Origin: Bradyrhizobium diazoefficiens
GTDB lineage: Bacteria; Pseudomonadota; Alphaproteobacteria; Rhizobiales; Xanthobacteraceae
Reading direction: 5' to 3'
Assembly (NCBI RefSeq): GCF_018131185.1
Contig: NZ_JAFCJE010000001.1
Span: 400,001 to 464,000 of the forward strand
DNA length: 64,000 bases
Of the stretch, positions 1-64,000 are shown one piece after another. Within the stretch, counting starts at the first letter, position 1. The number at the start of each line of letters is the position of its first letter. The translations under genes and the position numbers were made by a program. The notes under the pieces are model-generated. The model searched no databases. It had not been told where the DNA came from and saw only the letters and a list, made by a program, of their open reading frames with translations.

Positions 1-885
<885 letters not shown>

Positions 886-893
886 GCGCTGCC

Positions 894-2207
894 TCAATGT
901 TGCGCTGCGAACGCGGCTTCCATGGCTTTTCGGGTGCGAATGGTCTCACTCCCGGCGTCGAATTCGACGTCGCTCCACCGCACCATGGTCCCGTGCGCGA
1001 CGTCATGCTTCAATTTGATCCCATGCGCGAGGCCGATCGGTAGCCCGCCGGCCCGCAGGCTGGCGGCTGCCGGTACTAACTTGCCCCAGACGGTGTAGCC
1101 GCCTTCGCCATCCAGCATCTCGCCGGCGCGCAAGTTACGTTTCGCAACCGAGACGACATCGCCGCGGAATCCGTTCGCCTGCCCGGTCGGCTCGCCCCGC
1201 AGCGCGGCCGACAGCACCGAGATGTTCAGCTCGAGTCCGATCAGATGATAGGGCTTGTACATCGCGGCATAGCGTCCGCTGTGGTCAGTCTTGAGGCCAT
1301 ATTGCCTGAAACAGTCGGCGGCGTAGTCGCTCGGCGCCTCCAGTACGACGTAGACACCCCAGCGCAGGTCGCGAAACACCGGCCTTCCGTCGCGCTCGAG
1401 CGAGGAGACCACCTCCACGACGCCGGCGCGCTCCAGCACGCCGCCGCGCGAGCGCGGCCGCATGATGTGCGGCAGATCGTCGACCCCGCAGGGCGGAAAC
1501 AGCAGGCCGTCCGCGGGCACGTCGAGCGCGCAGGCGTTGGCGATCGCAGCCATCTCGATCGCCGATTTGGTGCCGTCGAGAAACGAGTTGAACATCTGCG
1601 GATTCATGCCGGCCGACTGCGCTTCGCCAGCGGTCAGACCGTAATGCTGCCAGACGCCGTCCGGTGTCACATCGTGATAGGCCGGCAGATATTTCGTGCC
1701 CTTGCCGGCGGCGACGACGCGGAAACCGGTGGCGCGGGCCCAATCGACCATCTCCGCCGTCAGCGCCGGCTGGTCGCCATAGGCGAGCGAATAGACCACG
1801 CCCGCCTTGCGCGCTTCCTCGGCGAGGAGCGGGCCTGCCAGTACGTCGGCTTCGACATTCACCATCACGATATGCTTGCCCGCGGCGATCGCGGCGCGCG
1901 CATGCTTGATCCCCACGGCGGGATTGCCGGTCGCCTCCACCACCACGTCCATCGCCCCGCCGGCGATGGCGCGCGCGCCGTCATCGGTGAACACGGTCGC
2001 GGCGATCCGCTCGGCGCTCCAGCCCACGGTGCGGCACGCCTCGCGCGCGCGGTCGCGGTCGATGTCGACGATGATGGGCACCTCCAGCCCCGGCGTGTGC
2101 GGTACCTGCGCCAGAAACATCGAGCCGAATTTGCCCGCACCGATCAATGCGACACGAACGGGCTTGCCGGCGGAAGCGCGAGCCTGGAGGAGGCGGAAGA
2201 GGTTCAT
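894..2207 (-). CDS. NAD(P)-dependent oxidoreductase with C-terminal SAF-like region
   Basis: The roughly 437-residue protein opens with a Rossmann fold (VALIGAGKFGSMF, then VDIDRDRA) as in homoserine-dehydrogenase-like oxidoreductases. The last third (around RGDVVSVAKRNLRAGEMLDGEGGYTVWGKL) resembles a SAF domain, known from sialate synthase and sugar-acid enzymes. Related proteins act on sugar acids and branched carbohydrates; the substrate here is unknown. I chose the ATG at 2207 (MNLFRLLQ). An in-frame ATG at 2252 lies inside a dispersed repeat and is unlikely to be used. Its neighbours, a TRAP binding protein and a dioxygenase, suggest it works on an imported acid. Confidence 0.8.
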   Translation of the reverse strand: MNLFRLLQARASAGKPVRVALIGAGKFGSMFLAQVPHTPGLEVPIIVDIDRDRAREACRTVGWSAERIAATVFTDDGARAIAGGAMDVVVEATGNPAVGIKHARAAIAAGKHIVMVNVEADVLAGPLLAEEARKAGVVYSLAYGDQPALTAEMVDWARATGFRVVAAGKGTKYLPAYHDVTPDGVWQHYGLTAGEAQSAGMNPQMFNSFLDGTKSAIEMAAIANACALDVPADGLLFPPCGVDDLPHIMRPRSRGGVLERAGVVEVVSSLERDGRPVFRDLRWGVYVVLEAPSDYAADCFRQYGLKTDHSGRYAAMYKPYHLIGLELNISVLSAALRGEPTGQANGFRGDVVSVAKRNLRAGEMLDGEGGYTVWGKLVPAAASLRAGGLPIGLAHGIKLKHDVAHGTMVRWSDVEFDAGSETIRTRKAMEAAFAAQH

Positions 2208-2247
2208 GGGAGGGTCCGTGAGCGTTATGGCCGAACTATCAATAGTC

Positions 2248-2350
2248 GTCATTCCGGGGCGCGCGAAGCGCGAGCCCGGAATCCATTTGTCCGCAGTCTC
2301 CGCGGCGCGATGGATTCCGGGCTCGACGCTACGCGTCGCCCCGGAATGAC
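2248..2350. repeat. REP-type palindromic intergenic repeat, copy 1
   Basis: The element begins GTCATTCCGGGGC and ends with the inverse, GCCCCGGAATGAC. An internal pair reads AGCCCGGAATCCAT and ATGGATTCCGGGCT, so it can fold into a long two-part hairpin. Further copies lie near 3174, 15534, 16814, 36433 and 58618, all between genes. Confidence 0.9.
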
Positions 2351-2353
2351 AGG

Positions 2354-3154
2354 TTACTCCGCCGCCTGCCGCGGCGCTCGCGCAAGCCGCACCAGCGCAT
2401 CATCCTCCACCGTCTTGATCGGCGCAAAATCGCGGTGGGCGATGTACTCCGGCCGCGTCGGGGTTCGGATGTAGTTCGAGACCGCGTTCAGCGTCAGGTA
2501 CACGATCTTGCGCGGGTAGGGCGTGATGTTGCCGCTCGAGCCGTGCACGAGATTGCCGTGGAACATCAGCATTCCCCCGGGCTTGCCCGTGGGCGCCACG
2601 ATGCCGCCCTGCTCGACCAATCGCGTCACCGTCGCCTCGTCCAGCGTCCACAGCGGATAGGAGGTGGTGGCCAGGTCGTGCGAGGCTTCGAGATCGCCGG
2701 CGTTCTGGCTGCGCGGCACCAGCATCAGGGGGCCGTTGATCGGCATCACTTCGTCGAGGAAGATCGCGATGTTCATCGCGCGCGGCTCCGGCATGCCGTC
2801 GTCGCGTTTCCAGGTGCCGTAATCCTGGTGCCACTGCCAGACATCGCCGGTGAAGGCCGATTTCGCGTTGATCTTGAACTGGTGCATGTAGACCTTCTCG
2901 CCGAAGAGCTGCTCGACCGGCTCGATCATGCGCGGATGCGCGCCCAGAATGCCGAAGGCCTCGTTGTAGAGATGCGCGGCAAAGGCGGTGCGCGGCGCGC
3001 CGCTTTTCTCGCGCCAGACTTCCGGCCGGTTGGCGTCGTAGATGCCGACCGCCTCGCGCGCGAGCAGGTCGACCTCCTCCTGGGTGAACAGCTCGGGCAG
3101 GAACAGCCAGCCCTCGCGGTGGAAGAACTCCAATTGCTCCTGAGACAGTTTCAT
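2354..3154 (-). CDS. phytanoyl-CoA dioxygenase (PhyH) family protein
   Basis: This 266-residue protein is a non-haem Fe(II)/2-oxoglutarate oxygenase of the PhyH family. WHQDYGTW supplies the HxD part of the iron-binding triad, and HGSSGNIT near residue 200 supplies the distal His. The start at 3154 (MKLSQEQLEFF) has a strong AAGGAGG site about 7 bases upstream, which makes the longer upstream reading unlikely. REP-type repeats flank it on both sides. It sits between a GntR regulator and an oxidoreductase, so it probably hydroxylates a small molecule or acyl chain whose breakdown the cluster serves. The substrate cannot be read from the sequence. Confidence 0.88.
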   Translation of the reverse strand: MKLSQEQLEFFHREGWLFLPELFTQEEVDLLAREAVGIYDANRPEVWREKSGAPRTAFAAHLYNEAFGILGAHPRMIEPVEQLFGEKVYMHQFKINAKSAFTGDVWQWHQDYGTWKRDDGMPEPRAMNIAIFLDEVMPINGPLMLVPRSQNAGDLEASHDLATTSYPLWTLDEATVTRLVEQGGIVAPTGKPGGMLMFHGNLVHGSSGNITPYPRKIVYLTLNAVSNYIRTPTRPEYIAHRDFAPIKTVEDDALVRLARAPRQAAE

Positions 3155-3173
3155 GGGTCGTCCTCCTTGTGTT

Positions 3174-3294
3174 GTCATTCCGGGGCACGCGAAGCATGAA
3201 CTACGGTGCGCGAAGCGCACCCGAGAATTCATTTATCCTCAGCGCTTGCCGCCTGATGGATTCCGGGCTCGCCTGTGCATCGCCCCGGAATGAC
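3174..3294. repeat. REP-type intergenic repeat, copy 2 (with insertion)
   Basis: Same ends as the copy at 2248-2350 (GTCATTCCGGGGC and GCCCCGGAATGAC). The left half is longer and imperfect, with the segment GCGCGAAGCGCA inserted. It separates the GntR gene from the dioxygenase gene. Confidence 0.85.
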
Positions 3295-3299
3295 GGCGG

Positions 3300-3977
3300 T
3301 TACGCCGCCGCCTCTTCGCTTGCCCTCAATCTCTCCTCAGTCATCCGTCCTGCCGTCTGCGCATGCGCCAACGCCGTGCGTTCGGCTGCCTTGGCGTCGC
3401 CCGCGAGAATGCGTGCGGCGATGTCGGCATGCTCCGCCCAGGCGCTGCCGCGATAGTCGAGCTCCGACAGCACCGTCGCCATCGAGCGGCGCATATGCGG
3501 CCATTGCGGCGCGATCGTCTCCTCGATCACGGGATTGCCGGCGAGCTGATAGATGGCGCGGTGAAAATCGACGTCGAGCACGATCAGCTCGGCGAGCGTC
3601 GTCGTGCGGTCGATGCGGCTGCCGGCAGCGAGCGCCGCTTCCACCCGCGCGCGGCCGGCCGCGTCGTAGCCCGCGCGCTCCGCTGCGAGCCCGGCGGCGA
3701 GCGCATCGATGGCGCCCCTCACCTCGTAGAGCTGGCGGAGGCGTGAGGGGTCGAGCTGGGTGACCTCGAAGCCGCGCCTGCCGCTTTCGGCGACCAATCC
3801 CTGCCGGTGCAGCAGATGTAGCGCATGCGATACGGGCTGTCGCGACACGCCGAGCTTGTCCGCCAGCTCGTTCTGCCGGATGCGCTGGCCGGGCTGCAGC
3901 GTGCGGTCGGAGATCGCCTCCAGGATCCGGGCATAGACCTGGTCGATCAGGTTCGGGAGCGGGTCGAGAGGGATCAC
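3300..3977 (-). CDS. GntR-family transcriptional regulator, FCD subfamily
   Basis: The 225-residue protein has an N-terminal winged helix (LIDQVYARILEAISDRTLQPGQRIRQNELADKLGVSRQPVSHALHLL, roughly residues 10-60). An all-helical FCD domain follows, with typical metal-site residues (DVDFHRAIYQLAGN and later HADIAARIL). FCD domains bind carboxylates. The GTG start at 3977 is preceded by GGAG at good spacing. The longer upstream reading would run through the 20-bp palindrome at 4003-4022, which is better explained as the operator. It probably represses itself and the downstream dioxygenase, oxidoreductase and TRAP genes. Confidence 0.9.
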   Translation of the reverse strand: MIPLDPLPNLIDQVYARILEAISDRTLQPGQRIRQNELADKLGVSRQPVSHALHLLHRQGLVAESGRRGFEVTQLDPSRLRQLYEVRGAIDALAAGLAAERAGYDAAGRARVEAALAAGSRIDRTTTLAELIVLDVDFHRAIYQLAGNPVIEETIAPQWPHMRRSMATVLSELDYRGSAWAEHADIAARILAGDAKAAERTALAHAQTAGRMTEERLRASEEAAA

Positions 3978-4002
3978 GCCGGCAGCTCCGAAGAATAAAT
4001 AG

Positions 4003-4022
4003 GAATACGGAATTCCGTATTC
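4003..4022. promoter_or_regulatory. perfect 20-bp palindrome, likely GntR operator
   Basis: GAATACGGAATTCCGTATTC is perfectly self-complementary and ends 26 bases upstream of the GntR start codon. FCD-type GntR proteins bind short AT-edged palindromes of this size. Its position suggests autoregulation. Confidence 0.75.
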
Positions 4023-4151
4023 GAAGATATCGCTGGAGGGCGATGGCGTCAAGATGGGTGCAAGATGGGGCGGCAGGCCGGCGCTAAGCCATTGACATCA
4101 CTGGCCTCGTTTACTGTGCATGGGGTTGTTTTCGCCAAAAAGATATCGGCC

Positions 4152-5021
4152 TCAGCCCTCCAGCACCTCCACCTCAAGCGCAGCAATCCGTTCCGCATCG
4201 GCCAGCGCCTCGATCCCGGTAATGCGGTCGTCTCTGATCGTCACGCGCAGCGCGATGCGCAGCTGTCCGGCGAGGATGACGGCGACGCCGATCTCGCCAT
4301 CGACCAGCGCGGTCCGCGCGGCCCGCGCGCGGCCCTTGTAGACCTGCGCGACCGCATCGGCGCCGCGGATCTCCGGCAGCGAGCCGAGCCGCACCGCGGC
4401 GTCGTCGGCGCGGAAAACGACATCGGGATCGAGCACGGCGAGCAGCCCCTCGAAATTGCCCTCGCGCGACGCCTTGAGGAAGGCATCGACGATGCCGCGC
4501 TGGCGCGACATGTCGGTCTCGGGCACCGGCGCCCCCTGCACGCGCCGCCGTGCCCGGCTCGCGAGCTGCCGCGACGCGTCGACCGAGCGGTCGACGATCG
4601 GTGCGATCTCCTCGAAGGGGACTGCGAACATGTCGTGCAGCACGAAGGCGAGCCGCTCCGCCGGCTGAAGTGTTTCCAGCACGACGAGCAGCGCCGCGCC
4701 GACGGAATCGGCCATCTCAGCCTCGCGCTCCCGCGTGTCGTCGACCGGCTCGGGCACATGCGGGCCCATCGGATCTTCCTTGCGCGACTTCCGTGCGCGC
4801 AGCATGTCGAGGCAGATGCGCGCGACGACGGTCGTCAGCCAGCCGCGCAAATTCGCGACGTCGGACATGTCGTAGCGACTGACACGCAGCCATGCCTCCT
4901 GCACGGCATCATCGACCTCGGCGCGGGACCCCAGCATCCGGTAGGCGACCGCGCGCAAATGGTCTCTGCTGGCCTCGAACTGATGGCTGAGAAAATCCTG
5001 TTCAGAGTTTTTTTGGGTCAT
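4152..5021 (-). CDS. ECF RNA polymerase sigma factor, ECF41-like, with SnoaL-like C-terminal domain
   Basis: The 289-residue protein has sigma region 2 (about 15-80, including DDAVQEAWLRVSRYD), region 4 (about 118-165, including PFEEIAPIVDRSVDASRQLASRARRRVQG) and an NTF2/SnoaL-like extension (about 175-289). ECF41 factors lack a classic anti-sigma factor, and the extension modulates their activity. The family's WLPEP linker motif is altered here (GPHVPEP), and the usual glycine-rich motif in the extension is not clear (FRADDAAVRLG). ECF41 genes typically sit beside an oxidoreductase, epimerase or carboxymuconolactone decarboxylase-like gene. Here that partner is divergent at 5120. A candidate autogenous promoter lies at 5058-5084. 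Confidence 0.92.
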   Translation of the reverse strand: MTQKNSEQDFLSHQFEASRDHLRAVAYRMLGSRAEVDDAVQEAWLRVSRYDMSDVANLRGWLTTVVARICLDMLRARKSRKEDPMGPHVPEPVDDTREREAEMADSVGAALLVVLETLQPAERLAFVLHDMFAVPFEEIAPIVDRSVDASRQLASRARRRVQGAPVPETDMSRQRGIVDAFLKASREGNFEGLLAVLDPDVVFRADDAAVRLGSLPEIRGADAVAQVYKGRARAARTALVDGEIGVAVILAGQLRIALRVTIRDDRITGIEALADAERIAALEVEVLEG

Positions 5022-5022
5022 C

Positions 5023-5049
5023 GGTCACATTCCCTGGTCGCGATCCGTC
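5023..5049 (+). promoter_or_regulatory. candidate ECF41-type promoter for the AhpD-like gene
   Basis: GGTCACA (5023-5029) and CGTC (5046-5049) are separated by exactly 16 bases. The published ECF41 pattern is TGTCACA then CGTC with about this spacing, so one base differs. Transcription would start near 5056 and read into the gene at 5120. Confidence 0.7.
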
Positions 5050-5057
5050 ATGCCCAT

Positions 5058-5084
5058 GACGAAGCCAATCCGGCCGATGTGACC
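5058..5084 (-). promoter_or_regulatory. candidate ECF41-type promoter for the sigma factor gene (mirror image)
   Basis: On the minus strand GGTCACA (5084-5078), 16 bases, then CGTC (5061-5058) repeat the same pattern in the opposite direction. The two -10 elements form CGTCATG-CC-CATGACG, centred between 5053 and 5054. The two promoters overlap and cannot both hold polymerase at once. Confidence 0.65.
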
Positions 5085-5119
5085 GGAACCTTCGAAATTC
5101 GAACGATGGAGACGAAAAG

Positions 5120-5575
5120 ATGCATGCCCGCATGAATCACCCCGTCATGGTCCTCCCCGAAGCCATGAATGTCCTTCAGTCCCTCGGCAGTTTGACCAAG
5201 CAGGGGCTGCCGGAAAAGCTCCTGGAATTGGTGCACCTGCGCGCCAGCCAGATCAATGGCTGCAGCGTCTGCGTCGACATGCACCCCAAGGTCGCGCGCA
5301 AGCTGGGGGAGACCGACGAGCGCCTGTTCGCCGTATCCGCCTGGCGCGATGCGCCCTATTTCACCGACGCCGAGCGTGCCGCGCTGGCGTTGACCGAAGC
5401 CGTCACGCGCCTCGCCGATCGGGAGGATCCGGTGCCGGATGCGATCTGGAACGAGGCCGACAAGCATTTTGACGAGCGCGAGCTGGCAACCCTGATCGTC
5501 GCGATCGCGACCATCAACGTCTGGAACCGGCTGAACGCGACGATCAAGATGCCGGTCGGTGTGTGGAAGGTGTGA
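5120..5575 (+). CDS. carboxymuconolactone decarboxylase / AhpD-like family protein
   Basis: The 151-residue protein belongs to the CMD/AhpD fold. C48-S-V-C51 followed by H55 (CSVCVDMH) is the AhpD-type redox motif, so a peroxidase or disulfide-exchange role is more likely than a true decarboxylase. WNRLNATIKMPVGVWKV is a typical family C-terminus. The ATG at 5120 has GGAG ten bases upstream; a second in-frame ATG lies four codons on. It is divergent from the ECF41 sigma gene and has a matching promoter at 5023-5049, so it is the predicted target of that sigma factor. Confidence 0.9.
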   Translation: MHARMNHPVMVLPEAMNVLQSLGSLTKQGLPEKLLELVHLRASQINGCSVCVDMHPKVARKLGETDERLFAVSAWRDAPYFTDAERAALALTEAVTRLADREDPVPDAIWNEADKHFDERELATLIVAIATINVWNRLNATIKMPVGVWKV

Positions 5576-5580
5576 GTGTC

Positions 5581-5750
5581 CGTGCCCTCTCCCTTGCGGG
5601 AGAGGGCAACGCCGCAAGGAGACGCGAATATACTTGGGTGAGGGGTGTCTCTCCGCAGACTCGTCTGTAGATGTGACCGCGGACAGAGCCCCTCATCCGG
5701 CGCTTCGCGCCACCTTTTCCCACAAGGCGAGAAGGGAAGAAGGAAGGAAG
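5581..5750. repeat. mosaic intergenic repeat with GC-rich hairpins
   Basis: It contains a perfect 10-bp hairpin, GCCCTCTCCC (5584-5593) with GGGAGAGGGC (5598-5607). The run on to 5750 contains CTCATCCGGCGCTTCGCGCC and CCCACAAGGCGAGAAGGG. Parts of the same vocabulary recur at 12570-12770. It lies between convergent genes and may also end transcription. Confidence 0.7.
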
Positions 5751-5752
5751 AG

Positions 5753-6565
5753 CTACTCCGCCAGGAACCGGTTCACCACCTCGCCGAACTCGAGCGGGGC
5801 CTGCTCGAACATCCAATGGCCGGCGTTCGGAATCACCGCCGTCTTGGCGCCTGCAATGTGCGCGGCCAGCACGCGCCACATCACCGACAGGCTTCCTGTC
5901 GTCGCGCCGCCGCCGATCAGCAGCGTCGGCGTCCTGATCGCCTGCGCATCGCTAAGCGTGTAGGGTCTGCGCTGCTCGTTGATCTGGCCGAGGAAGGTCA
6001 GCGCGTTGTCGCGCAGCTGCTGCTTGGCCGCCGCCGGCACGCGCCGCCAGGAGCCGTCGCCTTCGATTCCCTCGTAGAAATTCTGCAGCGCGCCCTCGAT
6101 ATCGCCGGCGCGGATCATCTCGACCGAGCGCACGGTACGCGCGGCGAGCGACGGGTGGCCGGGCGTGCCGTCGGGCACCGGCAGGGATGCATCGAGATCG
6201 CCGCCCGGCTCGGCCAGCACCAGTTTCCGCAGCAGATCAGGCCGTGCCTGCGCCACGCGGAATGCGATATGGCCGCCGCGGGAATGGCCCATCAGATCGA
6301 CGGGTCCGGGTCTCACCTGCGCGATGAAGGCAGTCACGTCGGCCACATGCTGCGCCATCTTGTAATCGTCGCCGACGGCATCCCAATGTTCGGGGAAGAA
6401 GTGCCGCAGGCTGACCGAGATCACGCGGTGCGTCTTCGAGAGCGGGCCGAGCACGGAATACCAGGTGCGGAAATCCCCGAGCGTGCCGTGCACGCAGACC
6501 AGCGGCGGGCCCTCGCCGACTTCGAGATAGGCCATGTCGTAACCGTTGACGTGGAATGTCTGCAT
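5753..6565 (-). CDS. alpha/beta hydrolase (tandem copy 2)
   Basis: The 270-residue alpha/beta hydrolase shows the oxyanion-region motif VCVHGTLGDF, the nucleophile elbow GHSRGG (Ser near residue 95) and a late catalytic His in PNAGHWMFEQAP. There is no signal peptide, so it is cytosolic. It is a close paralogue of the gene immediately upstream on the same strand; only two bases separate the two genes and the N-termini (MQTFHVNGYDMAYLEVGE / MQSLHVNGYDMPYLDVGE) nearly match. An ester, lactone or epoxide hydrolase role is possible. The substrate is unknown. Confidence 0.88.
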   Translation of the reverse strand: MQTFHVNGYDMAYLEVGEGPPLVCVHGTLGDFRTWYSVLGPLSKTHRVISVSLRHFFPEHWDAVGDDYKMAQHVADVTAFIAQVRPGPVDLMGHSRGGHIAFRVAQARPDLLRKLVLAEPGGDLDASLPVPDGTPGHPSLAARTVRSVEMIRAGDIEGALQNFYEGIEGDGSWRRVPAAAKQQLRDNALTFLGQINEQRRPYTLSDAQAIRTPTLLIGGGATTGSLSVMWRVLAAHIAGAKTAVIPNAGHWMFEQAPLEFGEVVNRFLAE

Positions 6566-6567
6566 GC

Positions 6568-7386
6568 TCAGCTCGCCAGAAAATCCAGGACCATTTCGGA
6601 GTATTTCTGCGGCGCCTGCTCGAACATCGGATGCGTCGCATTCGGGATGACCGCCGTCCTGGAATAGGGCACATGCGCGGCCAGCGCATGCAACACCTTT
6701 GGCAGCAGCCCCTTGGTCCGCGCGCCCAGGACGAACAGCGTCGGCATCTTGATGGACTCCGCATCCGCCTTCGAGAACGGCGGGCGGTTGTCGCGGACCT
6801 GGCCGATCAGCGTCATGGCGTTGTCGCGCAGATTCTGTTTCACCATCGCCGGCAGCCGCGGCCAGGTGCCGGCCCCTTCCAGCGTATCGACGAAGACGGC
6901 GAGGCCGCCGTCGACATCGCCGGATGCGATCTTCTCGGCCGAGGCCGTGAACCGCGCCAGCAGCGGTGACGGGCCGCCGACGTAATCAGGGTCGAGGCTC
7001 ACATCGAGTTCACCGCCGGGCTCGGCCAGGACCAGGCGGCGCAACAGATCAGGCCTCCGCTGTGCCACACGGAAGCAGATATGCCCGCCGCGGGAATGGC
7101 CCATCAGGTCGACCGGACCAAGGTCGAGCTTCTCGATGAAGCCGATGACGTCCTGGACGTGCTGCTCGATCGAATAGGTGTCACCGACGCCGTCCCAGCG
7201 TTCCGGGAAGAAGTGCCTCAGGCTGACGGCGATTACCCGGTGCCGCTGGCTCAGCGGTCCGAGCACGCAGCCCCAGACGCGGAAATCGTTGAGCGAGCCA
7301 TGCACACAGACCAGAGGCGGACGGCCCCTGTCCTCGCCCACGTCGAGATAGGGCATGTCGTATCCGTTAACGTGGAGGCTTTGCAT
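6568..7386 (-). CDS. alpha/beta hydrolase (tandem copy 1)
   Basis: The 272-residue protein has the same layout as its downstream neighbour: VCVHGSLNDF, nucleophile elbow GHSRGG, and PNATHPMFEQAP with the catalytic His. The start at 7386 (MQSLHVNGYDM) matches the paralogue's start exactly. A longer in-frame reading to 7659 has no similarity to the paralogue and would overlap ogt, so I rejected it. Long shared blocks (ISVSLRHFFPE / IAVSLRHFFPE, VDLMGHSRGGHI, KLVLAEPGG / RLVLAEPGG) show a local duplication followed by divergence, mostly in the cap region, which suggests different substrates. Confidence 0.88.
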   Translation of the reverse strand: MQSLHVNGYDMPYLDVGEDRGRPPLVCVHGSLNDFRVWGCVLGPLSQRHRVIAVSLRHFFPERWDGVGDTYSIEQHVQDVIGFIEKLDLGPVDLMGHSRGGHICFRVAQRRPDLLRRLVLAEPGGELDVSLDPDYVGGPSPLLARFTASAEKIASGDVDGGLAVFVDTLEGAGTWPRLPAMVKQNLRDNAMTLIGQVRDNRPPFSKADAESIKMPTLFVLGARTKGLLPKVLHALAAHVPYSRTAVIPNATHPMFEQAPQKYSEMVLDFLAS

Positions 7387-7521
7387 GCGAGGCTCGCGAG
7401 GGACCGGAACTCCTGTGCAAGATCCCCGGAAACCGGGTGGATCGCAACTATTTCCAAGCCTAGATTTGGACAGAGATCTCATTGGGGGCGTGCGACAAGG
7501 ACGCAAGCCAGGAACCGATCC

Positions 7522-8064
7522 ATGACCAACCAGCATTTTGCCCTGTTCGACACCAGGATCGGCCTCTGCGCCGTCGCCTGGGGCCCGCGCGGCATCAACG
7601 GCACGCAATTGCCGATGGGCGGCGAGCAGAAGATCCGCACCCGGATCAGCCAGCGTCACGCCGACGCCAGCGAGGCCGAGCCGACGGCCGAGGTGCGAGA
7701 GGCGATCGACCGGATAACAAAACTGCTCTCAGGCGAGCCGGATGACCTCACCGATATCGAGCTCGATCTCGACGGCGTGCCCGAATTCAACCGCGGCGTC
7801 TACGAGATCGCCCGCGCGATTCCGCCCGGGAAGACCGTCACCTATGGCGATATCGCCAAGCAGCTCGGCGGCGTCCAGCTGTCGCGGGACGTCGGTCAGG
7901 CGCTCGGTCGCAACCCGTGTCCGATCGTCGTGCCCTGCCACCGCGTGCTCGCCGCCGGCAACAAGCCCGGCGGATTTTCGGCCAACGGCGGCGTGGTGAC
8001 GAAGCTGAAGATGCTGGAGATCGAAGGCGCGCTGGTGAACCACACGCCGAGTCTGTTCGATTGA
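7522..8064 (+). CDS. ogt: methylated-DNA--[protein]-cysteine S-methyltransferase
   Basis: This suicide enzyme moves alkyl groups from O6-alkylguanine to its own cysteine. The active-site motif IVVPCHRVL is present with Cys139 as acceptor, preceded by the DNA-binding helix region TYGDIAKQLGG and RDVGQALGRNP. The 180-residue length matches Ogt/AGT proteins. The start at 7522 lies 10-12 bases after AGGA. It is divergent from the hydrolase pair and convergent with an acyl-CoA synthetase. No adaptive-response operator was recognised. Confidence 0.95.
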   Translation: MTNQHFALFDTRIGLCAVAWGPRGINGTQLPMGGEQKIRTRISQRHADASEAEPTAEVREAIDRITKLLSGEPDDLTDIELDLDGVPEFNRGVYEIARAIPPGKTVTYGDIAKQLGGVQLSRDVGQALGRNPCPIVVPCHRVLAAGNKPGGFSANGGVVTKLKMLEIEGALVNHTPSLFD

Positions 8065-8072
8065 GGTGGTCC

Positions 8073-8096
8073 ACCCTCCCCCGTCCAGGGGAGGGT
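8073..8096. terminator. GC-rich hairpin between convergent genes
   Basis: ACCCTCCCC (8073-8081) pairs perfectly with GGGGAGGGT (8088-8096) across a 6-base loop. It lies in the 42-bp gap between ogt and the convergent acyl-CoA synthetase gene. There is no strong T-run, so it is a weak bidirectional terminator candidate. Confidence 0.45.
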
Positions 8097-8106
8097 AAGA
8101 GGCGCC

Positions 8107-9651
8107 TCAAATCTTCGCGGCCGCCTTCGGCCAATATTTGTCGCGAAGATGCCGCTTCACCAGCTTGCCGGTCGGCGTACGCGGCAGCTCGGGCTCGAAA
8201 TCGATCGAGCGCGGGCACTTGATCGCGGAGAGGCGGCTCTTGCAGTAGGCGATCAAATCGGTCTCCAGCGCCTTGCCGGCGCGGCTCATGTCGTGCGGCT
8301 GCACCACCGCCTTGACCTCTTCGCCCATCTCCTCGTTCGGCACGCCGAACACGGCGACGTCGGCGACGTCGGGATGGGTGATCAGCACGTCCTCGGTCTC
8401 CTGCGGGTAGATGTTCACGCCGCCGGAGATGATCATGTAGGACTTGCGATCGGTGAGATAGAGGAAGCCGTCCTTGTCGAGATAGCCGACGTCGCCGAGC
8501 GTCGACCAACCTTTGGCGTTGTAGGCCTTCTTCGTCTTCTCCGGGTCGTTGTGATAGGTGAACGCGGGCGCGTCGGCGAAATAGACCGTGCCGATCTCGC
8601 CGACCGGCTGCTCCTCGTCGTTCTCGTCCAAGATCTTGATCTTGCCGACAACGGCGCGGCCGACGCTGCCGCGATGCTCCAGCCATTGCTGTGAGTTGCA
8701 GACGGTGACGCCGTTGCCTTCCGAGCCTGCGTAATACTCGATCAGGATCGGTCCCCACCATTCGATCATCTTGGCCTTCACGTCGACCGGGCACGGCGCG
8801 GCGGCATGGATCGCGCCCTTGAGCGTGGCGACGTTGTATTTGGTGCGGACCTCGTCGGGCAGCTTCAGCATGCGGACGAACATGGTCGGCACGAGCTGCG
8901 ATTGTGTGACCTTGTACTTTTCGACCAGCTTCAAAAATTCCTCGGCGTCGAAATGCTCCATGATGATCGAGGTGCCGCCGAGCACGGTCGCCATCATGTT
9001 GAAGCGCAGCGGCGCGGCGTGATAAAGCGGCGCCGGCGACAGATATGTGCTCTCCGCATTCATGCCGCACATGTCGGCGCAGAGCACGCGCAGGAAGGCG
9101 TTCGGCACGTCGATCTTGTTGCCTTCGAACGCCTTCTTGATGCCCTTGGGCCGGCCGGTGGTGCCCGACGAATACAGCATGTCGTAGCCGGCGACCTCGT
9201 CCGCGATCGGCGTCGTCGGCTGCGCGGCAGCCTCCTTGTCATAGGAACGAAACCCCGGCAGCGGCTCGTCCATCATGTAGAAGATCGGTTCGCCAGCGGC
9301 GCCCTTGACCAGATCCTTGATCTGGTCAGCGCATTTCGGCGTGGTGATGACGACCTTGGCGCCGCAATCCTTGATGATGTAGTCGATCTCGTCCTGCTTC
9401 AGATAGCGGCTGATCGCGGTGTAATACAGCCCGCTGCGCTGCGCGGCCCAGCAGATCTCCATGAAGGCGAGACGGTTTTCCATCAACAGCGCGATGTGGT
9501 CGCCGGCCTTGAGGCCGAGCGCGCGGAACAGATGCGCGCCCTGGTTCGAGAGCTCGTCGAGCTCGCGATAGGTGATCGCCTTGCCGGTGCCGGCCATCTG
9601 ATAGGCGACCTTGTTCGGCGTGGTGCGGGCGTGGATGGAGGGGTGGGTCAT
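8107..9651 (-). CDS. AMP-dependent acyl-CoA synthetase (FadD-like)
   Basis: The 514-residue ligase forms acyl-adenylates and then acyl-CoA. The AMP-binding P-loop YSSGTTGRPKGI, the YYAGSEGNG motif, the GDVGYLDKDGFLYLTDR hinge block and the C-terminal lysine in PRTPTGKLVKRHLR are all present. The start MTHPSIHARTTPNKVAYQM fits short-type ligases acting on medium or aromatic acids. It is followed upstream on the same strand by a thiolase across a 112-bp gap holding a different repeat. With the neighbouring thiolase, TetR, SDR and crotonase it forms a beta-oxidation set. Chain-length preference cannot be read. Confidence 0.92.
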   Translation of the reverse strand: MTHPSIHARTTPNKVAYQMAGTGKAITYRELDELSNQGAHLFRALGLKAGDHIALLMENRLAFMEICWAAQRSGLYYTAISRYLKQDEIDYIIKDCGAKVVITTPKCADQIKDLVKGAAGEPIFYMMDEPLPGFRSYDKEAAAQPTTPIADEVAGYDMLYSSGTTGRPKGIKKAFEGNKIDVPNAFLRVLCADMCGMNAESTYLSPAPLYHAAPLRFNMMATVLGGTSIIMEHFDAEEFLKLVEKYKVTQSQLVPTMFVRMLKLPDEVRTKYNVATLKGAIHAAAPCPVDVKAKMIEWWGPILIEYYAGSEGNGVTVCNSQQWLEHRGSVGRAVVGKIKILDENDEEQPVGEIGTVYFADAPAFTYHNDPEKTKKAYNAKGWSTLGDVGYLDKDGFLYLTDRKSYMIISGGVNIYPQETEDVLITHPDVADVAVFGVPNEEMGEEVKAVVQPHDMSRAGKALETDLIAYCKSRLSAIKCPRSIDFEPELPRTPTGKLVKRHLRDKYWPKAAAKI

Positions 9652-9672
9652 GGCGTTTCCTCAAAACGCGGA

Positions 9673-9742
9673 TGGCGAGTAGCGAAGGGCGAATAGGGAA
9701 GGGCAAACCGCTCTTCGCCTACTCACCATTCGCTACTCGCCA
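9673..9742. repeat. inverted repeat element between ligase and thiolase genes
   Basis: TGGCGAGTAGCGAA (9673-9686) and its exact inverse TTCGCTACTCGCCA (9729-9742) enclose further GGGCGAATAG / CTCTTCGCC complementarity. The motif family GAGTAGCGAA / CTACTCGC repeats again up to about 9754. It is a different repeat class from the GTCATTCCGG elements. Confidence 0.75.
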
Positions 9743-9763
9743 CTTGCTACTCGCTTTTGTTTC

Positions 9764-10936
9764 TTACAGCCGCTCTACGATCGTCACATTTGCCATGCCG
9801 CCGCCTTCGCACATGGTCTGCAGGCCGTAGCGCTTGCCGCGCTGGTGCAGGGCGTGGACCAGCGTGGTCATCAGCTTGGTGCCGGAACCGCCGAGCGGAT
9901 GGCCGAGCGCGATGGCGCCGCCGTTGATGTTGAGACGCGCGGGATCCGCGCCAGTGGTCTTGAGCCAGCCGGTCGGCACCGAGGCGAAGGCCTCGTTGAC
10001 CTCGAACAGGTCGATGTCGTCGACCTTCATGCCGGCCTTCTCCAGCGCGCGCTTGGTGGCGTGCAGTGGCGCGTCGAGCATGATGACGGGGTCGCCGCCG
10101 GTCATCGTCATGTGGTGGATGCGCGCCAGCGGCTTGACGCCGAGCTGCTTGAGGCCACGCTCATTCACGACCATCACGCCGGAAGCGCCGTCGCAGATCT
10201 GGCTGGCGCTGGCTGCGGTGAGCTTGCCGTTCTCGGCAATCAGCTTGACGCCCTTGATGCCGTCGAGCGTGACGTCGAAGCGGATACCCTCGTCGATGTG
10301 ATGGGTGTCCTTGGAGCCGTCGGCGCGGGTGATTTCGAGCGGCACGATCTCCTTCTTGAAGTGGCCGGCTTGGGTCGCCGCGATCGCGCGCTGATGGCTG
10401 TTGAAAGAGTACTCGTCGAGATCATCCTTCGACAAGCCGTACTTCTCAGCCATCATCTCGGCGCCGGTGAACTGGCTGAACACGATGTTGGGATACTTCG
10501 CCTCGATGCCAGGGCTCTTGTAATTGCCAAAGCCGTTCTTGGCCGGAAGCTGCGACGACAGGCCCATCGGCACGCGCGTCATCGATTCCACGCCGGCGGC
10601 GATCACGACGTCCATCGTGCCCGACATCACGGCCTGGGCTGCGAAGTGCAGCGCCTGCTGCGAGGAGCCGCACTGGCGGTCGATCGACGTGCCCGGCACG
10701 CTCTCCGGCAGCTTCGAGGCCATGATCGCGTTGCGCGCGACGTTGTTGGACTGCTCGCCGACCTGCATCACGCAGCCCATGATCACGTCCTCGACCAGGG
10801 CAGGATCGACCTTGGTGCGATCGACCAGCTCGTCCAGCACCTTCGCGGCGAGATCGGCCGGATGCCAGCCGGCGAGGCGGCCCCCCTTGCGCCCGCCGGC
10901 GGTACGCGCGGCGGCGACGATGTATGCCTCGGCCAT
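9764..10936 (-). CDS. acetyl-CoA acetyltransferase / 3-ketoacyl-CoA thiolase
   Basis: The 390-residue thiolase has the nucleophilic Cys in DRQCGSSQQALHFAA, the NEAFAS loop, GGAIALGHPLGGSG and the second catalytic Cys in CEGGGMAN. It cleaves 3-ketoacyl-CoA with CoA in the last step of beta-oxidation; the reverse condensation is also possible in the family. It lies upstream of the acyl-CoA synthetase on the minus strand and diverges from the TetR gene at 11090. A near-palindrome between the two suggests control by that regulator. Confidence 0.95.
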   Translation of the reverse strand: MAEAYIVAAARTAGGRKGGRLAGWHPADLAAKVLDELVDRTKVDPALVEDVIMGCVMQVGEQSNNVARNAIMASKLPESVPGTSIDRQCGSSQQALHFAAQAVMSGTMDVVIAAGVESMTRVPMGLSSQLPAKNGFGNYKSPGIEAKYPNIVFSQFTGAEMMAEKYGLSKDDLDEYSFNSHQRAIAATQAGHFKKEIVPLEITRADGSKDTHHIDEGIRFDVTLDGIKGVKLIAENGKLTAASASQICDGASGVMVVNERGLKQLGVKPLARIHHMTMTGGDPVIMLDAPLHATKRALEKAGMKVDDIDLFEVNEAFASVPTGWLKTTGADPARLNINGGAIALGHPLGGSGTKLMTTLVHALHQRGKRYGLQTMCEGGGMANVTIVERL

Positions 10937-11007
10937 GTCGGTTTCTCCCTGAATTTCTTGATTGGGGTTGGTTGTCGGGGACGGATTTAAGGGACGGAAG
11001 ATCGTTT

Positions 11008-11027
11008 AGTCAATCGATCAATTAACT
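11008..11027. promoter_or_regulatory. imperfect 20-bp palindrome, candidate TetR operator
   Basis: AGTCAATCGATCAATTAACT matches its own reverse complement at 16 of 20 positions and is centred on GATC. It lies in the 153-bp gap between the divergent thiolase and TetR genes, which fits autoregulated divergent control. Confidence 0.55.
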
Positions 11028-11089
11028 CTTGTGATGAGGCGCTGCTTGGGCTTATCTGCGCGCCTCTCGCAGCGCATTCAGGGATCTCC

Positions 11090-11749
11090 GTGGCTACCAG
11101 CGTACCGAACAGGCTCTCCAGCGGGAAGAATTCCACCGCGGAGAAATTGCTCGTGGCCGCGAGCGAGCTGATGATCGAACGCTCCTCGATCGAGATCTCG
11201 CTCAGCGACATCGCGCAGAAGTCGGGCGCCAACGCCGCGCTGGTCAAATATCATTTCGGCAACAAGGATGGCCTGCTGCTTGCGCTGCTCGAGCGCAATG
11301 CCGCGACCGAGCTCTCCAATCTCGAATATCTGCTGGCGCAGCCGATTACGGCCACGGCGAAGCTGAAGTTGCATATCGGCGGCATCATTCGCGCCTATTA
11401 CCGGTTTCCTTACATGAACCGGTTGATCCACTACCTCTTGCACGAGACCGACACGGCCGCCGCCGACGAAGTCTCGAAATTCTTCGTGGCGCCGCTGCTC
11501 GACTTTCACCGCCGCCTGCTGGCTGACGGCGTCAACCGCGGCGAATTCCGCCAGACCGATCCGGTGCTGTTCTACACCAGCCTGATCGGTGCCTGCGATC
11601 ATTTGTTCTTCGGCCGGCACGCAATGTCCCGCGCGACCGGCGTCGGCCCGGTCACCGACGACGTCTGCCGGCAATACATCAAGCACATGGAAACGCTGAT
11701 CTGCGGCGGCATCCTCACGCAAGCCGGGGAAGCTGCCGCTGCCGGATGA
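11090..11749 (+). CDS. TetR/AcrR-family transcriptional regulator
   Basis: The 219-residue protein has an N-terminal TetR helix-turn-helix (about residues 17-62: AEKLLVAASELMIERSSIEISLSDIAQKSGANAALVKYHFGNKDGLLLALLER). A ligand-binding helical domain follows. The start is GTG at 11090; no in-frame ATG precedes it. The gene is divergent from a thiolase and collinear with an SDR, so it most likely senses an acyl-CoA, as other TetR proteins in beta-oxidation loci do. That ligand is inferred only from context. Confidence 0.9.
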   Translation: MATSVPNRLSSGKNSTAEKLLVAASELMIERSSIEISLSDIAQKSGANAALVKYHFGNKDGLLLALLERNAATELSNLEYLLAQPITATAKLKLHIGGIIRAYYRFPYMNRLIHYLLHETDTAAADEVSKFFVAPLLDFHRRLLADGVNRGEFRQTDPVLFYTSLIGACDHLFFGRHAMSRATGVGPVTDDVCRQYIKHMETLICGGILTQAGEAAAAG

Positions 11750-11807
11750 TAGTCCGGCCAATACACAACAAGTCCAGAGAAGAAACGCCCAAGGAAAGGT
11801 GCCTGTC

Positions 11808-12566
11808 ATGCAACTGAAAGACGTAGCCGTTCTCATCACCGGCGGTGGTTCGGGCCTCGGTGAGGCCACCGCCCGCGCCATGGCGGCCAAGGGCGCCAAG
11901 ATCGGCGTGATCGACCAGAACAAGGACAATGCCGAGAAGGTCGCCGCCGAAGTGAAGGGCGTTGCGCTTCATGCCGACGTCACCAGCGAAGAGCAGATCA
12001 AGGCGGCGATCGCCAAGGCCGAGGCCGCGCACGGTGTTGCCCGCGTGCTGATGAACTGCGCCGGCATCGGCGGCTCGCAGCGCATCGTCGGCCGCGACGG
12101 CGTCTATCCCTTGGAAAAATTCGCGCGCATCATCAACGTCAATCTGATCGGCACCTTCAACTGCCTGCGCCTGTTCGCCGAGCGCCTCGTCACGATCGAG
12201 CCGGTCGGCGAAGAGCGCGGCGTCATCATCAACACGGCGTCGGTCGCCGCTTACGAAGGACAGATCGGCCAGATCGCCTATTCGGCATCGAAGGGCGGCG
12301 TCGTCGGCCTGACCCTGCCGGCCGCGCGCGACCTCGCCAGCCAGAAAATCCGCGTCAACACCATCGCGCCCGGCCTGTTCTTCACGCCGCTGCTGATGGG
12401 CCTGAACGAAGAGGCGCGCAAGAGCCTGGGTGCCCAGGTGCCGCATCCCTCGCGCCTCGGCGATGCCGCCGAATACGGCTCGCTGGCGGTGCACATCGTC
12501 GAGAACCCGATGCTGAACGGCGAGACCATCCGCCTCGACGGCGCGATCCGGATGGCGCCAAGGTAG
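11808..12566 (+). CDS. short-chain dehydrogenase, 3-hydroxyacyl-CoA dehydrogenase type II-like
   Basis: The 252-residue SDR has the NAD-binding TGGGSGLG motif, NCAG, and catalytic YSASKGG, with the Ser in NTASVAA. Its order of motifs and tail (APGLFFTPLLMGLNEEARKSLGAQVPHPSRLGDAAEYG) match HSD17B10-type enzymes that oxidise 3-hydroxyacyl-CoA. I place the start at the ATG at 11808 after AAGGAAAGG; a GTG three codons earlier is less likely. It follows the TetR gene by 58 bp and supplies the dehydrogenase step between the crotonase and the thiolase. Confidence 0.92.
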   Translation: MQLKDVAVLITGGGSGLGEATARAMAAKGAKIGVIDQNKDNAEKVAAEVKGVALHADVTSEEQIKAAIAKAEAAHGVARVLMNCAGIGGSQRIVGRDGVYPLEKFARIINVNLIGTFNCLRLFAERLVTIEPVGEERGVIINTASVAAYEGQIGQIAYSASKGGVVGLTLPAARDLASQKIRVNTIAPGLFFTPLLMGLNEEARKSLGAQVPHPSRLGDAAEYGSLAVHIVENPMLNGETIRLDGAIRMAPR

Positions 12567-12569
12567 CTT

Positions 12570-12770
12570 CTTTCCTTCTCCCCTCTTGTCCGCCGAAGCC
12601 TTCAGGCGAAGGCGGATGTGGGAGAAGGTGGCGCGCTTCTTAGCGCGCCGGATGATGGGTTCTCTCCACAATCTCATCAGTGGAGGCAGACCCCTCACCC
12701 AAGCGAGTATGTGGTCAGCGATGTACATGCCCTCTCCCACAAGGGGAGAGGGCGCAGCAATTGGCACCGC
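12570..12770. repeat. mosaic intergenic repeat
   Basis: This gene-free stretch contains a perfect 10-bp hairpin, GCCCTCTCCC (12729-12738) with GGGAGAGGGC (12744-12753). It also has GCGCGCTTCTTAGCGCGC and CCGCCGAAGCCTTCAGGCGAAG segments. The vocabulary resembles the element at 5581-5750. It separates the SDR from the crotonase gene. Confidence 0.65.
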
Positions 12771-12794
12771 GATCGGCGGTACTCAGGAGCGCCC

Positions 12795-13601
12795 ATGTCC
12801 CAACCGCTGCTGATCGAACATGACGACGGCGTCGACCGGGTGACGCTCAATCGCCCCGACAGTCTCAACGCGCTTGATCCTGCGCTGATCGACGCGCTCA
12901 ACGTTTATTTCCAGGGCCTGCAGCGCAATCGCGACACGCGCGTCGTTGTGCTCCGGGGCGCCGGCAAGAATTTCTGTGCGGGTCTTGATCTCAAGGCGGC
13001 GATGGCTCGCCGCGCAGGACAGCAGGAACCGCCCGGCGTCACGGAGTCGCTCGATTCGCAGCGCCGCATCGCAGATATCGTGATGCTGATGCGGCGCTGC
13101 CCACAGCCGATCCTTTCGCTGGTGCAGGGGGCGGCGGCCGGCGGTGGCTTTGCGCTGGCACTGGCGTCCGATATCCGCATCGCGACGAAATCGGCGCGGA
13201 TGAACTGCGCCTTCATCAAGCTCGGCCTCGGCGGCTGCGACATCGGCACCAGCTATTTCCTGCCGCGCCTCGTCGGCGTGTCCGTGGCATCGGAATTGAT
13301 CCTGACGGGTCGCTTCATCGGCGCCGAGCGCGCGCTCGCGGTCGGACTGGTCTCAGAGGTCGTCGACGAGGGCAAGCTCGACGATGCGGCTGTGCCCTAT
13401 GTCGATGCGATGATGACAGCCTCGCCGGTCGGACTGCGCCTGTCCAAGGAATGTCTCAACATGAGCGTCGACGCCGGCTCGCTCGAGGCCGTTATCGCAA
13501 TGGAAGATCGCAACCAGGTCCTGTGCAGCCGCTCCGAGGAATTTTCGGAAGGCATCAGGGCCTTCCTTGAGAAGCGAAAGCCTGTCTATATCAAGCGCTG
13601 A
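12795..13601 (+). CDS. enoyl-CoA hydratase (crotonase family)
   Basis: The 268-residue crotonase shows the first oxyanion-hole segment FCAGLDLKAAM and the second GAAAGGGFALALASDIRIA. The position usually holding catalytic Glu reads in INCA-like FIKLGLGGCDIGTSYFLPRLVG, so the glutamate pattern differs from classical hydratase; a lyase or isomerase role is possible. CAGGAGC precedes the ATG at 12795. The feruloyl-CoA synthase gene starts 44 bp downstream, suggesting a role with hydroxycinnamoyl-CoA or its saturated product. Confidence 0.88.
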   Translation: MSQPLLIEHDDGVDRVTLNRPDSLNALDPALIDALNVYFQGLQRNRDTRVVVLRGAGKNFCAGLDLKAAMARRAGQQEPPGVTESLDSQRRIADIVMLMRRCPQPILSLVQGAAAGGGFALALASDIRIATKSARMNCAFIKLGLGGCDIGTSYFLPRLVGVSVASELILTGRFIGAERALAVGLVSEVVDEGKLDDAAVPYVDAMMTASPVGLRLSKECLNMSVDAGSLEAVIAMEDRNQVLCSRSEEFSEGIRAFLEKRKPVYIKR

Positions 13602-13645
13602 ACCACGAAGATCCGCAAAGGGCAAGAAATTCCGGGAGACGCAAA

Positions 13646-15517
13646 ATGAGTGGAAGCGTGGCGGCGGTGATGACGAAGCCCGCCTTTCGCAAGGTCGAGT
13701 GGCTCGCGCGCGACATCGACGTCGGGCGCCGCGCCGACGGCACGGTGGTGCTGAAGTCGCGCATTCCGCTACAGTCTTACGAGAAGCACATCCCGGCTTC
13801 GCTGGCGAAATGGGCGAGGGAAGCGCCCGAGCGCATCTGGCTGGCGCAACGCGGCGGGCCCAACCGCGAATGGCGCAAGGTATCTTATGCCGAAGCCAAG
13901 CGCACCGTGGATGCGCTGACGCAAGGCCTGCTCAATCTCGGGCTCGATGGCCGTCCCGTCGCGATCCTCTCCGGCAATTCGATCGAGCATGCGCTGATGA
14001 CGCAGGCGGCGATGCAGGCACGCGTCCCGGCGGCGCCGGTGTCGCCGGCCTACTCGCTGATGAGCCACGATCACGTCAAGCTGAAATACCTGTTCGACTT
14101 GATCAAGCCGGCCGTATTGATGGTGCAGGACGGTCCGACCTTCGAGAAGGCGCTGAAGGCGCTCGACCTTGGTGGCGTCACCGTCGTTCACGTCGCGCGG
14201 CCCTGCGACGGCATCACAAGCGTCAGCTTCGCCGAACTCGCGGCGACGCCGGTGACGAAGGATGTCGAGGCGTCGATTGCGAAGATCACGCCCGACACCG
14301 TCGGCAAGCTGCTGTTCACGTCAGGCTCGACCGGCATGCCCAAGGCCGTCATCAACACGCAGGAGATGATGTGCGCCAATGCTGCGATGATGATGCAGGT
14401 GAGGCCCCGCGACCCCGGCGGCCCGATCTCGACCATGCTGGACTGGATGCCCTGGAATCACACCATGGGCGGCAATGCCGCGTTTCATCCGATCCTGGTT
14501 GATGGCGGCACGCTCTATATCGATGACGGCCGGCCGATGCCCGGCCAGTTCGAGGAGACGTTGCGGAACCTGCGCGAGATCTCCCCGACCTATTACGCCA
14601 ATGTCCCCGCCGGCTATGCCGCGCTCGCGGCCGCCATGGAGAAGGACGATGCGCTCTGCCGTTCCTTCTTCAAAAATCTCTCGATCATGGCCTATGGCGG
14701 CGCGCGGCTGCCGGACGATCTCTATGACCGCATGCAGGCCCTCGCGGTGAAGACGACCGGCGAGCGCATCGTGTTCTACACCGGCTGGGGCTCGACCGAG
14801 ACCGCGCCGACCTCGACGGGCACCTATTGGGACACCGAGCGCGTCGGCCTGATCGGCCTGCCGTTCCCAGGCGTTGAGTTGAAGATGGTGCCTTGCGGCT
14901 CGAAATACGAGTTGCGCCTGCGCGGCGTCAACGTCACGCCCGGCTATTTCGGCCAGCCAGACCTGACCAAGAAGATGTTCGACGAGGAAGGCTTTTACTG
15001 CATCGGCGATGCCGGCATCTTCGTCGACGATGCCGATCCGGTAAAAGGCATCATCTTTGCCGGCCGCGTCGTTGAGGATTTCAAGCTCACCACCGGCACA
15101 TTCGTGCATGTCGGCTCGCTGCGGACCGATGCGATCGCGGCGGCGACGCCCGTGGTTCATGACGCGCTGGTCGCGGGGCAGGATCGCCCGTTCATCGGCC
15201 TGCTCGCCTGGCCGAACCTTCACGCTTGCCGGCAACTCGTTGGCAATCCCGATCTCAGCTTTGCCGATGCGGTGCAGCATCCTGAGGTCATTGCCTGCTT
15301 CAGACGGGGGCTGGAAGCTCACAACAAAGAATGCGAAGGCGCCAGCAGCCGCATCATCGCGCGCGCCATGCTGATGGACGAGCCGCCGTCGATCGACGGC
15401 AACGAGCTCACCGACAAGGGCTACATCAACCAGCGCGCCGGCCTGGAGCGCCGCGCCGCCCTGGTGGAGCGCCTGTACGCGGACAAGCCGGATCAGGATG
15501 TGATCGTGCTGAGATGA
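13646..15517 (+). CDS. feruloyl-CoA synthase-like aryl-CoA ligase
   Basis: The 623-residue ligase has the P-loop LLFTSGSTGMPKAVINT, the YTGWGSTETAPTSTG motif and CIGDAGIFVDDADPVKGIIFAGRVVEDFKLTTGTFVHVGSLR. The last motif is distinctive of feruloyl-CoA synthases, which activate ferulate, coumarate or caffeate. CGGGAGA precedes the start. It follows a crotonase and precedes three acyl-CoA dehydrogenases, which points to CoA-dependent breakdown of lignin-derived phenylpropanoids, possibly with side-chain beta-oxidation. No vanillin dehydrogenase is visible here. Substrate is inferred from family likeness. Confidence 0.88.
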   Translation: MSGSVAAVMTKPAFRKVEWLARDIDVGRRADGTVVLKSRIPLQSYEKHIPASLAKWAREAPERIWLAQRGGPNREWRKVSYAEAKRTVDALTQGLLNLGLDGRPVAILSGNSIEHALMTQAAMQARVPAAPVSPAYSLMSHDHVKLKYLFDLIKPAVLMVQDGPTFEKALKALDLGGVTVVHVARPCDGITSVSFAELAATPVTKDVEASIAKITPDTVGKLLFTSGSTGMPKAVINTQEMMCANAAMMMQVRPRDPGGPISTMLDWMPWNHTMGGNAAFHPILVDGGTLYIDDGRPMPGQFEETLRNLREISPTYYANVPAGYAALAAAMEKDDALCRSFFKNLSIMAYGGARLPDDLYDRMQALAVKTTGERIVFYTGWGSTETAPTSTGTYWDTERVGLIGLPFPGVELKMVPCGSKYELRLRGVNVTPGYFGQPDLTKKMFDEEGFYCIGDAGIFVDDADPVKGIIFAGRVVEDFKLTTGTFVHVGSLRTDAIAAATPVVHDALVAGQDRPFIGLLAWPNLHACRQLVGNPDLSFADAVQHPEVIACFRRGLEAHNKECEGASSRIIARAMLMDEPPSIDGNELTDKGYINQRAGLERRAALVERLYADKPDQDVIVLR

Positions 15518-15533
15518 CGCACCGTTCTCGCCT

Positions 15534-15635
15534 GTCATTCCGGGGCGCGCGCAGCGCGAACCTGGAATCCATCAGGCCGCATAGACGCGGCGAAATGGAT
15601 TCCGGGCTCGCGACTTTGTCGCGCCCCGGAATGAC
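15534..15635. repeat. REP-type intergenic repeat, copy 3
   Basis: Starts GTCATTCCGGGGC and ends GCCCCGGAATGAC, with internal GGAATCCAT and ATGGATTCCGGGC. It sits between the feruloyl-CoA synthase and the first acyl-CoA dehydrogenase gene. Confidence 0.9.
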
Positions 15636-15678
15636 GGTCTCAAAATGAACAAGACGAACAAACAAGAGGTAGCCCGCC

Positions 15679-16806
15679 ATGAACTTCGATTTCTCCGACG
15701 ATCAGAAGCAGCTCCGCGACCAGGCGCGCAAATTCCTTGCCGAAAAATGCTCGCCCAAGGCGGTGCGCGTCGTGCTCGACGGCAAGGCGCCCTATGACAA
15801 GGAGCTATGGAAGGGTCTCGCCGAGATGGGCTTTCTCGGCGTTGCGATTCCCGAGGAGTTTGGCGGGGCGGGTGCGGGCCATCTCGAGCTCTGCGTGATC
15901 GCGGAGGAGATGGGACGGGCCAATGCCCCCGTGCCGTTCTCCTCGACCGTGTATCTCGCCGCCGAGGCGCTGCTGATCGCCGGCAGCGACGCGCAGAAGA
16001 AGAAATGGTTGCCGGCGATCGCGTCGGGCGAGGCGATCGGCACGCTGGCGCTATTCGAGGGCAAGGGCAATCCTGCGCCGAAGAACGTCAAGCTCACGGC
16101 TGCGAACGGCGTACTCAATGGCGTCAAGAAGCCGGTCGCCGACGGCGCCATCGCCGATTTCGCGGTTGTTGCCGCGCGTACCGGATCGAGCGGCCGGGAC
16201 AGCGATATCTCGCTGTTCCTGGTCGACCTCAAGTCCGGTGGCGTCGAGGTGAAGAGCCTCACCAATCTCGATCCGACCCGCGGTCAGGCCGAGATCATCT
16301 TCAAGGACTGCAAGGCCGAGCCGCTAGGAGTTGCCGGCGAGGGCTGGAGCATCCTCACCCAGGTGCTCGATCGCGCCGCGGTGCTCTGCGCGTTCGAGCA
16401 GGTCGGCGGCTCCGATCGCGCGCTGGAGATGGGGCGGGACTACGCGCTCGACCGCATCGCCTTCGGCCGGCAAATCGGATCGTTCCAGGCGGTCAAGCAC
16501 ATGCTTGCCGACATGTATGTCTCGGCGACGCTGGCGCGCTCCAACTGCTATTACGGCGCCTGGGCGCTCTCGACCAATGCTGGCGAGCTGCCGGAAGCTG
16601 CGGCTGCCGCCCGGATCAGCGCGACGCAGGCGTTTCAGCACTGCGCCAAGAACAACATCCAGGTTCACGGCGGCATGGGTTTCACCTGGGAGTTCGACTG
16701 CCACATGTACTATCGCCGCGCCAACGCGATGGCGCTGGGGCTCGGCAGCCTGTCCTATTGGGAGGACCAGCTGATCGACCGCATGCGCAAGAAGAACGCG
16801 GCGTGA
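15679..16806 (+). CDS. acyl-CoA dehydrogenase 1
   Basis: The 375-residue FAD enzyme has the family layout: helical N-domain (FSDDQKQLRDQARKFLAE), middle beta domain and helical C-domain ending in the conserved VHGGMGFTWEFDCHMYYRRA. The FAD-contact motif normally reading TEP..GSD is poorly conserved (ALFEGKGNPAPKNVKL), as in shorter CaiA-type or fadE members that pair with a longer dehydrogenase. It may form a hetero-oligomer with one of the next two proteins, as seen for steroid and aryl side-chain dehydrogenases. It is separated from them by a REP element. Confidence 0.9.
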   Translation: MNFDFSDDQKQLRDQARKFLAEKCSPKAVRVVLDGKAPYDKELWKGLAEMGFLGVAIPEEFGGAGAGHLELCVIAEEMGRANAPVPFSSTVYLAAEALLIAGSDAQKKKWLPAIASGEAIGTLALFEGKGNPAPKNVKLTAANGVLNGVKKPVADGAIADFAVVAARTGSSGRDSDISLFLVDLKSGGVEVKSLTNLDPTRGQAEIIFKDCKAEPLGVAGEGWSILTQVLDRAAVLCAFEQVGGSDRALEMGRDYALDRIAFGRQIGSFQAVKHMLADMYVSATLARSNCYYGAWALSTNAGELPEAAAAARISATQAFQHCAKNNIQVHGGMGFTWEFDCHMYYRRANAMALGLGSLSYWEDQLIDRMRKKNAA

Positions 16807-16813
16807 TGTTGTC

Positions 16814-16910
16814 GTCATTCCGGGGCTCGCGAAGCGAGAACCCGGAATCTCGAGTTGAGTCGATAACCTCTGGATTCCGGGTTCGATGCTGCGCATCGCC
16901 CCGGAATGAC
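16814..16910. repeat. REP-type intergenic repeat, copy 4
   Basis: Same ends as copy 1 (GTCATTCCGGGGC and GCCCCGGAATGAC), with GAACCCGGAATC and GGATTCCGGGTTC as inner arms. It fills most of the gap between acyl-CoA dehydrogenases 1 and 2. Confidence 0.9.
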
Positions 16911-16930
16911 GGAAGAAGAGATAAAGAACC

Positions 16931-18175
16931 ATGAACTTCGACGACACCCCGCAGGAAGCCGAATTCCGCGCCACCGCGCGCGCCTGGATCGGCGCGAACG
17001 CGCCGAAGCAATACGAGGACGAGCTGCGCAAATCCTCGCTCGGCCGCACCGTGCTCAGGAATGCCGACATTCTCGAGGTCGCAAAGGCCTGGCAGAAGAA
17101 GAAGGCCGACGCTGGCTGGGCCTGCCTGCACTGGCCGAAGGAGTATGGCGGCCGCGGATCGTCGCCGATCGAGCGCGTGATCTGGCAGCAGGAAGAGGGG
17201 CCGTTTGGTCAGCTCTCACGCATGTTCATCATCGGCCACGGCATGTGCGGGCCGACCATGATGGCGTTCGCACGCGAGGAGCATAAGCGGACCTATTTGC
17301 CGCCGCTCGCGTCAGGCGAAAAAGTCTGGTGTCAGCTGTTCTCCGAGCCGGCCGGCGGCTCCGACGTCGCGGGCTTGCGCACGCGCGCCGAGAAGGATGG
17401 CGACGACTGGGTCGTCAACGGCCAGAAGATCTGGACGTCGGGCGCGCATTATTCCGACTACGGCATCCTGCTCACGCGCACCGATCCGACCGTCCCCAAG
17501 CACAAGGGCCTCACCATGTTCTTCCTGGACATGAAGAGCCCCGGCGTCGAGGTCAGGCCGATCAAGCAGGCCAGCGGCGCTTCCGACTTCAACGAGGTCT
17601 ATTTCACCAATGTCCGCATCCCCGACCACCAGCGTCTCGGCGAGGTCGGCGACGGCTGGAACGTCTCGCTGACCACGCTGATGAACGAGCGCAGCGCGAT
17701 CGGCGCGGCCGTCTCGACCGGTTTCCCGGAGCTGTTCGAATATTGCTCCAGCCTGATGCTCGACGACGGGCCGGCGATCGAGGACCGCGCGGTGCGCGCG
17801 AAGCTCGCGAACTGGGCGGTGAAGGCGAGCGGGCTGAAATACACCAGCATGCGCGCGATCTCGGCGCTCTCGAAGGGCGAGCGGCCGGGGCCGGAAAATT
17901 CCATCGGCAAGCTGGTGGCGGGCTCGATGATCCAGGACGTCGCGACCTACGCGCTGGATCTGCAGGGGGCTGGCGGCGTGGTCAGCGGTGAAGATGCCGA
18001 ACTCGCCGGCCGTTTCCAGGCGATGCTGCTGCGCGCGCCCGGCACGCGCGTCGAAGGCGGCACCGACGAGATTATGCGCAACATCATCGCCGAGCGGGTG
18101 CTGGGCCTGCCCGGCGATATCAGGGTCGACAAGGACGTGCCGTTCAACAAGATCCCGACGAAGGGAAGAGGGTAG
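16931..18175 (+). CDS. acyl-CoA dehydrogenase 2 (tandem pair, first)
   Basis: The 414-residue dehydrogenase has the FAD-loop motif CQLFSEPAGGSDVAGLRTRAE, WVVNGQKIWTSGAHYSDYGILLTRTDP, and C-terminal GGTDEIMRNIIAERVLGLPGDIRVDKDVP. The complete SEP..GSD motif separates it from dehydrogenase 1. It is a recent duplicate of the following gene, which begins 9 bases after its stop. Context suggests oxidation of an acyl-CoA made by the aryl-CoA ligase. Confidence 0.93.
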   Translation: MNFDDTPQEAEFRATARAWIGANAPKQYEDELRKSSLGRTVLRNADILEVAKAWQKKKADAGWACLHWPKEYGGRGSSPIERVIWQQEEGPFGQLSRMFIIGHGMCGPTMMAFAREEHKRTYLPPLASGEKVWCQLFSEPAGGSDVAGLRTRAEKDGDDWVVNGQKIWTSGAHYSDYGILLTRTDPTVPKHKGLTMFFLDMKSPGVEVRPIKQASGASDFNEVYFTNVRIPDHQRLGEVGDGWNVSLTTLMNERSAIGAAVSTGFPELFEYCSSLMLDDGPAIEDRAVRAKLANWAVKASGLKYTSMRAISALSKGERPGPENSIGKLVAGSMIQDVATYALDLQGAGGVVSGEDAELAGRFQAMLLRAPGTRVEGGTDEIMRNIIAERVLGLPGDIRVDKDVPFNKIPTKGRG

Positions 18176-18184
18176 AGGTCCGCC

Positions 18185-19429
18185 ATGAATTTCGACGACA
18201 CCCCGCAGGAAGCCGCATTCCGCGAGACCGCGCGCAAATGGATCGACGCCCATGCGCCGAAGGAATTGCATGCCGAGCTGTCGAAATCCTCGCTCGGCCG
18301 CATTCGCCTTGCCAGTCACGACATCGTCGATGTCGGCAAGGCCTGGCAGAAGAAAAAGGCCGAAGGTGGCTGGGCCTGCCTGCACTGGCCTAAGGAGTAT
18401 GGCGGCCGCGGCGCGACGCCGATCGAGAAGGTGATCTGGCAGCAGGAGGAGGGCGTCTACGGCAAGCTGACGCAGCCGTTCCAGATCGGCGAGGGCATGT
18501 GCGGCCCGACCGTGATGGCGTTCGGCAGCGAGGATGCGAAGCGCAGGTATCTGCCGAAGCTCGCCTCGGGCGAGGAGATCTGGTGCCAGTTGTTCTCCGA
18601 ACCGTCCGCTGGTTCGGACGTCGCGGGTCTGCGCACACGCGCGGAGAAGAAGGGCGACAATTGGGTTGTTAATGGCCAGAAGATCTGGACCTCGGGCGCG
18701 CATTACTCCGACTACGGCCTTTTGATCGCGCGCACCGATCCGAATGTGCCCAAGCACAAGGGCCTCACCATGTTCTTCCTGGACATGAAGAGCCCCGGCG
18801 TGGAGGTCAGGCCGATCAAGCAGGCCAATGGCATGCAGGAGTTCAACGAAGTCTATTTCACCGACGTTGTGATTCCGGACAGCCAGCGCCTCGGCGCCGT
18901 CGGCGAGGGCTGGAGCGTATCGCTGACCACGCTGATGAACGAGCGCATGTCGATCGGCTCGCGGCTTGCGACCGGCGTCCCCGAGATGTTCGAGTTCTGC
19001 TCCAACCTCATGTTGGAGGAGGGGCTCGCCATCGACGATCCCGCCGTGCGCTCGAAGCTTGCGAGCTGGGCGGCGAAGTCGAGCGGGCTGAAATACACCA
19101 GCTACCGCACCATCTCGGCCCTTTCGAAGGGCGAGCGGCCGGGCCCGGAGAATTCCATCGGTAAGCTGGTCTCGGGCATGATGCTCCAGGACATTGCGAC
19201 CTACGCGATGGACCTGCAGGGCGCGGCCGGTGTTCTCACCGGCAGCGACGAGGAGACCGTGCAAGGCCAATTCCAGCAGATGCTGCTATCTGCGCCCTCG
19301 ATGCGCATCGCCGGCGGCACCGACGAGATCCTGCGCAACATCATCGCCGAGCGCGTGCTGGGGCTGCCGGGCGACATTCGTGTCGACAAGGACGTGCCGT
19401 ACAACAAGATCCCGACCAAGGGGCGGTGA
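18185..19429 (+). CDS. acyl-CoA dehydrogenase 3 (tandem pair, second)
   Basis: It has the same 414-residue length as the gene upstream. CQLFSEPSAGSDVAGLRTRAEKKG, ISALSKGERPGPENSIGKLV and GGTDEILRNIIAERVLGLPGDIRVDKDVPYNKIPTKGR align without gaps at both ends. Differences cluster around residues 80-115 and 255-290, which would shape the substrate pocket. Nine bases separate the two genes, so they are co-translated. A dimeric or hetero-oligomeric pair is plausible but not shown. Confidence 0.93.
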   Translation: MNFDDTPQEAAFRETARKWIDAHAPKELHAELSKSSLGRIRLASHDIVDVGKAWQKKKAEGGWACLHWPKEYGGRGATPIEKVIWQQEEGVYGKLTQPFQIGEGMCGPTVMAFGSEDAKRRYLPKLASGEEIWCQLFSEPSAGSDVAGLRTRAEKKGDNWVVNGQKIWTSGAHYSDYGLLIARTDPNVPKHKGLTMFFLDMKSPGVEVRPIKQANGMQEFNEVYFTDVVIPDSQRLGAVGEGWSVSLTTLMNERMSIGSRLATGVPEMFEFCSNLMLEEGLAIDDPAVRSKLASWAAKSSGLKYTSYRTISALSKGERPGPENSIGKLVSGMMLQDIATYAMDLQGAAGVLTGSDEETVQGQFQQMLLSAPSMRIAGGTDEILRNIIAERVLGLPGDIRVDKDVPYNKIPTKGR

Positions 19430-19436
19430 TTATCCT

Positions 19437-19542
19437 CGTGTCCCGGACGCGGCGCAGCGCGCCGTGAGCCGGGACCCGGAATTCCACAATGGGCCCCGGC
19501 TCTGCGCCGCATCACGTCGTGCTGTGTCGCGTCCGGGGCACG
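19437..19542. repeat. second REP class (GTGTCCCGGACGC type)
   Basis: The element starts CGTGTCCCGGACGCGGCGCAG and ends with the near-inverse CGCGTCCGGGGCACG, with a GGGACCCGG / GGGCCCCGG inner block. It has no copy of the GTCATTCCGG end and belongs to another repeat family. Confidence 0.75.
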
Positions 19543-19557
19543 AAAGCGAGTCAAGCC

Positions 19558-20271
19558 ATGGACGCTAAAGCACCCAATGCCCGCCACTCCACTGAAGACC
19601 GTATCGGCGTGCTCGAAGAGCTCCTCAATGAGCGTTATTCCGTCCGCGCCTTCCTGCCGAAGGAAGTCGACCGCGCCACCATCGAGCATGTGCTGACCAC
19701 CGCGCAGCGCACGGCCTCATGGTGCAACAGCCAGCCCTGGCAGGTCGTCATCGCCAGCGGCGCTGCCAAGGAGCGCTTTCGCCAGGCGATCTACAAGGAG
19801 GCTTCTGGTGGTCTCGGCGACGACTACGACTTCACGCCGCCGCGCGAATATGTCGGGATCTATCTGGAGCGGCGCCGCGAGAGCGGTTTTCAGCTGTACA
19901 ACACGCTGGGCATCGCCCGCGGCGACAGAAGCGCCTACGCCAAGCAAGCGCTGGAGAACTACAATTTCTTCGGCGCGCCGCACGTCGCGATCATCCACAC
20001 CAACGAGCCGCTCGGCATTTACGGTGCGATCGATTGCGGCGCCTATGTCAGCAATTTCATGCTGGCCGCGCAGGCGCTCGGGCTCGGCACGATTCCGCAG
20101 GCCGCCTTGGCGCGGCATTCCGGCCTGATCCGCCGCCACTTCAACCTGCCCGACGATCGCCGGATCGTCTGCGGCATCTCGTTCGGTTATGCGGACGACG
20201 CCCACAAGGTCAACAGCTACCGCACCTCGCGTGCGAGCGTGGCAGATACGGTCACCTTTGCAGAGGAGTGA
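19558..20271 (+). CDS. nitroreductase-family flavoprotein
   Basis: The 237-residue protein is of the NADH/FMN nitroreductase fold. RYSVRAF near residue 27 and TASWCNSQPWQVVIA near residue 55 are the FMN-binding segments, and GLGTIPQAALARH with GISFGYAD close the fold. The start at 19558 (MDAKAPN) follows the repeat; the longer reading runs through repeat sequence. It closes the catabolic run and could reduce a nitro compound, quinone or enone. Nothing fixes the substrate. Confidence 0.88.
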   Translation: MDAKAPNARHSTEDRIGVLEELLNERYSVRAFLPKEVDRATIEHVLTTAQRTASWCNSQPWQVVIASGAAKERFRQAIYKEASGGLGDDYDFTPPREYVGIYLERRRESGFQLYNTLGIARGDRSAYAKQALENYNFFGAPHVAIIHTNEPLGIYGAIDCGAYVSNFMLAAQALGLGTIPQAALARHSGLIRRHFNLPDDRRIVCGISFGYADDAHKVNSYRTSRASVADTVTFAEE

Positions 20272-20313
20272 TCGAGAGCGGCGTGGTCCCGCTCCGTCGG
20301 CCTCAGACGCGCG

Positions 20314-20343
20314 CGAAGACGGCCGTGGAAACGGCCGCCTTCG
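20314..20343. terminator. strong bidirectional hairpin between nitroreductase and ecfG
   Basis: CGAAGACGGCCGT (20314-20326) pairs with ACGGCCGCCTTCG (20331-20343) across a GGAA tetraloop with a single A-C mismatch. It stands between convergent genes and would work in both directions. Confidence 0.6.
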
Positions 20344-20364
20344 TCTGTCTCGGTCGAATGGCCG

Positions 20365-20913
20365 TCAGCCGCCGCTGCCGCCGATCACGGCCCGCACCGT
20401 CTCGTCAGGCCCGAAATCCTCGGCGCCGTCGACATAGAGCAGTGCGGCGAGCTTCGAGCGGGCGCGGTTCACGCGGCTCTTGATCGTGCCGACCGCGCAG
20501 CCGCAGATCGAGGCCGCATCCTCGTAGGAGAAGCCCGAGGCGCCGACCAGGATCAACGCTTCACGCTGGTCCTGCGGAAGCTTCTCGAGCGCCGTGCGGA
20601 ACTCCTCGAACTCGAGATGTGCGTTCTGCGAGGGCTGTGTCTTCAGCGTCTTGGCGTAGTTGCCCTCGGCATCCTCGACCTCGCGCCGCCGCTTGCGGTA
20701 GTCGGAACGGAATAGGTTGCGCAGGATCGTGAACAGCCACGCCGGCAGATTGGAGCCGGGCTGGAACGAGTCGATGTTGGCGAGCGCGCGGAGCAGCGTC
20801 TCCTGGACCAAATCGTCGGCGCGGTCCGCATTGCCGCTGAGCGAAATGGCGAACGCGCGCAGACTGGGCACGGCCGCCAGGATGTCGTTACGCAGGGAAT
20901 CCGTGAGAGGCAT
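20365..20913 (-). CDS. ecfG: general stress response ECF sigma factor EcfG
   Basis: The 182-residue sigma factor has region 2 (AISLSGNADRADDLVQETLLRALANIDSFQPGSNLPAWLFTILRNLFRSDYRKRRRE) and region 4 (LPQDQREALILVGASGFSYEDAASICGCAVGTIKSRVNRARSKL), matching EcfG of Hyphomicrobiales. It directs polymerase to GGAAC-N16/17-CGTT promoters under stress. Its ATG overlaps the TAA of nepR in a TAATG junction, so the two are translationally coupled. phyR is divergent. Release from NepR by phosphorylated PhyR is established for the family. Confidence 0.97.
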   Translation of the reverse strand: MPLTDSLRNDILAAVPSLRAFAISLSGNADRADDLVQETLLRALANIDSFQPGSNLPAWLFTILRNLFRSDYRKRRREVEDAEGNYAKTLKTQPSQNAHLEFEEFRTALEKLPQDQREALILVGASGFSYEDAASICGCAVGTIKSRVNRARSKLAALLYVDGAEDFGPDETVRAVIGGSGG

Positions 20914-21146
20914 TAGTCCCTCCCATTGTTGTTGTCGTTGGATCCGCCCTCATCGCCCAATTGGGGTGTCGCTCCCGGCGCATCAAGCTTCTTGATCAGC
21001 TCTGCGAACCGATCCGGAACGCCTTGTCGCACGACATCATCATACATGGCGCGCAACTGATGCCCTATCCGGGATTGGATCTCCGGAGTGAGGCCTCCCT
21101 TGCCGGGGGTCGTGCTTCTGCTGGCTTGAGACTTGAGATCTTTCAT
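20913..21146 (-). CDS. nepR: anti-sigma factor NepR
   Basis: This short protein (77 residues from the ATG at 21146, MKDLKSQASRS) carries the NepR core TPEIQSRIGHQLRAMYDDVVRQGVPDRFAELIKKLD, two helices that clamp EcfG or the PhyR sigma-like domain. A longer in-frame reading to 21230 lacks similarity to NepR and would run into the promoter region. It lies directly upstream of ecfG with a one-base overlap. The tail is acidic and Asn-rich (GDEGGSNDNNNGRD). Confidence 0.93.
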   Translation of the reverse strand: MKDLKSQASRSTTPGKGGLTPEIQSRIGHQLRAMYDDVVRQGVPDRFAELIKKLDAPGATPQLGDEGGSNDNNNGRD

Positions 21147-21262
21147 GACCTGTTCCACGTTTCCCCGAGTTAAGTGACTGTAAGTTCGAGAGGTTTTCTC
21201 AACCGGGAGCCGTTCCCTGGTTAGGCACAATTCCAGGTTCGAGAAAAAGTTCCCGGCCGGAC

Positions 21263-21288
21263 GGAACTTTTCTCAAGTTGAGGCGTAA
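21263..21288 (+). promoter_or_regulatory. candidate EcfG promoter of phyR, within an inverted repeat
   Basis: GGAAC (21263-21267), 16 bases, then CGTAA (21284-21288) is one base off the EcfG consensus GGAAC-N16/17-CGTT. A mirrored GGAAC on the minus strand (21253-21249) lies in a wider inverted repeat with arms GAGAAAAAGTTCC and GGAACTTTTCTC. No good -10 follows the minus-strand copy. Confidence 0.65.
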
Positions 21289-21378
21289 TCAGCCCAGCAG
21301 GGGAACCCGGGCCCCCCGCGTGACGCCTGACCTCAGGATCTCGACCTCAAGGCCGGCCCGAACACGAATGGAGTGGGG

Positions 21379-22185
21379 ATGTCCCGTTCACAGCTTGTTG
21401 CTGAACACTTGCCGTTGTTGCGCCGGTACGCACGCGCCCTGACAGGCAGCCAGGCCTCCGGTGACGCCTACGTCGCAGCCATGTTGGAAGCCATGCTGGG
21501 AGATCCGGCGGTGCTCGACGAGAGCCATGGACCGCGCGCCGGCTTGTTCCGGCTGTTCACCCAGATCTGGAACTCGGTCTCGGTCAACGACGATTCGGAG
21601 GTGACGACCCTGCCGATGCCGCCAGAGCGGCGCCTGTCGAACATCACGCCGCTGCCACGGCAGGCCTTCCTCCTGCTCTCCCTGGAGGGGTTTTCGGAGG
21701 AGGAAGTCGGCTACATCCTCGGCACCGACGTCGCCGAGACGCGGCGCCTTGCGGATGCCGCAGGCCGCGAGATGGCGGCCGAGATCGCGACAGACGTGCT
21801 GATCATCGAGGACGAGACCTTCATCGCCATGGACCTCGAGAGCCTGGTGAAGAATCTCGGCCACAACGTCGTCGGCGTCGCGCGCACCCATGCCGATGCC
21901 GTGGCGCTCGCCAAGAACAAGCGGCCCGGTCTGATCCTTGCCGACATCCAGCTCGCCGACGGCTCGTCGGGCCTCGACGCCGTCAACGAGCTGCTGCGCA
22001 CTTTCGAAGTGCCGGTGGTGTTCATCACCGCCTATCCCGAGCGCTTCCTCACCGGCGAGCGTCCCGAGCCGGCGTTCCTGATCTCGAAGCCGTTCCAGCC
22101 CGCGATGGTGTCGGCGGTAGCCAGCCAGGCGCTGTTCTTCCAGCGCAACTCGCGCAACCGGGCGCCAAAGGCGCCGGCGGCGTAA
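21379..22185 (+). CDS. phyR: PhyR, general stress response anti-anti-sigma regulator
   Basis: The 268-residue protein joins an N-terminal sigma-like domain (about 1-130, with LFRLFTQIWNSV and FLLLSLEGFSEEEVGYILGTDVAETRRLAD) to a C-terminal receiver domain (about 138-255). The receiver shows DVLIIEDETFIAMDLESL, phospho-acceptor Asp in LILADIQLADGSSG and the conserved Lys in FLISKPF. Phosphorylation exposes the sigma-like domain, which captures NepR and frees EcfG. I chose the ATG at 21379 with GGAG upstream; a GTG two codons earlier is possible. The hairpin at 22213-22244 ends the gene. Confidence 0.97.
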   Translation: MSRSQLVAEHLPLLRRYARALTGSQASGDAYVAAMLEAMLGDPAVLDESHGPRAGLFRLFTQIWNSVSVNDDSEVTTLPMPPERRLSNITPLPRQAFLLLSLEGFSEEEVGYILGTDVAETRRLADAAGREMAAEIATDVLIIEDETFIAMDLESLVKNLGHNVVGVARTHADAVALAKNKRPGLILADIQLADGSSGLDAVNELLRTFEVPVVFITAYPERFLTGERPEPAFLISKPFQPAMVSAVASQALFFQRNSRNRAPKAPAA

Positions 22186-22212
22186 GGAAGGCATCGTTCG
22201 CGAAACGATTTG

Positions 22213-22245
22213 ATCCGGCGTGCTGCAGGGCACGCCGGATTTTTC
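22213..22245 (+). terminator. rho-independent terminator of phyR
   Basis: ATCCGGCGTGC (22213-22223) pairs perfectly with GCACGCCGGAT (22230-22240) over a 6-base loop, followed directly by TTTT. It is a textbook intrinsic terminator 28 bases after the phyR stop. Confidence 0.88.
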
Positions 22246-22321
22246 GTGTCGGTTGTCCGCGCTTGACGCGCATCCGCGGCGCCGCTCATACCTCATGCAT
22301 GAATCTAGCCGGAGACGGACC

Positions 22322-22921
22322 ATGGACCAGCAACTCCTCGACCGCCTCGCAATCCGCGACCTCGTCGAGAACTGGGCGGTGTGGCGCGATGCCGGCGACT
22401 GGGAGCGCTTTGCCACGGTCTGGCACGAGGAGGGCTGGATGTCCGCGACCTGGTTTCAGGGGCCGGCGCGGGATTTCATGCGCGTCAGCCAGGAGGGCTT
22501 CGCCAAGGGCGTTCGCATCCTGCATTTCCTCGGCGGCACCAGCATCGACCTCAAGGGCGAGCGGGCCATCGCCCAGACCAAGATGACGATCTCGCAGCGT
22601 GCCCTGGTGCACGACGTGCTCTGCGACGTCGTCTGCACCGGGCGCTTTTACGATTTCCTGGAGAAGCGCCAGGAAAGATGGGGCATCGTCCGCCGCCAGC
22701 CGATCTACGAGAAGGACCGGATCGACCCGGTCGATCCCGCCGCGACACTCCGTCTCGACCAGAAGGCGCTCGCCGCGCTGCCCGAAGGCTACCGCCACCT
22801 CGCCTACATGCAGGAGCTGATCGGCTACAAGGTCAAGCGCGACATGCCGGGCCTGACCGGCGCAGAGGTCGAAAAGCTCTATGGCGAGGGGCGGGAGTGG
22901 CTCGCGGGAAAAGCCAAATAG
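22322..22921 (+). CDS. SnoaL/NTF2-like domain protein
   Basis: The 199-residue protein starts MDQQLLDRLAIRDLVENWAVWRDAGDWERFATVWHEEGWMSATWFQG, the typical opening of the SnoaL_4-type nuclear-transport-factor-2 fold used by dehydratases, isomerases and cyclases. WDWERF and later TKMTISQRALVHDVLCDVVCTGRFYDFLEK form the cone-shaped barrel. The ATG at 22322 has GGAG 8 bases upstream. It stands alone between phyR and a candidate small RNA. No catalytic residue can be assigned with confidence. Confidence 0.8.
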   Translation: MDQQLLDRLAIRDLVENWAVWRDAGDWERFATVWHEEGWMSATWFQGPARDFMRVSQEGFAKGVRILHFLGGTSIDLKGERAIAQTKMTISQRALVHDVLCDVVCTGRFYDFLEKRQERWGIVRRQPIYEKDRIDPVDPAATLRLDQKALAALPEGYRHLAYMQELIGYKVKRDMPGLTGAEVEKLYGEGREWLAGKAK

Positions 22922-22939
22922 CTCGACTCAAGCGAGCCC

Positions 22940-23090
22940 CAGAAAAAAGTAAGGCGCGACTGGCATCACCACAGTCGCGCCCTACGTCGCCGGCTTATGG
23001 GGCAGGGGGGAATAGCCGGCTGCTGAGACGACTCCTGCCTGCGCGAGTCGTTCCACGCCCCGCGAAATATTTTGCGCGAGCTGCGGCCAT
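22940..23090 (-). ncRNA. candidate trans-acting small RNA with intrinsic terminator
   Basis: Read on the minus strand, this 264-bp gene-free gap folds into a row of hairpins. The first is an AT-centred stem with GCGCAAAATATTTCGCG, near 23061-23078. The second is ACGACTC/GAGTCGT (23028-23051). The third is GCCGGCT/AGCCGGC around a C-rich loop that includes CCCCCCTGCCCC (about 22990-23021). The last is a perfect 10-bp stem, GGCGCGACTG/CAGTCGCGCC (22953-22981), followed by TTACTTTTTTCT. The last hairpin is a good minus-strand terminator, yet no minus-strand gene lies to its right for it to serve. The C-rich loop could bind Shine-Dalgarno sequences. No clear promoter was found. Confidence 0.55.
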
Positions 23091-23185
23091 TGTCGCACAC
23101 GGTTAAGTGATCGTAACGGTCAAGAACCCCAGCTCCACCGCCGGCGTTGTTCCCGCGATCGCCATGGGGCGAGGGATCGGCAGTC

Positions 23186-23608
23186 ATGTCACAGATTTAC
23201 AAGGTATTTTTGGGCGCCATCGCGATTGCCACAACGCTCGGCGCGGCGCAATTGGCCTCCGGCCACGATCTGGCCGACCGCTGGCAGGCGGTCGCCGATA
23301 TCCCCAGCCACGGCTCGACCTCCGCGCCAAGCCAGAACGTCAACCGCGCCGGCAAGGCCGACCGGCTTGCCGACATCAAGCCCGCACCGGTACCCGTCCG
23401 CACCGTCTCAATGCGGCTGAACGATCTCGCCAATACCTCGGTGTTGCTGCGGGTGCCCGCGGTGATCGAGACCGGCAACGCCAAGCCGCCGATGCTGCTC
23501 CAGAACCAGAAGAAGGTCCGCAACAAGCCGACGATCGCCTGCGAGCCGATGGTCAGCTCCCTGACCGAGGTCGCAAAGCTGCTTCAGCCCGGCCGTTGCG
23601 TGACCTGA
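23186..23608 (+). CDS. small exported protein of unknown function
   Basis: The 140-residue product starts MSQIYKVFLGAIAIATTLGAAQLASG, a signal peptide with cleavage likely near ASG-HD. The mature part is basic and has one paired-Cys candidate near the end (TIACEPM ... GRCVT), so a periplasmic disulfide is possible. I do not recognise a domain. Proteins of this kind are common among Bradyrhizobium relatives with no assigned role. A hairpin at 23614-23637 follows directly. Confidence 0.75.
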   Translation: MSQIYKVFLGAIAIATTLGAAQLASGHDLADRWQAVADIPSHGSTSAPSQNVNRAGKADRLADIKPAPVPVRTVSMRLNDLANTSVLLRVPAVIETGNAKPPMLLQNQKKVRNKPTIACEPMVSSLTEVAKLLQPGRCVT

Positions 23609-23613
23609 TCCGC

Positions 23614-23637
23614 AAGGACGCCGGACCGGGCGTCCTT
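23614..23637 (+). terminator. hairpin after the small exported protein
   Basis: AAGGACGCC (23614-23622) pairs with GGCGTCCTT (23629-23637) over a 6-base loop, five bases after the stop codon. There is no T-run beyond the stem's own TT. Confidence 0.55.
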
Positions 23638-23665
23638 CCGCCGAGAGCAAGATCGTTCACGTCCA

Positions 23666-23694
23666 CTTGATCCCCCGCACGCTCGCGTTATATC
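23666..23694 (+). promoter_or_regulatory. candidate promoter of htpG
   Basis: CTTGATC (23666-23672) and TTATATC (23688-23694) are spaced like a sigma-70 or RpoH promoter and lie 38 bases before the htpG start. The leading CTTGA suits RpoH, which controls htpG in many bacteria, but the downstream half lacks the CCCCAT block. Confidence 0.45.
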
Positions 23695-23731
23695 CCGGGT
23701 TTCTTCCCCTTCGTTTTGACCGGGTAAACGC

Positions 23732-25609
23732 ATGACGACGTCAGACACGGCTGTGCATACGCAGCCCTTCCAGGCCGAAGTTTCCGAGCTCCTGCACCTC
23801 ATGGTGCATTCCGTCTATTCCGAGACCGACATCTTCCTGCGCGAGCTCGTCTCCAACGCCTCCGACGCCTGCGACAAGCTGCGCTACGAGGCGATCGCCA
23901 GCCCGGCGCTGCTGGGCGAGGACGACGCGCTCAAGATCCGCATCATTCCCAACAAGCAGGCCACGACGCTCACGATCGCCGACAACGGCATCGGCATGGA
24001 GCGGCAGGAGCTGATCGATCATCTCGGCACCATCGCCCGCTCCGGCACCAAGGCGTTCGTATCGAAGCTGAAGGAGGCCAAGGATGGCCTCGGCTTGATC
24101 GGCCAGTTCGGCGTCGGCTTCTATTCCGCCTTCATGGTCGCCGAGAAGATCGCCGTGGTCAGCCGCCGTGCCGGCGAGAGCGACGTCTGGACCTGGACAT
24201 CTTCCGGTGGCTCCGGCTTCGAGATCGCCCGTGCCAGTGACGAGGAGGCGGCGCGGCTGACGCGCGGCACCGAGATCGTTCTGCATCTCAAGGACGATGC
24301 CAAGAAATACCTCGAGGCCTACGAGATCGAGCGCATCGTCGGTGCCTATTCCGACAACATCCTGTTTCCCATCGAGCTCGTGCCGGAAGAGGGCGAGCCG
24401 CGCCAGATCAATTCGGCCAGCGCGCTATGGCAGCGCTCGAAATCAGAGCTCACGGCAGAAGACTACAAGAAAGCCTATCAGCAGATCGCGTCCGCCTTCG
24501 ACGATCCCGCGATGACGCTGCATTACCGCGCCGAGGGCCGCTATTCCTACGCCGTGCTGCTGTTCGCTCCCTCGACCAAGCCGTTCGACCTGTTCGAGCC
24601 GAACCGCAAGGGCCGGGTGAAGCTCTACGTCCGCCGGGTCTTCATCACCGACGATGCCGATCTGCTTCCGGGCTATCTCCGCTTCGTCCGAGGCGTCGTC
24701 GACAGCGAGGACCTTCCCCTCAACATCTCCCGCGAGATGCTCCAGAACAATCCCCAGCTCGCGCAGATCCGCAAGGCGGTGGCGACCCGGGTCGTGTCGG
24801 AGCTCGAAAGCCTCGCCGAGAAGGATCCGGACAATTTCGCCAAGATCTGGGACGCCTTCGGCGCGGTGCTCAAGGAAGGCATCTACGAGGATTTCGAGCG
24901 GCGCGAGAAACTGCTGGCGCTGTCGCGCTTCACCACGACGTCGGGCGAGAAGCGTTCGCTGAAGCAGGTCATCGCCGATTTCAAGCCGAACCAGACCGAG
25001 ATCTATTATCTCGTCGGCGACAGCATCGAGCGGCTGAAGTCCAACCCGCGGCTCGAGGCCGCGACGGCGCGCGGCATCGAGGTGCTGCTGCTGTCCGATC
25101 CCGTCGACGCCTTCTGGACCTCGATGCCCTCGGAGTTCGAGGGCAAGCCGCTGAAGTCGCTGAGCCAGGGCGATCTCAATCTCGACCTGATTCCGCGCGT
25201 CGACGACAAGGACGAGGCGAAGAAGGATGAGCCCGAAGCCGACGAGGCCGCCACCATCGCTGTGATCAAGGCCGCGCTCGGCGAGCGCGTCAGCGACGTC
25301 AAGGCCTCGACACGCCTCACCAGCTCGGCGTCCTGCCTCGTCGCCGACAGCCAGGGGCCGAGCCGGGAGCTCGAGCGAATCCTGGCGCAGCAGAACCGCG
25401 GCATGAAGACCAAGCCGATCCTGGAGATCAATCTGCGCCATCCGATGGTGGGCGCGATCACCAAGGCGCAGGCCGGCTCCAAGGCGGTCGACGATCTCAG
25501 CCTGCTCCTGCTCGAACAGGCGCAGATCCTGGATGGCGAATTGCCGGAAGATCCCGCCGCGTTTGCGGCGAGGCTGAACCGGCTGGTGCTGCAGGGGCTC
25601 GGCGCATAG
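23732..25609 (+). CDS. htpG: molecular chaperone HtpG (Hsp90)
   Basis: The 625-residue protein has the full bacterial Hsp90 layout. The N-terminal ATPase has [19 protein letters not shown] and [15 protein letters not shown]. The middle domain has [21 protein letters not shown], which carries the ATP-contact Arg, and the C-terminal dimerisation domain ends [11 protein letters not shown]. It refolds or holds client proteins in the cytosol. Its place next to the general stress locus is suggestive, but no GGAAC-CGTT promoter precedes it; a different promoter is proposed at 23666. Confidence 0.97.
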
Positions 25610-25739
25610 CGCCGTAGCCCGCTGCGCCCACCTTGCCGTCATCCGATCCAGGAACTGTCGCCGCCGGCTTCGTGTTATGCCATAGCAGGCCGTCGGCATC
25701 AGACCCGCCGCCGACGTCGTCGATTCGAGGATTAAGTCC

Positions 25740-26018
25740 ATGCGCCTGCCGATCTTGACCCTCACCGCGACTGCGGCGCTGTTCGTTGCGGCACCGGCCA
25801 ATGCTCAGAGATACGACCTGCGCTATCCGGTGTGCATGCACGTCTATACGGCCGGTGGCGGCTTCGGCGGTGGCGGCGGTGATTATTTCGACTGCTCTTT
25901 CACCTCGATGCCGCAATGTCGGGCCACGGCGTCGGGGCTCGCGGCGAGCTGTGACGTCAATCCCTACTACGCGCCCAAGGAGCCGCCGCCTCGCCGGCGC
26001 CACAAGAAGCCGCACTAG
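25740..26018 (+). CDS. DUF3551 small secreted protein 1
   Basis: The 92-residue product has a signal peptide (MRLPILTLTATAALFVAAPANAQ) and a short mature part with the block YPVCMHVYTAGGG...YFDCSFTSMPQCRATASGLAASCDVNPYY. Four conserved cysteines predict two disulfides. The pattern matches the DUF3551 family, which is expanded in Bradyrhizobium. A basic tail (RRRHKKPH) follows. Function unknown. The next gene is a paralogue 33 bases downstream. Confidence 0.85.
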   Translation: MRLPILTLTATAALFVAAPANAQRYDLRYPVCMHVYTAGGGFGGGGGDYFDCSFTSMPQCRATASGLAASCDVNPYYAPKEPPPRRRHKKPH

Positions 26019-26051
26019 CGATCGTCGATGCGGCGTGCAGGAGCACTCTTC

Positions 26052-26315
26052 ATGCGTCTCTGGTCGTGCCCCATCATCGTCGTCGCGGCATTGCTCGCGC
26101 TCACGCCCTCGCATGCGCAGACCTACGATCCGAGCTATCCCGTCTGCATGCACGTCTATTCCGGCCGCGGCGGCCTGAATTGGTACGATTGCTCGTTCAC
26201 CTCGATGCCGCAGTGCCGCGCCACGGCCTCGGGCCGCGCCGCCACCTGCGATCTCAATCCGTATTATCGGTCCAATGTACCTTCGCAGCGCCAGCGTCAC
26301 CGGCGCAGCGGCTAG
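26052..26315 (+). CDS. DUF3551 small secreted protein 2
   Basis: This 87-residue paralogue of the preceding gene shares YPVCMHVY, WYDCSFTSMPQCRATASGRAATCDLNPYY and all four cysteines, but lacks the Gly-rich insert. The signal peptide is MRLWSCPIIVVAALLALTPSHAQ. The start at 26052 is preceded by AGGAG. A longer reading from 26028 spoils the signal peptide. The pair is a tandem duplication of unknown role. Confidence 0.83.
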   Translation: MRLWSCPIIVVAALLALTPSHAQTYDPSYPVCMHVYSGRGGLNWYDCSFTSMPQCRATASGRAATCDLNPYYRSNVPSQRQRHRRSG

Positions 26316-26565
26316 CGCCCCTGCACAGGCCACCAAGCCAATCGCGGTCCGCTTGTGCAGATGATGTGAGGGCCAGGCGCTCCGCCCATCTTGCGCCGGC
26401 CATCGGCCTGCGCCGACACCATGCCGCCGAGATCGCCGGCCTGGTAAAGGATAGCTAGCGTTAATTCCGCACTAACCGGGTTTTACCTTGTCCTTTAACA
26501 CCTGGGCAGGGCGCGCGAGCTAAGTTACCGGAACCAGCAGAAACGTTCCGAAAGAATGAACGGCA

Positions 26566-28371
26566 ATGACGACCGCTGTCATCGAGCAACCGAAAACCGG
26601 GCGTGCCCCTTCGGCTTCAAAGATCTGGCTGAAAGCCATCGAGCTCACCGCGCGGATCGAGACGTTGCCCGGACGTCTGTTCGCCGACGTCATCGACGAT
26701 TGGGCGCAGCGCCAGCCCGACCGTGTCGCGCTGGTCGCCGATGACGCGAGTCTCGACTATAAAGGCCTGTCGAAGCGGATCAGTCGCTACGCGCGCTGGG
26801 CGCTCTCGGTCGGCGTGACCAAGGGTGATATCGTCGCGTTGATCATGCCGAACGGCATCGACTATGTCGCGGCATGGCTCGGCATCAGCCGCGTCGGCGG
26901 TGTGGTCGCGCTCCTCAATACCAAGCTGGTCGGTCAGTCGCTCGCGCATTGCATCGACGTCGCCAAGCCCAGGCATATCATCGTGGCGCACGAGCTCACG
27001 GAGATCTTCGAGAGTTCAACGCCGCATCTGAAGACCCAGGCCAAGGTCTGGACGCATGGCGATGCCCGCAGCGATCGTGCCATCGATGTCGCGCTTGCCG
27101 TGCTGGACGACGCTCCTCTTTCGCCGCTGGAGCGCGGCGAGGTTACCATCGACGACCGTGCGTTGCTGATCTACACCTCGGGCACGACAGGCCTGCCGAA
27201 GGCGGCCAGCATCAGCCATCGCCGCATTCTCAATTGGGGCTTCTGGTTCGCCGGCCTCACCGGCGCGACCCCCCAGGATCGGCTCTATGATTGCCTGCCG
27301 TTATTCCATTCGGTCGGCGGCATCGTCGCGCCGTGCAGCATGCTGGCCGCCGGCGGCTCGGTGGTGATCGCGGAGAAATTCTCTGCGTCGCATTTCTGGT
27401 CCGACATCGTCCGGCACGACTGCACGCTGTTTCAGTACATCGGCGAGCTCTGCCGCTATCTGCTCAAGGCGCCGCCGTCGGAGTACGAGAACCGTCATCG
27501 TCTCCGCCTCGTCTGCGGCAACGGCCTGCGCGGCGACATCTGGGACGACTTTCAGGCGCGTTTCGCCATTCCCCGCATCCTCGAATTCTATGCGGCGACG
27601 GAAGGCAATTTCTCGCTGTTCAACGTCGAGGGACAGCCGGGCGCGATCGGCCGTGTCCCGCCGCTGCTCGCCCATCGCTTTCCTGCCAATCTCGTCAAGC
27701 TCGACCCCGACAGCGGCATGCCGCTACGCAATGAAGAGGGATTTTGCCTCGCCTGCGCTCGCGGCGAGGCCGGCGAAGCCATCGGCCGCATCGGCACCGC
27801 CGATGAGGGCGGCGGCCGCTTCGAGGGCTACACCGACGCCGGCGAGACCGAGAAGAAGATCCTTCGTGATGTCTTTGCCAAAGGCGATGCCTGGTTCCGC
27901 ACCGGCGATCTGATGCGGATCGACGACAAGGGCTTCTTCCATTTCGTCGATCGCATCGGGGACACTTTCCGCTGGAAGGGCGAGAACGTCGCGACATCGG
28001 AGGTGAATGACGCGATGCGCGACTTCACCGGCGTGGTCGATGCGACCACCTACGGCGTCGCCATCTCCGGCACCGACGGTCGCGCCGGCATGAGCGCGAT
28101 CGTCGTCAACGAGGGCTTTGACATTGGGGCATTGCCCGCACATCTGGCGCAACGCCTGCCGGCCTATGCACGTCCCGTCTTCATCCGCATCTCCAGTGAG
28201 ATCGATGCGACCGAGACGTTCAAGCAGAAGAAGGGCGATCTCGCGCGGGAAGGCTTCGATCCCGCCGCGATCTCCGATCCGCTGCTCATGGTCGACCCGA
28301 GATCCGGAGCCTACGTCCCGCTGGACGCCGAGGCTTATGCACGAATCCTGGACGGCTCCATCAGGCTGTAA
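26566..28371 (+). CDS. long-chain acyl-CoA synthetase, FATP/FadD6-like
   Basis: The 601-residue ligase has the P-loop LLIYTSGTTGLPKAASIS, the EFYAATEGNFSLFNVEG motif typical of fatty-acid-transport-protein-type synthetases, and the RTGDLMRIDDKGFFHFVDRIGDTFRWKGENVAT block. The catalytic Lys is in FKQKKGDL near the end. It activates a long or branched acid. An ACP gene follows after 140 bp, then an adenylation enzyme and a ketoreductase, so the product may enter a dedicated acyl-modifying pathway. Confidence 0.92.
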   Translation: MTTAVIEQPKTGRAPSASKIWLKAIELTARIETLPGRLFADVIDDWAQRQPDRVALVADDASLDYKGLSKRISRYARWALSVGVTKGDIVALIMPNGIDYVAAWLGISRVGGVVALLNTKLVGQSLAHCIDVAKPRHIIVAHELTEIFESSTPHLKTQAKVWTHGDARSDRAIDVALAVLDDAPLSPLERGEVTIDDRALLIYTSGTTGLPKAASISHRRILNWGFWFAGLTGATPQDRLYDCLPLFHSVGGIVAPCSMLAAGGSVVIAEKFSASHFWSDIVRHDCTLFQYIGELCRYLLKAPPSEYENRHRLRLVCGNGLRGDIWDDFQARFAIPRILEFYAATEGNFSLFNVEGQPGAIGRVPPLLAHRFPANLVKLDPDSGMPLRNEEGFCLACARGEAGEAIGRIGTADEGGGRFEGYTDAGETEKKILRDVFAKGDAWFRTGDLMRIDDKGFFHFVDRIGDTFRWKGENVATSEVNDAMRDFTGVVDATTYGVAISGTDGRAGMSAIVVNEGFDIGALPAHLAQRLPAYARPVFIRISSEIDATETFKQKKGDLAREGFDPAAISDPLLMVDPRSGAYVPLDAEAYARILDGSIRL

Positions 28372-28511
28372 ACCCGGCAAAATCCGCAGATGGGTCCAAT
28401 TTTATCTGAATTGTCCAAGAAGCCATTTACTTCTCTCGGGTAAACAAGCGGCCATGGGGAGGCGGCCTGCAAGAGCCGCCGCAACAGCAACGATAACAAA
28501 GCGAGCCAGCC

Positions 28512-28757
28512 ATGTCGGTAAGGTCTAAGGTCATTGAGGCGATCCAGCAGATCGCCAGGGAGCAGCACGTCACGCTTCCCGCTCTTTCGGACGATCTGTC
28601 CCTGCACGAGACGGGCTTCGACTCGCTCGCCTTCGCCATTCTGGTCGCACGTCTCGAGGACGAGACCGGCGTCGACCCCTTCACCATCTCCGAGGACGCT
28701 GCATTTCCCGCCACGGTAGGCGATTTCGTGCGGGCCTACGAAAATGTCCCCGCGTGA
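28512..28757 (+). CDS. acyl carrier protein
   Basis: The 81-residue four-helix carrier has Ser38 in the GFDSLA motif, the site for the 4'-phosphopantetheine arm. The flanking DDLSLHETGFDSLAFAILVARLEDETGVDPF is typical of specialised ACPs rather than the housekeeping AcpP, which has the DSLDTVELV form. The last 14 bases overlap the next gene. A hairpin GGCGGC/GCCGCC (28461-28480) stands in the leader. It probably carries the acyl group handled by its neighbours. Confidence 0.92.
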   Translation: MSVRSKVIEAIQQIAREQHVTLPALSDDLSLHETGFDSLAFAILVARLEDETGVDPFTISEDAAFPATVGDFVRAYENVPA

Positions 28758-30126
28758 GATCTTTGCGCTCCGCGACCATCTCAGCGCGGAGCTGAAGGGC
28801 CGCACGATCTCCGATGCGCATGATGTCGTGTCGCTGACCGACGTCCTGTTGCACACGGTCCTGGGCGGCCGCCTGCGCGAATTGTCGGGCCGCGCCGTGC
28901 TGCTCAAACTATCGGATCAGCTTCGCTCCGGCCTTGCCATGATCGAGCTCGACGGCATCGCTCGTCGCATGCTGCTATGTCCACCCGATCTCAATGCGGC
29001 ACATCTCGACGCGCTGATCGCAGATGCCGCGATCGACGCCGTCGTCACCGACGAGCCCGACCGCTGGACGGACACGGGCATCGCGCTCGTCGTCACTGCG
29101 CAACTGCCGCTCGAAGCCGCCACGCCAGCCAAGTCCGAACGCGCAACCGAATGGCTGATGCTGACGTCGGGCACGGCCGGCGTGCCGAAAATCGCGGGCC
29201 ATACGCTGGAGGCGCTGACCGGGGCGATCGTCGCCGAGGGCCCCGCACGCGGACCTGCGCCGGTGTGGGCGACGTTCTACGACATCCGCCGCTATGGCGG
29301 CCTGCAAATCTTCCTCCGCGCCATCCTCTCCGGCGGCTCCATGGTGCTGTCGGATCCGCAGGAGGCGCTGGCCAATCACGTCGCACGGTTGAATGCGCGC
29401 GGGGTCTCCCACATCTCGGGCACACCCTCGCACTGGCGCAAGCTCCTGATGAGCGGTTCGGCCACGCAATTCGCCCCGGCGTACGTCCGTCTCTCCGGTG
29501 AGATCGCCGACCAGGCGGTGCTCGATGGTTTGAAGGCGGCATTTCCCAACTCCTCCATCGGTCATGCCTATGCCTCGACCGAAGCCGGCGTCGGCTTCGC
29601 CGTGAATGACGGGCTGGAGGGCTTTCCGGCCGATTATCTCGGCAATCGCAACGGCGTCGAGATGAAAGTGGTCGACGGCTCGCTCCGTATCCGTTCGACG
29701 CGCACCGCGCATGCCTATGTCGGCCGCAGCGCCGGGGCGCTCACCGATGACGACGGATTTGTCGACAGCGGCGACATCGTCGAGCTGCGCGGTGACCGCT
29801 ATTACTTCGTCGGCCGCCGCGGCGGCATCATCAATATCGGCGGGCTGAAGGTCCACCCCGAAGAGATCGAGGCGGTGATCAACCGACATCCCGATGTGCG
29901 GATGTCGCGGGCAAAATCGCGGAAGAGCCCGATCACCGGCGGCATCGTCGTCGCCGACGTGATCCTCACTGCGGGCACCGATCCCGCGCGCGCCAAAGAG
30001 ATTCGCGACCAGATCCTGGATCAGTGCCGCGCGCAGCTCGCCTCCCACAAGGTGCCGGCGGTGATTCGCTTCGTCGAGGCGCTCGATGTCACCCCGGCCG
30101 GAAAACTGGCGCGAACCGATGCATAG
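28744..30126 (+). CDS. AMP-dependent adenylation enzyme, likely ACP-loading ligase
   Basis: The 460-residue enzyme keeps the core of the adenylation fold: LMLTSGTAGVPKIAGHT, GHAYASTEAGVGFA, DSGDIVELRGDRYYFVGRRGGIINIGGLKVHPEEIEAVI and C-terminal TPAGKLART with the catalytic Lys. It is about 60 residues shorter than ordinary acyl-CoA ligases, mainly in the N-terminal half. Overlap with the ACP gene suggests it loads that ACP. The downstream SDR gene overlaps its 3' end by 8 bases. Substrate unknown. Confidence 0.88.
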   Translation: MSPREIFALRDHLSAELKGRTISDAHDVVSLTDVLLHTVLGGRLRELSGRAVLLKLSDQLRSGLAMIELDGIARRMLLCPPDLNAAHLDALIADAAIDAVVTDEPDRWTDTGIALVVTAQLPLEAATPAKSERATEWLMLTSGTAGVPKIAGHTLEALTGAIVAEGPARGPAPVWATFYDIRRYGGLQIFLRAILSGGSMVLSDPQEALANHVARLNARGVSHISGTPSHWRKLLMSGSATQFAPAYVRLSGEIADQAVLDGLKAAFPNSSIGHAYASTEAGVGFAVNDGLEGFPADYLGNRNGVEMKVVDGSLRIRSTRTAHAYVGRSAGALTDDDGFVDSGDIVELRGDRYYFVGRRGGIINIGGLKVHPEEIEAVINRHPDVRMSRAKSRKSPITGGIVVADVILTAGTDPARAKEIRDQILDQCRAQLASHKVPAVIRFVEALDVTPAGKLARTDA

Positions 30127-30844
30127 GAACGTTCTCGTCACCGGCGGTAGTCGCGGCATAGGTCTTTCGATCGGCAGACGCCTCGCCGGCGCCGGCTACA
30201 ACGTGATCGCGGCGGCGCGGCGTGAAAGCGAAGAGCTGAAGGCTGCGATTGCCGGGTCCGACGGGCGGCTGCATTTCCGCGCATGCGACCTCGCGGTGAT
30301 CGACGCCATTCCGGCCTTTGCAAAACTCGTGCGCGACGAATTCGGCCCGGTCTACGGCCTCGTCAACAATGCCGGCCTCGGCACTGAAGGCCTGCTCGCC
30401 ACCATGCATAATTCCGAGATCGAGGCGCTGGTGCAGCTCAACGTGCTGTCGCCGATCATCCTCACCAAATATGTGGCGCGGCAGATGATGGCGGACGGCG
30501 CCGGCCGCATCATCAACATCTCCTCGATCATTGCCACGACCGGCTATAACGGCCTGTCCGTCTACGGCGCGACCAAGGCCGCCGCCACCGGCTTCACCCG
30601 ATCGCTTGCGCGCGAGGTCGGCAAGGTCGGCATCACGGTGAATGCCATCGCGCCGGGCTTCATCGACACCGAGCTCACGCATAATCTTTCCGACGAAGGC
30701 CGCAAGCGCATCGCCGGCCGCAGCGCGCTGCGCCGCCTGCCGGAGACGGACGACGTCGCGCGCATGGTGGAATACCTGCTCGGCGAGGGCGGCCGCAATG
30801 TCACCGGGACCGTGTTCACTGTCGATGCCGGGAATACGGCATAG
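30119..30844 (+). CDS. SDR-family 3-oxoacyl-ACP reductase (FabG-like)
   Basis: The 241-residue reductase has TGGSRGIGLSIG for NADPH, NNAGLGTEG, Ser in NISSIIATTGYN and YGATKAAATGFTRSLA. The tail APGFIDTELTHNLSDEGRKRIAGRSALRRLPETDDVARMVEYLL is FabG-like. It starts at 30119 inside the 3' end of the adenylation gene, so the two are translationally coupled. It would reduce a ketoacyl group on the ACP, yet no ketosynthase is encoded here to make one. Confidence 0.9.
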   Translation: MHRNVLVTGGSRGIGLSIGRRLAGAGYNVIAAARRESEELKAAIAGSDGRLHFRACDLAVIDAIPAFAKLVRDEFGPVYGLVNNAGLGTEGLLATMHNSEIEALVQLNVLSPIILTKYVARQMMADGAGRIINISSIIATTGYNGLSVYGATKAAATGFTRSLAREVGKVGITVNAIAPGFIDTELTHNLSDEGRKRIAGRSALRRLPETDDVARMVEYLLGEGGRNVTGTVFTVDAGNTA

Positions 30845-30846
30845 GC

Positions 30847-30871
30847 GGAACCGTGACATCAACACTGCGTT
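30847..30871 (+). promoter_or_regulatory. EcfG-type promoter before the 69-residue protein gene
   Basis: GGAAC (30847-30851), exactly 16 bases, then CGTT (30868-30871) is a perfect match to the general stress promoter. It starts three bases after the ketoreductase stop and points to the gene at 30971. Confidence 0.8.
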
Positions 30872-30883
30872 GATCCGGCGCAA
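30870..30883 (+). promoter_or_regulatory. FixK2/FNR-type box
   Basis: TTGATCCGGCGCAA fits the Bradyrhizobium FixK2 pattern TTG(A/C)-N8-(T/G)CAA. It overlaps the end of the stress promoter. A class II start would fall near 30918, with GTAAGA (30906-30911) as a weak -10. Confidence 0.65.
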
Positions 30884-30920
30884 TGACAGTCAGCCGGATC
30901 TGGTCGTAAGATGCCTCGCA

Positions 30921-30944
30921 ATCGATTGGGTTACGTCAATCGAT
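30921..30944. promoter_or_regulatory. 8-bp inverted repeat in the leader
   Basis: ATCGATTG (30921-30928) and CAATCGAT (30937-30944) are exact inverses with 8 bases between. It could be an operator or a leader hairpin, 27 bases before the start codon at 30971. Confidence 0.5.
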
Positions 30945-30970
30945 CTGCCCTAATCGACAGGGAGCAGTCA

Positions 30971-31180
30971 ATGGCCATGCCTGACATGACCGCTTCAAAT
31001 CAGGACGCCACGGCACAATCCCGCGCAAAGCCGGATGATGGCCATTGTCCGCCGATGACGCATCAGAATTCCGGCGGTCACGGCCATGAAATGTACCCGC
31101 AGCAATTCGTGCGCCTGGTCGGCTGCCACGATGCCTCTCTCGAAACCTTGCGCAAGCGTCAGGACGAGAAGCTGCACTAA
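30971..31180 (+). CDS. 69-residue His-containing protein of unknown function
   Basis: The start at 30971 (MAMPDMTASNQ) has GGGAGCA upstream. An in-frame ATG at 30911 would add 20 residues read through the inverted repeat. The centre (DDGHCPPMTHQNSGGHGHEMYPQ) holds five His and one Cys and could bind a metal. The end (RLVGCHDASLETLRKRQDEKLH) looks helical. No known family is recognised. A perfect EcfG promoter and a FixK2-type box upstream suggest induction in stationary, stressed or low-oxygen cells. Confidence 0.7.
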   Translation: MAMPDMTASNQDATAQSRAKPDDGHCPPMTHQNSGGHGHEMYPQQFVRLVGCHDASLETLRKRQDEKLH

Positions 31181-31230
31181 AGCGTGCCGAGATTGGAAGA
31201 ATCGTCATCGCGCTTCAGGTTCTTGTTCGA

Positions 31231-31273
31231 GCATGATCTTTTCGGAAAACCGCGGCCATTTTCCGGATCATGC
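31231..31273. repeat. GCATGATC palindromic repeat
   Basis: GCATGATC (31231-31238) and GATCATGC (31266-31273) enclose CGGAAAA and TTTTCCG, making a long hairpin. The surrounding CGCTTCAGGTTCTTG is part of a dispersed element common in Bradyrhizobium and Rhodopseudomonas genomes. Confidence 0.75.
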
Positions 31274-31282
31274 GTCAGCTCC

Positions 31283-31678
31283 TCACGTCCGGTGCTTCGG
31301 CAGGTCGATTCGTTGGTGTGAGAATTCCGGCGGGCCTTCGGTGAGGCGGCGGATCCGGCGCTCGCGTTCGTCCGCCGGCAATGCGGGATCGAGCAGGGTC
31401 TCGATCTCGTGAACTGCGATCTCTTCGATCCTGGTGTCGTCCGAGGCGATTGGATGCCCCGCCACGGGCGCCGGCGGCGCGATCTTCAGACCCAGCTCGA
31501 TCAGCTTGCAGATTGCGTCCGAGCGGGTCATGCGATGGGATTCAGCCCAGGCATCGACCGCCTCCGTCAGTCTTTCGGGCAGCTTGACCGCGCTGACCGG
31601 GTCGATGCCGGTGCGCCGGCGGACCGGAACGGTGGAGTCCTTGTTGCCGAAGTCGGGCACCTCGATCATCCCATGCAA
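31283..31678 (-). CDS. ribbon-helix-helix domain protein
   Basis: The 131-residue protein contains a CopG/Arc-like ribbon-helix-helix (about residues 28-66: VSAVKLPERLTEAVDAWAESHRMTRSDAICKLIELGLK). A second, acidic helical part follows (IEEIAVHEIETLLDPALPADERERRIRRLTEGPPEF). The N-terminal MHGMIEVPDFG is unrelated to antitoxins I know, and no toxin gene is adjacent, so a stand-alone regulator is more likely. A FixK-type box at 31723-31736 and TATCCT at 31700-31695 are spaced to drive it. Confidence 0.78.
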   Translation of the reverse strand: MHGMIEVPDFGNKDSTVPVRRRTGIDPVSAVKLPERLTEAVDAWAESHRMTRSDAICKLIELGLKIAPPAPVAGHPIASDDTRIEEIAVHEIETLLDPALPADERERRIRRLTEGPPEFSHQRIDLPKHRT

Positions 31679-31722
31679 CCCTTTGAGCTCGACAAGGATA
31701 GCCGCACTCCCCGGCCCCTCGC

Positions 31723-31736
31723 TTGATGCCGATCAA
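31723..31736 (-). promoter_or_regulatory. perfect FixK2/FNR box before the RHH gene
   Basis: TTGATGCCGATCAA is a perfect palindromic FNR/FixK site. On the minus strand its centre is 41.5 bases from a start near 31688, with TATCCT (31700-31695) as the -10. That leaves a 9-10 base leader before the ATG at 31678. This is class II activator geometry. Confidence 0.75.
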
Positions 31737-31893
31737 TGACATGCTGCGGCATTGCAACGCGGTCACATCTTGTTGCCGCCGCACCTTGTTGTCCTGGCCG
31801 GTTTCGGCCAAAGATTGAAAGGGACGCCGGCCGGCGAAACCGGATCCATTCCGCCCCGTATTTGTTTCGCATTCCAAACACCCAGCAGCCGCG

Positions 31894-33039
31894 ATGACCT
31901 CAGGCGAATCCTTCTATGGCGGCATTCCCGTCTTCCGCGGCTTCACCAGCCTGATGGACCCTGCGCTCTATGCGCCGCTGCCGGACGATTGGAGCATCGG
32001 CGTTGCCGACATCGTCGATTCCACCAAGGCCATCGCGGCGCAGCGCTACAAGGCGGTCAACATGGCCGGCGCGGCCGTGATCGCGGCGGTGACGAACGCG
32101 CTCGCGGGGCGCGAATTCCCCTTCGTGTTCGGCGGCGACGGCGCCAGCTTTGCGGTTGCGCCTCACGATGCCGAACTGGCTCGCGACGCGCTGGCTGCAA
32201 CTGCGACATGGGTGCGGGAGGATCTCGATCTGGAGATGCGGGTGGCCCTGGTGCCGGTCAGCGCCATCCGCGCACAAGGCCTCGATGTGCGCGTGGCACG
32301 CTTCGGTCCCTCGGCGAACCTGTCCTATGCGATGTTCTCCGGCGGCGGCCTCGCCTGGGCCGATGTTGCGATGAAGCGCGGGGAGTTTGCCGTTCCCGAA
32401 GCGCCGGCGGGCACGCAGCCGGATCTCTCCGGTCTGTCCTGCCGCTTCGAGGTGATACCGGCCTCACGTGGCCTGATCCTGTCGGTTCTGGTGATGCCCG
32501 CTCGCGGGGGTGATCCGAATGCCTTCCGCAAGGTGATCGAGGACATCATCCATCTCGTCGAACGCAGCCCGGATGGTGCGCGCCCGGTGCCGCCGCAAGG
32601 GCCACCGTTGAAATGGCCGCCGCAGGGGCTGGACTTCGAGGCCCGCACAAGGCGCGGTGGTCCGCTGCTCGCGCGCCGCGCCAGCGTGCTGGCCTATACG
32701 CTGTTCGTTTATCTCGTCATGCGCTTCGACCTTAACGTCGGCGGCTTCGTGGCAAACGTCTACAGGCGTCAGGTGGTCGAGAACTCGGACTTCAGGAAGT
32801 ATGATGACGGCCTGCGCATGATCCTTGACTGTACGCCGGAGCTCGAACGCGCGTTGAGCGATCGCCTCGCGACCGCCGCGGGCGAGGGCGTCGTGCGTTA
32901 CGGCCTCCATCGGCAGGATGCTGCGATGATGACATGCTTCACCCCGTCGGTCCTGCGCAGCGATCACGTGCACTTCATAGACGGTGCGCGAGGCGGCTAC
33001 GCCTCGGCGGCAACCGCGCTGAAGGCAATGATGGCGTGA
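31894..33039 (+). CDS. DUF3095 protein with nucleotide-cyclase-like core
   Basis: The 381-residue protein matches the DUF3095 family. Its N-terminal half has ADIVDSTKAIAAQRYKAVNMAGAAVIAAV and FVFGGDGASFAV, which look like the metal-binding Asp and the GGDxxx turn of class III nucleotidyl cyclases. The C-terminal half (FRKYDDGLRMILDCTPELERALSDRL) is specific to the family. No signal peptide or membrane span is seen. Substrate and product are unknown, so cyclase activity is only an inference from the fold-like motifs. Confidence 0.85.
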   Translation: MTSGESFYGGIPVFRGFTSLMDPALYAPLPDDWSIGVADIVDSTKAIAAQRYKAVNMAGAAVIAAVTNALAGREFPFVFGGDGASFAVAPHDAELARDALAATATWVREDLDLEMRVALVPVSAIRAQGLDVRVARFGPSANLSYAMFSGGGLAWADVAMKRGEFAVPEAPAGTQPDLSGLSCRFEVIPASRGLILSVLVMPARGGDPNAFRKVIEDIIHLVERSPDGARPVPPQGPPLKWPPQGLDFEARTRRGGPLLARRASVLAYTLFVYLVMRFDLNVGGFVANVYRRQVVENSDFRKYDDGLRMILDCTPELERALSDRLATAAGEGVVRYGLHRQDAAMMTCFTPSVLRSDHVHFIDGARGGYASAATALKAMMA

Positions 33040-33043
33040 GGTG

Positions 33044-33478
33044 TCAGCGCCCGGCGCGAGTCCAGGTCTCGCCGCCGCAGAGCGCGCCGACGCAGCCTTC
33101 GACCCGTAGCGAATCCACCGACGTTACGGTGACGCTGCTGGCATAGCTACTGCCATCGTCGGCGTTGTAGATCTGGCCCGACCATTTGTTCTGGCCTGAC
33201 GGCTGCATGGCACTGAACAATGGCAGGCCGATCATCGGACGCCTGGCGAGCGCGGGATTGGGATTCTTGCTGTCGGTGGCGGGCTGGCCGGTGGCGGTGT
33301 CGTAGGGTTCGCGCAGCCAGACGATGTGGCCACAGATGCCGTCGCCGCACTTGCTGATCTTGACGCGCGCATCACCCGCCTGGGTGAGCCAGGTCCCGTC
33401 GGCGCTCTGCGCACGCGCGGCAGATGCGCCAAGCAGCGCGGCGATGAGGACGATGAGAGCAGAGAATCTGGAAGTCAT
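33044..33478 (-). CDS. DUF2147 secreted protein
   Basis: The 144-residue protein begins with a signal peptide (MTSRFSALIVLIAALLGASAARAQ). A DUF2147 domain follows, with DGTWLTQAGDARVKISKCGDGICGHIVWLREPYD, NPALARRPMIGLPLF and WSGQIYNADDGSSYASSVTV. The family is periplasmic and of unknown role, often in envelope or stress contexts. An in-frame ATG 24 codons upstream would bury the signal peptide. It is convergent with DUF3095, only four bases apart. Confidence 0.85.
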   Translation of the reverse strand: MTSRFSALIVLIAALLGASAARAQSADGTWLTQAGDARVKISKCGDGICGHIVWLREPYDTATGQPATDSKNPNPALARRPMIGLPLFSAMQPSGQNKWSGQIYNADDGSSYASSVTVTSVDSLRVEGCVGALCGGETWTRAGR

Positions 33479-33586
33479 GGAGAGAGGTTCCGAAAAATGG
33501 AGCGCCTCCATGGCAGGCCGGCGGGATAGTGCAACGCTGGCCGGAATCACATTCCTGCGTTTATTCGTCCGCTCACTTGGCTGCGC

Positions 33587-34972
33587 TCATTTGCCCCAGC
33601 GCGCGACGGCCACCGAGGCCGCAGTCGACAGGCCAAACACGACCATGGCACCGCCGGCCAGCGCGAACAACGTCCAGGCCGGCGCCTGCGCCATCATCAG
33701 GCCGATGCCGCCGATCGCAACGATCAGAAGCCGCGCGGTAGAGGCCAGCACCGGCCCACCGACACGCGTCGCGCCTTGCGAGGAGAAGTAGAGCGACACA
33801 CCTATGCCGAAGAACACGAAGGCCGGGCCGGCCCAATGGAAATAGCTGTAGGCGGCGGCGGTGACGGCGGGATCCCGCGTAAAGAGCGTGACCCACAGCG
33901 AGGGATAGATCGCGATGACGAGCCCGATCAGGCCAACCGTAAGTCCGGAGGCCGCAGCTGCAGTCCAGGCCACGCGTCGCGCGCGCTTCACATGTCCCGC
34001 GCCCATCGCCACGCCGACCATCGGCACCGAGGCGATGCCAAAGGCGAAGGTGATCGGGATCAGCAGAAATTCCAGCCGCGAGCCGATGCCGTAGCCTGCC
34101 AGCATCTCGGTGCCGAAGGTGGCGAGGATCTTCGTGAAGATCAGAATGGTGAGCACGGTCTGCAGCGGCGACAGACAGGCCACCGCGCCCACCTTGAGAA
34201 TGTCCAGGAACATCGCGCGCTCGAAATGAAACGCGCGAAGGTTCAGCGGCAGTCGGCTGCGGCCGGAGGCGAGATACCAGAGGAGGAAGATCGCGGCGAA
34301 GCTGAACGCGATCAACTGGCCGCTCGCGACGCCGGGCATGCCGAACTGCTTCACGCCGAACAGACCGAGCCCCAGCGTGCCGCCGAGCGCGATCTGGAGC
34401 ACGCCCGCCGCGATCAACGTTATCGAGGGAATGCGCATATCGCCGGTGCCGCGGATCACCGAGGCCAGCGTGTTGACGAGCCAGATCGCGACCGCACCGG
34501 AAAACAGCACCTGCGAATAGCCGCAGGCTTCCTCGAGCACGTGATCGCGTCCGCCGAGCAGCGCGAACAACGAGCGGCCGAAGACGAGCATCATCACCGT
34601 GAAGAACAGTCCGCCGCAGAGGCCGATGATGGCGGCATGCAGCGCCAGCGTCGCTGCGCGGTCCCGATCGCCTGCGCCGAGCGCGCGGCTGATCGCGGAG
34701 GAGACGCCGCCGCCCATCGCGCCCGCGCTCATCATCTGCGTCAGCATCGCGAACGGAAACACCAGCGCGATCGCGGCGAGCGGAACGGTGCCGAGCCGGC
34801 CGATATAGGAGGTCTCGGCGATCGAAACCAGCGTGCTGCCGACCATCGCGACCATGTTGGGAATCGCGAGCCGCAGCAACGTGGGCAGGATGGGCGCCGT
34901 CAGCAGGCTGGCGATGGAGGAGGCGACCGGGGCACGCGGCGGGGCGGCGTCTAGGGTGGCGTCGATCGTCAT
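33587..34972 (-). CDS. MATE-family multidrug/toxin exporter
   Basis: The 461-residue inner-membrane protein has about twelve hydrophobic segments in two related halves, starting LLRLAIPNMVAMVGSTLVSIAETSYIGRLGTVPLAAI. The second half opens with DILKVGAVACLSPLQTVLTILIF. It uses Na+ or H+ gradients to export organic cations or flavonoid-like compounds. It stands alone; a GNAT gene lies 83 bp upstream on the same strand. The drug spectrum cannot be inferred. Confidence 0.93.
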   Translation of the reverse strand: MTIDATLDAAPPRAPVASSIASLLTAPILPTLLRLAIPNMVAMVGSTLVSIAETSYIGRLGTVPLAAIALVFPFAMLTQMMSAGAMGGGVSSAISRALGAGDRDRAATLALHAAIIGLCGGLFFTVMMLVFGRSLFALLGGRDHVLEEACGYSQVLFSGAVAIWLVNTLASVIRGTGDMRIPSITLIAAGVLQIALGGTLGLGLFGVKQFGMPGVASGQLIAFSFAAIFLLWYLASGRSRLPLNLRAFHFERAMFLDILKVGAVACLSPLQTVLTILIFTKILATFGTEMLAGYGIGSRLEFLLIPITFAFGIASVPMVGVAMGAGHVKRARRVAWTAAAASGLTVGLIGLVIAIYPSLWVTLFTRDPAVTAAAYSYFHWAGPAFVFFGIGVSLYFSSQGATRVGGPVLASTARLLIVAIGGIGLMMAQAPAWTLFALAGGAMVVFGLSTAASVAVARWGK

Positions 34973-35055
34973 GTGTCACCGGACGGAATTTAGATGATGA
35001 TCGACATGTTATAGGGGCAGGCAGGACCCGGCGGCAGCCTCACCTCACGCAGGGG

Positions 35056-35583
35056 TCACCACGGCAAGCCGCATAGGTCGATGGTGCCCAAGGTCGGCGC
35101 CCGGACGATGTTGAAGACATAGGGTGCCATGTGGGTGAACCGGATCCGCCCCTCCGGCTGCTCGCAATAGACCTCGCCCTCGAATGGCAGCCAGCTCCGG
35201 GCCGCGTAGAACGCGGCGTTGTGCGGCTCGCAGAACAACAGTGCGAACCGGACCGCCTCATTCGCGCGCATGGTGTGCACAGCCGCGTCGATCGCCAGGG
35301 TCGCGTAGCCGCGGCCACGCCGGTCTTCGCGGGTGCAGACCCCGCCGATGCCGCCGATATGCGTCTTCTGTCCGTTCCAGGTGACGGTCCGGAAGTAGAT
35401 GCCGACATGACAGACGAGGCCGTCCTCGGGCGTCTCGATCAGCACGCGCAGATCGGCATTGGCCCATTTGACGTGAGCCCAGGGCTTGTCGGCGACCAGA
35501 TGCGGTGCCCAAATTGCCTGATGCAGTGGCTCCGCGATCGGCCAAGAGGCATCGCCGTTCAGGATGTCGATCTCGACGCTCAT
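35056..35583 (-). CDS. GNAT-family N-acetyltransferase
   Basis: The 175-residue acetyltransferase has the acetyl-CoA loop REDRRGRGYATLAI and the late NAAFYAARSWLPFEGEVY segment. The N-terminal ILNGDASWPIAEPLHQAIWAP resembles aminoglycoside 2'-N-acetyltransferase-type GNATs, but resistance is only one option. It is divergent from sodB, with 244 bp between that contain the sodB promoter. Confidence 0.82.
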   Translation of the reverse strand: MSVEIDILNGDASWPIAEPLHQAIWAPHLVADKPWAHVKWANADLRVLIETPEDGLVCHVGIYFRTVTWNGQKTHIGGIGGVCTREDRRGRGYATLAIDAAVHTMRANEAVRFALLFCEPHNAAFYAARSWLPFEGEVYCEQPEGRIRFTHMAPYVFNIVRAPTLGTIDLCGLPW

Positions 35584-35766
35584 CGCTCCGTCTCTCGCAT
35601 GTTCGGTTCGCGGTGCATTCGTTCTGTCATAACCGCTTCAAAGGCAATGATATTTTGCGGCGATCGGCCAACCCTGGGCGATCGTCCGCCGCCCGCGCCG
35701 ATTTTTGCAATCGTGCCAAGCGGCCGCATCACGCGTTTTGGCAAATTGTCGGTATTTAACGGCCAC

Positions 35767-35792
35767 GGAACCTTCTATAAGGGGTGACCGTT
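35767..35792 (+). promoter_or_regulatory. EcfG-type promoter of sodB
   Basis: GGAAC (35767-35771), 17 bases, then CGTT (35789-35792) is a perfect general-stress promoter 35 bases before the sodB start codon. The leader would be about 28 bases. Confidence 0.8.
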
Positions 35793-35827
35793 AGAACTCG
35801 TTCCCCCATCAGTCGCGGACAACACCC

Positions 35828-36424
35828 ATGACCTTTACGCTGCCCCCACTCCCTTACGCCTATGACGCCCTCGGCCAGTTCATGTCGAAGGAGACGCTGG
35901 AATTCCACCACGACAAGCATCATCAGGCCTACGTCACCAACGGCAACAACGCGCTCAAGGGGACCGAATGGGAAGGCAAATCCCTTGAAGAGATCGTCAA
36001 GGGCTCGTTCGGCAAGAACCCCGCGGTGTTCAACAATGCCGGCCAGCACTACAACCACATCCACTTCTGGAGCTGGATGAAGCCCAATGGCGGCGGCACC
36101 AAGCTGCCGGGCAAGATCGAGAAGAAGATCAACGAGGACCTCGGCGGCTTCGAGAAGTTCAAGACCGACTTCCAGGCGGCCGGCGTCGGCCAGTTCGGCT
36201 CCGGCTGGTGCTGGCTCCAGGTCAAGAACGGCAAGCTCGAGATCTCCAAGACCCCGAACGGCGAGAATCCGCTGGTTCACGGCGCCACCCCGATCCTGGG
36301 CTGTGACGTCTGGGAGCACTCCTACTACATCGACTATCGCAACCGCCGTCCCGACTATCTCAAGGCGTTCGTCGAGAACCTCGTGAACTGGGAATACGTC
36401 GAGTCCCTGCTCGAGAAGACTTGA
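35828..36424 (+). CDS. sodB: superoxide dismutase, Fe/Mn family
   Basis: The 198-residue enzyme converts superoxide to peroxide and oxygen. Metal ligands are His27 (LEFHHDKHH), the His in NNAGQHYNHIHFW, and Asp and His in GCDVWEHSYYIDY. FGSGWCWL is the signature block. Lack of a signal peptide puts it in the cytosol. The family contains Fe, Mn and cambialistic members; the GVGQFGSGW form suits Fe-type but does not settle the metal. A consensus EcfG promoter upstream places it in the general stress response, and a hairpin at 36534 ends it. Confidence 0.96.
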   Translation: MTFTLPPLPYAYDALGQFMSKETLEFHHDKHHQAYVTNGNNALKGTEWEGKSLEEIVKGSFGKNPAVFNNAGQHYNHIHFWSWMKPNGGGTKLPGKIEKKINEDLGGFEKFKTDFQAAGVGQFGSGWCWLQVKNGKLEISKTPNGENPLVHGATPILGCDVWEHSYYIDYRNRRPDYLKAFVENLVNWEYVESLLEKT

Positions 36425-36432
36425 GCTTCTCG

Positions 36433-36520
36433 GTCATTCCGGGCCGCCCGCAGGGCGAACCCGGAATCCAGAGGTTGTGGCGCGAGATTCCGGGTTCGGC
36501 TTCGCCGCCCCCGGAATGAC
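36433..36520. repeat. REP-type intergenic repeat, copy 5
   Basis: Starts GTCATTCCGGGCC and ends CCCCGGAATGAC with inner GAACCCGGAATC / GATTCCGGGTTC. It lies between the sodB stop and its terminator. Confidence 0.88.
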
Positions 36521-36533
36521 AAGAATAGCGAAA

Positions 36534-36560
36534 GGCGGTCGCATGTGCGGCCGCCTTTTT
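36534..36560 (+). terminator. rho-independent terminator of sodB
   Basis: GGCGGTCGCA (36534-36543) pairs with TGCGGCCGCC (36546-36555) with one G-T pair, followed by TTTTT. The REP element stands between the coding region and this stem. Confidence 0.85.
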
Positions 36561-36674
36561 GCTGTTTGGAAAGCCCTGCGCGGCGCGCGCATGGGTCTGC
36601 CGTCCTATCGTTTGCATCCGGGGAACACCGCCCTTAATCAGAACGTGCATCACCCTCGAGCCGACCGGCACCCG

Positions 36675-37286
36675 TTGTCAGAATCTTCCCCGAAGAACCC
36701 GGCGCCCGCCGAGGACGCGGAGTCCGAGCCGCGGCCGGGACGAGTCCGCAAGCCGATCGGTTGGTCGACCATCATCATTGCCGTGCTGGTGGCGGTGAGC
36801 GCGGCACTTGTCTGGCGCCGCGACGGCACCGACGGCGTTCTCGACATCCTGACCCATGACCTCTCGCTGTTCTCAGGCATCCTGCCGCGCGTGCTGGCCG
36901 GTTGCCTGCTCGGGGCTTTCATCTCGGAAATCCTGCCGCACGAAAAAGTGTCACGCTCGCTCGGGCCGAAGTCCGGCCTGATGGGTCTCCTGATCGGGAC
37001 CGCCTTCGGCGCGATCCTGCCCGGCGGTCCCTTCACCGCTTATCCGGTGGCGAGCGCGCTGCTCGCAGTCGGTGCCGATTTCGGAGCCACCATCGCCATG
37101 GTCGTAAGCTGGACCCTGATCGGCTATGGCCGGGCGGTGGCCTGGGAGATCCCGATCATGGGCACCGATTTCACGCTGTGGCGGATCCTCATCTCGCTGC
37201 CGCTCCCGGTGCTCGCAGGCGCCCTCGGCCGCTTCGTCTATGTCCGGCTCAATCCCAAGCCCGAGCGGAAGGACGAGGAGACGTGA
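36675..37286 (+). CDS. permease half-protein A (PF03773-like)
   Basis: The roughly 203-residue membrane protein has an acidic, Pro-rich N-terminus (SESSPKNPAPAEDAESEPRPGRVRKP) and four or five hydrophobic segments with FGAILPGGPFTAYPVASALL. It resembles one half of the YraQ/ArsP-type permease family, which moves small oxyanions or organoarsenicals. I use the TTG at 36675; an ATG at 36591 is in frame but lacks a ribosome site. Its stop overlaps the start of the second half (GTGA), so the two halves probably form one heterodimeric transporter. Confidence 0.75.
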   Translation: MSESSPKNPAPAEDAESEPRPGRVRKPIGWSTIIIAVLVAVSAALVWRRDGTDGVLDILTHDLSLFSGILPRVLAGCLLGAFISEILPHEKVSRSLGPKSGLMGLLIGTAFGAILPGGPFTAYPVASALLAVGADFGATIAMVVSWTLIGYGRAVAWEIPIMGTDFTLWRILISLPLPVLAGALGRFVYVRLNPKPERKDEET

Positions 37287-37783
37287 GTGCGTCCCTCCTG
37301 ATCGATATCCTGCTGTGGGGCTCGGTCTTCGGCGTCGGCCTGATCGCCTTCCGCCGTGGCCCGGCCGTGTTCAAGGCCTCGCTGCGTGAAGGCTCGATGG
37401 ATTTCGTCAACATCGTGCCGCGGATCGCGCTCGGTGTGATCGGCTCCGGCTATATCGCCGCCATCATTCCGCAGGAGGTGATCACCGGCTGGCTTGGGCC
37501 GGACAGCGGCTGGCTTGGCGTTGCGACCGCCGTGGTCGCCGGCGCGGCGACGCCCGGCGGGCCCGTGGTCGGCTTCTCCATCGGCACGGTTGCGCTGAAG
37601 TCGGGCGGCGGGATGCCGCAGGTGGTCGCCTATGTCGTCGCCTGGGCCCTGTTTGCCTTCCAGCGCGTGATCCTGTGGGAAATCCCGTTCATGCCGGCCC
37701 GTTTCGTCGGGTTCCGCTGTGCCGTCTCGGTGCCGTTTCCCTTCGTGGCGGCCGCCATCGCCATGGTGATCGGCAAGCCCTGA
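37283..37783 (+). CDS. permease half-protein B (PF03773-like)
   Basis: The 166-residue partner starts at a GTG that shares four bases with the upstream stop. GSGYIAAIIPQEVITGWLGPDSGWLGVATAVVAGAATPGGPVVGFSIGTVALKSGG repeats the ATPGGP/ILPGGP motif of half A, showing that the two are related and face each other as inverted or parallel repeats. The Zur box of the zinc operon begins 17 bases after its stop, so it may be independent of zinc. Cargo unknown. Confidence 0.78.
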   Translation: MSASLLIDILLWGSVFGVGLIAFRRGPAVFKASLREGSMDFVNIVPRIALGVIGSGYIAAIIPQEVITGWLGPDSGWLGVATAVVAGAATPGGPVVGFSIGTVALKSGGGMPQVVAYVVAWALFAFQRVILWEIPFMPARFVGFRCAVSVPFPFVAAAIAMVIGKP

Positions 37784-37800
37784 GCCGCCGTGGACAGGGG

Positions 37801-37820
37801 TAATGTTATAATATAACGTC
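37801..37820 (+). promoter_or_regulatory. Zur box overlapping a TATAAT element
   Basis: The core GTTATAATATAAC (37805-37817) is a perfect odd-length palindrome of the Zur type and contains TATAAT (37807-37812). It ends 6-8 bases before the start codon at 37826. Zinc-bound Zur would cover the -10 region directly. Confidence 0.85.
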
Positions 37821-37825
37821 CAGCC

Positions 37826-38056
37826 ATGGTTCCCGCCGCGTCCCACGCCCATCGTCACGACCATGCTCACAGCCATTCACATGCGCACGGGCATGGACAC
37901 GACCATACCCACGCCCATGTCCACTATGCGGCCTCGCCACATCCTGCCCAGGCGGCGCCCTGGTCGATTCTGCGCATGACCATGGCCGCGCGCCTTGCGG
38001 CTGCGCTCGCCGTCTGTGCCGTGCTCTGGGGCGTGGTCTTCCTGGCGATGAGGTGA
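37826..38056 (+). CDS. His-rich small membrane protein of the zinc operon
   Basis: The 76-residue protein opens with a His-rich run (MVPAASHAHRHDHAHSHSHA and on to HVH, about 16 His in the first 35 residues). One hydrophobic helix follows (AARLAAALAVCAVLWGVVFLAM). It could hold zinc at the inner membrane and hand it to the ZnuABC transporter, or sense it during translation. The Zur box lies almost against the ATG, so the mRNA would be leaderless or nearly so. Its stop overlaps znuC. I know no named family. Confidence 0.78.
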   Translation: MVPAASHAHRHDHAHSHSHAHGHGHDHTHAHVHYAASPHPAQAAPWSILRMTMAARLAAALAVCAVLWGVVFLAMR

Positions 38057-38814
38057 TCGTGGCACAGCTGGCATTCCGCAACGTCACGCTTGGTTACGAC
38101 CGGCACCCGGCCGTGCACCATCTCAACGGCGAGGTCGCGCGAGGTGCGCTGGTCGCCGTGATCGGCCCGAACGGCGCGGGCAAGTCGACCTTGCTGCGCG
38201 GCATCGTCGGCATCCTCAAGCCGCTCGACGGCAGCATCCATCTCGGCGGGCTCGATAGCAGGGACATCGCCTATCTGCCGCAGAGCGCGGAGATTGACCG
38301 CAGCTTTCCGATCTCGGTGTTCGATTTCGTCGGCACGGGGCTGTGGCGCGAGGCCGGCCTGTTCGGCGGCATCGGCAAGGCCGCCCGCGAAAAGATCCTC
38401 CGCGCGATCGCTTCCGTCGGGCTCAATGGTTTCGAGAACCGCCCGATCGGCACGCTCTCGGGGGGCCAGATGCAGCGCGTGCTGTTCGCGCGCGTGCTGC
38501 TGCAGGATGCTGCGCTCATTGTGCTCGACGAGCCCTTCAACGCCATTGACAGCAAGACCACGGCTGATCTGCTCGCGCTGGTGAAACGATGGCAAGGCGA
38601 GGGCCGGACCGTGCTCGCCGCGCTGCACGACATGGAGATGGTGCGTAACCATTTCAGCCAGACGCTGGTGCTGGCGCGTGGCCCCGTGGCATGGGGACCG
38701 ACGGCGGAGGTTTTGACGCCGGAGAACCTGCTGGTCGCGATGCGGATGTGCGAGGCCTTTGACGACAGCGCCGCGGCCTGTGCGGCTGACGATGCCCGTT
38801 CGCGGGCGGCTTGA
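38053..38814 (+). CDS. znuC: zinc ABC transporter ATP-binding protein
   Basis: The 253-residue ATPase has Walker A GPNGAGKST, Q-loop YLPQSAEIDRSFPISV, signature LSGGQMQR and Walker B LIVLDEPF. It powers uptake through ZnuB. The GTG at 38053 shares bases with the upstream stop; a GTG at 38059 with GAGG five bases upstream fits equally well. Cluster 9-family ATPases serve Zn or Mn, and the Zur box before the operon argues for zinc. Confidence 0.93.
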   Translation: MIVAQLAFRNVTLGYDRHPAVHHLNGEVARGALVAVIGPNGAGKSTLLRGIVGILKPLDGSIHLGGLDSRDIAYLPQSAEIDRSFPISVFDFVGTGLWREAGLFGGIGKAAREKILRAIASVGLNGFENRPIGTLSGGQMQRVLFARVLLQDAALIVLDEPFNAIDSKTTADLLALVKRWQGEGRTVLAALHDMEMVRNHFSQTLVLARGPVAWGPTAEVLTPENLLVAMRMCEAFDDSAAACAADDARSRAA

Positions 38815-38820
38815 TATCCG

Positions 38821-39690
38821 ATGCTCCATGACGCGCTGATCGGCCCGTTCACCGAATTCGAGTTCATGCGGCGCGCGCTTGCCGCCGTGATCGCCCTGTC
38901 GCTGGCCGGCGCGCCGATCGGCGTGTTCTTGATGCTGCGGCGGATGAGCCTCGTCGGCGACGCCATGGCGCATGCGATCCTGCCCGGCGCGGCGGTCGGC
39001 TTCCTGCTGTCCGGTCTCAATCTGTTTGCGATGACGGCGGGCGGCCTGATCGCCGGCTTTGCGGTGGCGATCCTCGCCGGCGTGGTTGCGCGCTCGACCG
39101 GGCTGAAGGAGGATGCTTCGCTCGCGACCTTCTACCTGGCCTCGCTGGCGCTCGGCGTCACCATTGTCTCGATCAAGGGCACCAACATCGATTTGCTGCA
39201 CGTGCTGTTCGGCAACATCCTCGCGATGGACGACCAGACGCTGCTGGTGGTGGCCTTCAACGCCACCGTGACGCTGCTGGTGCTCGCGGTGATTTACCGC
39301 CCCCTGGTGATCGAAAGCGTGGATCCCCTGTTCCTGCGGACCGTCAGCCGTGCCGGCGGACCTGCGCATCTCGCCTTCCTCGCGCTCGTCGTGATCAACC
39401 TCGTCAACGGCTTTCAGGCCCTCGGCACGCTGCTTGCGGTCGGGTTGATGATCCTGCCGGCTGGTATCGCGCGGTTCTGGTCGCGCGATCTGACCGGCAT
39501 GATCTGCATCGCTGTCGTTGCTGCCGCGGTCTCGGGCTATGCGGGCCTCGTGCTGTCGTTCCAGACCCGTGTGCCGTCGGGTCCCGCGGTCATTCTGGTG
39601 GCGACGGTGCTCTACATCGTCTCTGTCCTGTTCGGCCGCGTCGGCGGTATCGTCCGGCAATTGTTTCCCGGCCGGCATCTGGAAGCGTGA
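38821..39690 (+). CDS. znuB: zinc ABC transporter permease
   Basis: The 289-residue inner-membrane protein has about eight hydrophobic segments and the family motif LMLRRMSLVGDAMAHAILPGAAVGFLLSG. It forms the channel with znuC, which ends six bases upstream, and receives metal from the binding protein encoded immediately downstream. Confidence 0.93.
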   Translation: MLHDALIGPFTEFEFMRRALAAVIALSLAGAPIGVFLMLRRMSLVGDAMAHAILPGAAVGFLLSGLNLFAMTAGGLIAGFAVAILAGVVARSTGLKEDASLATFYLASLALGVTIVSIKGTNIDLLHVLFGNILAMDDQTLLVVAFNATVTLLVLAVIYRPLVIESVDPLFLRTVSRAGGPAHLAFLALVVINLVNGFQALGTLLAVGLMILPAGIARFWSRDLTGMICIAVVAAAVSGYAGLVLSFQTRVPSGPAVILVATVLYIVSVLFGRVGGIVRQLFPGRHLEA

Positions 39691-39692
39691 CG

Positions 39693-40556
39693 ATGCGGAT
39701 CATCCTGCTGTGTGCGCTGTTGCTGATCGCCTCGCCGCTCCAAGCCGCGGAGCGGCTCAACGTCGTCGCGAGCTTCTCGATCCTCGCCGATTTCGTCCGC
39801 AATGTCGGCGGTAACAGGATCAATCTGACCACGCTGGTCGGCGCCGACGGCGACGTCCACGTCTACACGCCGGCACCAGCCGATGCGAAGCGCGTTGCGC
39901 AGGCGAAGCTCGTCATCGTCAATGGGCTTGGGTTGGAGGGCTGGCTGCCGCGTCTCGTGCAGTCTTCCGGCAGCAAGGCGCGGGTCGTCACTGCAAGTGC
40001 CGGCATCGTGCCGCTGAAGCTCGGCTCGGCCGCAGATCCTCACGCCTGGCAGTCCGTCCCCAACGCCAAGGTCTACGTGACCGACATCGCCAATGCGCTC
40101 TCCGCGGCTGCCCCGGACGACGCGGATGTCTTCCGCGCTCAGGCAAAGGCCTATCTGGAAAGGCTCGACACGCTCGATCGTGAGATCCGGGAAGCGATCG
40201 CCAGAATCCCGCCGGAGCGGCGCAAGGTGATCTCCACCCATGACGCCTTCGGCTATTTTTCAGCCGAATATGGTATCCAATTCGTCGCCCCCCTGGGCGT
40301 CTCCACCGAAACCGAGCCCAGCGCGCGGGACATCGCTGCCATCATCGGCCAGATCAGGGCCCAGAGAATCCCGGCGGTATTTCTGGAGAATATCAGCGAC
40401 GACCGCCTGATCCGGCGGATCGCGGCGGAGACCGGCGCAAAGGTCGGCGGGACCCTGATTTCGGACAGTTTAACGGGCGAAAAGGGGCCGGCACCCACTT
40501 ACATTGACATGGTCAGGCACAATATAAAGGCCCTGACCAGCGCGCTTGACCAATAG
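39693..40556 (+). CDS. znuA: zinc/metal ABC transporter binding protein
   Basis: The 287-residue periplasmic protein starts with a signal peptide (MRIILLCALLLIASPLQAAE). Metal ligands of the cluster 9 family are visible: His in DGDVHVYTP, His in ADPHAWQS, His in STHDAFGYF and Asp in ISDSLTGEKG. It lacks the long His-rich loop common in ZnuA; the His-rich peptide at 37826 may replace it. An alternative GTG at 39687 overlaps znuB. Mn specificity cannot be excluded by sequence alone, but context favours zinc. Confidence 0.9.
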   Translation: MRIILLCALLLIASPLQAAERLNVVASFSILADFVRNVGGNRINLTTLVGADGDVHVYTPAPADAKRVAQAKLVIVNGLGLEGWLPRLVQSSGSKARVVTASAGIVPLKLGSAADPHAWQSVPNAKVYVTDIANALSAAAPDDADVFRAQAKAYLERLDTLDREIREAIARIPPERRKVISTHDAFGYFSAEYGIQFVAPLGVSTETEPSARDIAAIIGQIRAQRIPAVFLENISDDRLIRRIAAETGAKVGGTLISDSLTGEKGPAPTYIDMVRHNIKALTSALDQ

Positions 40557-40610
40557 GGCAGGGGCCACCCCGCCTCGCGTCGCGCGAACAAGCCTGATGT
40601 CGGAGTTCTT

Positions 40611-41657
40611 ATGTCTGAAGCGACCTCCTCCAAGATTCCCGTGACCGTGCTGACCGGCTATCTCGGGGCCGGCAAGACCACGCTTTTGAACCGCATCCTG
40701 TCGGAGAACCACGGCAAGAAATACGCGGTCATCGTCAACGAATTCGGCGAAATCGGCATCGACAACGACCTCATCATCGGCGCCGATGAGGAAGTGTTCG
40801 AGATGAACAACGGTTGCATCTGCTGCACCGTGCGCGGCGACCTCGTCCGCATCATGGACGGCCTGATGAAGCGCAAGGGCAAGTTCGACGCCATCATCGT
40901 CGAGACCACAGGCCTTGCCGACCCCGCGCCCGTGGCCCAGACCTTCTTCGTCGACGAGGACGTGCAGAAGAACGCCCGCCTCGATGCGGTCGTGACGGTC
41001 GCCGACGCCAAATGGCTGTCCGACCGGCTGAAGGATGCGCCCGAGGCCAAGAACCAGATCGCCTTCGCCGACGTCATCGTGCTGAACAAGACCGATCTCG
41101 TCAGCAAGAGCGAACTCGCCGAGGTCGAAGCCCGCATCCGCGGCATCAACCCCTATGCGAAACTCCACCGCACCGAGCGCTGCTCGGTGGCCCTGGCCGA
41201 CGTGCTCGATCGCGGCGCTTTCGATCTCGACCGCATTCTCGACATCGAGCCGGATTTCTTGACGGCCGACGATCATGACCACCACGATCATGATCACCAT
41301 CACGGCCACGACCATCACCACCATGATCACGGCCACGGTCTGAAGCACTATCACGACGAAGACATGCAGTCGCTCTCGCTCAAGACCGACAAGCCGCTCG
41401 ATCCCAACGTGTTCATGCCCTGGCTCCAGAACCTGGTGCAGGTCGAGGGCGGCAAGATCCTGCGCTCCAAGGGCATCCTCTCGTTCCACGACGATGACGA
41501 CCGCTACGTCTTCCAGGGCGTCCACATGATGCTGGAGGGCAACCACCAGCGGAAATGGAAGGACGGCGAGCCGCGCGAGAGCCGCCTCGTCTTCATCGGC
41601 CGCGAACTGCCGGAAAAGGCGATCCGCGAAGGTTTTGAGAGCTGCATCGTCTCGTGA
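40611..41657 (+). CDS. COG0523 (CobW/ZNG1-like) metallochaperone GTPase
   Basis: The 348-residue GTPase has Walker A GYLGAGKTT, the metal-binding GCICC motif (Cys69, 71, 72), NKTD for guanine, and a His/Asp-rich insert (about 219-255: DDHDHHDHDHHHGHDHHHHDHGHG). Members beside Zur boxes deliver zinc to key enzymes when zinc is scarce. It follows znuA by 54 bp without its own Zur box, so it is most likely in the zinc operon. Confidence 0.93.
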   Translation: MSEATSSKIPVTVLTGYLGAGKTTLLNRILSENHGKKYAVIVNEFGEIGIDNDLIIGADEEVFEMNNGCICCTVRGDLVRIMDGLMKRKGKFDAIIVETTGLADPAPVAQTFFVDEDVQKNARLDAVVTVADAKWLSDRLKDAPEAKNQIAFADVIVLNKTDLVSKSELAEVEARIRGINPYAKLHRTERCSVALADVLDRGAFDLDRILDIEPDFLTADDHDHHDHDHHHGHDHHHHDHGHGLKHYHDEDMQSLSLKTDKPLDPNVFMPWLQNLVQVEGGKILRSKGILSFHDDDDRYVFQGVHMMLEGNHQRKWKDGEPRESRLVFIGRELPEKAIREGFESCIVS

Positions 41658-42676
41658 TGAAAGAGTTCACGCCCGCCCCCGATTCCGCCTCGATCGTCTC
41701 CGTCACCGACCGCGTCAAGCCCGTTGCGCTCGGCATGAGCGTGACCTCGGTGCACTTCCTCGGGCCCCGCGCCGCCTTCGTCGGCGGCGAGGAGAACGTC
41801 GCATTCGTCGACGCCAAGGGAGAGATCACCACGGTCGCCGTGCACAGCGGCGGCATTCTCTCGACCGCAACTGACGGCAAGCGCCTCATCATGGGCGGCG
41901 ACGACGGCAAGGTCGTGTCGCTCGACGCCAAGGGCGAGGTGACGCTGCTCGCCACCGATCCGAAGCGGCGTTGGATCGACGCGGTGGCGCTACATCCGGA
42001 TGGCGCCTTCGCCTGGTCGGCCGGCAAGGTCGCGACCGTCAAGAGCGGCAAGAACGAGGAGAAGTCGCTCGAGGTGCCCTCGACTGTCGGCGGGCTAGCG
42101 TTTGCGCCGAAGGGGCTGCGGCTCGCGATCGCGCATTACAACGGCGCGACGCTGTGGTTTCCGAATATGGAGGGATCGGCCGAATTCCTGCCCTGGGCCG
42201 GCTCGCATCTCGGCGTCACCTTCAGCCCGGATAACAAGTTCCTGATCACGACGATGCACGAGGCCGCGCTGCACGGCTGGCGGCTCGCCGACAACAGGCA
42301 CATGCGCATGACCGGCTATCCCGGCCGTGTCCGTTCGATGTCCTGGAGCGCCGGCGGCAAGGGGCTGGCGACCTCTGGCGCCGACACCGTCATCATCTGG
42401 CCGTTCGGAAGCAAGGACGGTCCGATGGGCAAGGAGCCCGCCATGCTCGCGCCGCTGCAGGCGCGCGTGGCGGCGGTCGCCTGCCATCCGAAGAACGACA
42501 TCCTCGCCGCCGGCTACAGCGACGGCACCGTGCTGATGGTGCGGCTGGAGGACGGCGCGGAGATCCTGGTCCGCCGCAACGGCACCCCACCGGTCGCGGC
42601 GCTCGCCTGGAATGCGAAAGGCACGCTGCTGGCGTTTGCCGATGAAAATGGGGACGGCGGCCTGCTCGAGCTTTAA
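41657..42676 (+). CDS. WD40-repeat beta-propeller protein linked to the zinc operon
   Basis: The 339-residue protein consists of about seven WD40-like blades, for example VDAKGEITTVAVHSGGILSTATDGKRLIMGGDDGKVVSLDAKGEV and SWSAGGKGLATSGADTVIIWPFG. It has no signal peptide. Its ATG overlaps the CobW stop (TGATG), a strong sign of joint translation. A scaffold or partner for the metallochaperone is possible; no activity can be named. Confidence 0.87.
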   Translation: MKEFTPAPDSASIVSVTDRVKPVALGMSVTSVHFLGPRAAFVGGEENVAFVDAKGEITTVAVHSGGILSTATDGKRLIMGGDDGKVVSLDAKGEVTLLATDPKRRWIDAVALHPDGAFAWSAGKVATVKSGKNEEKSLEVPSTVGGLAFAPKGLRLAIAHYNGATLWFPNMEGSAEFLPWAGSHLGVTFSPDNKFLITTMHEAALHGWRLADNRHMRMTGYPGRVRSMSWSAGGKGLATSGADTVIIWPFGSKDGPMGKEPAMLAPLQARVAAVACHPKNDILAAGYSDGTVLMVRLEDGAEILVRRNGTPPVAALAWNAKGTLLAFADENGDGGLLEL

Positions 42677-42706
42677 TCTGTCATGGTTCCGGCCCTATAG
42701 GGGACC

Positions 42707-43423
42707 ATGCGGTTTCTAACGACCTTCCAGCTAGCAGACTTCGGCGACACGCTGGTCAGCCTGTTCACGGCCTTCGTGCTGGGCACTCTGATCGGCGCCG
42801 AGCGGCAATATCGCCAGCGCACCGCGGGCCTGCGCACCAACGTGCTGGTCGCGGTTGGCGCCGCGGCCTTCGTCGATCTTGCCATGCATCTGACCGGCGC
42901 CGACGGGGCGGTGCGGGTGATTTCCTATGTCGTCTCGGGCATCGGCTTCCTCGGCGCCGGCGTCATCATGAAACAGGGCATGGACGTGCGCGGGCTCAAC
43001 ACCGCCGCGACGCTGTGGGCTTCGGCCGCGGTCGGCTCCTGCGCCGGAGCCGACATGGTCGCCCAGGCCGCTGCGCTGACCGTGTTCGTCATCGCCGGCA
43101 ACACCATGCTGCGTCCGCTGGTCAACGCCATCAACCGCATCCCGCTGAACGAGAAGGCGCTGGAGGCGACCTATTACTTCAAGCTCGCGGTCGCGGCGGA
43201 TGCCGTGCCCGACATGCGCGACCGGCTCGTCGAGAAACTCGAGGGCGCAAACTATCCGGTGGCCGATATCGACGTGGTCGAGACGGGGGATGATTTGATA
43301 GAGATCGTCGCAAAGCTGGTCGCGTCCGCGGTGGATCCGAATGAGCTGAACGCGGTGGCGACGGATCTCCAGCACCTGCCCGGCGTGCGCCATGCGACGT
43401 GGGAAGCCAGCACGACGGAGTGA
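42707..43423 (+). CDS. MgtC/SapB-family membrane protein
   Basis: The 238-residue protein has four hydrophobic segments with the MgtC block LGTLIGAERQYRQRTAGLRTNVLVAVGAAAFVDL and VISYVVSGIGFLGAGVIMKQG, then a soluble ACT-like tail. Relatives act in survival at low magnesium or inside hosts, partly through control of ATP synthase. It lies 30 bp after the WD40 gene and may be read with the zinc operon. Confidence 0.92.
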   Translation: MRFLTTFQLADFGDTLVSLFTAFVLGTLIGAERQYRQRTAGLRTNVLVAVGAAAFVDLAMHLTGADGAVRVISYVVSGIGFLGAGVIMKQGMDVRGLNTAATLWASAAVGSCAGADMVAQAAALTVFVIAGNTMLRPLVNAINRIPLNEKALEATYYFKLAVAADAVPDMRDRLVEKLEGANYPVADIDVVETGDDLIEIVAKLVASAVDPNELNAVATDLQHLPGVRHATWEASTTE

Positions 43424-43471
43424 GCGCGGCGTTTTGGCGCGCAAGTGTTCGGTTCCCGTCGTGCTGGCCAC

Positions 43472-43496
43472 GGAACCGCAACTGGCCAAATTCGTT
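43472..43496 (+). promoter_or_regulatory. EcfG-type promoter before the Pro-rich membrane protein
   Basis: GGAAC (43472-43476), 16 bases, then CGTT (43493-43496) is a perfect general-stress promoter 28 bases before the ATG at 43525. Confidence 0.8.
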
Positions 43497-43524
43497 GGTC
43501 CCGCAGACAAAGGCGGTGATCGAC

Positions 43525-43860
43525 ATGCCCGGCCAGTATGACAAGCGCAGACTGAAACGCGACCTGATGGTCGCCTGTTCGCTGTTCGCGGCGGGCGTCG
43601 TGGTGTCGGGAATGTCGCTCGCACAAATCCGAGCCCAGAGCCGGATGGAATTGGCGCAGGCGACGCAGCCGCTCCAGGGCACGCCGTCCGACGATCAGAA
43701 CAAGCCCGCGGAAGCCAAGCCCGGCGGCGACCGGCCGACCACGCCGGCGCCCGAGCCGGCGCGGCCCGATTCCCAGACGCAGGGCGCGGCGGGTGCCGCC
43801 AAGCCGGCATTGCCGCCAGCTCCGCCCGAGAAGATCGCGCCGCCGATGGACAAGAAGTAG
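43525..43860 (+). CDS. small Pro/Ala-rich membrane-anchored protein, stress-linked
   Basis: The 111-residue product has a basic start (MPGQYDKRRLKRD), one hydrophobic segment (LMVACSLFAAGVVVSGMSL) and a long Pro-, Ala- and Lys-rich tail (APEPARPDSQTQ and beyond) that is probably unfolded in the periplasm. SD-like AAGGCGG precedes the ATG at 43525. No family is recognised. The consensus EcfG promoter suggests a role in envelope stress or starvation survival. Confidence 0.72.
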   Translation: MPGQYDKRRLKRDLMVACSLFAAGVVVSGMSLAQIRAQSRMELAQATQPLQGTPSDDQNKPAEAKPGGDRPTTPAPEPARPDSQTQGAAGAAKPALPPAPPEKIAPPMDKK

Positions 43861-43877
43861 GCCTCTCCGAGAGAGGC
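43861..43877. terminator. short hairpin between convergent genes
   Basis: GCCTCTC (43861-43867) and GAGAGGC (43871-43877) form a 7-bp stem with a 3-base loop between the stress gene and hss. There is no T-run. Confidence 0.4.
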
Positions 43878-43881
43878 GCCC

Positions 43882-45324
43882 TCACCGCACCAGAACGTTC
43901 TTGAACTGCCACGGATCAGACGTGTCGATATCTTCCGGAAACAGTCCGGGACGATCCGTCAGCGGCGTCCAGTCGGTATAGAAGCCCTTCACCGGGCCGA
44001 GATAGGGCAGCTGGATTTCCAGCAGACGATCGAAATCCATCTCGTCGGCTTCGACGATGCCTTCGTTCGGGTTTTCCAGCGCCCACACCATGCCGCCGAG
44101 CACGGCGGAGGTCACCTGCAGGCCGGTGGCGTTCTGATAGGGCGCGAGCGCGCGGGTCTCTTCGATCGAGAGCTGCGAGCCGTACCAGTACGCATTCTTG
44201 TCATGGCCGAACAGCAGCACGCCGAGCTCGTCGATGCCGTCGACGATCTCGTTCTCGTCGAGGATGTGGTGCTTCTCCTGCATCTTGGCGGCGCGGCCGA
44301 ACATTTCATGCAGCGACAGCACGGCATCGTCGGCGGGGTGATAGGCATAGTGGCAGGTCGGCCGGTAGACCGCCGTGCCCGAGGCGTCACGCACCGTGAA
44401 GTAATCGGCGATCGAGATCGACTCGTTGTGGGTGACGAGGAAGCCGTATTGCGCGCCGCGGGTCGGGCACCAGGTGCGCACGCGCGTGTTGGCGCCGGGC
44501 TGCATCAGATAGATGGCGGCGCCGCAACCGGCCTCGTGGGTCCGCGCATTCTCGGGCATCCATTTCTCATGAGTGCCCCAGCCGAGCTCGGACGGCTGCA
44601 CGCCTTCCGACAGGAAGCCTTCCACCGACCAGGTATTGACGAAAACATCCGGTTCTTTCGGCTTCTTGGAGCGCTGGGTGTCGCGTTCGGCGATGTGGAT
44701 GCCCTTGATGCCGGCCTGCCGCATCAGGTCAGCCCATTCGGCCTTGGTCTTGGGCTTGGGCGCATTGAGCTTCAGATCGGCGGCGACGTTGAGCAGCGCC
44801 TGCTTGACGAAAAAGGAGACCATGCCGGGATTGGCGCCGCAGCAGGAGACGGCCGTGGTCGAGCCCGCCGGGCGCGCCTTCTTGGCGGCCAGCGTCACCT
44901 CGCGCAGCGCGTAATTGGAGCGCGCTTCCGGCCCCTTCGACGAATCGAAATAGAAGCCGAGCCAGGGCTCGTTGACGGTGTCGATGTAGAGCGCGCCGAG
45001 CTCGTTGCAGAGCTCCATGATGTCGGTGGAGCCGGTGTCGACCGAGAGATTGACGCAAAAGCCCTGGCCGCCGCCTTCGGTGAGCAGCGAGGTCAGCAAC
45101 TCCCGATAATTGTCCCTGGTCACCGCCTTCTGGATGAAGCGGACATTGTGCTTCTCGCAATGTGCCTTGCGGCCCTCGTCCTTGGGATCGATCACGGTGA
45201 CGCGCGACTTGTCGTAGTCGAGATGCCGCTCGATGAGCGGCAACGTGCCTTTGCCGATGGAGCCGAAGCCGACCATGACGATGGGACCGGTGATCTTCGC
45301 GTAGATCTGCGAGGTGGGGCTCAT
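43882..45324 (-). CDS. hss: homospermidine synthase
   Basis: The 480-residue enzyme transfers an aminobutyl group between putrescine molecules to make sym-homospermidine, using NAD+. The N-terminal MVGFGSIGKGTLPLI, and CCGANPGMVSFFVKQALL with EPWLGFYFDSSKG, match bacterial Hss. The start at 45324 has GGAG about 11 bases upstream. It is the last gene of the minus-strand set odc-GNAT-ridA-hss, which supplies putrescine from ornithine. Homospermidine is a main polyamine of rhizobia. Confidence 0.95.
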   Translation of the reverse strand: MSPTSQIYAKITGPIVMVGFGSIGKGTLPLIERHLDYDKSRVTVIDPKDEGRKAHCEKHNVRFIQKAVTRDNYRELLTSLLTEGGGQGFCVNLSVDTGSTDIMELCNELGALYIDTVNEPWLGFYFDSSKGPEARSNYALREVTLAAKKARPAGSTTAVSCCGANPGMVSFFVKQALLNVAADLKLNAPKPKTKAEWADLMRQAGIKGIHIAERDTQRSKKPKEPDVFVNTWSVEGFLSEGVQPSELGWGTHEKWMPENARTHEAGCGAAIYLMQPGANTRVRTWCPTRGAQYGFLVTHNESISIADYFTVRDASGTAVYRPTCHYAYHPADDAVLSLHEMFGRAAKMQEKHHILDENEIVDGIDELGVLLFGHDKNAYWYGSQLSIEETRALAPYQNATGLQVTSAVLGGMVWALENPNEGIVEADEMDFDRLLEIQLPYLGPVKGFYTDWTPLTDRPGLFPEDIDTSDPWQFKNVLVR

Positions 45325-45386
45325 GGGATGGTTTCTCCGGAACGTGCTGGCAGGCAAACGGTGGGTGGATCAGGCGCCGCGGCGCT

Positions 45387-45776
45387 TCAGATGCTGCGGC
45401 GCTTGGCGGTGGCTTCGATCTCGACCTTCATCTCGGGCTTATACAGCGCCGAGACGACGAGAAGCGTGGCGGCGGGGCGGATGTCGCCGAGGACTTCGCC
45501 GCAGACGGCGAAATGCGCGTCTGCGTCCTTGATGTCGGTAAGGTAGTAGGTCACGCGGACGATGTCGGCCATCTCGAAGCCGCCCTCCTTCAGGGCAGCT
45601 TCGATGGTCTTGAAGCAGTTGCGTGACTGGCTCGTGACATCTGCCGGCATCGTCATCGTGGTGTAGTCATAGCCCGTGGTTCCCGCGACGAAGGCGAACT
45701 CGCCGTCGATCACGGCGCGGCTGTAGCCGGCGGCTTTCTCGAACGGGGAGCCGGTGGAAATCAGGCGACGGGACAT
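45387..45776 (-). CDS. RidA-family (YjgF/YER057c/UK114) protein
   Basis: The 129-residue protein shows GTTGYDYTTMTMPADVTSQSRNCFKTIEAALKEGGFEMADIVRVTYYLTDIKD and the RPAATLLVV segment with the conserved Arg that binds enamines or imines. RidA proteins hydrolyse reactive products of PLP enzymes. In this operon it may protect the PLP-dependent decarboxylase or act on an imine formed by Hss. Confidence 0.9.
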   Translation of the reverse strand: MSRRLISTGSPFEKAAGYSRAVIDGEFAFVAGTTGYDYTTMTMPADVTSQSRNCFKTIEAALKEGGFEMADIVRVTYYLTDIKDADAHFAVCGEVLGDIRPAATLLVVSALYKPEMKVEIEATAKRRSI

Positions 45777-45922
45777 GTCTTGGGCCTCGACTGACGGGAG
45801 GATTTCGCGGGGTTAAAGGGCGTTTCCGGCGCCTGCGCAACCCCAAACGAACGGGCTTAGTGCAGGCGTGGCCGGGCCGTGCCGCTCGCGGCGGCTTCGG
45901 TCGTCACCATCATGGCGGTCCC

Positions 45923-46510
45923 TCAGGCCGCGCGCGCGTGGAGCGCGCGAACCGACCTCCGTTTGGGCAGGGGCGCGCCGGTCGGGACGATCATCCCCTC
46001 GGCGCCGTCGAGCACGCCTTCCGCGAACTCGATCGCCAGCAGGCGGTCGCGCTCGAACGGGCCGGGCAGCGACAGCGCGCCGGTCTTCTCGCCCGAGAAG
46101 CCGAAGCGGGCGTAATAGGGCGCGTCGCCGAGCAGGATCACGGCGGCATGGCCGCGCGCCCGGGCGGCGGCCAGCGCTTGATGCATCAGCGCGGCGCCGA
46201 TCCCGAGTTCGCGGAAGGCAGGGTCGACCGCCAGCGGTCCGAGGACCAGAGCGGGCCTGCCTCCGGCGCTGACGTGCCAAAGCCGCACGGTTCCCACGAG
46301 CTTGCCCTCGCGCACCGCCGACAGGGCAAGGCCTGTGGCGGGCGCACGTCCGTCACGCAGGCGCTGGCAGGTGCGGCCATGGCGGTTCTCGCCAAAGCAG
46401 GCATCGAGCAGCGCTTCACGCATCGCGACGTCGGCAGCACGTTCCGCACGGATCACGAACGGAGCGGCTTTCGAGGTGAGGGCGATCTGTGGCTTCCGAA
46501 AAGCGGTCAT
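45923..46510 (-). CDS. GNAT-family N-acetyltransferase (YhbS-like)
   Basis: The 195-residue protein has the acetyl-CoA motif LGPLAVDPAFRELGIGAALMHQAL and later GDAPYYARFGFSGEKTG, as in YhbS-type GNATs. Position between ornithine decarboxylase and ridA suggests it could acetylate a polyamine or related amine, but no substrate residues are known. The intergenic stretch upstream carries two inverted repeats. Confidence 0.87.
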   Translation of the reverse strand: MTAFRKPQIALTSKAAPFVIRAERAADVAMREALLDACFGENRHGRTCQRLRDGRAPATGLALSAVREGKLVGTVRLWHVSAGGRPALVLGPLAVDPAFRELGIGAALMHQALAAARARGHAAVILLGDAPYYARFGFSGEKTGALSLPGPFERDRLLAIEFAEGVLDGAEGMIVPTGAPLPKRRSVRALHARAA

Positions 46511-46526
46511 GGCGCGTCAATCCCCG

Positions 46527-46609
46527 CTTGAACGGACGTGCGAGCGGCACGCCAGTTCAAGACGTCGTCAGATATCGAGATGTGGAGGAGGAGCCGGCAA
46601 GCCGGCTCC
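46527..46609. promoter_or_regulatory. two inverted repeats between odc and GNAT
   Basis: CTTGAAC (46527-46533) and GTTCAAG (46555-46561) are exact inverses. Further on, GGAGCCGGC (46590-46598) and GCCGGCTCC (46601-46609) form a 9-bp stem with a 2-base loop 35 bases past the odc stop on the minus strand. The latter may slow or trim the operon transcript. Neither is followed by a T-run. Confidence 0.5.
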
Positions 46610-46643
46610 CGGGTTCGTCAGGCCTCGGAGAAAGAGAGGCGGA

Positions 46644-47786
46644 TCAGATGTGGTACGTCCGCAGCGGCGGGATGCCGTTGAACGCCACCGACGAGTAGGT
46701 CGACGTATAGGCCCCGGTGCCTTCGATCAGCACCTTGTCGCCGATCTCCAACGTGACGGGGAGCGGATACGGGCTCTTCTCGTACAGCACGTCGGCGCTG
46801 TCGCAGGTCGGACCTGCGAGCACGCACGGCGTCATGTCCGCGCCGTCGTGACGGGTGCGGATGGCATAGCGGATCGACTCGTCCATGGTCTCGGCGAGAC
46901 CGCCGAACTTGCCGATGTCCAGATAGACCCAGCGCACCTCGTCCTCGTCGCTCTTCTTCGAGATGAGCACGACCTCGGATTCGATGATGCCGGCGTTACC
47001 CACCATGCCGCGGCCCGGCTCGATGATGGTCTCCGGAATCTGGTTGCCGAAGTGCTTGCGCAGTGCGCGGAAGATCGAGCGGCCGTAGGTGACGACCGGC
47101 GGCACGTCCTTCAGGTACTTGGTCGGGAAGCCGCCGCCCATGTTGACCATGGACAGGTTGATGCCGCGCTCGGCGCAGTCGCGGAACACCTGCGAGGCCA
47201 TCGCCAGCGCACGGTCCCACGCCTTCACCTTGCGTTGCTGCGAGCCGACATGGAACGAGATGCCGCACGGCTCCAGGCCCAGGCGCTTGGCAAGGTCGAG
47301 CACCTCGACGGCCATCTCCGGGTCGCAGCCGAACTTGCGCGACAGCGGCCACTCGGCGCCGGCGCAGTCATAGAGGATGCGGCAGAACACCTTCGCGCCG
47401 GGGGCGGCGCGGGCGATCTTCTCGACCTCGGCGGAGCAATCGACCGCGAACAGCCGGATGCCGAGCGCGAAGGCGCGCGCGATGTCGCGCTCCTTCTTGA
47501 TCGTGTTGCCGAAGGAGATCCGGTCGGGCGTCGCACCCGCGGCCAGCGCCATCTCGATCTCGGCGACCGTCGCGGTGTCGAAGCAGGAGCCCATGGACGC
47601 GAGCAGCGACAGCACTTCCGGCGCCGGGTTCGCCTTGACGGCATAGAACACGCGGCTGTCGGGCAGCGCCTTGGCGAAGGTCTGGTAATTGTCGCGCACG
47701 ACTTCGAGGTCGACCACGAGGCAAGGCTCGGTGTCCTGGCCCTCGCTGCGGCGGTTGCGCAGGAATTCCTGAATGCGTTCGGTCAT
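46644..47786 (-). CDS. ornithine (type III, eukaryotic-fold) decarboxylase
   Basis: The 380-residue PLP enzyme has Lys51 in FYAVKANP for the cofactor, GMVGNAG and EPGRGMVG for phosphate binding, and Cys328 in GPTCDSADV, the active-site residue given by the partner subunit. It makes putrescine from ornithine; the fold also includes lysine/ornithine decarboxylases, so cadaverine is possible. It heads the odc-GNAT-ridA-hss operon and has an unusually long, structured leader (to about 48110). Confidence 0.94.
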   Translation of the reverse strand: MTERIQEFLRNRRSEGQDTEPCLVVDLEVVRDNYQTFAKALPDSRVFYAVKANPAPEVLSLLASMGSCFDTATVAEIEMALAAGATPDRISFGNTIKKERDIARAFALGIRLFAVDCSAEVEKIARAAPGAKVFCRILYDCAGAEWPLSRKFGCDPEMAVEVLDLAKRLGLEPCGISFHVGSQQRKVKAWDRALAMASQVFRDCAERGINLSMVNMGGGFPTKYLKDVPPVVTYGRSIFRALRKHFGNQIPETIIEPGRGMVGNAGIIESEVVLISKKSDEDEVRWVYLDIGKFGGLAETMDESIRYAIRTRHDGADMTPCVLAGPTCDSADVLYEKSPYPLPVTLEIGDKVLIEGTGAYTSTYSSVAFNGIPPLRTYHI

Positions 47787-48436
47787 AGCACTCTCCCAAA
47801 CGGCCCAGCGACGGGGATCCGTTCAAAAAATGTCGTCGGATAAGCGCCCCGGCCAGATCGCGCGATGGAGGCGCGACGAGCCAAAGACTCAAATCAGACT
47901 GTGCTGCCGTGGATTGGTTGGGAATTTCCCGCCCGCACACCTGGCAATGAAGGACAAGCCTTTTCAGTAGCCCGCGCCGGCGTTGGAATGCCGGTAGAGA
48001 CCAAAAAAGCCCGATCCGTCGTTGCTTTAAGTCGCGTCCCCCGTTGAGAGCGGGGTGCGCCGGTTCGCCTCCGGCTGCCAGTCACGGTTGCAAAAAGTGA
48101 AGTCACCTTCGACAAGGCATCTCTTGAGAGAGATGCTGGACGCTCCGGGTTTGCTTTCGTCTTCCGGCTATGAGCCTTCCGACTTCCGCACTTCCGAAGA
48201 GCCCCTCGGCTTCTTCACCCCTTGGCGGCTGTCCGGCCTCTTGTCCGGATACCTACCGACTGACACACGACCACAGGCACGTGCGAAATTGGGCAAGAGC
48301 GCACATAAGCGTTTTGACTCTGCTTCGCAAGAATTTTTTTAGGCTGAGAACAGAATTGCCTAACATCTGCTTGCGCAGTGTTGCGCGAGCGACGCGGAAG
48401 ATGAACGGGCGTTAAGTTTTCAAGCCGGCGCGAGCG
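47787..48436. other. 650-bp gene-free interval holding the odc leader and promoter region
   Basis: No protein gene is supported here. The part next to odc, to about 48120, is rich in minus-strand hairpins (see 47940-48110). The AT-richer part at 48260-48420 contains a possible minus-strand promoter, TTGCG then TTATG about 17 bases on (near 48333-48309). Nothing else was recognised. Confidence 0.6.
47940..48110 (-). ncRNA. structured leader RNA of the ornithine decarboxylase operon (speF-type candidate)
   Basis: On the minus strand three stems follow one another: GCCGG/CCGGC (48075-48059), CCCCG/CGGGG (48055-48039) and a weak AAAGC/GCTTT stem (48028-48006) running into TTTTTT (48008-48003). 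A further CCGGC/GCCGG stem lies at 47994-47977. A 5-codon open frame, MPCRR, starts at 48120. The family speF RNA (Rfam RF00518) is known upstream of this decarboxylase in alphaproteobacteria. Location and structure fit, but I could not align it. Confidence 0.6.
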
Positions 48437-48691
48437 TCAGCCGCGCTTCGTGAACGGCTCGATGCGCTGAGCTGCGCGGATGAAGGCGGTCATCACCAGC
48501 ACGCCGAGTGCGAACAGCACGGCCTGCAGGATGTGCGTGCCCTGATCGCCGAGCCCGAACAGGATCGCGAGTGCCCAGCCGCCCGCAAAGGCCGCGCCGA
48601 ACACTTCGGCGCCGATCAGGATGGCGGCGCTGATGACCGTGATGACGCTTGGCCAGGCGATCTGACGGGAAGACGAGGAAGGCGCGTTCAT
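48437..48691 (-). CDS. small inner-membrane protein of unknown function
   Basis: The 84-residue product starts at 48691 (MNAPSSSSRQIAWPSV) and has two hydrophobic helices (VITVISAAILIGAEVFGAAFAGGWALAILFG and ILQAVLFALGVLVMTAFI) with a basic tail (RAAQRIEPFTKRG). No family is recognised. A longer reading to 48814 adds a stretch without membrane or signal character. It is divergent from the oligopeptidase gene. Confidence 0.68.
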   Translation of the reverse strand: MNAPSSSSRQIAWPSVITVISAAILIGAEVFGAAFAGGWALAILFGLGDQGTHILQAVLFALGVLVMTAFIRAAQRIEPFTKRG

Positions 48692-48831
48692 GAGCTCAGG
48701 GGTCCGTGGTCCAATCGAGGGCCGCAATCTCCCCGAAAAGGCGGGCGGGAGCAAGGCCAAATGGCCCAAAAAAGCCCCATCGCGTGCTATAGCTGGCCGC
48801 AACAATCGACCCATGAAAACCGGGACTTGCG

Positions 48832-50913
48832 ATGTCAGAACCCCGCCAAACTACGGACTCCGAGACCAATCCGCTGCTGAAGGCCTGGGTAACGCCGTTT
48901 GCGACCCCGCCCTTCGACGAGATCGAGCCGGAGCACTTCCTCCCGGCCTTCGAGCAGGCCTTCGCCGACCACTCCGCCGAGATCGCGGCGATCACCAACG
49001 ATCCCGCCGCGCCCGACTTCGCCAACACCATCACGGCGCTGGAGCGCTCGGGCAAGCTCTTGAGCAAAGTTGCGGCAGTCTTCTACGACCTCGTCTCGGC
49101 GCATTCCAACCCGGCCATCCTGGAGATCGACAAAGAGGTTTCCTTGCGGATGGCGCGGCACTGGAATCCGATCATGATGAACGCCGTGCTGTTTGGTCGC
49201 ATCGCCCAGCTGCATGAGAACCGCGCCAGTCTCGGTCTCACCCCCGAGCAGCTCCGCCTCGTGGAGCGCACCTACACCCGCTTCCATCGCGCCGGCGCCG
49301 GCCTCTCCGAGGAGGCCAAGACGCGGATGGCCGAGATCAACGAGAAGCTGGCCCAGCTCGGCACCGGCTTCAGCCATCATCTGCTCGGCGACGAGCAGGA
49401 CTGGTTCATGGAGCTCGGCGAGGCCGATCGCCAGGGCCTGCCGGAGAGCTTCGTCGCCAGCGCCAAGGCTGCGGCGGAAGAGCGCGGCATGGAAGGCAAG
49501 GCCATCGTCACGCTGTCGCGCTCCTCGGTCGAACAGTTCCTGAAGAGCTCGGCCCGGCGCGACCTGCGCGAGAAGGTCTACAAGGCTTTCATTGCGCGGG
49601 GCGACAACGGCAATGCCAACGACAACAATGGCACCATCGTCGAGATACTGAAGCTGCGCGAAGAGAGCGCGAACCTCCTGGGCTATCCGACCTACGCCGC
49701 CTACCGGCTCGAGGATTCCATGGCCAAGACGCCGGACGCGGTGCGGGGCCTGTTGGAGCGGGTCTGGAAGCCCGCGCGCGCCCGGGCGCTCGCCGACCGC
49801 GACGAGATGCAGGCTCTGATCACGGAGGAGGGCGGCAATTTCAGGCTCGCTCCCTGGGACTGGCGCTTCTACGCCGAGAAGCTGCGCCTGCAGCGCGCCA
49901 ATTTCGACGACGCGGCGATCAAGCCGTATCTTTCGCTCGACCACATGATCGAAGCCGCCTTCGATTGTGCCACGCGCCTGTTCGGGATCACCTTCGAGGA
50001 GCGCAAGGACGTTCCGGTCTGGCACCCCGACGTCCGGGTCTGGGAGGTCAAGGGCTCCGACGGCAAGCACAAGGCGCTGTTCTATGGCGACTACTTCGCC
50101 CGGCCGTCGAAGCGCTCCGGCGCCTGGATGACCTCGCTGCGCGATCAGCAGAAGCTCGACGGCGACGTCGCCCCGCTCGTCCTCAATATCTGCAATTTTG
50201 CCAAGGGAGCCGGCGGCGAGCCTTCGCTGCTGTCGCCTGACGACGCCCGCACCCTGTTCCACGAGTTCGGCCACGGCCTGCACGGCATGCTCTCCAACGT
50301 GACCTATCCGTCGCTGTCGGGCACCTCCGTCTTCACCGACTTCGTCGAGCTGCCTTCGCAGCTCTACGAGCACTGGCAGGAGCGGCCCGAGGTGCTGCAG
50401 AAGTTCGCCCGTCACTACCAGACCGGCGAGCCGCTGCCGGACGAGCTGTTGCAACGGTTCCTTGCCGCGCGAAAATTCAACCAGGGCTTTGCCACGGTCG
50501 AGTTCGTCTCCTCGGCACTGGTGGACCTCGAATTCCACACCCAGCCGGCTTCCGCTGCGCAGGATGTCCGTGCCTTCGAGAGACGCGAGCTGGAGAAGAT
50601 CGGCATGCCCGAGGAGATCGCGCTGCGTCACCGTCCCACGCAGTTCGGTCACATCTTCACCGGCGACCACTATGCTGCCGGCTATTACAGCTACATGTGG
50701 TCGGAGGTGATGGATGCCGACGCCTTTGGCGCGTTCGAGGAGGCCGGCGACATCTTCGATCCGGCGGTGGCCAAACGCCTGCACGACGACATCTATTCGA
50801 GTGGCGGATCGGTCGATCCGGAAGCGGCCTATGAGGCCTTCCGCGGCCGCCCGCCGGAGCCCGACGCGCTGCTCCGCCGCCGCGGCCTGCTCGACAACGC
50901 CAAGGCAGCCTGA
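48832..50913 (+). CDS. M3-family oligopeptidase (PrlC / oligopeptidase A-like)
   Basis: The 693-residue zinc peptidase has the HExxH motif at His477-E-F-G-His481, then the second zinc-site region ELPSQLYEHW. It cleaves short peptides in the cytosol, including leftover signal peptides. The start MSEPRQTTDSETNPLLKAWVTPF fits the family without a signal peptide. Its stop overlaps the start of the DUF1007 gene by one base. The length is close to E. coli PrlC and Dcp (about 680); the two cannot be told apart here. Confidence 0.94.
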   Translation: MSEPRQTTDSETNPLLKAWVTPFATPPFDEIEPEHFLPAFEQAFADHSAEIAAITNDPAAPDFANTITALERSGKLLSKVAAVFYDLVSAHSNPAILEIDKEVSLRMARHWNPIMMNAVLFGRIAQLHENRASLGLTPEQLRLVERTYTRFHRAGAGLSEEAKTRMAEINEKLAQLGTGFSHHLLGDEQDWFMELGEADRQGLPESFVASAKAAAEERGMEGKAIVTLSRSSVEQFLKSSARRDLREKVYKAFIARGDNGNANDNNGTIVEILKLREESANLLGYPTYAAYRLEDSMAKTPDAVRGLLERVWKPARARALADRDEMQALITEEGGNFRLAPWDWRFYAEKLRLQRANFDDAAIKPYLSLDHMIEAAFDCATRLFGITFEERKDVPVWHPDVRVWEVKGSDGKHKALFYGDYFARPSKRSGAWMTSLRDQQKLDGDVAPLVLNICNFAKGAGGEPSLLSPDDARTLFHEFGHGLHGMLSNVTYPSLSGTSVFTDFVELPSQLYEHWQERPEVLQKFARHYQTGEPLPDELLQRFLAARKFNQGFATVEFVSSALVDLEFHTQPASAAQDVRAFERRELEKIGMPEEIALRHRPTQFGHIFTGDHYAAGYYSYMWSEVMDADAFGAFEEAGDIFDPAVAKRLHDDIYSSGGSVDPEAAYEAFRGRPPEPDALLRRRGLLDNAKAA

Positions 50914-51551
50914 TGAATATGCGCCGCTTGTTCGGATGGCTGCTCGCCGCCGCGACGATGCTCGCGGCGGGCGCGGCGAGCGCGCATCCGCATGTCTGGA
51001 TCACCGCGACCAGCGAGCTGCTCTACGCGGCCGACGGCACCGTCACCGGCGTCCGCCATGCATGGACTTTCGACGACATGTTCTCGACCTATGCGGTGCA
51101 GGGGCTCGAGAGCAAGACCAAGGGCGCCTATACGCGCGAGGAGCTCGGGCCGCTGGCGCAGACCAACGTCGAGTCGCTGAAGGAATATGCCTACTTCACC
51201 TTTGCGCGGGCCGATGGCAAGAAGGAGCGCTTCCAGGAGCCGGTCGACTACTTCCTCGACTACAAGGACACCGTGCTGACGCTGCACTTCACGCTGCCGC
51301 TGAAGAACCCCGTCAAGCCCAAGCAACTGGTGCTCGAAGTGTTCGACCGTTCCTTCTTCATCGACTTCAAGATGGCCAAGGACAATCCGGTCAAGCTGGT
51401 CGGCGCGCCCGCCGGCTGCCAGACGAAACTCGAGCGGCCGAATGACGGCACCGCCAGTGCGCAGAAGCTCAACGAACAGACCTTCCTGAACGGCGAGAAC
51501 ACCAATTTCGGCATGATGTTCGCCAACAAGATCACGGTGGATTGCCCTTGA
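50913..51551 (+). CDS. DUF1007-family periplasmic protein
   Basis: The 212-residue protein has a signal peptide (MNMRRLFGWLLAAATMLAAGAASA) and starts its mature part HPHVWITATSELLYAADG, the DUF1007 opening with an N-terminal His pair that could bind metal. FDRSFFIDFKMAKDNPVKL and two Cys (GCQTKL, VDCP) follow. It almost always sits beside a NicO/RcnA-like exporter, as here, and probably serves as its metal-binding partner. Its 3' end overlaps that gene. Confidence 0.88.
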   Translation: MNMRRLFGWLLAAATMLAAGAASAHPHVWITATSELLYAADGTVTGVRHAWTFDDMFSTYAVQGLESKTKGAYTREELGPLAQTNVESLKEYAYFTFARADGKKERFQEPVDYFLDYKDTVLTLHFTLPLKNPVKPKQLVLEVFDRSFFIDFKMAKDNPVKLVGAPAGCQTKLERPNDGTASAQKLNEQTFLNGENTNFGMMFANKITVDCP

Positions 51552-52657
51552 TCGGTCCTCTTCGATCCCCGCTCGCCCGCGGGCTTCTCGCCTGCGCCGC
51601 GGTTATCGTCGTGCTCGGGGTCGCGGACGCCGCGCTTCACGATGTCCTCGCGCAAAATCCCTTTGGCGCGCCGCGTCCGGCGCAGGCGGCCCAGCCCGAG
51701 GCGGGCGGCTTGATCGGCTGGCTCCTGGCAAAACAGTCGGAATTCTATCGCCAGATGTCGACGACGATCCGGGCAGCGAAGTCCGACGGGTCGGCAGTGT
51801 GGACGCTGCTGTTCATCTCGTTCGCCTACGGCATCTTCCACGCCGCCGGCCCCGGCCACGGCAAGGCGGTGATCGCCTCCTATCTGGTTGCCAACCGCGA
51901 GACTGCCCGGCGTGGCATCGCGCTGTCGTTTGCCTCGGCGCTGATGCAGTCGCTGGTAGCGATCCTGATCGTCGGCATTTCGGCGTGGGTGCTGAACGCG
52001 ACCGCCAAAACCATGTGCAAGGCGGAAGGGGTCATCGAAATCGCGAGCTACGCCTTGATCGCACTGTTCGGGCTGCGCCTCGTCTGGGTCAAGGGCCGCA
52101 CCTTCATCCGCGCGCTCCAGGCGATCCAGCCGGTGCCGGCAATCGCCGGCGTGCCACATCACCATGATCACGACCATCACCATCATCATCATCATGATGC
52201 GCATGGTCATCATGACCACGACCACGGTCACGCGCATCACCACCACGTGCACGATCATGTCCATGACGAGCATTGCGGCCATTCCCACGGCCCCACGCCG
52301 AGCGAGCTGGCGGGCCCCGGTGGCTGGCGGCGTGGCCTTGCCGCGATCCTCACCGTTGGCATCCGCCCCTGTTCGGGTGCGATCCTGGTGCTGGTGTTCG
52401 CGCTCGCGCAGGGCCTGTTCTGGGCCGGTATTGCCGCGACCCTCCTGATGGGGCTCGGCACTGCGATTACGGTCGCGGCCATCGCGGTCGTGGCCGTCTC
52501 CGCCAAGGACATCGCCGCTCGCCTCAGCGCAGGGCGGGATGGCGGCGGTGCGCTGTTCATGCGCGGCATCGAGTTTGCGGCCGCGGGTGTCGTGCTGCTG
52601 TTCGGCGCGGGCCTGTTGCTGGGCTATATCGCGGCCGAACGGACGACGTGTTTTTGA
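51542..52657 (+). CDS. nickel/cobalt (NicO/RcnA-like) membrane exporter
   Basis: The 371-residue membrane protein has six or so hydrophobic helices. HAAGPGHGKAVIASYLVAN near residue 100 and VGIRPCSGAILVLVFALAQG near 280 are RcnA/NicO signatures. A very His-rich cytosolic loop lies between (about 201-245, beginning HHHDHDHHHHHHHDAHGHHD). The start is TTG at 51542 or 51548, overlapping the previous stop. Members move Ni or Co; with DUF1007 partners zinc has also been suggested. No Zur box is visible upstream. Confidence 0.9.
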   Translation: MPLIGPLRSPLARGLLACAAVIVVLGVADAALHDVLAQNPFGAPRPAQAAQPEAGGLIGWLLAKQSEFYRQMSTTIRAAKSDGSAVWTLLFISFAYGIFHAAGPGHGKAVIASYLVANRETARRGIALSFASALMQSLVAILIVGISAWVLNATAKTMCKAEGVIEIASYALIALFGLRLVWVKGRTFIRALQAIQPVPAIAGVPHHHDHDHHHHHHHDAHGHHDHDHGHAHHHHVHDHVHDEHCGHSHGPTPSELAGPGGWRRGLAAILTVGIRPCSGAILVLVFALAQGLFWAGIAATLLMGLGTAITVAAIAVVAVSAKDIAARLSAGRDGGGALFMRGIEFAAAGVVLLFGAGLLLGYIAAERTTCF

Positions 52658-52661
52658 GTAG

Positions 52662-52800
52662 TCTTCGTGGCTCGCTGCGCTCAGTTAGGCATGACGCTCG
52701 TGCACCTGTTCTGCGAGCGTAGCGAGGCCATCCAGGGTGCCTCCGTGGCGGCAGTCTGGATTGCTTCGTCGCAAGGGCGCCTCGCAATGACGAGCCGAAA
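52662..52800. repeat. dispersed repeat of the GCAATCCAGACTGCC class, partial
   Basis: GGCAGTCTGGATTGCTTCG and CTCGCAATGACGAG are pieces of a common Bradyrhizobium intergenic element. The left part (CTCGCTGCGCTCAGTTAGGCATGACG) is rearranged. It fills the gap before the thioesterase gene. Confidence 0.6.
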
Positions 52801-52821
52801 TGATCTCGGCCGGGGGATCTT

Positions 52822-53259
52822 ATGTCGCGCGAAAATTTCTGGTTCTTTCATCCGTTCCGGGTGCGCTATTCCGAGATCGACGGGCAGGGCGTCGTCTTCA
52901 ACGCGCATTATCTGACCTATTTCGACACTGCCATCACCGAATATTTCCGCGCGCTCGGCTTCGACCAATATGCCGACGCGCAGGCGAGCGGCATTGATTT
53001 CCACGTCGTCAAGTCCGTCATCGAGTACAAGGCGCCGGTCCGCTTCGACTGGGAGCTCGACGTCGGCGTGCGTGTGGCCCGGATCGGCAATTCGAGCCTC
53101 GTCTTCGAACTCGCGATCTTCCTGAAAGGCGGCATGGGGGCGCTGGTGACCGGCGAGATCGTCTGGGTCTACACCGACCAGCAGACTCATCGTCCGGTCA
53201 CGATCCCGGCCTCGATGCGGGGGCTGATCGCGACACGGGAACGTCATCTGGCGCCATGA
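52822..53259 (+). CDS. acyl-CoA thioesterase (4HBT, YbgC-like)
   Basis: The 145-residue hot-dog-fold protein has the catalytic-region motif RVRYSEIDGQGVVFNAHYLTYFDTAITEYFRALG, with Asp in SEIDGQG as in 4-hydroxybenzoyl-CoA and YbgC thioesterases. It cleaves short-chain or aryl-CoA esters in the cytosol. GGGG-rich sequence precedes the ATG at 52822. Neighbours do not identify its substrate. Confidence 0.9.
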   Translation: MSRENFWFFHPFRVRYSEIDGQGVVFNAHYLTYFDTAITEYFRALGFDQYADAQASGIDFHVVKSVIEYKAPVRFDWELDVGVRVARIGNSSLVFELAIFLKGGMGALVTGEIVWVYTDQQTHRPVTIPASMRGLIATRERHLAP

Positions 53260-53266
53260 GGCCGCC

Positions 53267-53665
53267 TCACACCGGCAGGAACCGCTTCAGTGCCGGCATG
53301 AGGAAGATCCCGAGGTTGATCGCAAAGCCGACGGTCCAGAGGATCGAACGCAGCGTTGGGCGGTTGCCGAGATAGGTCAGCACATAGGCGATCCGTACGA
53401 TCAGGAACAATGCCGCGAGCTCGTCGATCAGCCGCTGCGGCGAATCCCTGTATTCGGCGAGCAGCACCGCGAAGGCGAAGAACGGGAACGTCTCGATGCC
53501 GTTCTGGTGCGCGCCGAGCGCGCGCTGCGAGAGCGCGTCCTCATAGAAGGCGGGGTCGCGTGGCCGGGAATTGTCGAAGCGGCGAAACCCGATCCATTTG
53601 ACCGAGGCGATCGTAGACAGATAGAGCAGCAGCGCTCCAAAGACGCACCATTCCGCCAGTGTCAT
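53267..53665 (-). CDS. MAPEG-family membrane protein
   Basis: The 132-residue protein has four hydrophobic helices and the family patterns FRRFDNSRPRDPAFYEDALSQRALGAHQNGIETFPFFAFAVLLAEY and RIAYVLTYLGNRPTLRSILW. MAPEG proteins include glutathione-dependent enzymes of eicosanoid and detoxification metabolism; bacterial members are largely uncharacterised. The start at 53665 follows GGGAGGGG. It converges with the thioesterase, seven bases apart. Confidence 0.88.
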   Translation of the reverse strand: MTLAEWCVFGALLLYLSTIASVKWIGFRRFDNSRPRDPAFYEDALSQRALGAHQNGIETFPFFAFAVLLAEYRDSPQRLIDELAALFLIVRIAYVLTYLGNRPTLRSILWTVGFAINLGIFLMPALKRFLPV

Positions 53666-53746
53666 GAGCCCCTCCCGCCTGGGTGCGACCCTAGCGATGC
53701 CGGGCTCACCTTGACAAGTTAGGACCAACGCGCGACCCACAGAGCC

Positions 53747-54784
53747 ATGACCAGTGTCGTCCCCCTCGAGGCCGCGAGACCGGCCGCCCAAGCTGCCTTG
53801 CCGCGCGTCGGTGTGGTCCTGATCAATCTCGGAACACCGGATACGGCCGATGCTCCGGGCGTGCGGGTGTATCTCAAGGAGTTCCTCTCGGACGCCCGCG
53901 TCATCGAGGACCAGGGTCTGATCTGGAAGCTGGTCCTGAACGGGATCATCCTGCGCAGCCGTCCTCGTACCAAGGCGCTGGATTACCAGAAGATCTGGAA
54001 CACCGAGAAGAACGAGTCGCCGCTGAAGACCATCACGCGGTCGCAAGCCGAGAAGCTCGCGGTCACCCTTTCGGACAGGGGCCACGTCGTGGTGGACTGG
54101 GCGATGCGCTACGGCAATCCCTCGATCAAGTCGGGCATCGACGCCCTGATCGCGAAAGGTTGCGAGCGCATCCTGGCGGTCCCGCTCTATCCGCAATATT
54201 CCGCCTCGACCTCGGCGACCGTCTGCGACGAAGTGTTCCGCGTGCTCGCCCAACTGCGCAATCAGCCGACGCTGCGGGTGACGCCGCCCTATTACGAGGA
54301 CGCGGCCTATATCGAGGCGCTTGCCGTCTCGATCGAGACGCATCTGGCAACGCTGTCCTTCGAGCCTGAGCTGATCGTGGCGTCCTTCCACGGCATGCCG
54401 AAATCCTATGTCGACAAGGGCGATCCCTATCAGCAGCACTGCATCGCCACGACCGAGGCACTGCGCCGCCGGCTCGGCATGGACGAGACGAAGCTGCTGC
54501 TGACCTTCCAGTCGCGCTTCGGCAATGACGAATGGCTCCAGCCCTACACCGACAAGACCATGGAGCGGCTCGCGAAGGAAGGCCTGCGCCGCATCGCTGT
54601 GGTGACGCCGGGCTTTGCCGCCGACTGCCTGGAGACGCTGGAAGAGATCGCGCAGGAGAACGCGGAGATCTTCAAGCACAATGGCGGTGAGCAGTTTTCC
54701 GCGATCCCCTGCCTCAACGACAGCGAACCGGGCATGGATGTAATCAGCACCCTGGTGCTGCGTGAGCTTCAGGGCTGGATATAG
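53747..54784 (+). CDS. hemH: ferrochelatase
   Basis: The 345-residue enzyme inserts Fe2+ into protoporphyrin IX as the last step of haem synthesis. It contains GVVLINLGTPD, VPLYPQYSASTSAT, catalytic His215 in SFHGMPKSYVDKGDPY, and FAADCLETLEEIAQEN with the acidic metal-site Glu. It stands between a MAPEG gene and an ABC binding-protein gene that begins four bases after its stop. No iron-response (ICE) motif was identified by eye. Confidence 0.96.
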   Translation: MTSVVPLEAARPAAQAALPRVGVVLINLGTPDTADAPGVRVYLKEFLSDARVIEDQGLIWKLVLNGIILRSRPRTKALDYQKIWNTEKNESPLKTITRSQAEKLAVTLSDRGHVVVDWAMRYGNPSIKSGIDALIAKGCERILAVPLYPQYSASTSATVCDEVFRVLAQLRNQPTLRVTPPYYEDAAYIEALAVSIETHLATLSFEPELIVASFHGMPKSYVDKGDPYQQHCIATTEALRRRLGMDETKLLLTFQSRFGNDEWLQPYTDKTMERLAKEGLRRIAVVTPGFAADCLETLEEIAQENAEIFKHNGGEQFSAIPCLNDSEPGMDVISTLVLRELQGWI

Positions 54785-54788
54785 ACCC

Positions 54789-55757
54789 GTGAACCGCCGC
54801 GAACTCCTGACGCTTGGGATGATCGCGGTGTTGCCGTCGAAGGTAGCGGCGCAGCAACCCGAGCGCCGGCTCGGCGTGCTCTCAGTCACGGCTGCCGATG
54901 ATGCGATCGGCCAGACGCGCAGCATGGTCCTGGTCGAGGCGCTCGCCGGTCACGGCTGGAAGGAGCGCGACAACCTCAAGATCGACTGGCGCAGCGGCGG
55001 CGGTGACCGCGCGCGTATCGCGGAGCTCGCCAACGAGTTGATCGCGCTCAAGCCCGACGTTCTGCTTGCGGTCGGCACACCCTCGGTCGAAGAGTTGCGA
55101 CGGCGCACCGCGACCATCCCGATCGTGTTCGCCGTCGTGACCGATCCTGTCAGCCAAGGCTTTGTCGAAAACCTCGCGCATCCCGGCGGCAACGTCACCG
55201 GCTTCACCGATTACGACGGCCCACTGGCCGGCAAATGGCTGGAGATGCTGACGCAGGTCACCCCGCCCGTTCGCCGCGTCTTCGTCGTCTACAATCCCGA
55301 GACCGCGCCGTTCGCGCCCCTGATGCTGCGCACGATCGAGGACGCCGCGCGGACTCTTCACGTGGCCGTCGAGCCTGCGCCGGTGAACGACGCGGGCGCG
55401 ATCGCGGCGCTGGCTACGCGCAGGGACGGCGGCTTCCTGGTTCTGCCTGATTTCTTCACCATGGCCAATCGCACGCAGCTGCTGGCGGCGATCGGCGAGG
55501 CTCGTTTGCCGGCGGTGTTCTGGAGCCGTACCTTCGTCGGGGAGGGTGGGCTGATGGCCTACAGCACCGACAGCACCGAGCAGCTGCGCCGCGCTGCGGA
55601 CTATATCGATCGCATCCTGAAGGGCGCGCGGCCAGCCGACCTGCCGGTGCAGAACCCCACCAGGTTCGAGCTGACGATCAACCTGAAAGCCGCCGAGGCG
55701 CTTGGCATCACGCTTCCCGCGGGCTTGCTCGCGATCGCGAACGATGTCATCGAATGA
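54789..55757 (+). CDS. ABC transporter substrate-binding protein, TrpX/PF04392-like, solo
   Basis: The 322-residue protein starts at GTG 54789 with a signal that reads MNRRELLTLGMIAVLPSKVAAQQ, a possible twin-arginine type. The body has LGVLSVTAADDA, GTPSVEELRRRTATIPIVFAVVTDPVSQGFVENLAHPGGNVTGFT and GLMAYSTDSTEQLRRAADYIDRILKGARPADLPVQ, the hallmarks of the TrpX-like binding proteins, which are expanded in Bradyrhizobium. No permease or ATPase gene is adjacent, so it is a solo member. It is probably co-transcribed with hemH. Confidence 0.88.
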   Translation: MNRRELLTLGMIAVLPSKVAAQQPERRLGVLSVTAADDAIGQTRSMVLVEALAGHGWKERDNLKIDWRSGGGDRARIAELANELIALKPDVLLAVGTPSVEELRRRTATIPIVFAVVTDPVSQGFVENLAHPGGNVTGFTDYDGPLAGKWLEMLTQVTPPVRRVFVVYNPETAPFAPLMLRTIEDAARTLHVAVEPAPVNDAGAIAALATRRDGGFLVLPDFFTMANRTQLLAAIGEARLPAVFWSRTFVGEGGLMAYSTDSTEQLRRAADYIDRILKGARPADLPVQNPTRFELTINLKAAEALGITLPAGLLAIANDVIE

Positions 55758-55955
55758 AAGCGTCCGCAGCGGGCCTGCGTGCTTCAAGGGCCTTCCGCAC
55801 ATGCATATCGAGGCCGCTCCCTCTCCGCCCGTCTTATTCAGAATTGCGCCGGTACCGACGTTACTTGCGACCGCTGAACCGGTAAGGTCGTGATCCCGAC
55901 CAATGACTGCGCGGGAAAAGGGCTTTTCCCGGCTTCTTTCCGCCTTGGAGGAAAT

Positions 55956-56957
55956 ATGAGCGGTTTCGGTATTTTCGCGATTGTTCTGGTGGTGCTCGTC
56001 ATCGTCACGCTGGTGGCCGGCGTGAAGACGGTGCCGCAGGGGTATGACTGGACCATCGAGCGATTCGGCAAATACACCCAGACGCTCAGCCCCGGGCTCA
56101 ATCTGATCGTACCCTATTTCGACCGGGTCGGACGCAAGATCAACATGATGGAGCAGGTGATCGACATTCCAGAGCAGGAGGTCATCACCAAGGACAACGC
56201 CACCGTGACGGTGGACGGCGTCGCCTTCTACCAGGTGTTCGATGCCGCCAAGGCGAGCTATGAGGTCTCAAATCTCAACCAGGGCATCACGGTCCTGACC
56301 ATGACGAACATCCGCTCGGTGATGGGCTCGATGGATCTCGACCAGGTGCTGTCGCATCGCGACGAGATCAACGAGCGCCTGCTCCGTGTCGTCGACGCGG
56401 CGGTCTCGCCCTGGGGCGTCAAGGTCAACCGCATCGAGATCAAGGACATCGTGCCTCCGGCAGACCTCGTCGAAGCGATGGGCCGGCAGATGAAGGCCGA
56501 ACGCGTCAAGCGTGCCGACATTCTCGCCGCTGAAGGCCAGCGCCAGTCGGAAATCCTGCGCGCCGAAGGCGCCAAGCAGGGCCAGATCCTGCAGGCTGAG
56601 GGCCGGAAGGAAGCGGCGTTCCGTGACGCCGAGGCGCGCGAGCGTTCGGCGGAGGCCGAGGCAAAGGCCACCCAGATGGTGAGCGAAGCCATTTCCAAGG
56701 GCGACGTCGCCGCGTTGAACTATTTCATCGCCGACAAATATATCAAGGCGTTCGGCCAGTTCGCGGACGCGCCGAACCAGAAGATCATCATGCTGCCGAT
56801 CGAAGCCACGAGCATGCTCGGTTCGCTCGCCGGCATCGGCGAGATCGCCAAGGCCACGTTCGGCGAGAGCGCGGCCTCTGGCTCTGCCGCTCGCCGCCCC
56901 GGCTCAGTGCCGCCGACCGGCAGCACGCCGCCGGCGGTGCCGCCGCGGCAGGGATAA
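55956..56957 (+). CDS. SPFH/slipin-type membrane protein (QmcA-like)
   Basis: The 333-residue protein has an N-terminal membrane helix (GFGIFAIVLVVLVIVTLVAGV), an SPFH domain (about 25-185) with TVPQGYDWTIERFGKYTQTLSPGLNLIVPYFDRVG, and a coiled coil (about 185-260, many AEG/EAR repeats). A Pro-rich tail follows. It forms rings or microdomains in the inner membrane and may guide FtsH-type proteases. GGAGG precedes the ATG at 55956. The NfeD gene follows after 55 bases, the usual pairing. Confidence 0.93.
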   Translation: MSGFGIFAIVLVVLVIVTLVAGVKTVPQGYDWTIERFGKYTQTLSPGLNLIVPYFDRVGRKINMMEQVIDIPEQEVITKDNATVTVDGVAFYQVFDAAKASYEVSNLNQGITVLTMTNIRSVMGSMDLDQVLSHRDEINERLLRVVDAAVSPWGVKVNRIEIKDIVPPADLVEAMGRQMKAERVKRADILAAEGQRQSEILRAEGAKQGQILQAEGRKEAAFRDAEARERSAEAEAKATQMVSEAISKGDVAALNYFIADKYIKAFGQFADAPNQKIIMLPIEATSMLGSLAGIGEIAKATFGESAASGSAARRPGSVPPTGSTPPAVPPRQG

Positions 56958-57012
56958 TGACCGGCGCATCAGCCTTCGAAAGGGGCTTGCGCCAATGATG
57001 GAAGGTCGTGTC

Positions 57013-57456
57013 ATGACCGACATGTTCGTATCGCTCGGTAGCTGGAACTGGCTGATCTTCGGCTTCATCCTGATGGCGCTGGAGGTGCTGGCGCCGGGCA
57101 TATTCCTGTTCTGGCTCGGGCTCGCCGCGCTGCTGGTGGGGACGGTCTCGTTCGCCGTTGCCATGTCATGGCAGATCCAACTCGTGATGTTCGCGGTGTT
57201 CGCCGCTGCCGCCGTGCCGGTGTGGCGCCGCCTCGCCCGGCCGAAGCCGGATGCGAGCGCCAGCCCCTTCCTCAACAAGCGCACCGAGGCGCTGCTGGGG
57301 CGCGAGTTCACCCTGGAGAAGCCGATCATCGACGGCAGCGGCACCGTGCGCATCGGCGACACGGTGTGGCGTGTGGCCGGGCCCGATACGCCGGCGGGAA
57401 CGCGGGTGAAGGTGGTGCAGGTGGATGGCGCAAATCTGACCGTGGCGGCTGCGTAG
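57013..57456 (+). CDS. NfeD-like membrane protein
   Basis: The 147-residue protein has two or three hydrophobic helices (WNWLIFGFILMALEVLAPGIFLFWLGLAALLVGTVSF) and a C-terminal OB-fold domain (LLGREFTLEKPIIDGSGTVRIGDTVWRVAGPDTPAGTRVKVVQVDGANLTV). It is the short NfeD form that partners QmcA-type slipins. The start at 57013 has GGAAGG upstream; ATGs at 56995 and 56998 are also in frame. Confidence 0.9.
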   Translation: MTDMFVSLGSWNWLIFGFILMALEVLAPGIFLFWLGLAALLVGTVSFAVAMSWQIQLVMFAVFAAAAVPVWRRLARPKPDASASPFLNKRTEALLGREFTLEKPIIDGSGTVRIGDTVWRVAGPDTPAGTRVKVVQVDGANLTVAAA

Positions 57457-57460
57457 TCTC

Positions 57461-57619
57461 TTACCCTCCCCTGGAGGGGGAGGGTCGATCGCGCGTAGCG
57501 CGAGCGGGGTGGGGTGATCGCTCCACTCGGGCACTGTTGGATGTTGAGGCACCGCCACCCCCGCTACGTATTGCGCTTCGCTTCATGCGCAGCGACCCTC
57601 CCCCTCCAGGGGAGGGTAA
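57461..57619. repeat. 159-bp element bounded by perfect 27-bp inverted repeats
   Basis: The ends, 57461-57487 and 57593-57619, are exact inverses built on TTACCCTCCCCTGGAGGGG. The inside holds CGCGCGTAGCGCGAGCGG and GCTACGTATTGCGCTTCG. The size and ends recall a MITE, but no target-site duplication is evident. Shorter cousins of the end sequence lie at 8073-8096. Confidence 0.85.
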
Positions 57620-57626
57620 CAGAGCG

Positions 57627-57953
57627 CTACCTCTTCCATTTCTCCGCAAACCGGTGCAGCGGCATGAACGTCTCGCACAGTTCTCGCCCCAGCGGCGTCA
57701 GTCCATAACCTCCCGCCTCGCCGAGTTCCACGAATCCCGCTTCGCGCAACTCCGTCAGCCGCGCTTGCAGCACTGTCGGTGAGGCCTCGTCGCAGGCGGT
57801 GCGCAATGCGCGGGAGGTGAGGGACTCGCCACGCAATTCCCACAATATTCGCAGGCTCCAACGCCGGCCGAGCAGATCCAGCAGCGCCATGATCGGTCGT
57901 CCGGTGCGGGATCCCCGCGCCGGACGCGTCTTCGTGTGTGTCTGCTTCGACAT
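57627..57953 (-). CDS. HxlR-family winged-helix regulator
   Basis: The 108-residue protein carries the HxlR fold (MALLDLLGRRWSLRILWELRGESLTSRALRTACDEASPTVLQARLTELREAGFVELGEAGGYGLTPLGRELCETFMPLHRFAEKW). It lacks the Cys used by redox-sensing members. It is divergent from a carboxymuconolactone decarboxylase-like gene 73 bp away, and two palindromes lie between them, so it probably represses both. Confidence 0.88.
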   Translation of the reverse strand: MSKQTHTKTRPARGSRTGRPIMALLDLLGRRWSLRILWELRGESLTSRALRTACDEASPTVLQARLTELREAGFVELGEAGGYGLTPLGRELCETFMPLHRFAEKWKR

Positions 57954-57972
57954 CGTCGCCCCCCTTGCACAT

Positions 57973-58013
57973 TGCTACAAATAATGTAGCATTCTGCTAC
58001 TATAGTTGTAGCA
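57973..58013. promoter_or_regulatory. twin operators between HxlR and CMD genes
   Basis: TGCTACA (57973-57979) and TGTAGCA (57985-57991) form one palindrome, and TGCTAC (57995-58000) and GTAGCA (58008-58013) form a second. The same half-site, TGCTAC, thus appears four times within 41 bases. Two dimers could bind side by side. The second site ends 14 bases before the CMD start. Confidence 0.75.
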
Positions 58014-58026
58014 ATGGAGACGGCTC

Positions 58027-58578
58027 ATGTCCCAATCCACGCAGCGCATCGCCCCGCTTACCCCGCCTTATCCCCCGGAGATCCAGGCGCAGTTCGATCG
58101 CATCATGCGCGGCGCGCCGCCGCTGATGCTGTTCCGGGTGATGGCGGGTCACGGCCGCGCCTGGGACAAGTTTCGTGCCGGTGGCCTGCTCGATCCCGGT
58201 CCACTGTCGCTCCGCCAGCGCGAGATCGTCATCGACCGCACCTGTGCGCTGAACAAATGCGAATATGAATGGGGCGTGCATGTCGCGATATTTGCCGGGG
58301 CGGCGAAGCTCAGCGAGGATGAAGTGCGTGCCACCGTGCAGGGTGATGCGACGTCGTCGTTCTGGTCACCGGGCGAGCAGGCGCTGATCGCGGCCGTAGA
58401 TGCGCTGCATCACCGCGCGACGTTGGACGATGCTGAATTCGCCGCGCTATCCGCGCATTACGACGAGGCGCAGATCCTGGAGATCAAGTTGCTGTGCGGC
58501 TTCTATCGCACCGTGTCGTATCTGGCGAACGGGCTGCGGCTGCCGCTGGAGGAGAACGCGGCAAGATTTCCGGTATAA
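58027..58578 (+). CDS. carboxymuconolactone decarboxylase-family protein
   Basis: The 183-residue protein has the family helix bundle with RQREIVIDRTCALNKCEYEWGVHVAIFAGAAKLSEDEV. C78-EYEWGVH85 is the conserved functional block. C73 lies nearby, but there is no AhpD-type CxxC. Proteins of this sort are often annotated as decarboxylases without proof. It is under the apparent control of the divergent HxlR regulator. It is not closely related in motif spacing to the AhpD-like protein at 5120. Confidence 0.88.
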   Translation: MSQSTQRIAPLTPPYPPEIQAQFDRIMRGAPPLMLFRVMAGHGRAWDKFRAGGLLDPGPLSLRQREIVIDRTCALNKCEYEWGVHVAIFAGAAKLSEDEVRATVQGDATSSFWSPGEQALIAAVDALHHRATLDDAEFAALSAHYDEAQILEIKLLCGFYRTVSYLANGLRLPLEENAARFPV

Positions 58579-58587
58579 GTCTTTCCC

Positions 58588-58722
58588 CGTCATTGCGAGG
58601 AGCGCCTTTCCCTCCTCGTCATTCCGGGGCACGCGAAGCGTGAACCCGGAATCCATCGTGCAGCGTCTACTGAGATAAATGGATTCCGGGCTCGCGCCCA
58701 AGCGGGCGCGCCCCGGAATGAC
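58588..58722. repeat. composite repeat including REP-type copy 6
   Basis: A GTCATTGCGAGGAGCG start of another repeat class (58589 on) is joined to a full REP copy (58618-58722) with ends GTCATTCCGGGGC and GCCCCGGAATGAC and inner arms GGAATCCAT / ATGGATTCC. The two families are directly fused. Confidence 0.85.
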
Positions 58723-58747
58723 GGTGCGGAGAGAAACGGGGCCCGGC

Positions 58748-59755
58748 TTACGCCACGCCCGCCCGCAGCAGATCGTGCAGATGCACGATGCCCACCACCT
58801 TGCCCGCCTCGGTCACGACGAGCGTCGTGATCTTGCTTGTGTTCAGCACCTCGATCATCTCGGTGGCGAGCATCGAGGGCGGCACCGTTTTCGGCTGCTT
58901 CGTCATGATGTCGTCGACCGATGCCGTCAGCAGGTCGGGACGCATGTGGCGGCGCAGATCGCCGTCGGTGATGATGCCTGCGACCTCGTTGGCTTGGTTG
59001 ACGATGCAGACGCAGCCGAGACCCTTGGCTGACATCTCGACCACCGCCTCCGACATCTTGGTGCCCATGGGCTTGAGCGGGATCTCGGCGCCGGTGCGCA
59101 TGTAGTCGCGGACGAATTTCAGCATCGCGCCCAGCTTGCCGCCGGGGTGGAAATGCGCGAACTCCAGCGCGGTGAAGCCGCGGCCTTCGAGCAGCGCGAT
59201 CGCGATGGCGTCGCCGACCGCGACCTGCATCATGGTCGAGGTGGTCGGCGCCAGATTGTGCGGGCAGGCCTCGCGCGCCTTCGGCAGCTCGATCACGATA
59301 TCGGCGGCTTGTCCGAGCGAGGACGCTGCGTTCGACGTCACCGCGATCATGGGGATGGCGAAGCGCGCCGAATAGTTCACGACGTTCTTCATCTCCGGCT
59401 GCTCGCCGGACCAGGACAGCGCCATGATGACATCGTCGGTGGTGATCATGCCGAGGTCGCCATGGCCGGCCTCGGCGGCGTGCACGAAGAAGGCGGGCGT
59501 GCCGGTCGAGGCCAGCGTCGCGGCGATCTTGCGCCCCATATGGCCTGACTTGCCGAGCCCGGTGACGATGACGCGGCCCTTGGCGTTGCGGATCAGGTCG
59601 ACCGCTCTGGCAAACGTCTCGCCCAGCGGGCCGCGCAGGGCGGCTGCGAGCGCGTTGATGCCGCCGCTCTCCGTCTCCAGCGTGCGGAGCGCGGATTCGA
59701 CGCTGTCGGGGATGTGGCCGGATGATGAGGTCATCAGCGGTTTCGAACTCGGCAT
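58748..59755 (-). CDS. kdsD: arabinose-5-phosphate isomerase KdsD/KpsF
   Basis: The 335-residue protein has an SIS sugar-phosphate domain (about 45-180: VIVTGLGKSGHMGRKIAATLASTGTPAFFVHAAEAGHGDLGMI and SWSGEQPEM) and two CBS domains (about 215-335, including DGDLRRHMRPD). It interconverts ribulose-5-P and arabinose-5-P, the first step to Kdo for lipopolysaccharide. The start at 59755 (MPSSKPLM) is preferred; a longer reading to 59863 lacks family similarity. Confidence 0.94.
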   Translation of the reverse strand: MPSSKPLMTSSSGHIPDSVESALRTLETESGGINALAAALRGPLGETFARAVDLIRNAKGRVIVTGLGKSGHMGRKIAATLASTGTPAFFVHAAEAGHGDLGMITTDDVIMALSWSGEQPEMKNVVNYSARFAIPMIAVTSNAASSLGQAADIVIELPKAREACPHNLAPTTSTMMQVAVGDAIAIALLEGRGFTALEFAHFHPGGKLGAMLKFVRDYMRTGAEIPLKPMGTKMSEAVVEMSAKGLGCVCIVNQANEVAGIITDGDLRRHMRPDLLTASVDDIMTKQPKTVPPSMLATEMIEVLNTSKITTLVVTEAGKVVGIVHLHDLLRAGVA

Positions 59756-59855
59756 GCTCTGGTCCAGGGAGGAGGGGGCGTTCGCCCCGGTCGGCGCCTC
59801 ATTAGCACGCCGCAGCCCGCGAGGCGACGAGCCTGCCCGAAGCCTCAACCGGTCA

Positions 59856-59884
59856 TTAACCATAATTGTTTTAACTCCATTAAC
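59856..59884. promoter_or_regulatory. AT-rich region with three TTAAC copies
   Basis: TTAAC occurs at 59856, 59871 and 59880 in the 194-bp gap between kdsD and the divergent outer-membrane gene. The half-sites recall CtrA recognition, but the spacings (15 and 9 bases) do not fit TTAA-N7-TTAA. Confidence 0.35.
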
Positions 59885-59949
59885 GATGGTTCCCGCCAGC
59901 CGGTGGGGACGATCGTAAAAGTGTTTGATTTCGTTGGAGTTATTCCATC

Positions 59950-61707
59950 GTGGGGTCGTCTCCAGGCACCGGCCGGAGCAAACGCGTGCTCGTTCTGCGC
60001 GCGGCTTTGCCGTGTCTTGTCCCCTGTCTTGCGCTGACGACCCTCGGAAGCCTCCCCGCGGCCGCCCAGAGCCTCACGCCCGATCTGTTCAACCCCAACC
60101 GCGGCGGCTTCGCCTCGCCCGAGACGCTGCCGACGCGCCGCACGGCGGGCGTGCCGCAGGCGCCGTCGGATGCGCTCCCCGCGCTGCCCGATCCCAATGC
60201 CGATCCGCGCAAGCGCCAGCAAACGCCGGCGACCTCGCGCATCGGTCAGGTCCCGACATATGGATTGCCCGCCGCGAGCGGCGCGAGCAACTCCGGCTAC
60301 GACGCCCTCAACCGCAAGCGGCAGCAACCCAAGCTCTATCCCGGCCAGCCGAAGCCGAAGCGCGCGGCCGGTCCCGGCTCGCCGGCGCCGACCACAGGGC
60401 CGCCGCCGTCCACGCTCGGCCTGCCGAAGATTGCACCGCCGCCATCGGCGTCCGCGAACAAGTCACCCGTGCCTGCGGCGATGGCGGGCACCGTGCCCGG
60501 CCAGCCGCTGCGCCGCCGCCTCAAGGCGGATGACGATCCGTTTGGAGCCGTCGGCGATTATGCCGGCAGCTTTTTGATCAAGGGCGGACTCGAACTCTCC
60601 ACCGGCTACGATACCAATCCGACGCGTCTCAACAGGCCGGTCGGATCGCCGGTCTACGTTGTCGCGCCCGATCTCCTGGTGACGTCCGACTGGGAACGCC
60701 ACGCGCTGGTCGCCGACCTGCGCGGCTCGTTCTCCGGCTACACCAACAACATGCCGGCGACGATCAACGGTTTTGCCTCGCCTTCGCCGGTCGAGGCCAA
60801 TCGTCCGGACTTCACCGGCCATGTCGACGGCCGGCTCGACGTCGACCGCGATCTCAAGCTGACCTCGCAGCTGCGCCTGCGCCTCGCCACCGACAATCCC
60901 GGCAGCCCGAACGTGCAGGCCGGCCTGCAGAAATATCCTGTTTACGCCACCTACGGCACCACCGTCGGCTTCGACCAGACCTTCAATCGTTTCCAGGTCG
61001 CCGCCGGCGCCACCGTCGATCGCACGGCCTACACGGACTCCAAGCTCACCGACGGCTCGACCTTCAGCAATGACGACCGCAACTTCAACCAGTATGGCGG
61101 GATCGGGCGCTTCTCCTACGATCTCAAGCCCGGCCTGAAGCCGTTCGTCGAGGTCCAGGGCGACACCCGAATCCACGATCAGGCCGCCGACCGCAACGGC
61201 TACTTCCGTGATTCGAATGGCGGCTACGCCAAGGTCGGCTCGTCCTTCGAGTTTTCGCGCATCCTCACCGGTGAAATCTCGGTCGGCTATTCCGCGCGCA
61301 ACTATACCGATCCGCGCCTCAGCCAGCTCGCAGGCTTCCTGACCACGGGCTCGCTGATCTGGAACGCGAGCGGCCTCACCACGGTGAAATTCTTCACCGA
61401 CACGCAGATCGCCGAGACCACCATCCCCGGCTCCTCAGGCGTCCTGGTGCGCACCTACTCCGCCGAAGTCGACCACGACTTCCGCCGCTGGCTGACCGCC
61501 GTCGGCAAGTTCACCTACGGCACGCTCGACTACCAGGGCCAGAACCGCAACGACAAGACCTACTCGTTCGAGAGCAATTTGATCTACAAGCTGAACCGCA
61601 ACATCTGGGTCAAGGGCACGCTGCGCCACGACATCCTGGATTCGAGCGTGGCGGGCTCGAGCTCGCAGGGGACCGTGATGTTGGTGGGGGTGAGGCTGCA
61701 GAATTAG
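59950..61707 (+). CDS. outer-membrane beta-barrel protein (BBP2-like)
   Basis: The 585-residue protein starts at GTG 59950 and has a signal peptide ending in PAAAQS. A Pro-, Ala- and Arg-rich stretch without predicted fold (about 45-185) follows. After it comes a long run of alternating beta strands (about 195-585; for example GGLELSTGYDTNPTRLN, QLRLRLATDN, ITDP/NYTDPRLSQL, GTLRHDILDSSV) ending in LVGVRLQN, a typical barrel C-terminus. Related proteins serve exopolysaccharide export or envelope structure. The long periplasmic linker is unusual. Confidence 0.85.
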   Translation: MGSSPGTGRSKRVLVLRAALPCLVPCLALTTLGSLPAAAQSLTPDLFNPNRGGFASPETLPTRRTAGVPQAPSDALPALPDPNADPRKRQQTPATSRIGQVPTYGLPAASGASNSGYDALNRKRQQPKLYPGQPKPKRAAGPGSPAPTTGPPPSTLGLPKIAPPPSASANKSPVPAAMAGTVPGQPLRRRLKADDDPFGAVGDYAGSFLIKGGLELSTGYDTNPTRLNRPVGSPVYVVAPDLLVTSDWERHALVADLRGSFSGYTNNMPATINGFASPSPVEANRPDFTGHVDGRLDVDRDLKLTSQLRLRLATDNPGSPNVQAGLQKYPVYATYGTTVGFDQTFNRFQVAAGATVDRTAYTDSKLTDGSTFSNDDRNFNQYGGIGRFSYDLKPGLKPFVEVQGDTRIHDQAADRNGYFRDSNGGYAKVGSSFEFSRILTGEISVGYSARNYTDPRLSQLAGFLTTGSLIWNASGLTTVKFFTDTQIAETTIPGSSGVLVRTYSAEVDHDFRRWLTAVGKFTYGTLDYQGQNRNDKTYSFESNLIYKLNRNIWVKGTLRHDILDSSVAGSSSQGTVMLVGVRLQN

Positions 61708-61719
61708 GGACAAGCCGTC

Positions 61720-61986
61720 ATGGCCGCTCGAATTACCTTGGACATCAATTCGGCTGGCGAATTCGAGTTGTGGCTTAATCCAGAAGGCCGAGACCTTCTT
61801 GTGAAGCAGCTACTGGCTCTGAACGAAACCAACGAGCACAATCACTTGATGCCAAGTGAAGTCCCATCGGACGTCGAAGTTTCCACGCGACCCTATCGAC
61901 CGACCGACAAGCTTCTCGAATACGGCAAGGTGCTGTTCCGGCTTGACGAATGGGACGCGCAGCACTTTCCGCACGTCTTGGGTTGA
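61720..61986 (+). CDS. Imm32-like small protein
   Basis: The 88-residue protein (LDINSAGEFELWLNPEGRDLLVKQLLALNETNEHNHLMPSEVPSD ... KVLFRLDEW) resembles the Imm32 immunity family. In polymorphic toxin systems these proteins neutralise a toxin. No toxin gene is visible nearby. Base composition is lower in GC than the surrounding genes, and codons such as TTG, CTT and GAA are more frequent, which fits recent transfer. The function as an immunity protein is a family inference. Confidence 0.65.
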   Translation: MAARITLDINSAGEFELWLNPEGRDLLVKQLLALNETNEHNHLMPSEVPSDVEVSTRPYRPTDKLLEYGKVLFRLDEWDAQHFPHVLG

Positions 61987-62014
61987 GGCCTGCGCTCTAA
62001 CTATTCACTTCGCT

Positions 62015-62117
62015 GTCATGCCCCGGCTTGACCGGGGCATCCAGTACGCCGCGGCCTGTCCGCATCAAACCGGCGTCTCTGGAATACTGGATCGCCCGGT
62101 CAAAGCCGGGCGATGAC
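62015..62117. repeat. third dispersed repeat class (GTCATGCCCCGGCTTGACC)
   Basis: The element starts GTCATGCCCCGGCTTGACCG and ends with the near-inverse CGGTCAAAGCCGGGCGATGAC; the middle has CATCCAGTA / TACTGGATC. It lies between the Imm32-like gene and gltD. Confidence 0.8.
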
Positions 62118-62149
62118 ACCGTTTGCTGATCTGGCGGCAGAGCAAAAAC

Positions 62150-63601
<1,452 letters not shown>

Positions 63602-63647
63602 AAAACCCGAAGTCCCTGCCGCTTGGTCGTTTTGTTTTCTCACTCCT

Positions 63648-63751
63648 CATCCTGAGGAGCGGCGCGCTCTGCGCGCCGCGTCTCGAAGGATAGAGGCCCG
63701 GATGGTGACCTCATGGTTCGAGACGCGCTTCGCGCTCCTCACCATGAGGGC
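63648..63751. repeat. fourth dispersed repeat class between gltB and gltD
   Basis: CCTCATCCTGAGGAGCGGCG and GCGCTCCTCACCATGAGGG enclose GTCTCGAAGGAT and TGGTTCGAGACGCGC, forming a two-part inverted element of a class common in Bradyrhizobium. It interrupts the gltBD operon without any gene. Confidence 0.75.
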
Positions 63752-63757
63752 TTTATC

Positions 63758-64000
63758 TTACGCCCCGATCGCGATTTTCGGCTCGGCGTCCGCGTTGGCG
63801 GCCATTTCGCGCAGCGCGCGCCGGTACTCGACCGGCATCACCTTGCGGAATTTGGGCAGCCAGTCCTTCCAATTGGCAAGGATGTCGGCGGCGCGCTTGG
63901 AGCCGGTCGCTTTCGCATGGCGCGAGATCAGCACGTGCAGCCGCTCGACGTCGGAGGCGAGCAGGTTCTTGAACACGTCGACCCGGCCGTGCGCCTCGAG
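63758..64000 (-). CDS. gltB: glutamate synthase large subunit, C-terminal end only
   Basis: Eighty codons plus the stop are visible, reading LEAHGRVDVFKNLLASDVER and on to ADAEPKIAIGA. DWLPKFRKVMPVEYRRAL is typical of the GltB C-terminus. The enzyme converts glutamine and 2-oxoglutarate to two glutamates. The rest lies past the window edge. Confidence 0.9.
   Translation of the reverse strand, partial: LEAHGRVDVFKNLLASDVERLHVLISRHAKATGSKRAADILANWKDWLPKFRKVMPVEYRRALREMAANADAEPKIAIGA

Follow-up and report, generated by a model that had tools for sequence, protein, structure and literature searches.

A 62-bp element located between two divergent genes, one encoding an ECF41-like sigma factor and the other its CMD/AhpD-like partner, is probably a bidirectional promoter that would serve both autoactivation of the sigma factor and expression of the partner, RNA polymerase binding being predicted to be mutually exclusive in the two directions. 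It lies in a stretch of 64,000 nucleotides of the Bradyrhizobium diazoefficiens genome, called here the window, and consists of two ECF41-type promoters forming a true dyad, on which sequence and conservation agree. The original prediction had described a copy of GGTCACA, 16 bases and CGTC on each strand, the two copies mirroring each other around position 5053.5, with fused -10 elements. This description was right to the base: the two -10 elements together form CGTCATG-CC-CATGACG around that axis. The coordinates of the features are given in Table 1.

Table 1. Features of the sigma-factor locus and its promoter dyad (positions in the window).
Feature	Position	Strand	Basis or remark
GntR-family gene adjoining the sigma gene	3300-4052		
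Sigma-factor gene, 289 aa, SigJ/ECF41-like, putative SnoaL-like C-terminal extension	4152..5021	-	
CMD/AhpD-like partner gene, 151 aa, CxxC (CSVC)	5120..5575	+	
Face-to-face promoter dyad, whole element, 62 bp	5023..5084	both	half-sites read in sequence and conservation
Partner-ward promoter, -35 GGTCACA	5023..5029	+	sequence; ECF41 consensus TGTCACA (PMC3426412)
Partner-ward promoter, -10 CGTC	5046..5049	+	sequence; spacer 16 bp
Sigma-ward promoter, -35 GGTCACA	5078..5084	-	sequence
Sigma-ward promoter, -10 CGTC	5058..5061	-	sequence; N16 spacer
Dyad centre, 8 bp	5050..5057	.	length fixed, letters variable (23 different centres among 38 loci, all 38 of them 8 bp long)
Partner RNA, predicted start G	5058	+	leader 62 nt to ATG 5120; predicted for this strain
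Sigma RNA, predicted start G	5049	-	leader 28 nt to ATG 5021; predicted for this strain
Sigma gene, likely ribosome-binding site AGGGAA	5030..5035	-	predicted from sequence; within the partner-ward promoter spacer
Partner gene, likely ribosome-binding site GGAGA	5108..5112	+	predicted from sequence

The consensus to which both promoters had been assigned is indeed established, TGTCACA-N16-CGTC having been published in 2012 (PMC3426412). Both -35 elements of the window agree with it at six of seven bases, and both promoters combine a 16-bp spacer with CGTC, which fits the definition of ECF41 promoters (spacer of 16 ± 1, -10 CGTC). As such promoters require, the dyad is placed ahead of both the COE-type (CMD) gene and the sigma gene. 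Its two -10 elements are 8 bp apart, and each overlaps the opposite predicted start rather than using common bases. Across dyads, the first base of the -35 element is most commonly T on the sigma-ward side and G on the partner-ward side, and GGGAA, in the region of the sigma-gene ribosome-binding site, is kept. The spacer immediately following the sigma-ward -35 is also often conserved, as TCGGCCGG (dyad positions 8-15; window 5070-5077, minus strand). This conserved stretch goes beyond the known consensus and also falls within the partner RNA leader.

The CMD gene adjoins the sigma gene, the flanking genes encode an alpha/beta hydrolase and a regulator of the GntR family, and no anti-sigma gene was found beside the sigma gene; Wecke et al. 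2012 described this arrangement for ECF41 and COE genes. The sigma factor matches Sigma70 regions 2 and 4 (PF04542 and PF08281). Its best curated model is SigJ, with a score under the cut-off of that model, and the match of its C-terminal part to SnoaL_2 is weak (23.7 bits for a curated cut-off of 27). The alignment with the solved structure of M. tuberculosis SigJ (5XE7), which extends over nearly the full length (E 4.9e-42), nevertheless speaks for a putative SnoaL-like extension. SnoaL-bearing ECF groups named in the literature include ECF294 and ECF295. The Sigma70 regions and the COE neighbour fit an ECF41 sigma factor, but three motifs do not. DGGG and NPDKL occur in none of the 136 sigma factors of the dyad clade, compared with 26/26 and 24/26, respectively, of the codirectional relatives, and the window sigma has DDAA and DAERI in their place. 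The linker motif WLPEP reads HVPEP in the window; the dyad clade does not conserve its W, which is present in all 26 codirectional relatives. In a FastTree phylogeny of the sigma factors, one branch divides those with dyads from the codirectional ones. Because the dyad clade lacks DGGG, NPDKL and the W of WLPEP, we call the protein ECF41-like on the basis of its sequence rather than filing it as a canonical ECF41. An ORF of 356 aa running across the dyad (4065-5135, plus strand) lies antisense to the sigma gene, and we did not take it for a real gene. On the partner side, two adjoining alpha/beta-hydrolase genes (5753-6565 and about 6568-7390, minus strand) have similar N-termini, MQTFHVNGYDMAYLEVGEG and MQSLHVNGYDMPYLDVGED, and look like a tandem duplication.

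The two half-sites are the only matches to the GGTCACA/CGTC pattern in the window, even when spacings of 14-18 are allowed. At these spacings 0.24 matches were expected by chance and 2 of 100 shuffled sequences reached two. Scanning the 6.94-Mb genome for KGTCACA-N16-CGTC, a check proposed with the original prediction, gave 9 matches, two of them at the dyad, against 1 for a reversed-pattern control, and the dyad is unique: no second full dyad was found within the genome. Six of the seven other matches were examined and four of these six lie inside ORFs, for which reason a wider regulon built on these matches was mostly rejected. Neither a sigma-70-like promoter nor a terminator was found between 4900 and 5700, and a search of Rfam families gave no match.

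In order to follow the element in relatives, we used two sets of loci, in both of which common ancestry means that counts are not numbers of independent events. The first comprises 41 loci, all from Pseudomonadota, that were picked on the sigma protein alone and scored for half-sites, a single mismatch being tolerated over all counted positions together. In this comparison, which had been proposed with the original prediction, both half-sites are present in 38 of them, and loss of a single half-site was not encountered in close relatives. The distance between the two CGTC is exactly 8 bp in all 38. In the same loci the CMD start lies at a varying distance from the dyad (31 to 82), whereas the start codon of the sigma gene begins one base past the dyad in 35/38. 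One locus, L192 (G1277:C19:24770-25627), has a single in-frame TGA in the sigma frame with its dyad intact; the gene may be decaying or recently mutated, or the sequence may contain an error. Among the three loci without a dyad, L194 and L195 are codirectional operons in which the CMD gene precedes the sigma gene and a single promoter-like match points the same way, and L164 has divergent genes with two weaker promoters arranged back to back. In L164 (2412-2520) the partner side keeps CGTC-ATGGGAAT-GACC, resembling half a dyad. In more distant relatives (33-44% identity) the CMD gene is mostly codirectional and upstream, and none of them has a promoter pair ahead of the sigma gene.

The second set was selected on DNA alone. 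About 85,000 species genomes were scanned for GTCACA-N16-CGTC-N{0..30}-GACG-N16-TGTGAC with exact half-sites, which leaves the gap free, and at least 119 loci were obtained. Among the matches listed, the gap is 8 in 106/119 although 31 gap lengths were allowed; the others are 9 (5 loci), 11 (3 loci) and 5, 10, 21, 23 and 24 (one each). An ECF41-like sigma gene is close by, on the correct side, in 114 of these 119 matches, 103 of which have a gap of 8. The remaining 11/114 are dyads with another gap next to a sigma gene, and a gap of 8 is consequently not an absolute requirement. Loci with a gap of 8 that could be placed in the tree represent, among the matches listed, at least 34 genera, 23 families and six phyla (Pseudomonadota, Actinomycetota, Acidobacteriota, Chloroflexota, Myxococcota and Dormiibacterota); L135 adds Armatimonadota, bringing the dyad to at least seven phyla. 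The partner is often other than CMD (glyoxalase/VOC, MFS, FAD-binding, PNPOx, ABC, NmrA-like, DUF1059, TrmO or GH16), and the geometry of the dyad thus persists while the target gene changes among several unrelated partners. A class-wide search with exact half-sites in 289 genomes drawn evenly gave a match in this genome only, because few of the sampled genomes carry the sigma factor.

These data bear directly on whether two ordinary promoters simply lie close to each other by accident, their symmetry being meaningless. A divergent sigma gene and partner each need a promoter within a short intergenic region, and the back-to-back arrangement of L164 does occur. However, the gap stays at 8 in all the protein-selected dyads despite the drifting distance to the partner, and the distribution of gaps in the DNA-selected set already refutes the accident. 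Near-identical copies are excluded as its cause by the 23 different centre sequences and by sigma identities going down to about 55% in the dyad loci. We thus regard accidental proximity as extremely improbable: the dyad is not a product of chance, its conservation being far beyond random expectation.

The length of the centre can be related to the position of the start site. In S. meliloti SMb20029-rpoE9, TGTCACA-N16-CGTC lies 9 nt upstream of a mapped start (PMC3616915). The promoter is printed elsewhere as TGTCACA-N16-CGTC-ATGGTGTC-G (PMC6180224), whose final G we read as the start because of the 9-nt statement. According to Wecke et al., transcription also begins at a G in two further species (PMC3426412). 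In our data, 18 codirectional loci with a single promoter have a purine at position 9 after CGTC in 18/18 cases and a pyrimidine at position 8 in 17/18. Among the matches listed, 17 of 22 promoters from dyads with a gap other than 8 have a pyrimidine-purine step (YR) at positions 8/9, compared with 2-7 at neighbouring positions. Two such dyads in Nocardiopsis (L082 and L143, gaps of 21 and 24) keep YR at position 9 in both directions and provide natural cases of separated promoters. The search pattern itself dictates position 9 in dyads whose gap is 8, and these cannot test the start signal, so the argument rests on the single-promoter loci and the dyads with other gaps. Judged from these sequences, the start signal sits at position 9 after CGTC.

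When the gap is 8, position 9 coincides with the G that pairs with the final C of the CGTC on the other strand, and position 8 with the T that faces the conserved A of CGTCA (A 92%, T 89%). A start located 9 nt after CGTC therefore falls on the opposite -10 element. The predicted starts of the window are 9 bp apart, and not about five as first proposed. We infer the reason for the fixed gap from the observed sequence, conservation and spacing and from the position-9 signal of independent promoters: the simplest one is that a single insertion or deletion would misplace both initiators at once.

The following mechanism is consistent with this geometry. RNA polymerase carrying the sigma factor of the adjacent gene would bind the dyad either way, the same sigma presumably driving both sides. 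Binding in one orientation would lead to transcription of the sigma gene, that is, to positive autoregulation, and binding in the other to transcription of the CMD partner. For transcription one way, CGTCA would act as the -10 element; for transcription the other way, its reverse complement TGACG would supply the initiator T(-1)G(+1). Nearly identical base pairs would be melted in both open complexes, leaving room for one polymerase at a time; it is this almost entire overlap of the predicted open complexes that suggests mutual exclusion. On average both genes would rise together, and the half-sites would set the split between them. Following from the predicted starts, and as originally proposed, the RNAs would diverge without overlapping and each would cross the opposite promoter. 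Published ECF41 promoters are activated by their own sigma factor (PMC3426412); promoter recognition by the present clade is assumed by analogy, its conserved motifs differing from those of the tested ECF41 proteins.

The original prediction went further and proposed a switch-like consequence, in which exclusion commits the locus to either sigma or partner expression. Overlapping promoters cannot both be occupied, and autoactivation of the sigma factor constitutes a positive feedback loop. Both promoters, however, are of the same class and presumably need the same holoenzyme, whose binding has no memory, and the geometry by itself does not give two stable states. Among measured systems the bidirectional promoters of E. 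coli come closest, and there competition matters only where activity on one side is strong (PMC12825309). Neither a second regulator tied to the promoter pair nor a component that would store a state was seen at the locus. We thus consider a switch improbable and would expect coupled co-activation instead.

Even less probable is that a dimeric regulator uses CGTCA-N6-TGACG as its operator, the geometry of the dimer fixing the spacing. The arms are perfect over 7 bp in the window, and a fixed distance between half-sites is typical of dimer operators, but these arms are the sigma -10 elements plus one base, and dyads with gaps other than 8 retain promoters and start signals. The operator was rejected since, across dyads, neither symmetric conservation nor covariation extends beyond CGTCA.

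A last alternative keeps the bidirectional promoter and changes the reason for its spacing, which would have been selected for competition, as a brake on autoactivation and a means of fixing the sigma/target ratio. The retention of the geometry across phyla and partner swaps and the almost complete overlap of the predicted open complexes are compatible with such selection. The placement of both initiators accounts more simply for the same data, and several dyads with other gaps restore YR at positions 8/9, as it predicts; we therefore see selection for competition as possible but rather unlikely. Equally tentative is the self-limiting design that would follow, where a lineage of alternative sigma factors would long have retained one 62-bp two-way promoter, each partner-ward initiation would sterically block a sigma-ward one and so restrain autoactivation, and the geometry of the DNA would set the sigma/target ratio whatever the target.

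Promoters ahead of both genes at divergent ECF41 loci have been known since 2012, and bidirectional promoters, too, are an established class. In the 55 divergent ECF41 loci listed by Wecke et al., the motif was found at 36 of the sigma genes and 41 of the COE genes (PMC3426412). Those loci share with ours TGTCACA-N16-CGTC before the sigma and/or the COE gene, whereas the palindrome, the face-to-face overlap, the fixed 8-bp centre and the sharing of start sites are not mentioned there. Bacterial bidirectional promoters (Warman et al. 2021; 2026, PMC12825309), whose starts are commonly 10, 18 or 23 bp apart and flank or lie within a shared -10, resemble the dyad in being pseudo-symmetric, with close opposite starts and with the exclusive binding that is predicted for the dyad. 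Those described are, however, promoters of the housekeeping sigma-70, while the dyad has two full -35/-10 sets of an ECF-type sigma, predicted starts at a distance of 9 bp and a single geometry retained across phyla. S. meliloti SMb20029-rpoE9 has the same motif and the 9-nt spacing that would explain the 8-bp centre, but in a single promoter of a codirectional operon and not in a dyad. In bioA/bioB, counted among the studied E. coli bidirectional promoters, the promoters also face each other and each RNA crosses the opposite promoter. That pair is controlled by a separate repressor; in the dyad, by contrast, the product of one arm would be the sigma factor that reads both arms. The face-to-face geometry, the invariant 8-bp centre and the -10/start reciprocity were not found in the literature searched, an absence that is not proof.

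If this reading is true, the dyad would be a bidirectional promoter of an alternative sigma factor that is base-pair-exact across phyla and target swaps. It offers a way to test to what extent a single sequence can double as -10 element and start site, and how competition between promoters affects a self-activating sigma factor. CGTCA-N6-TGACG with flanking TGTCACA would also offer a clean signature for finding such sigma loci and their targets.
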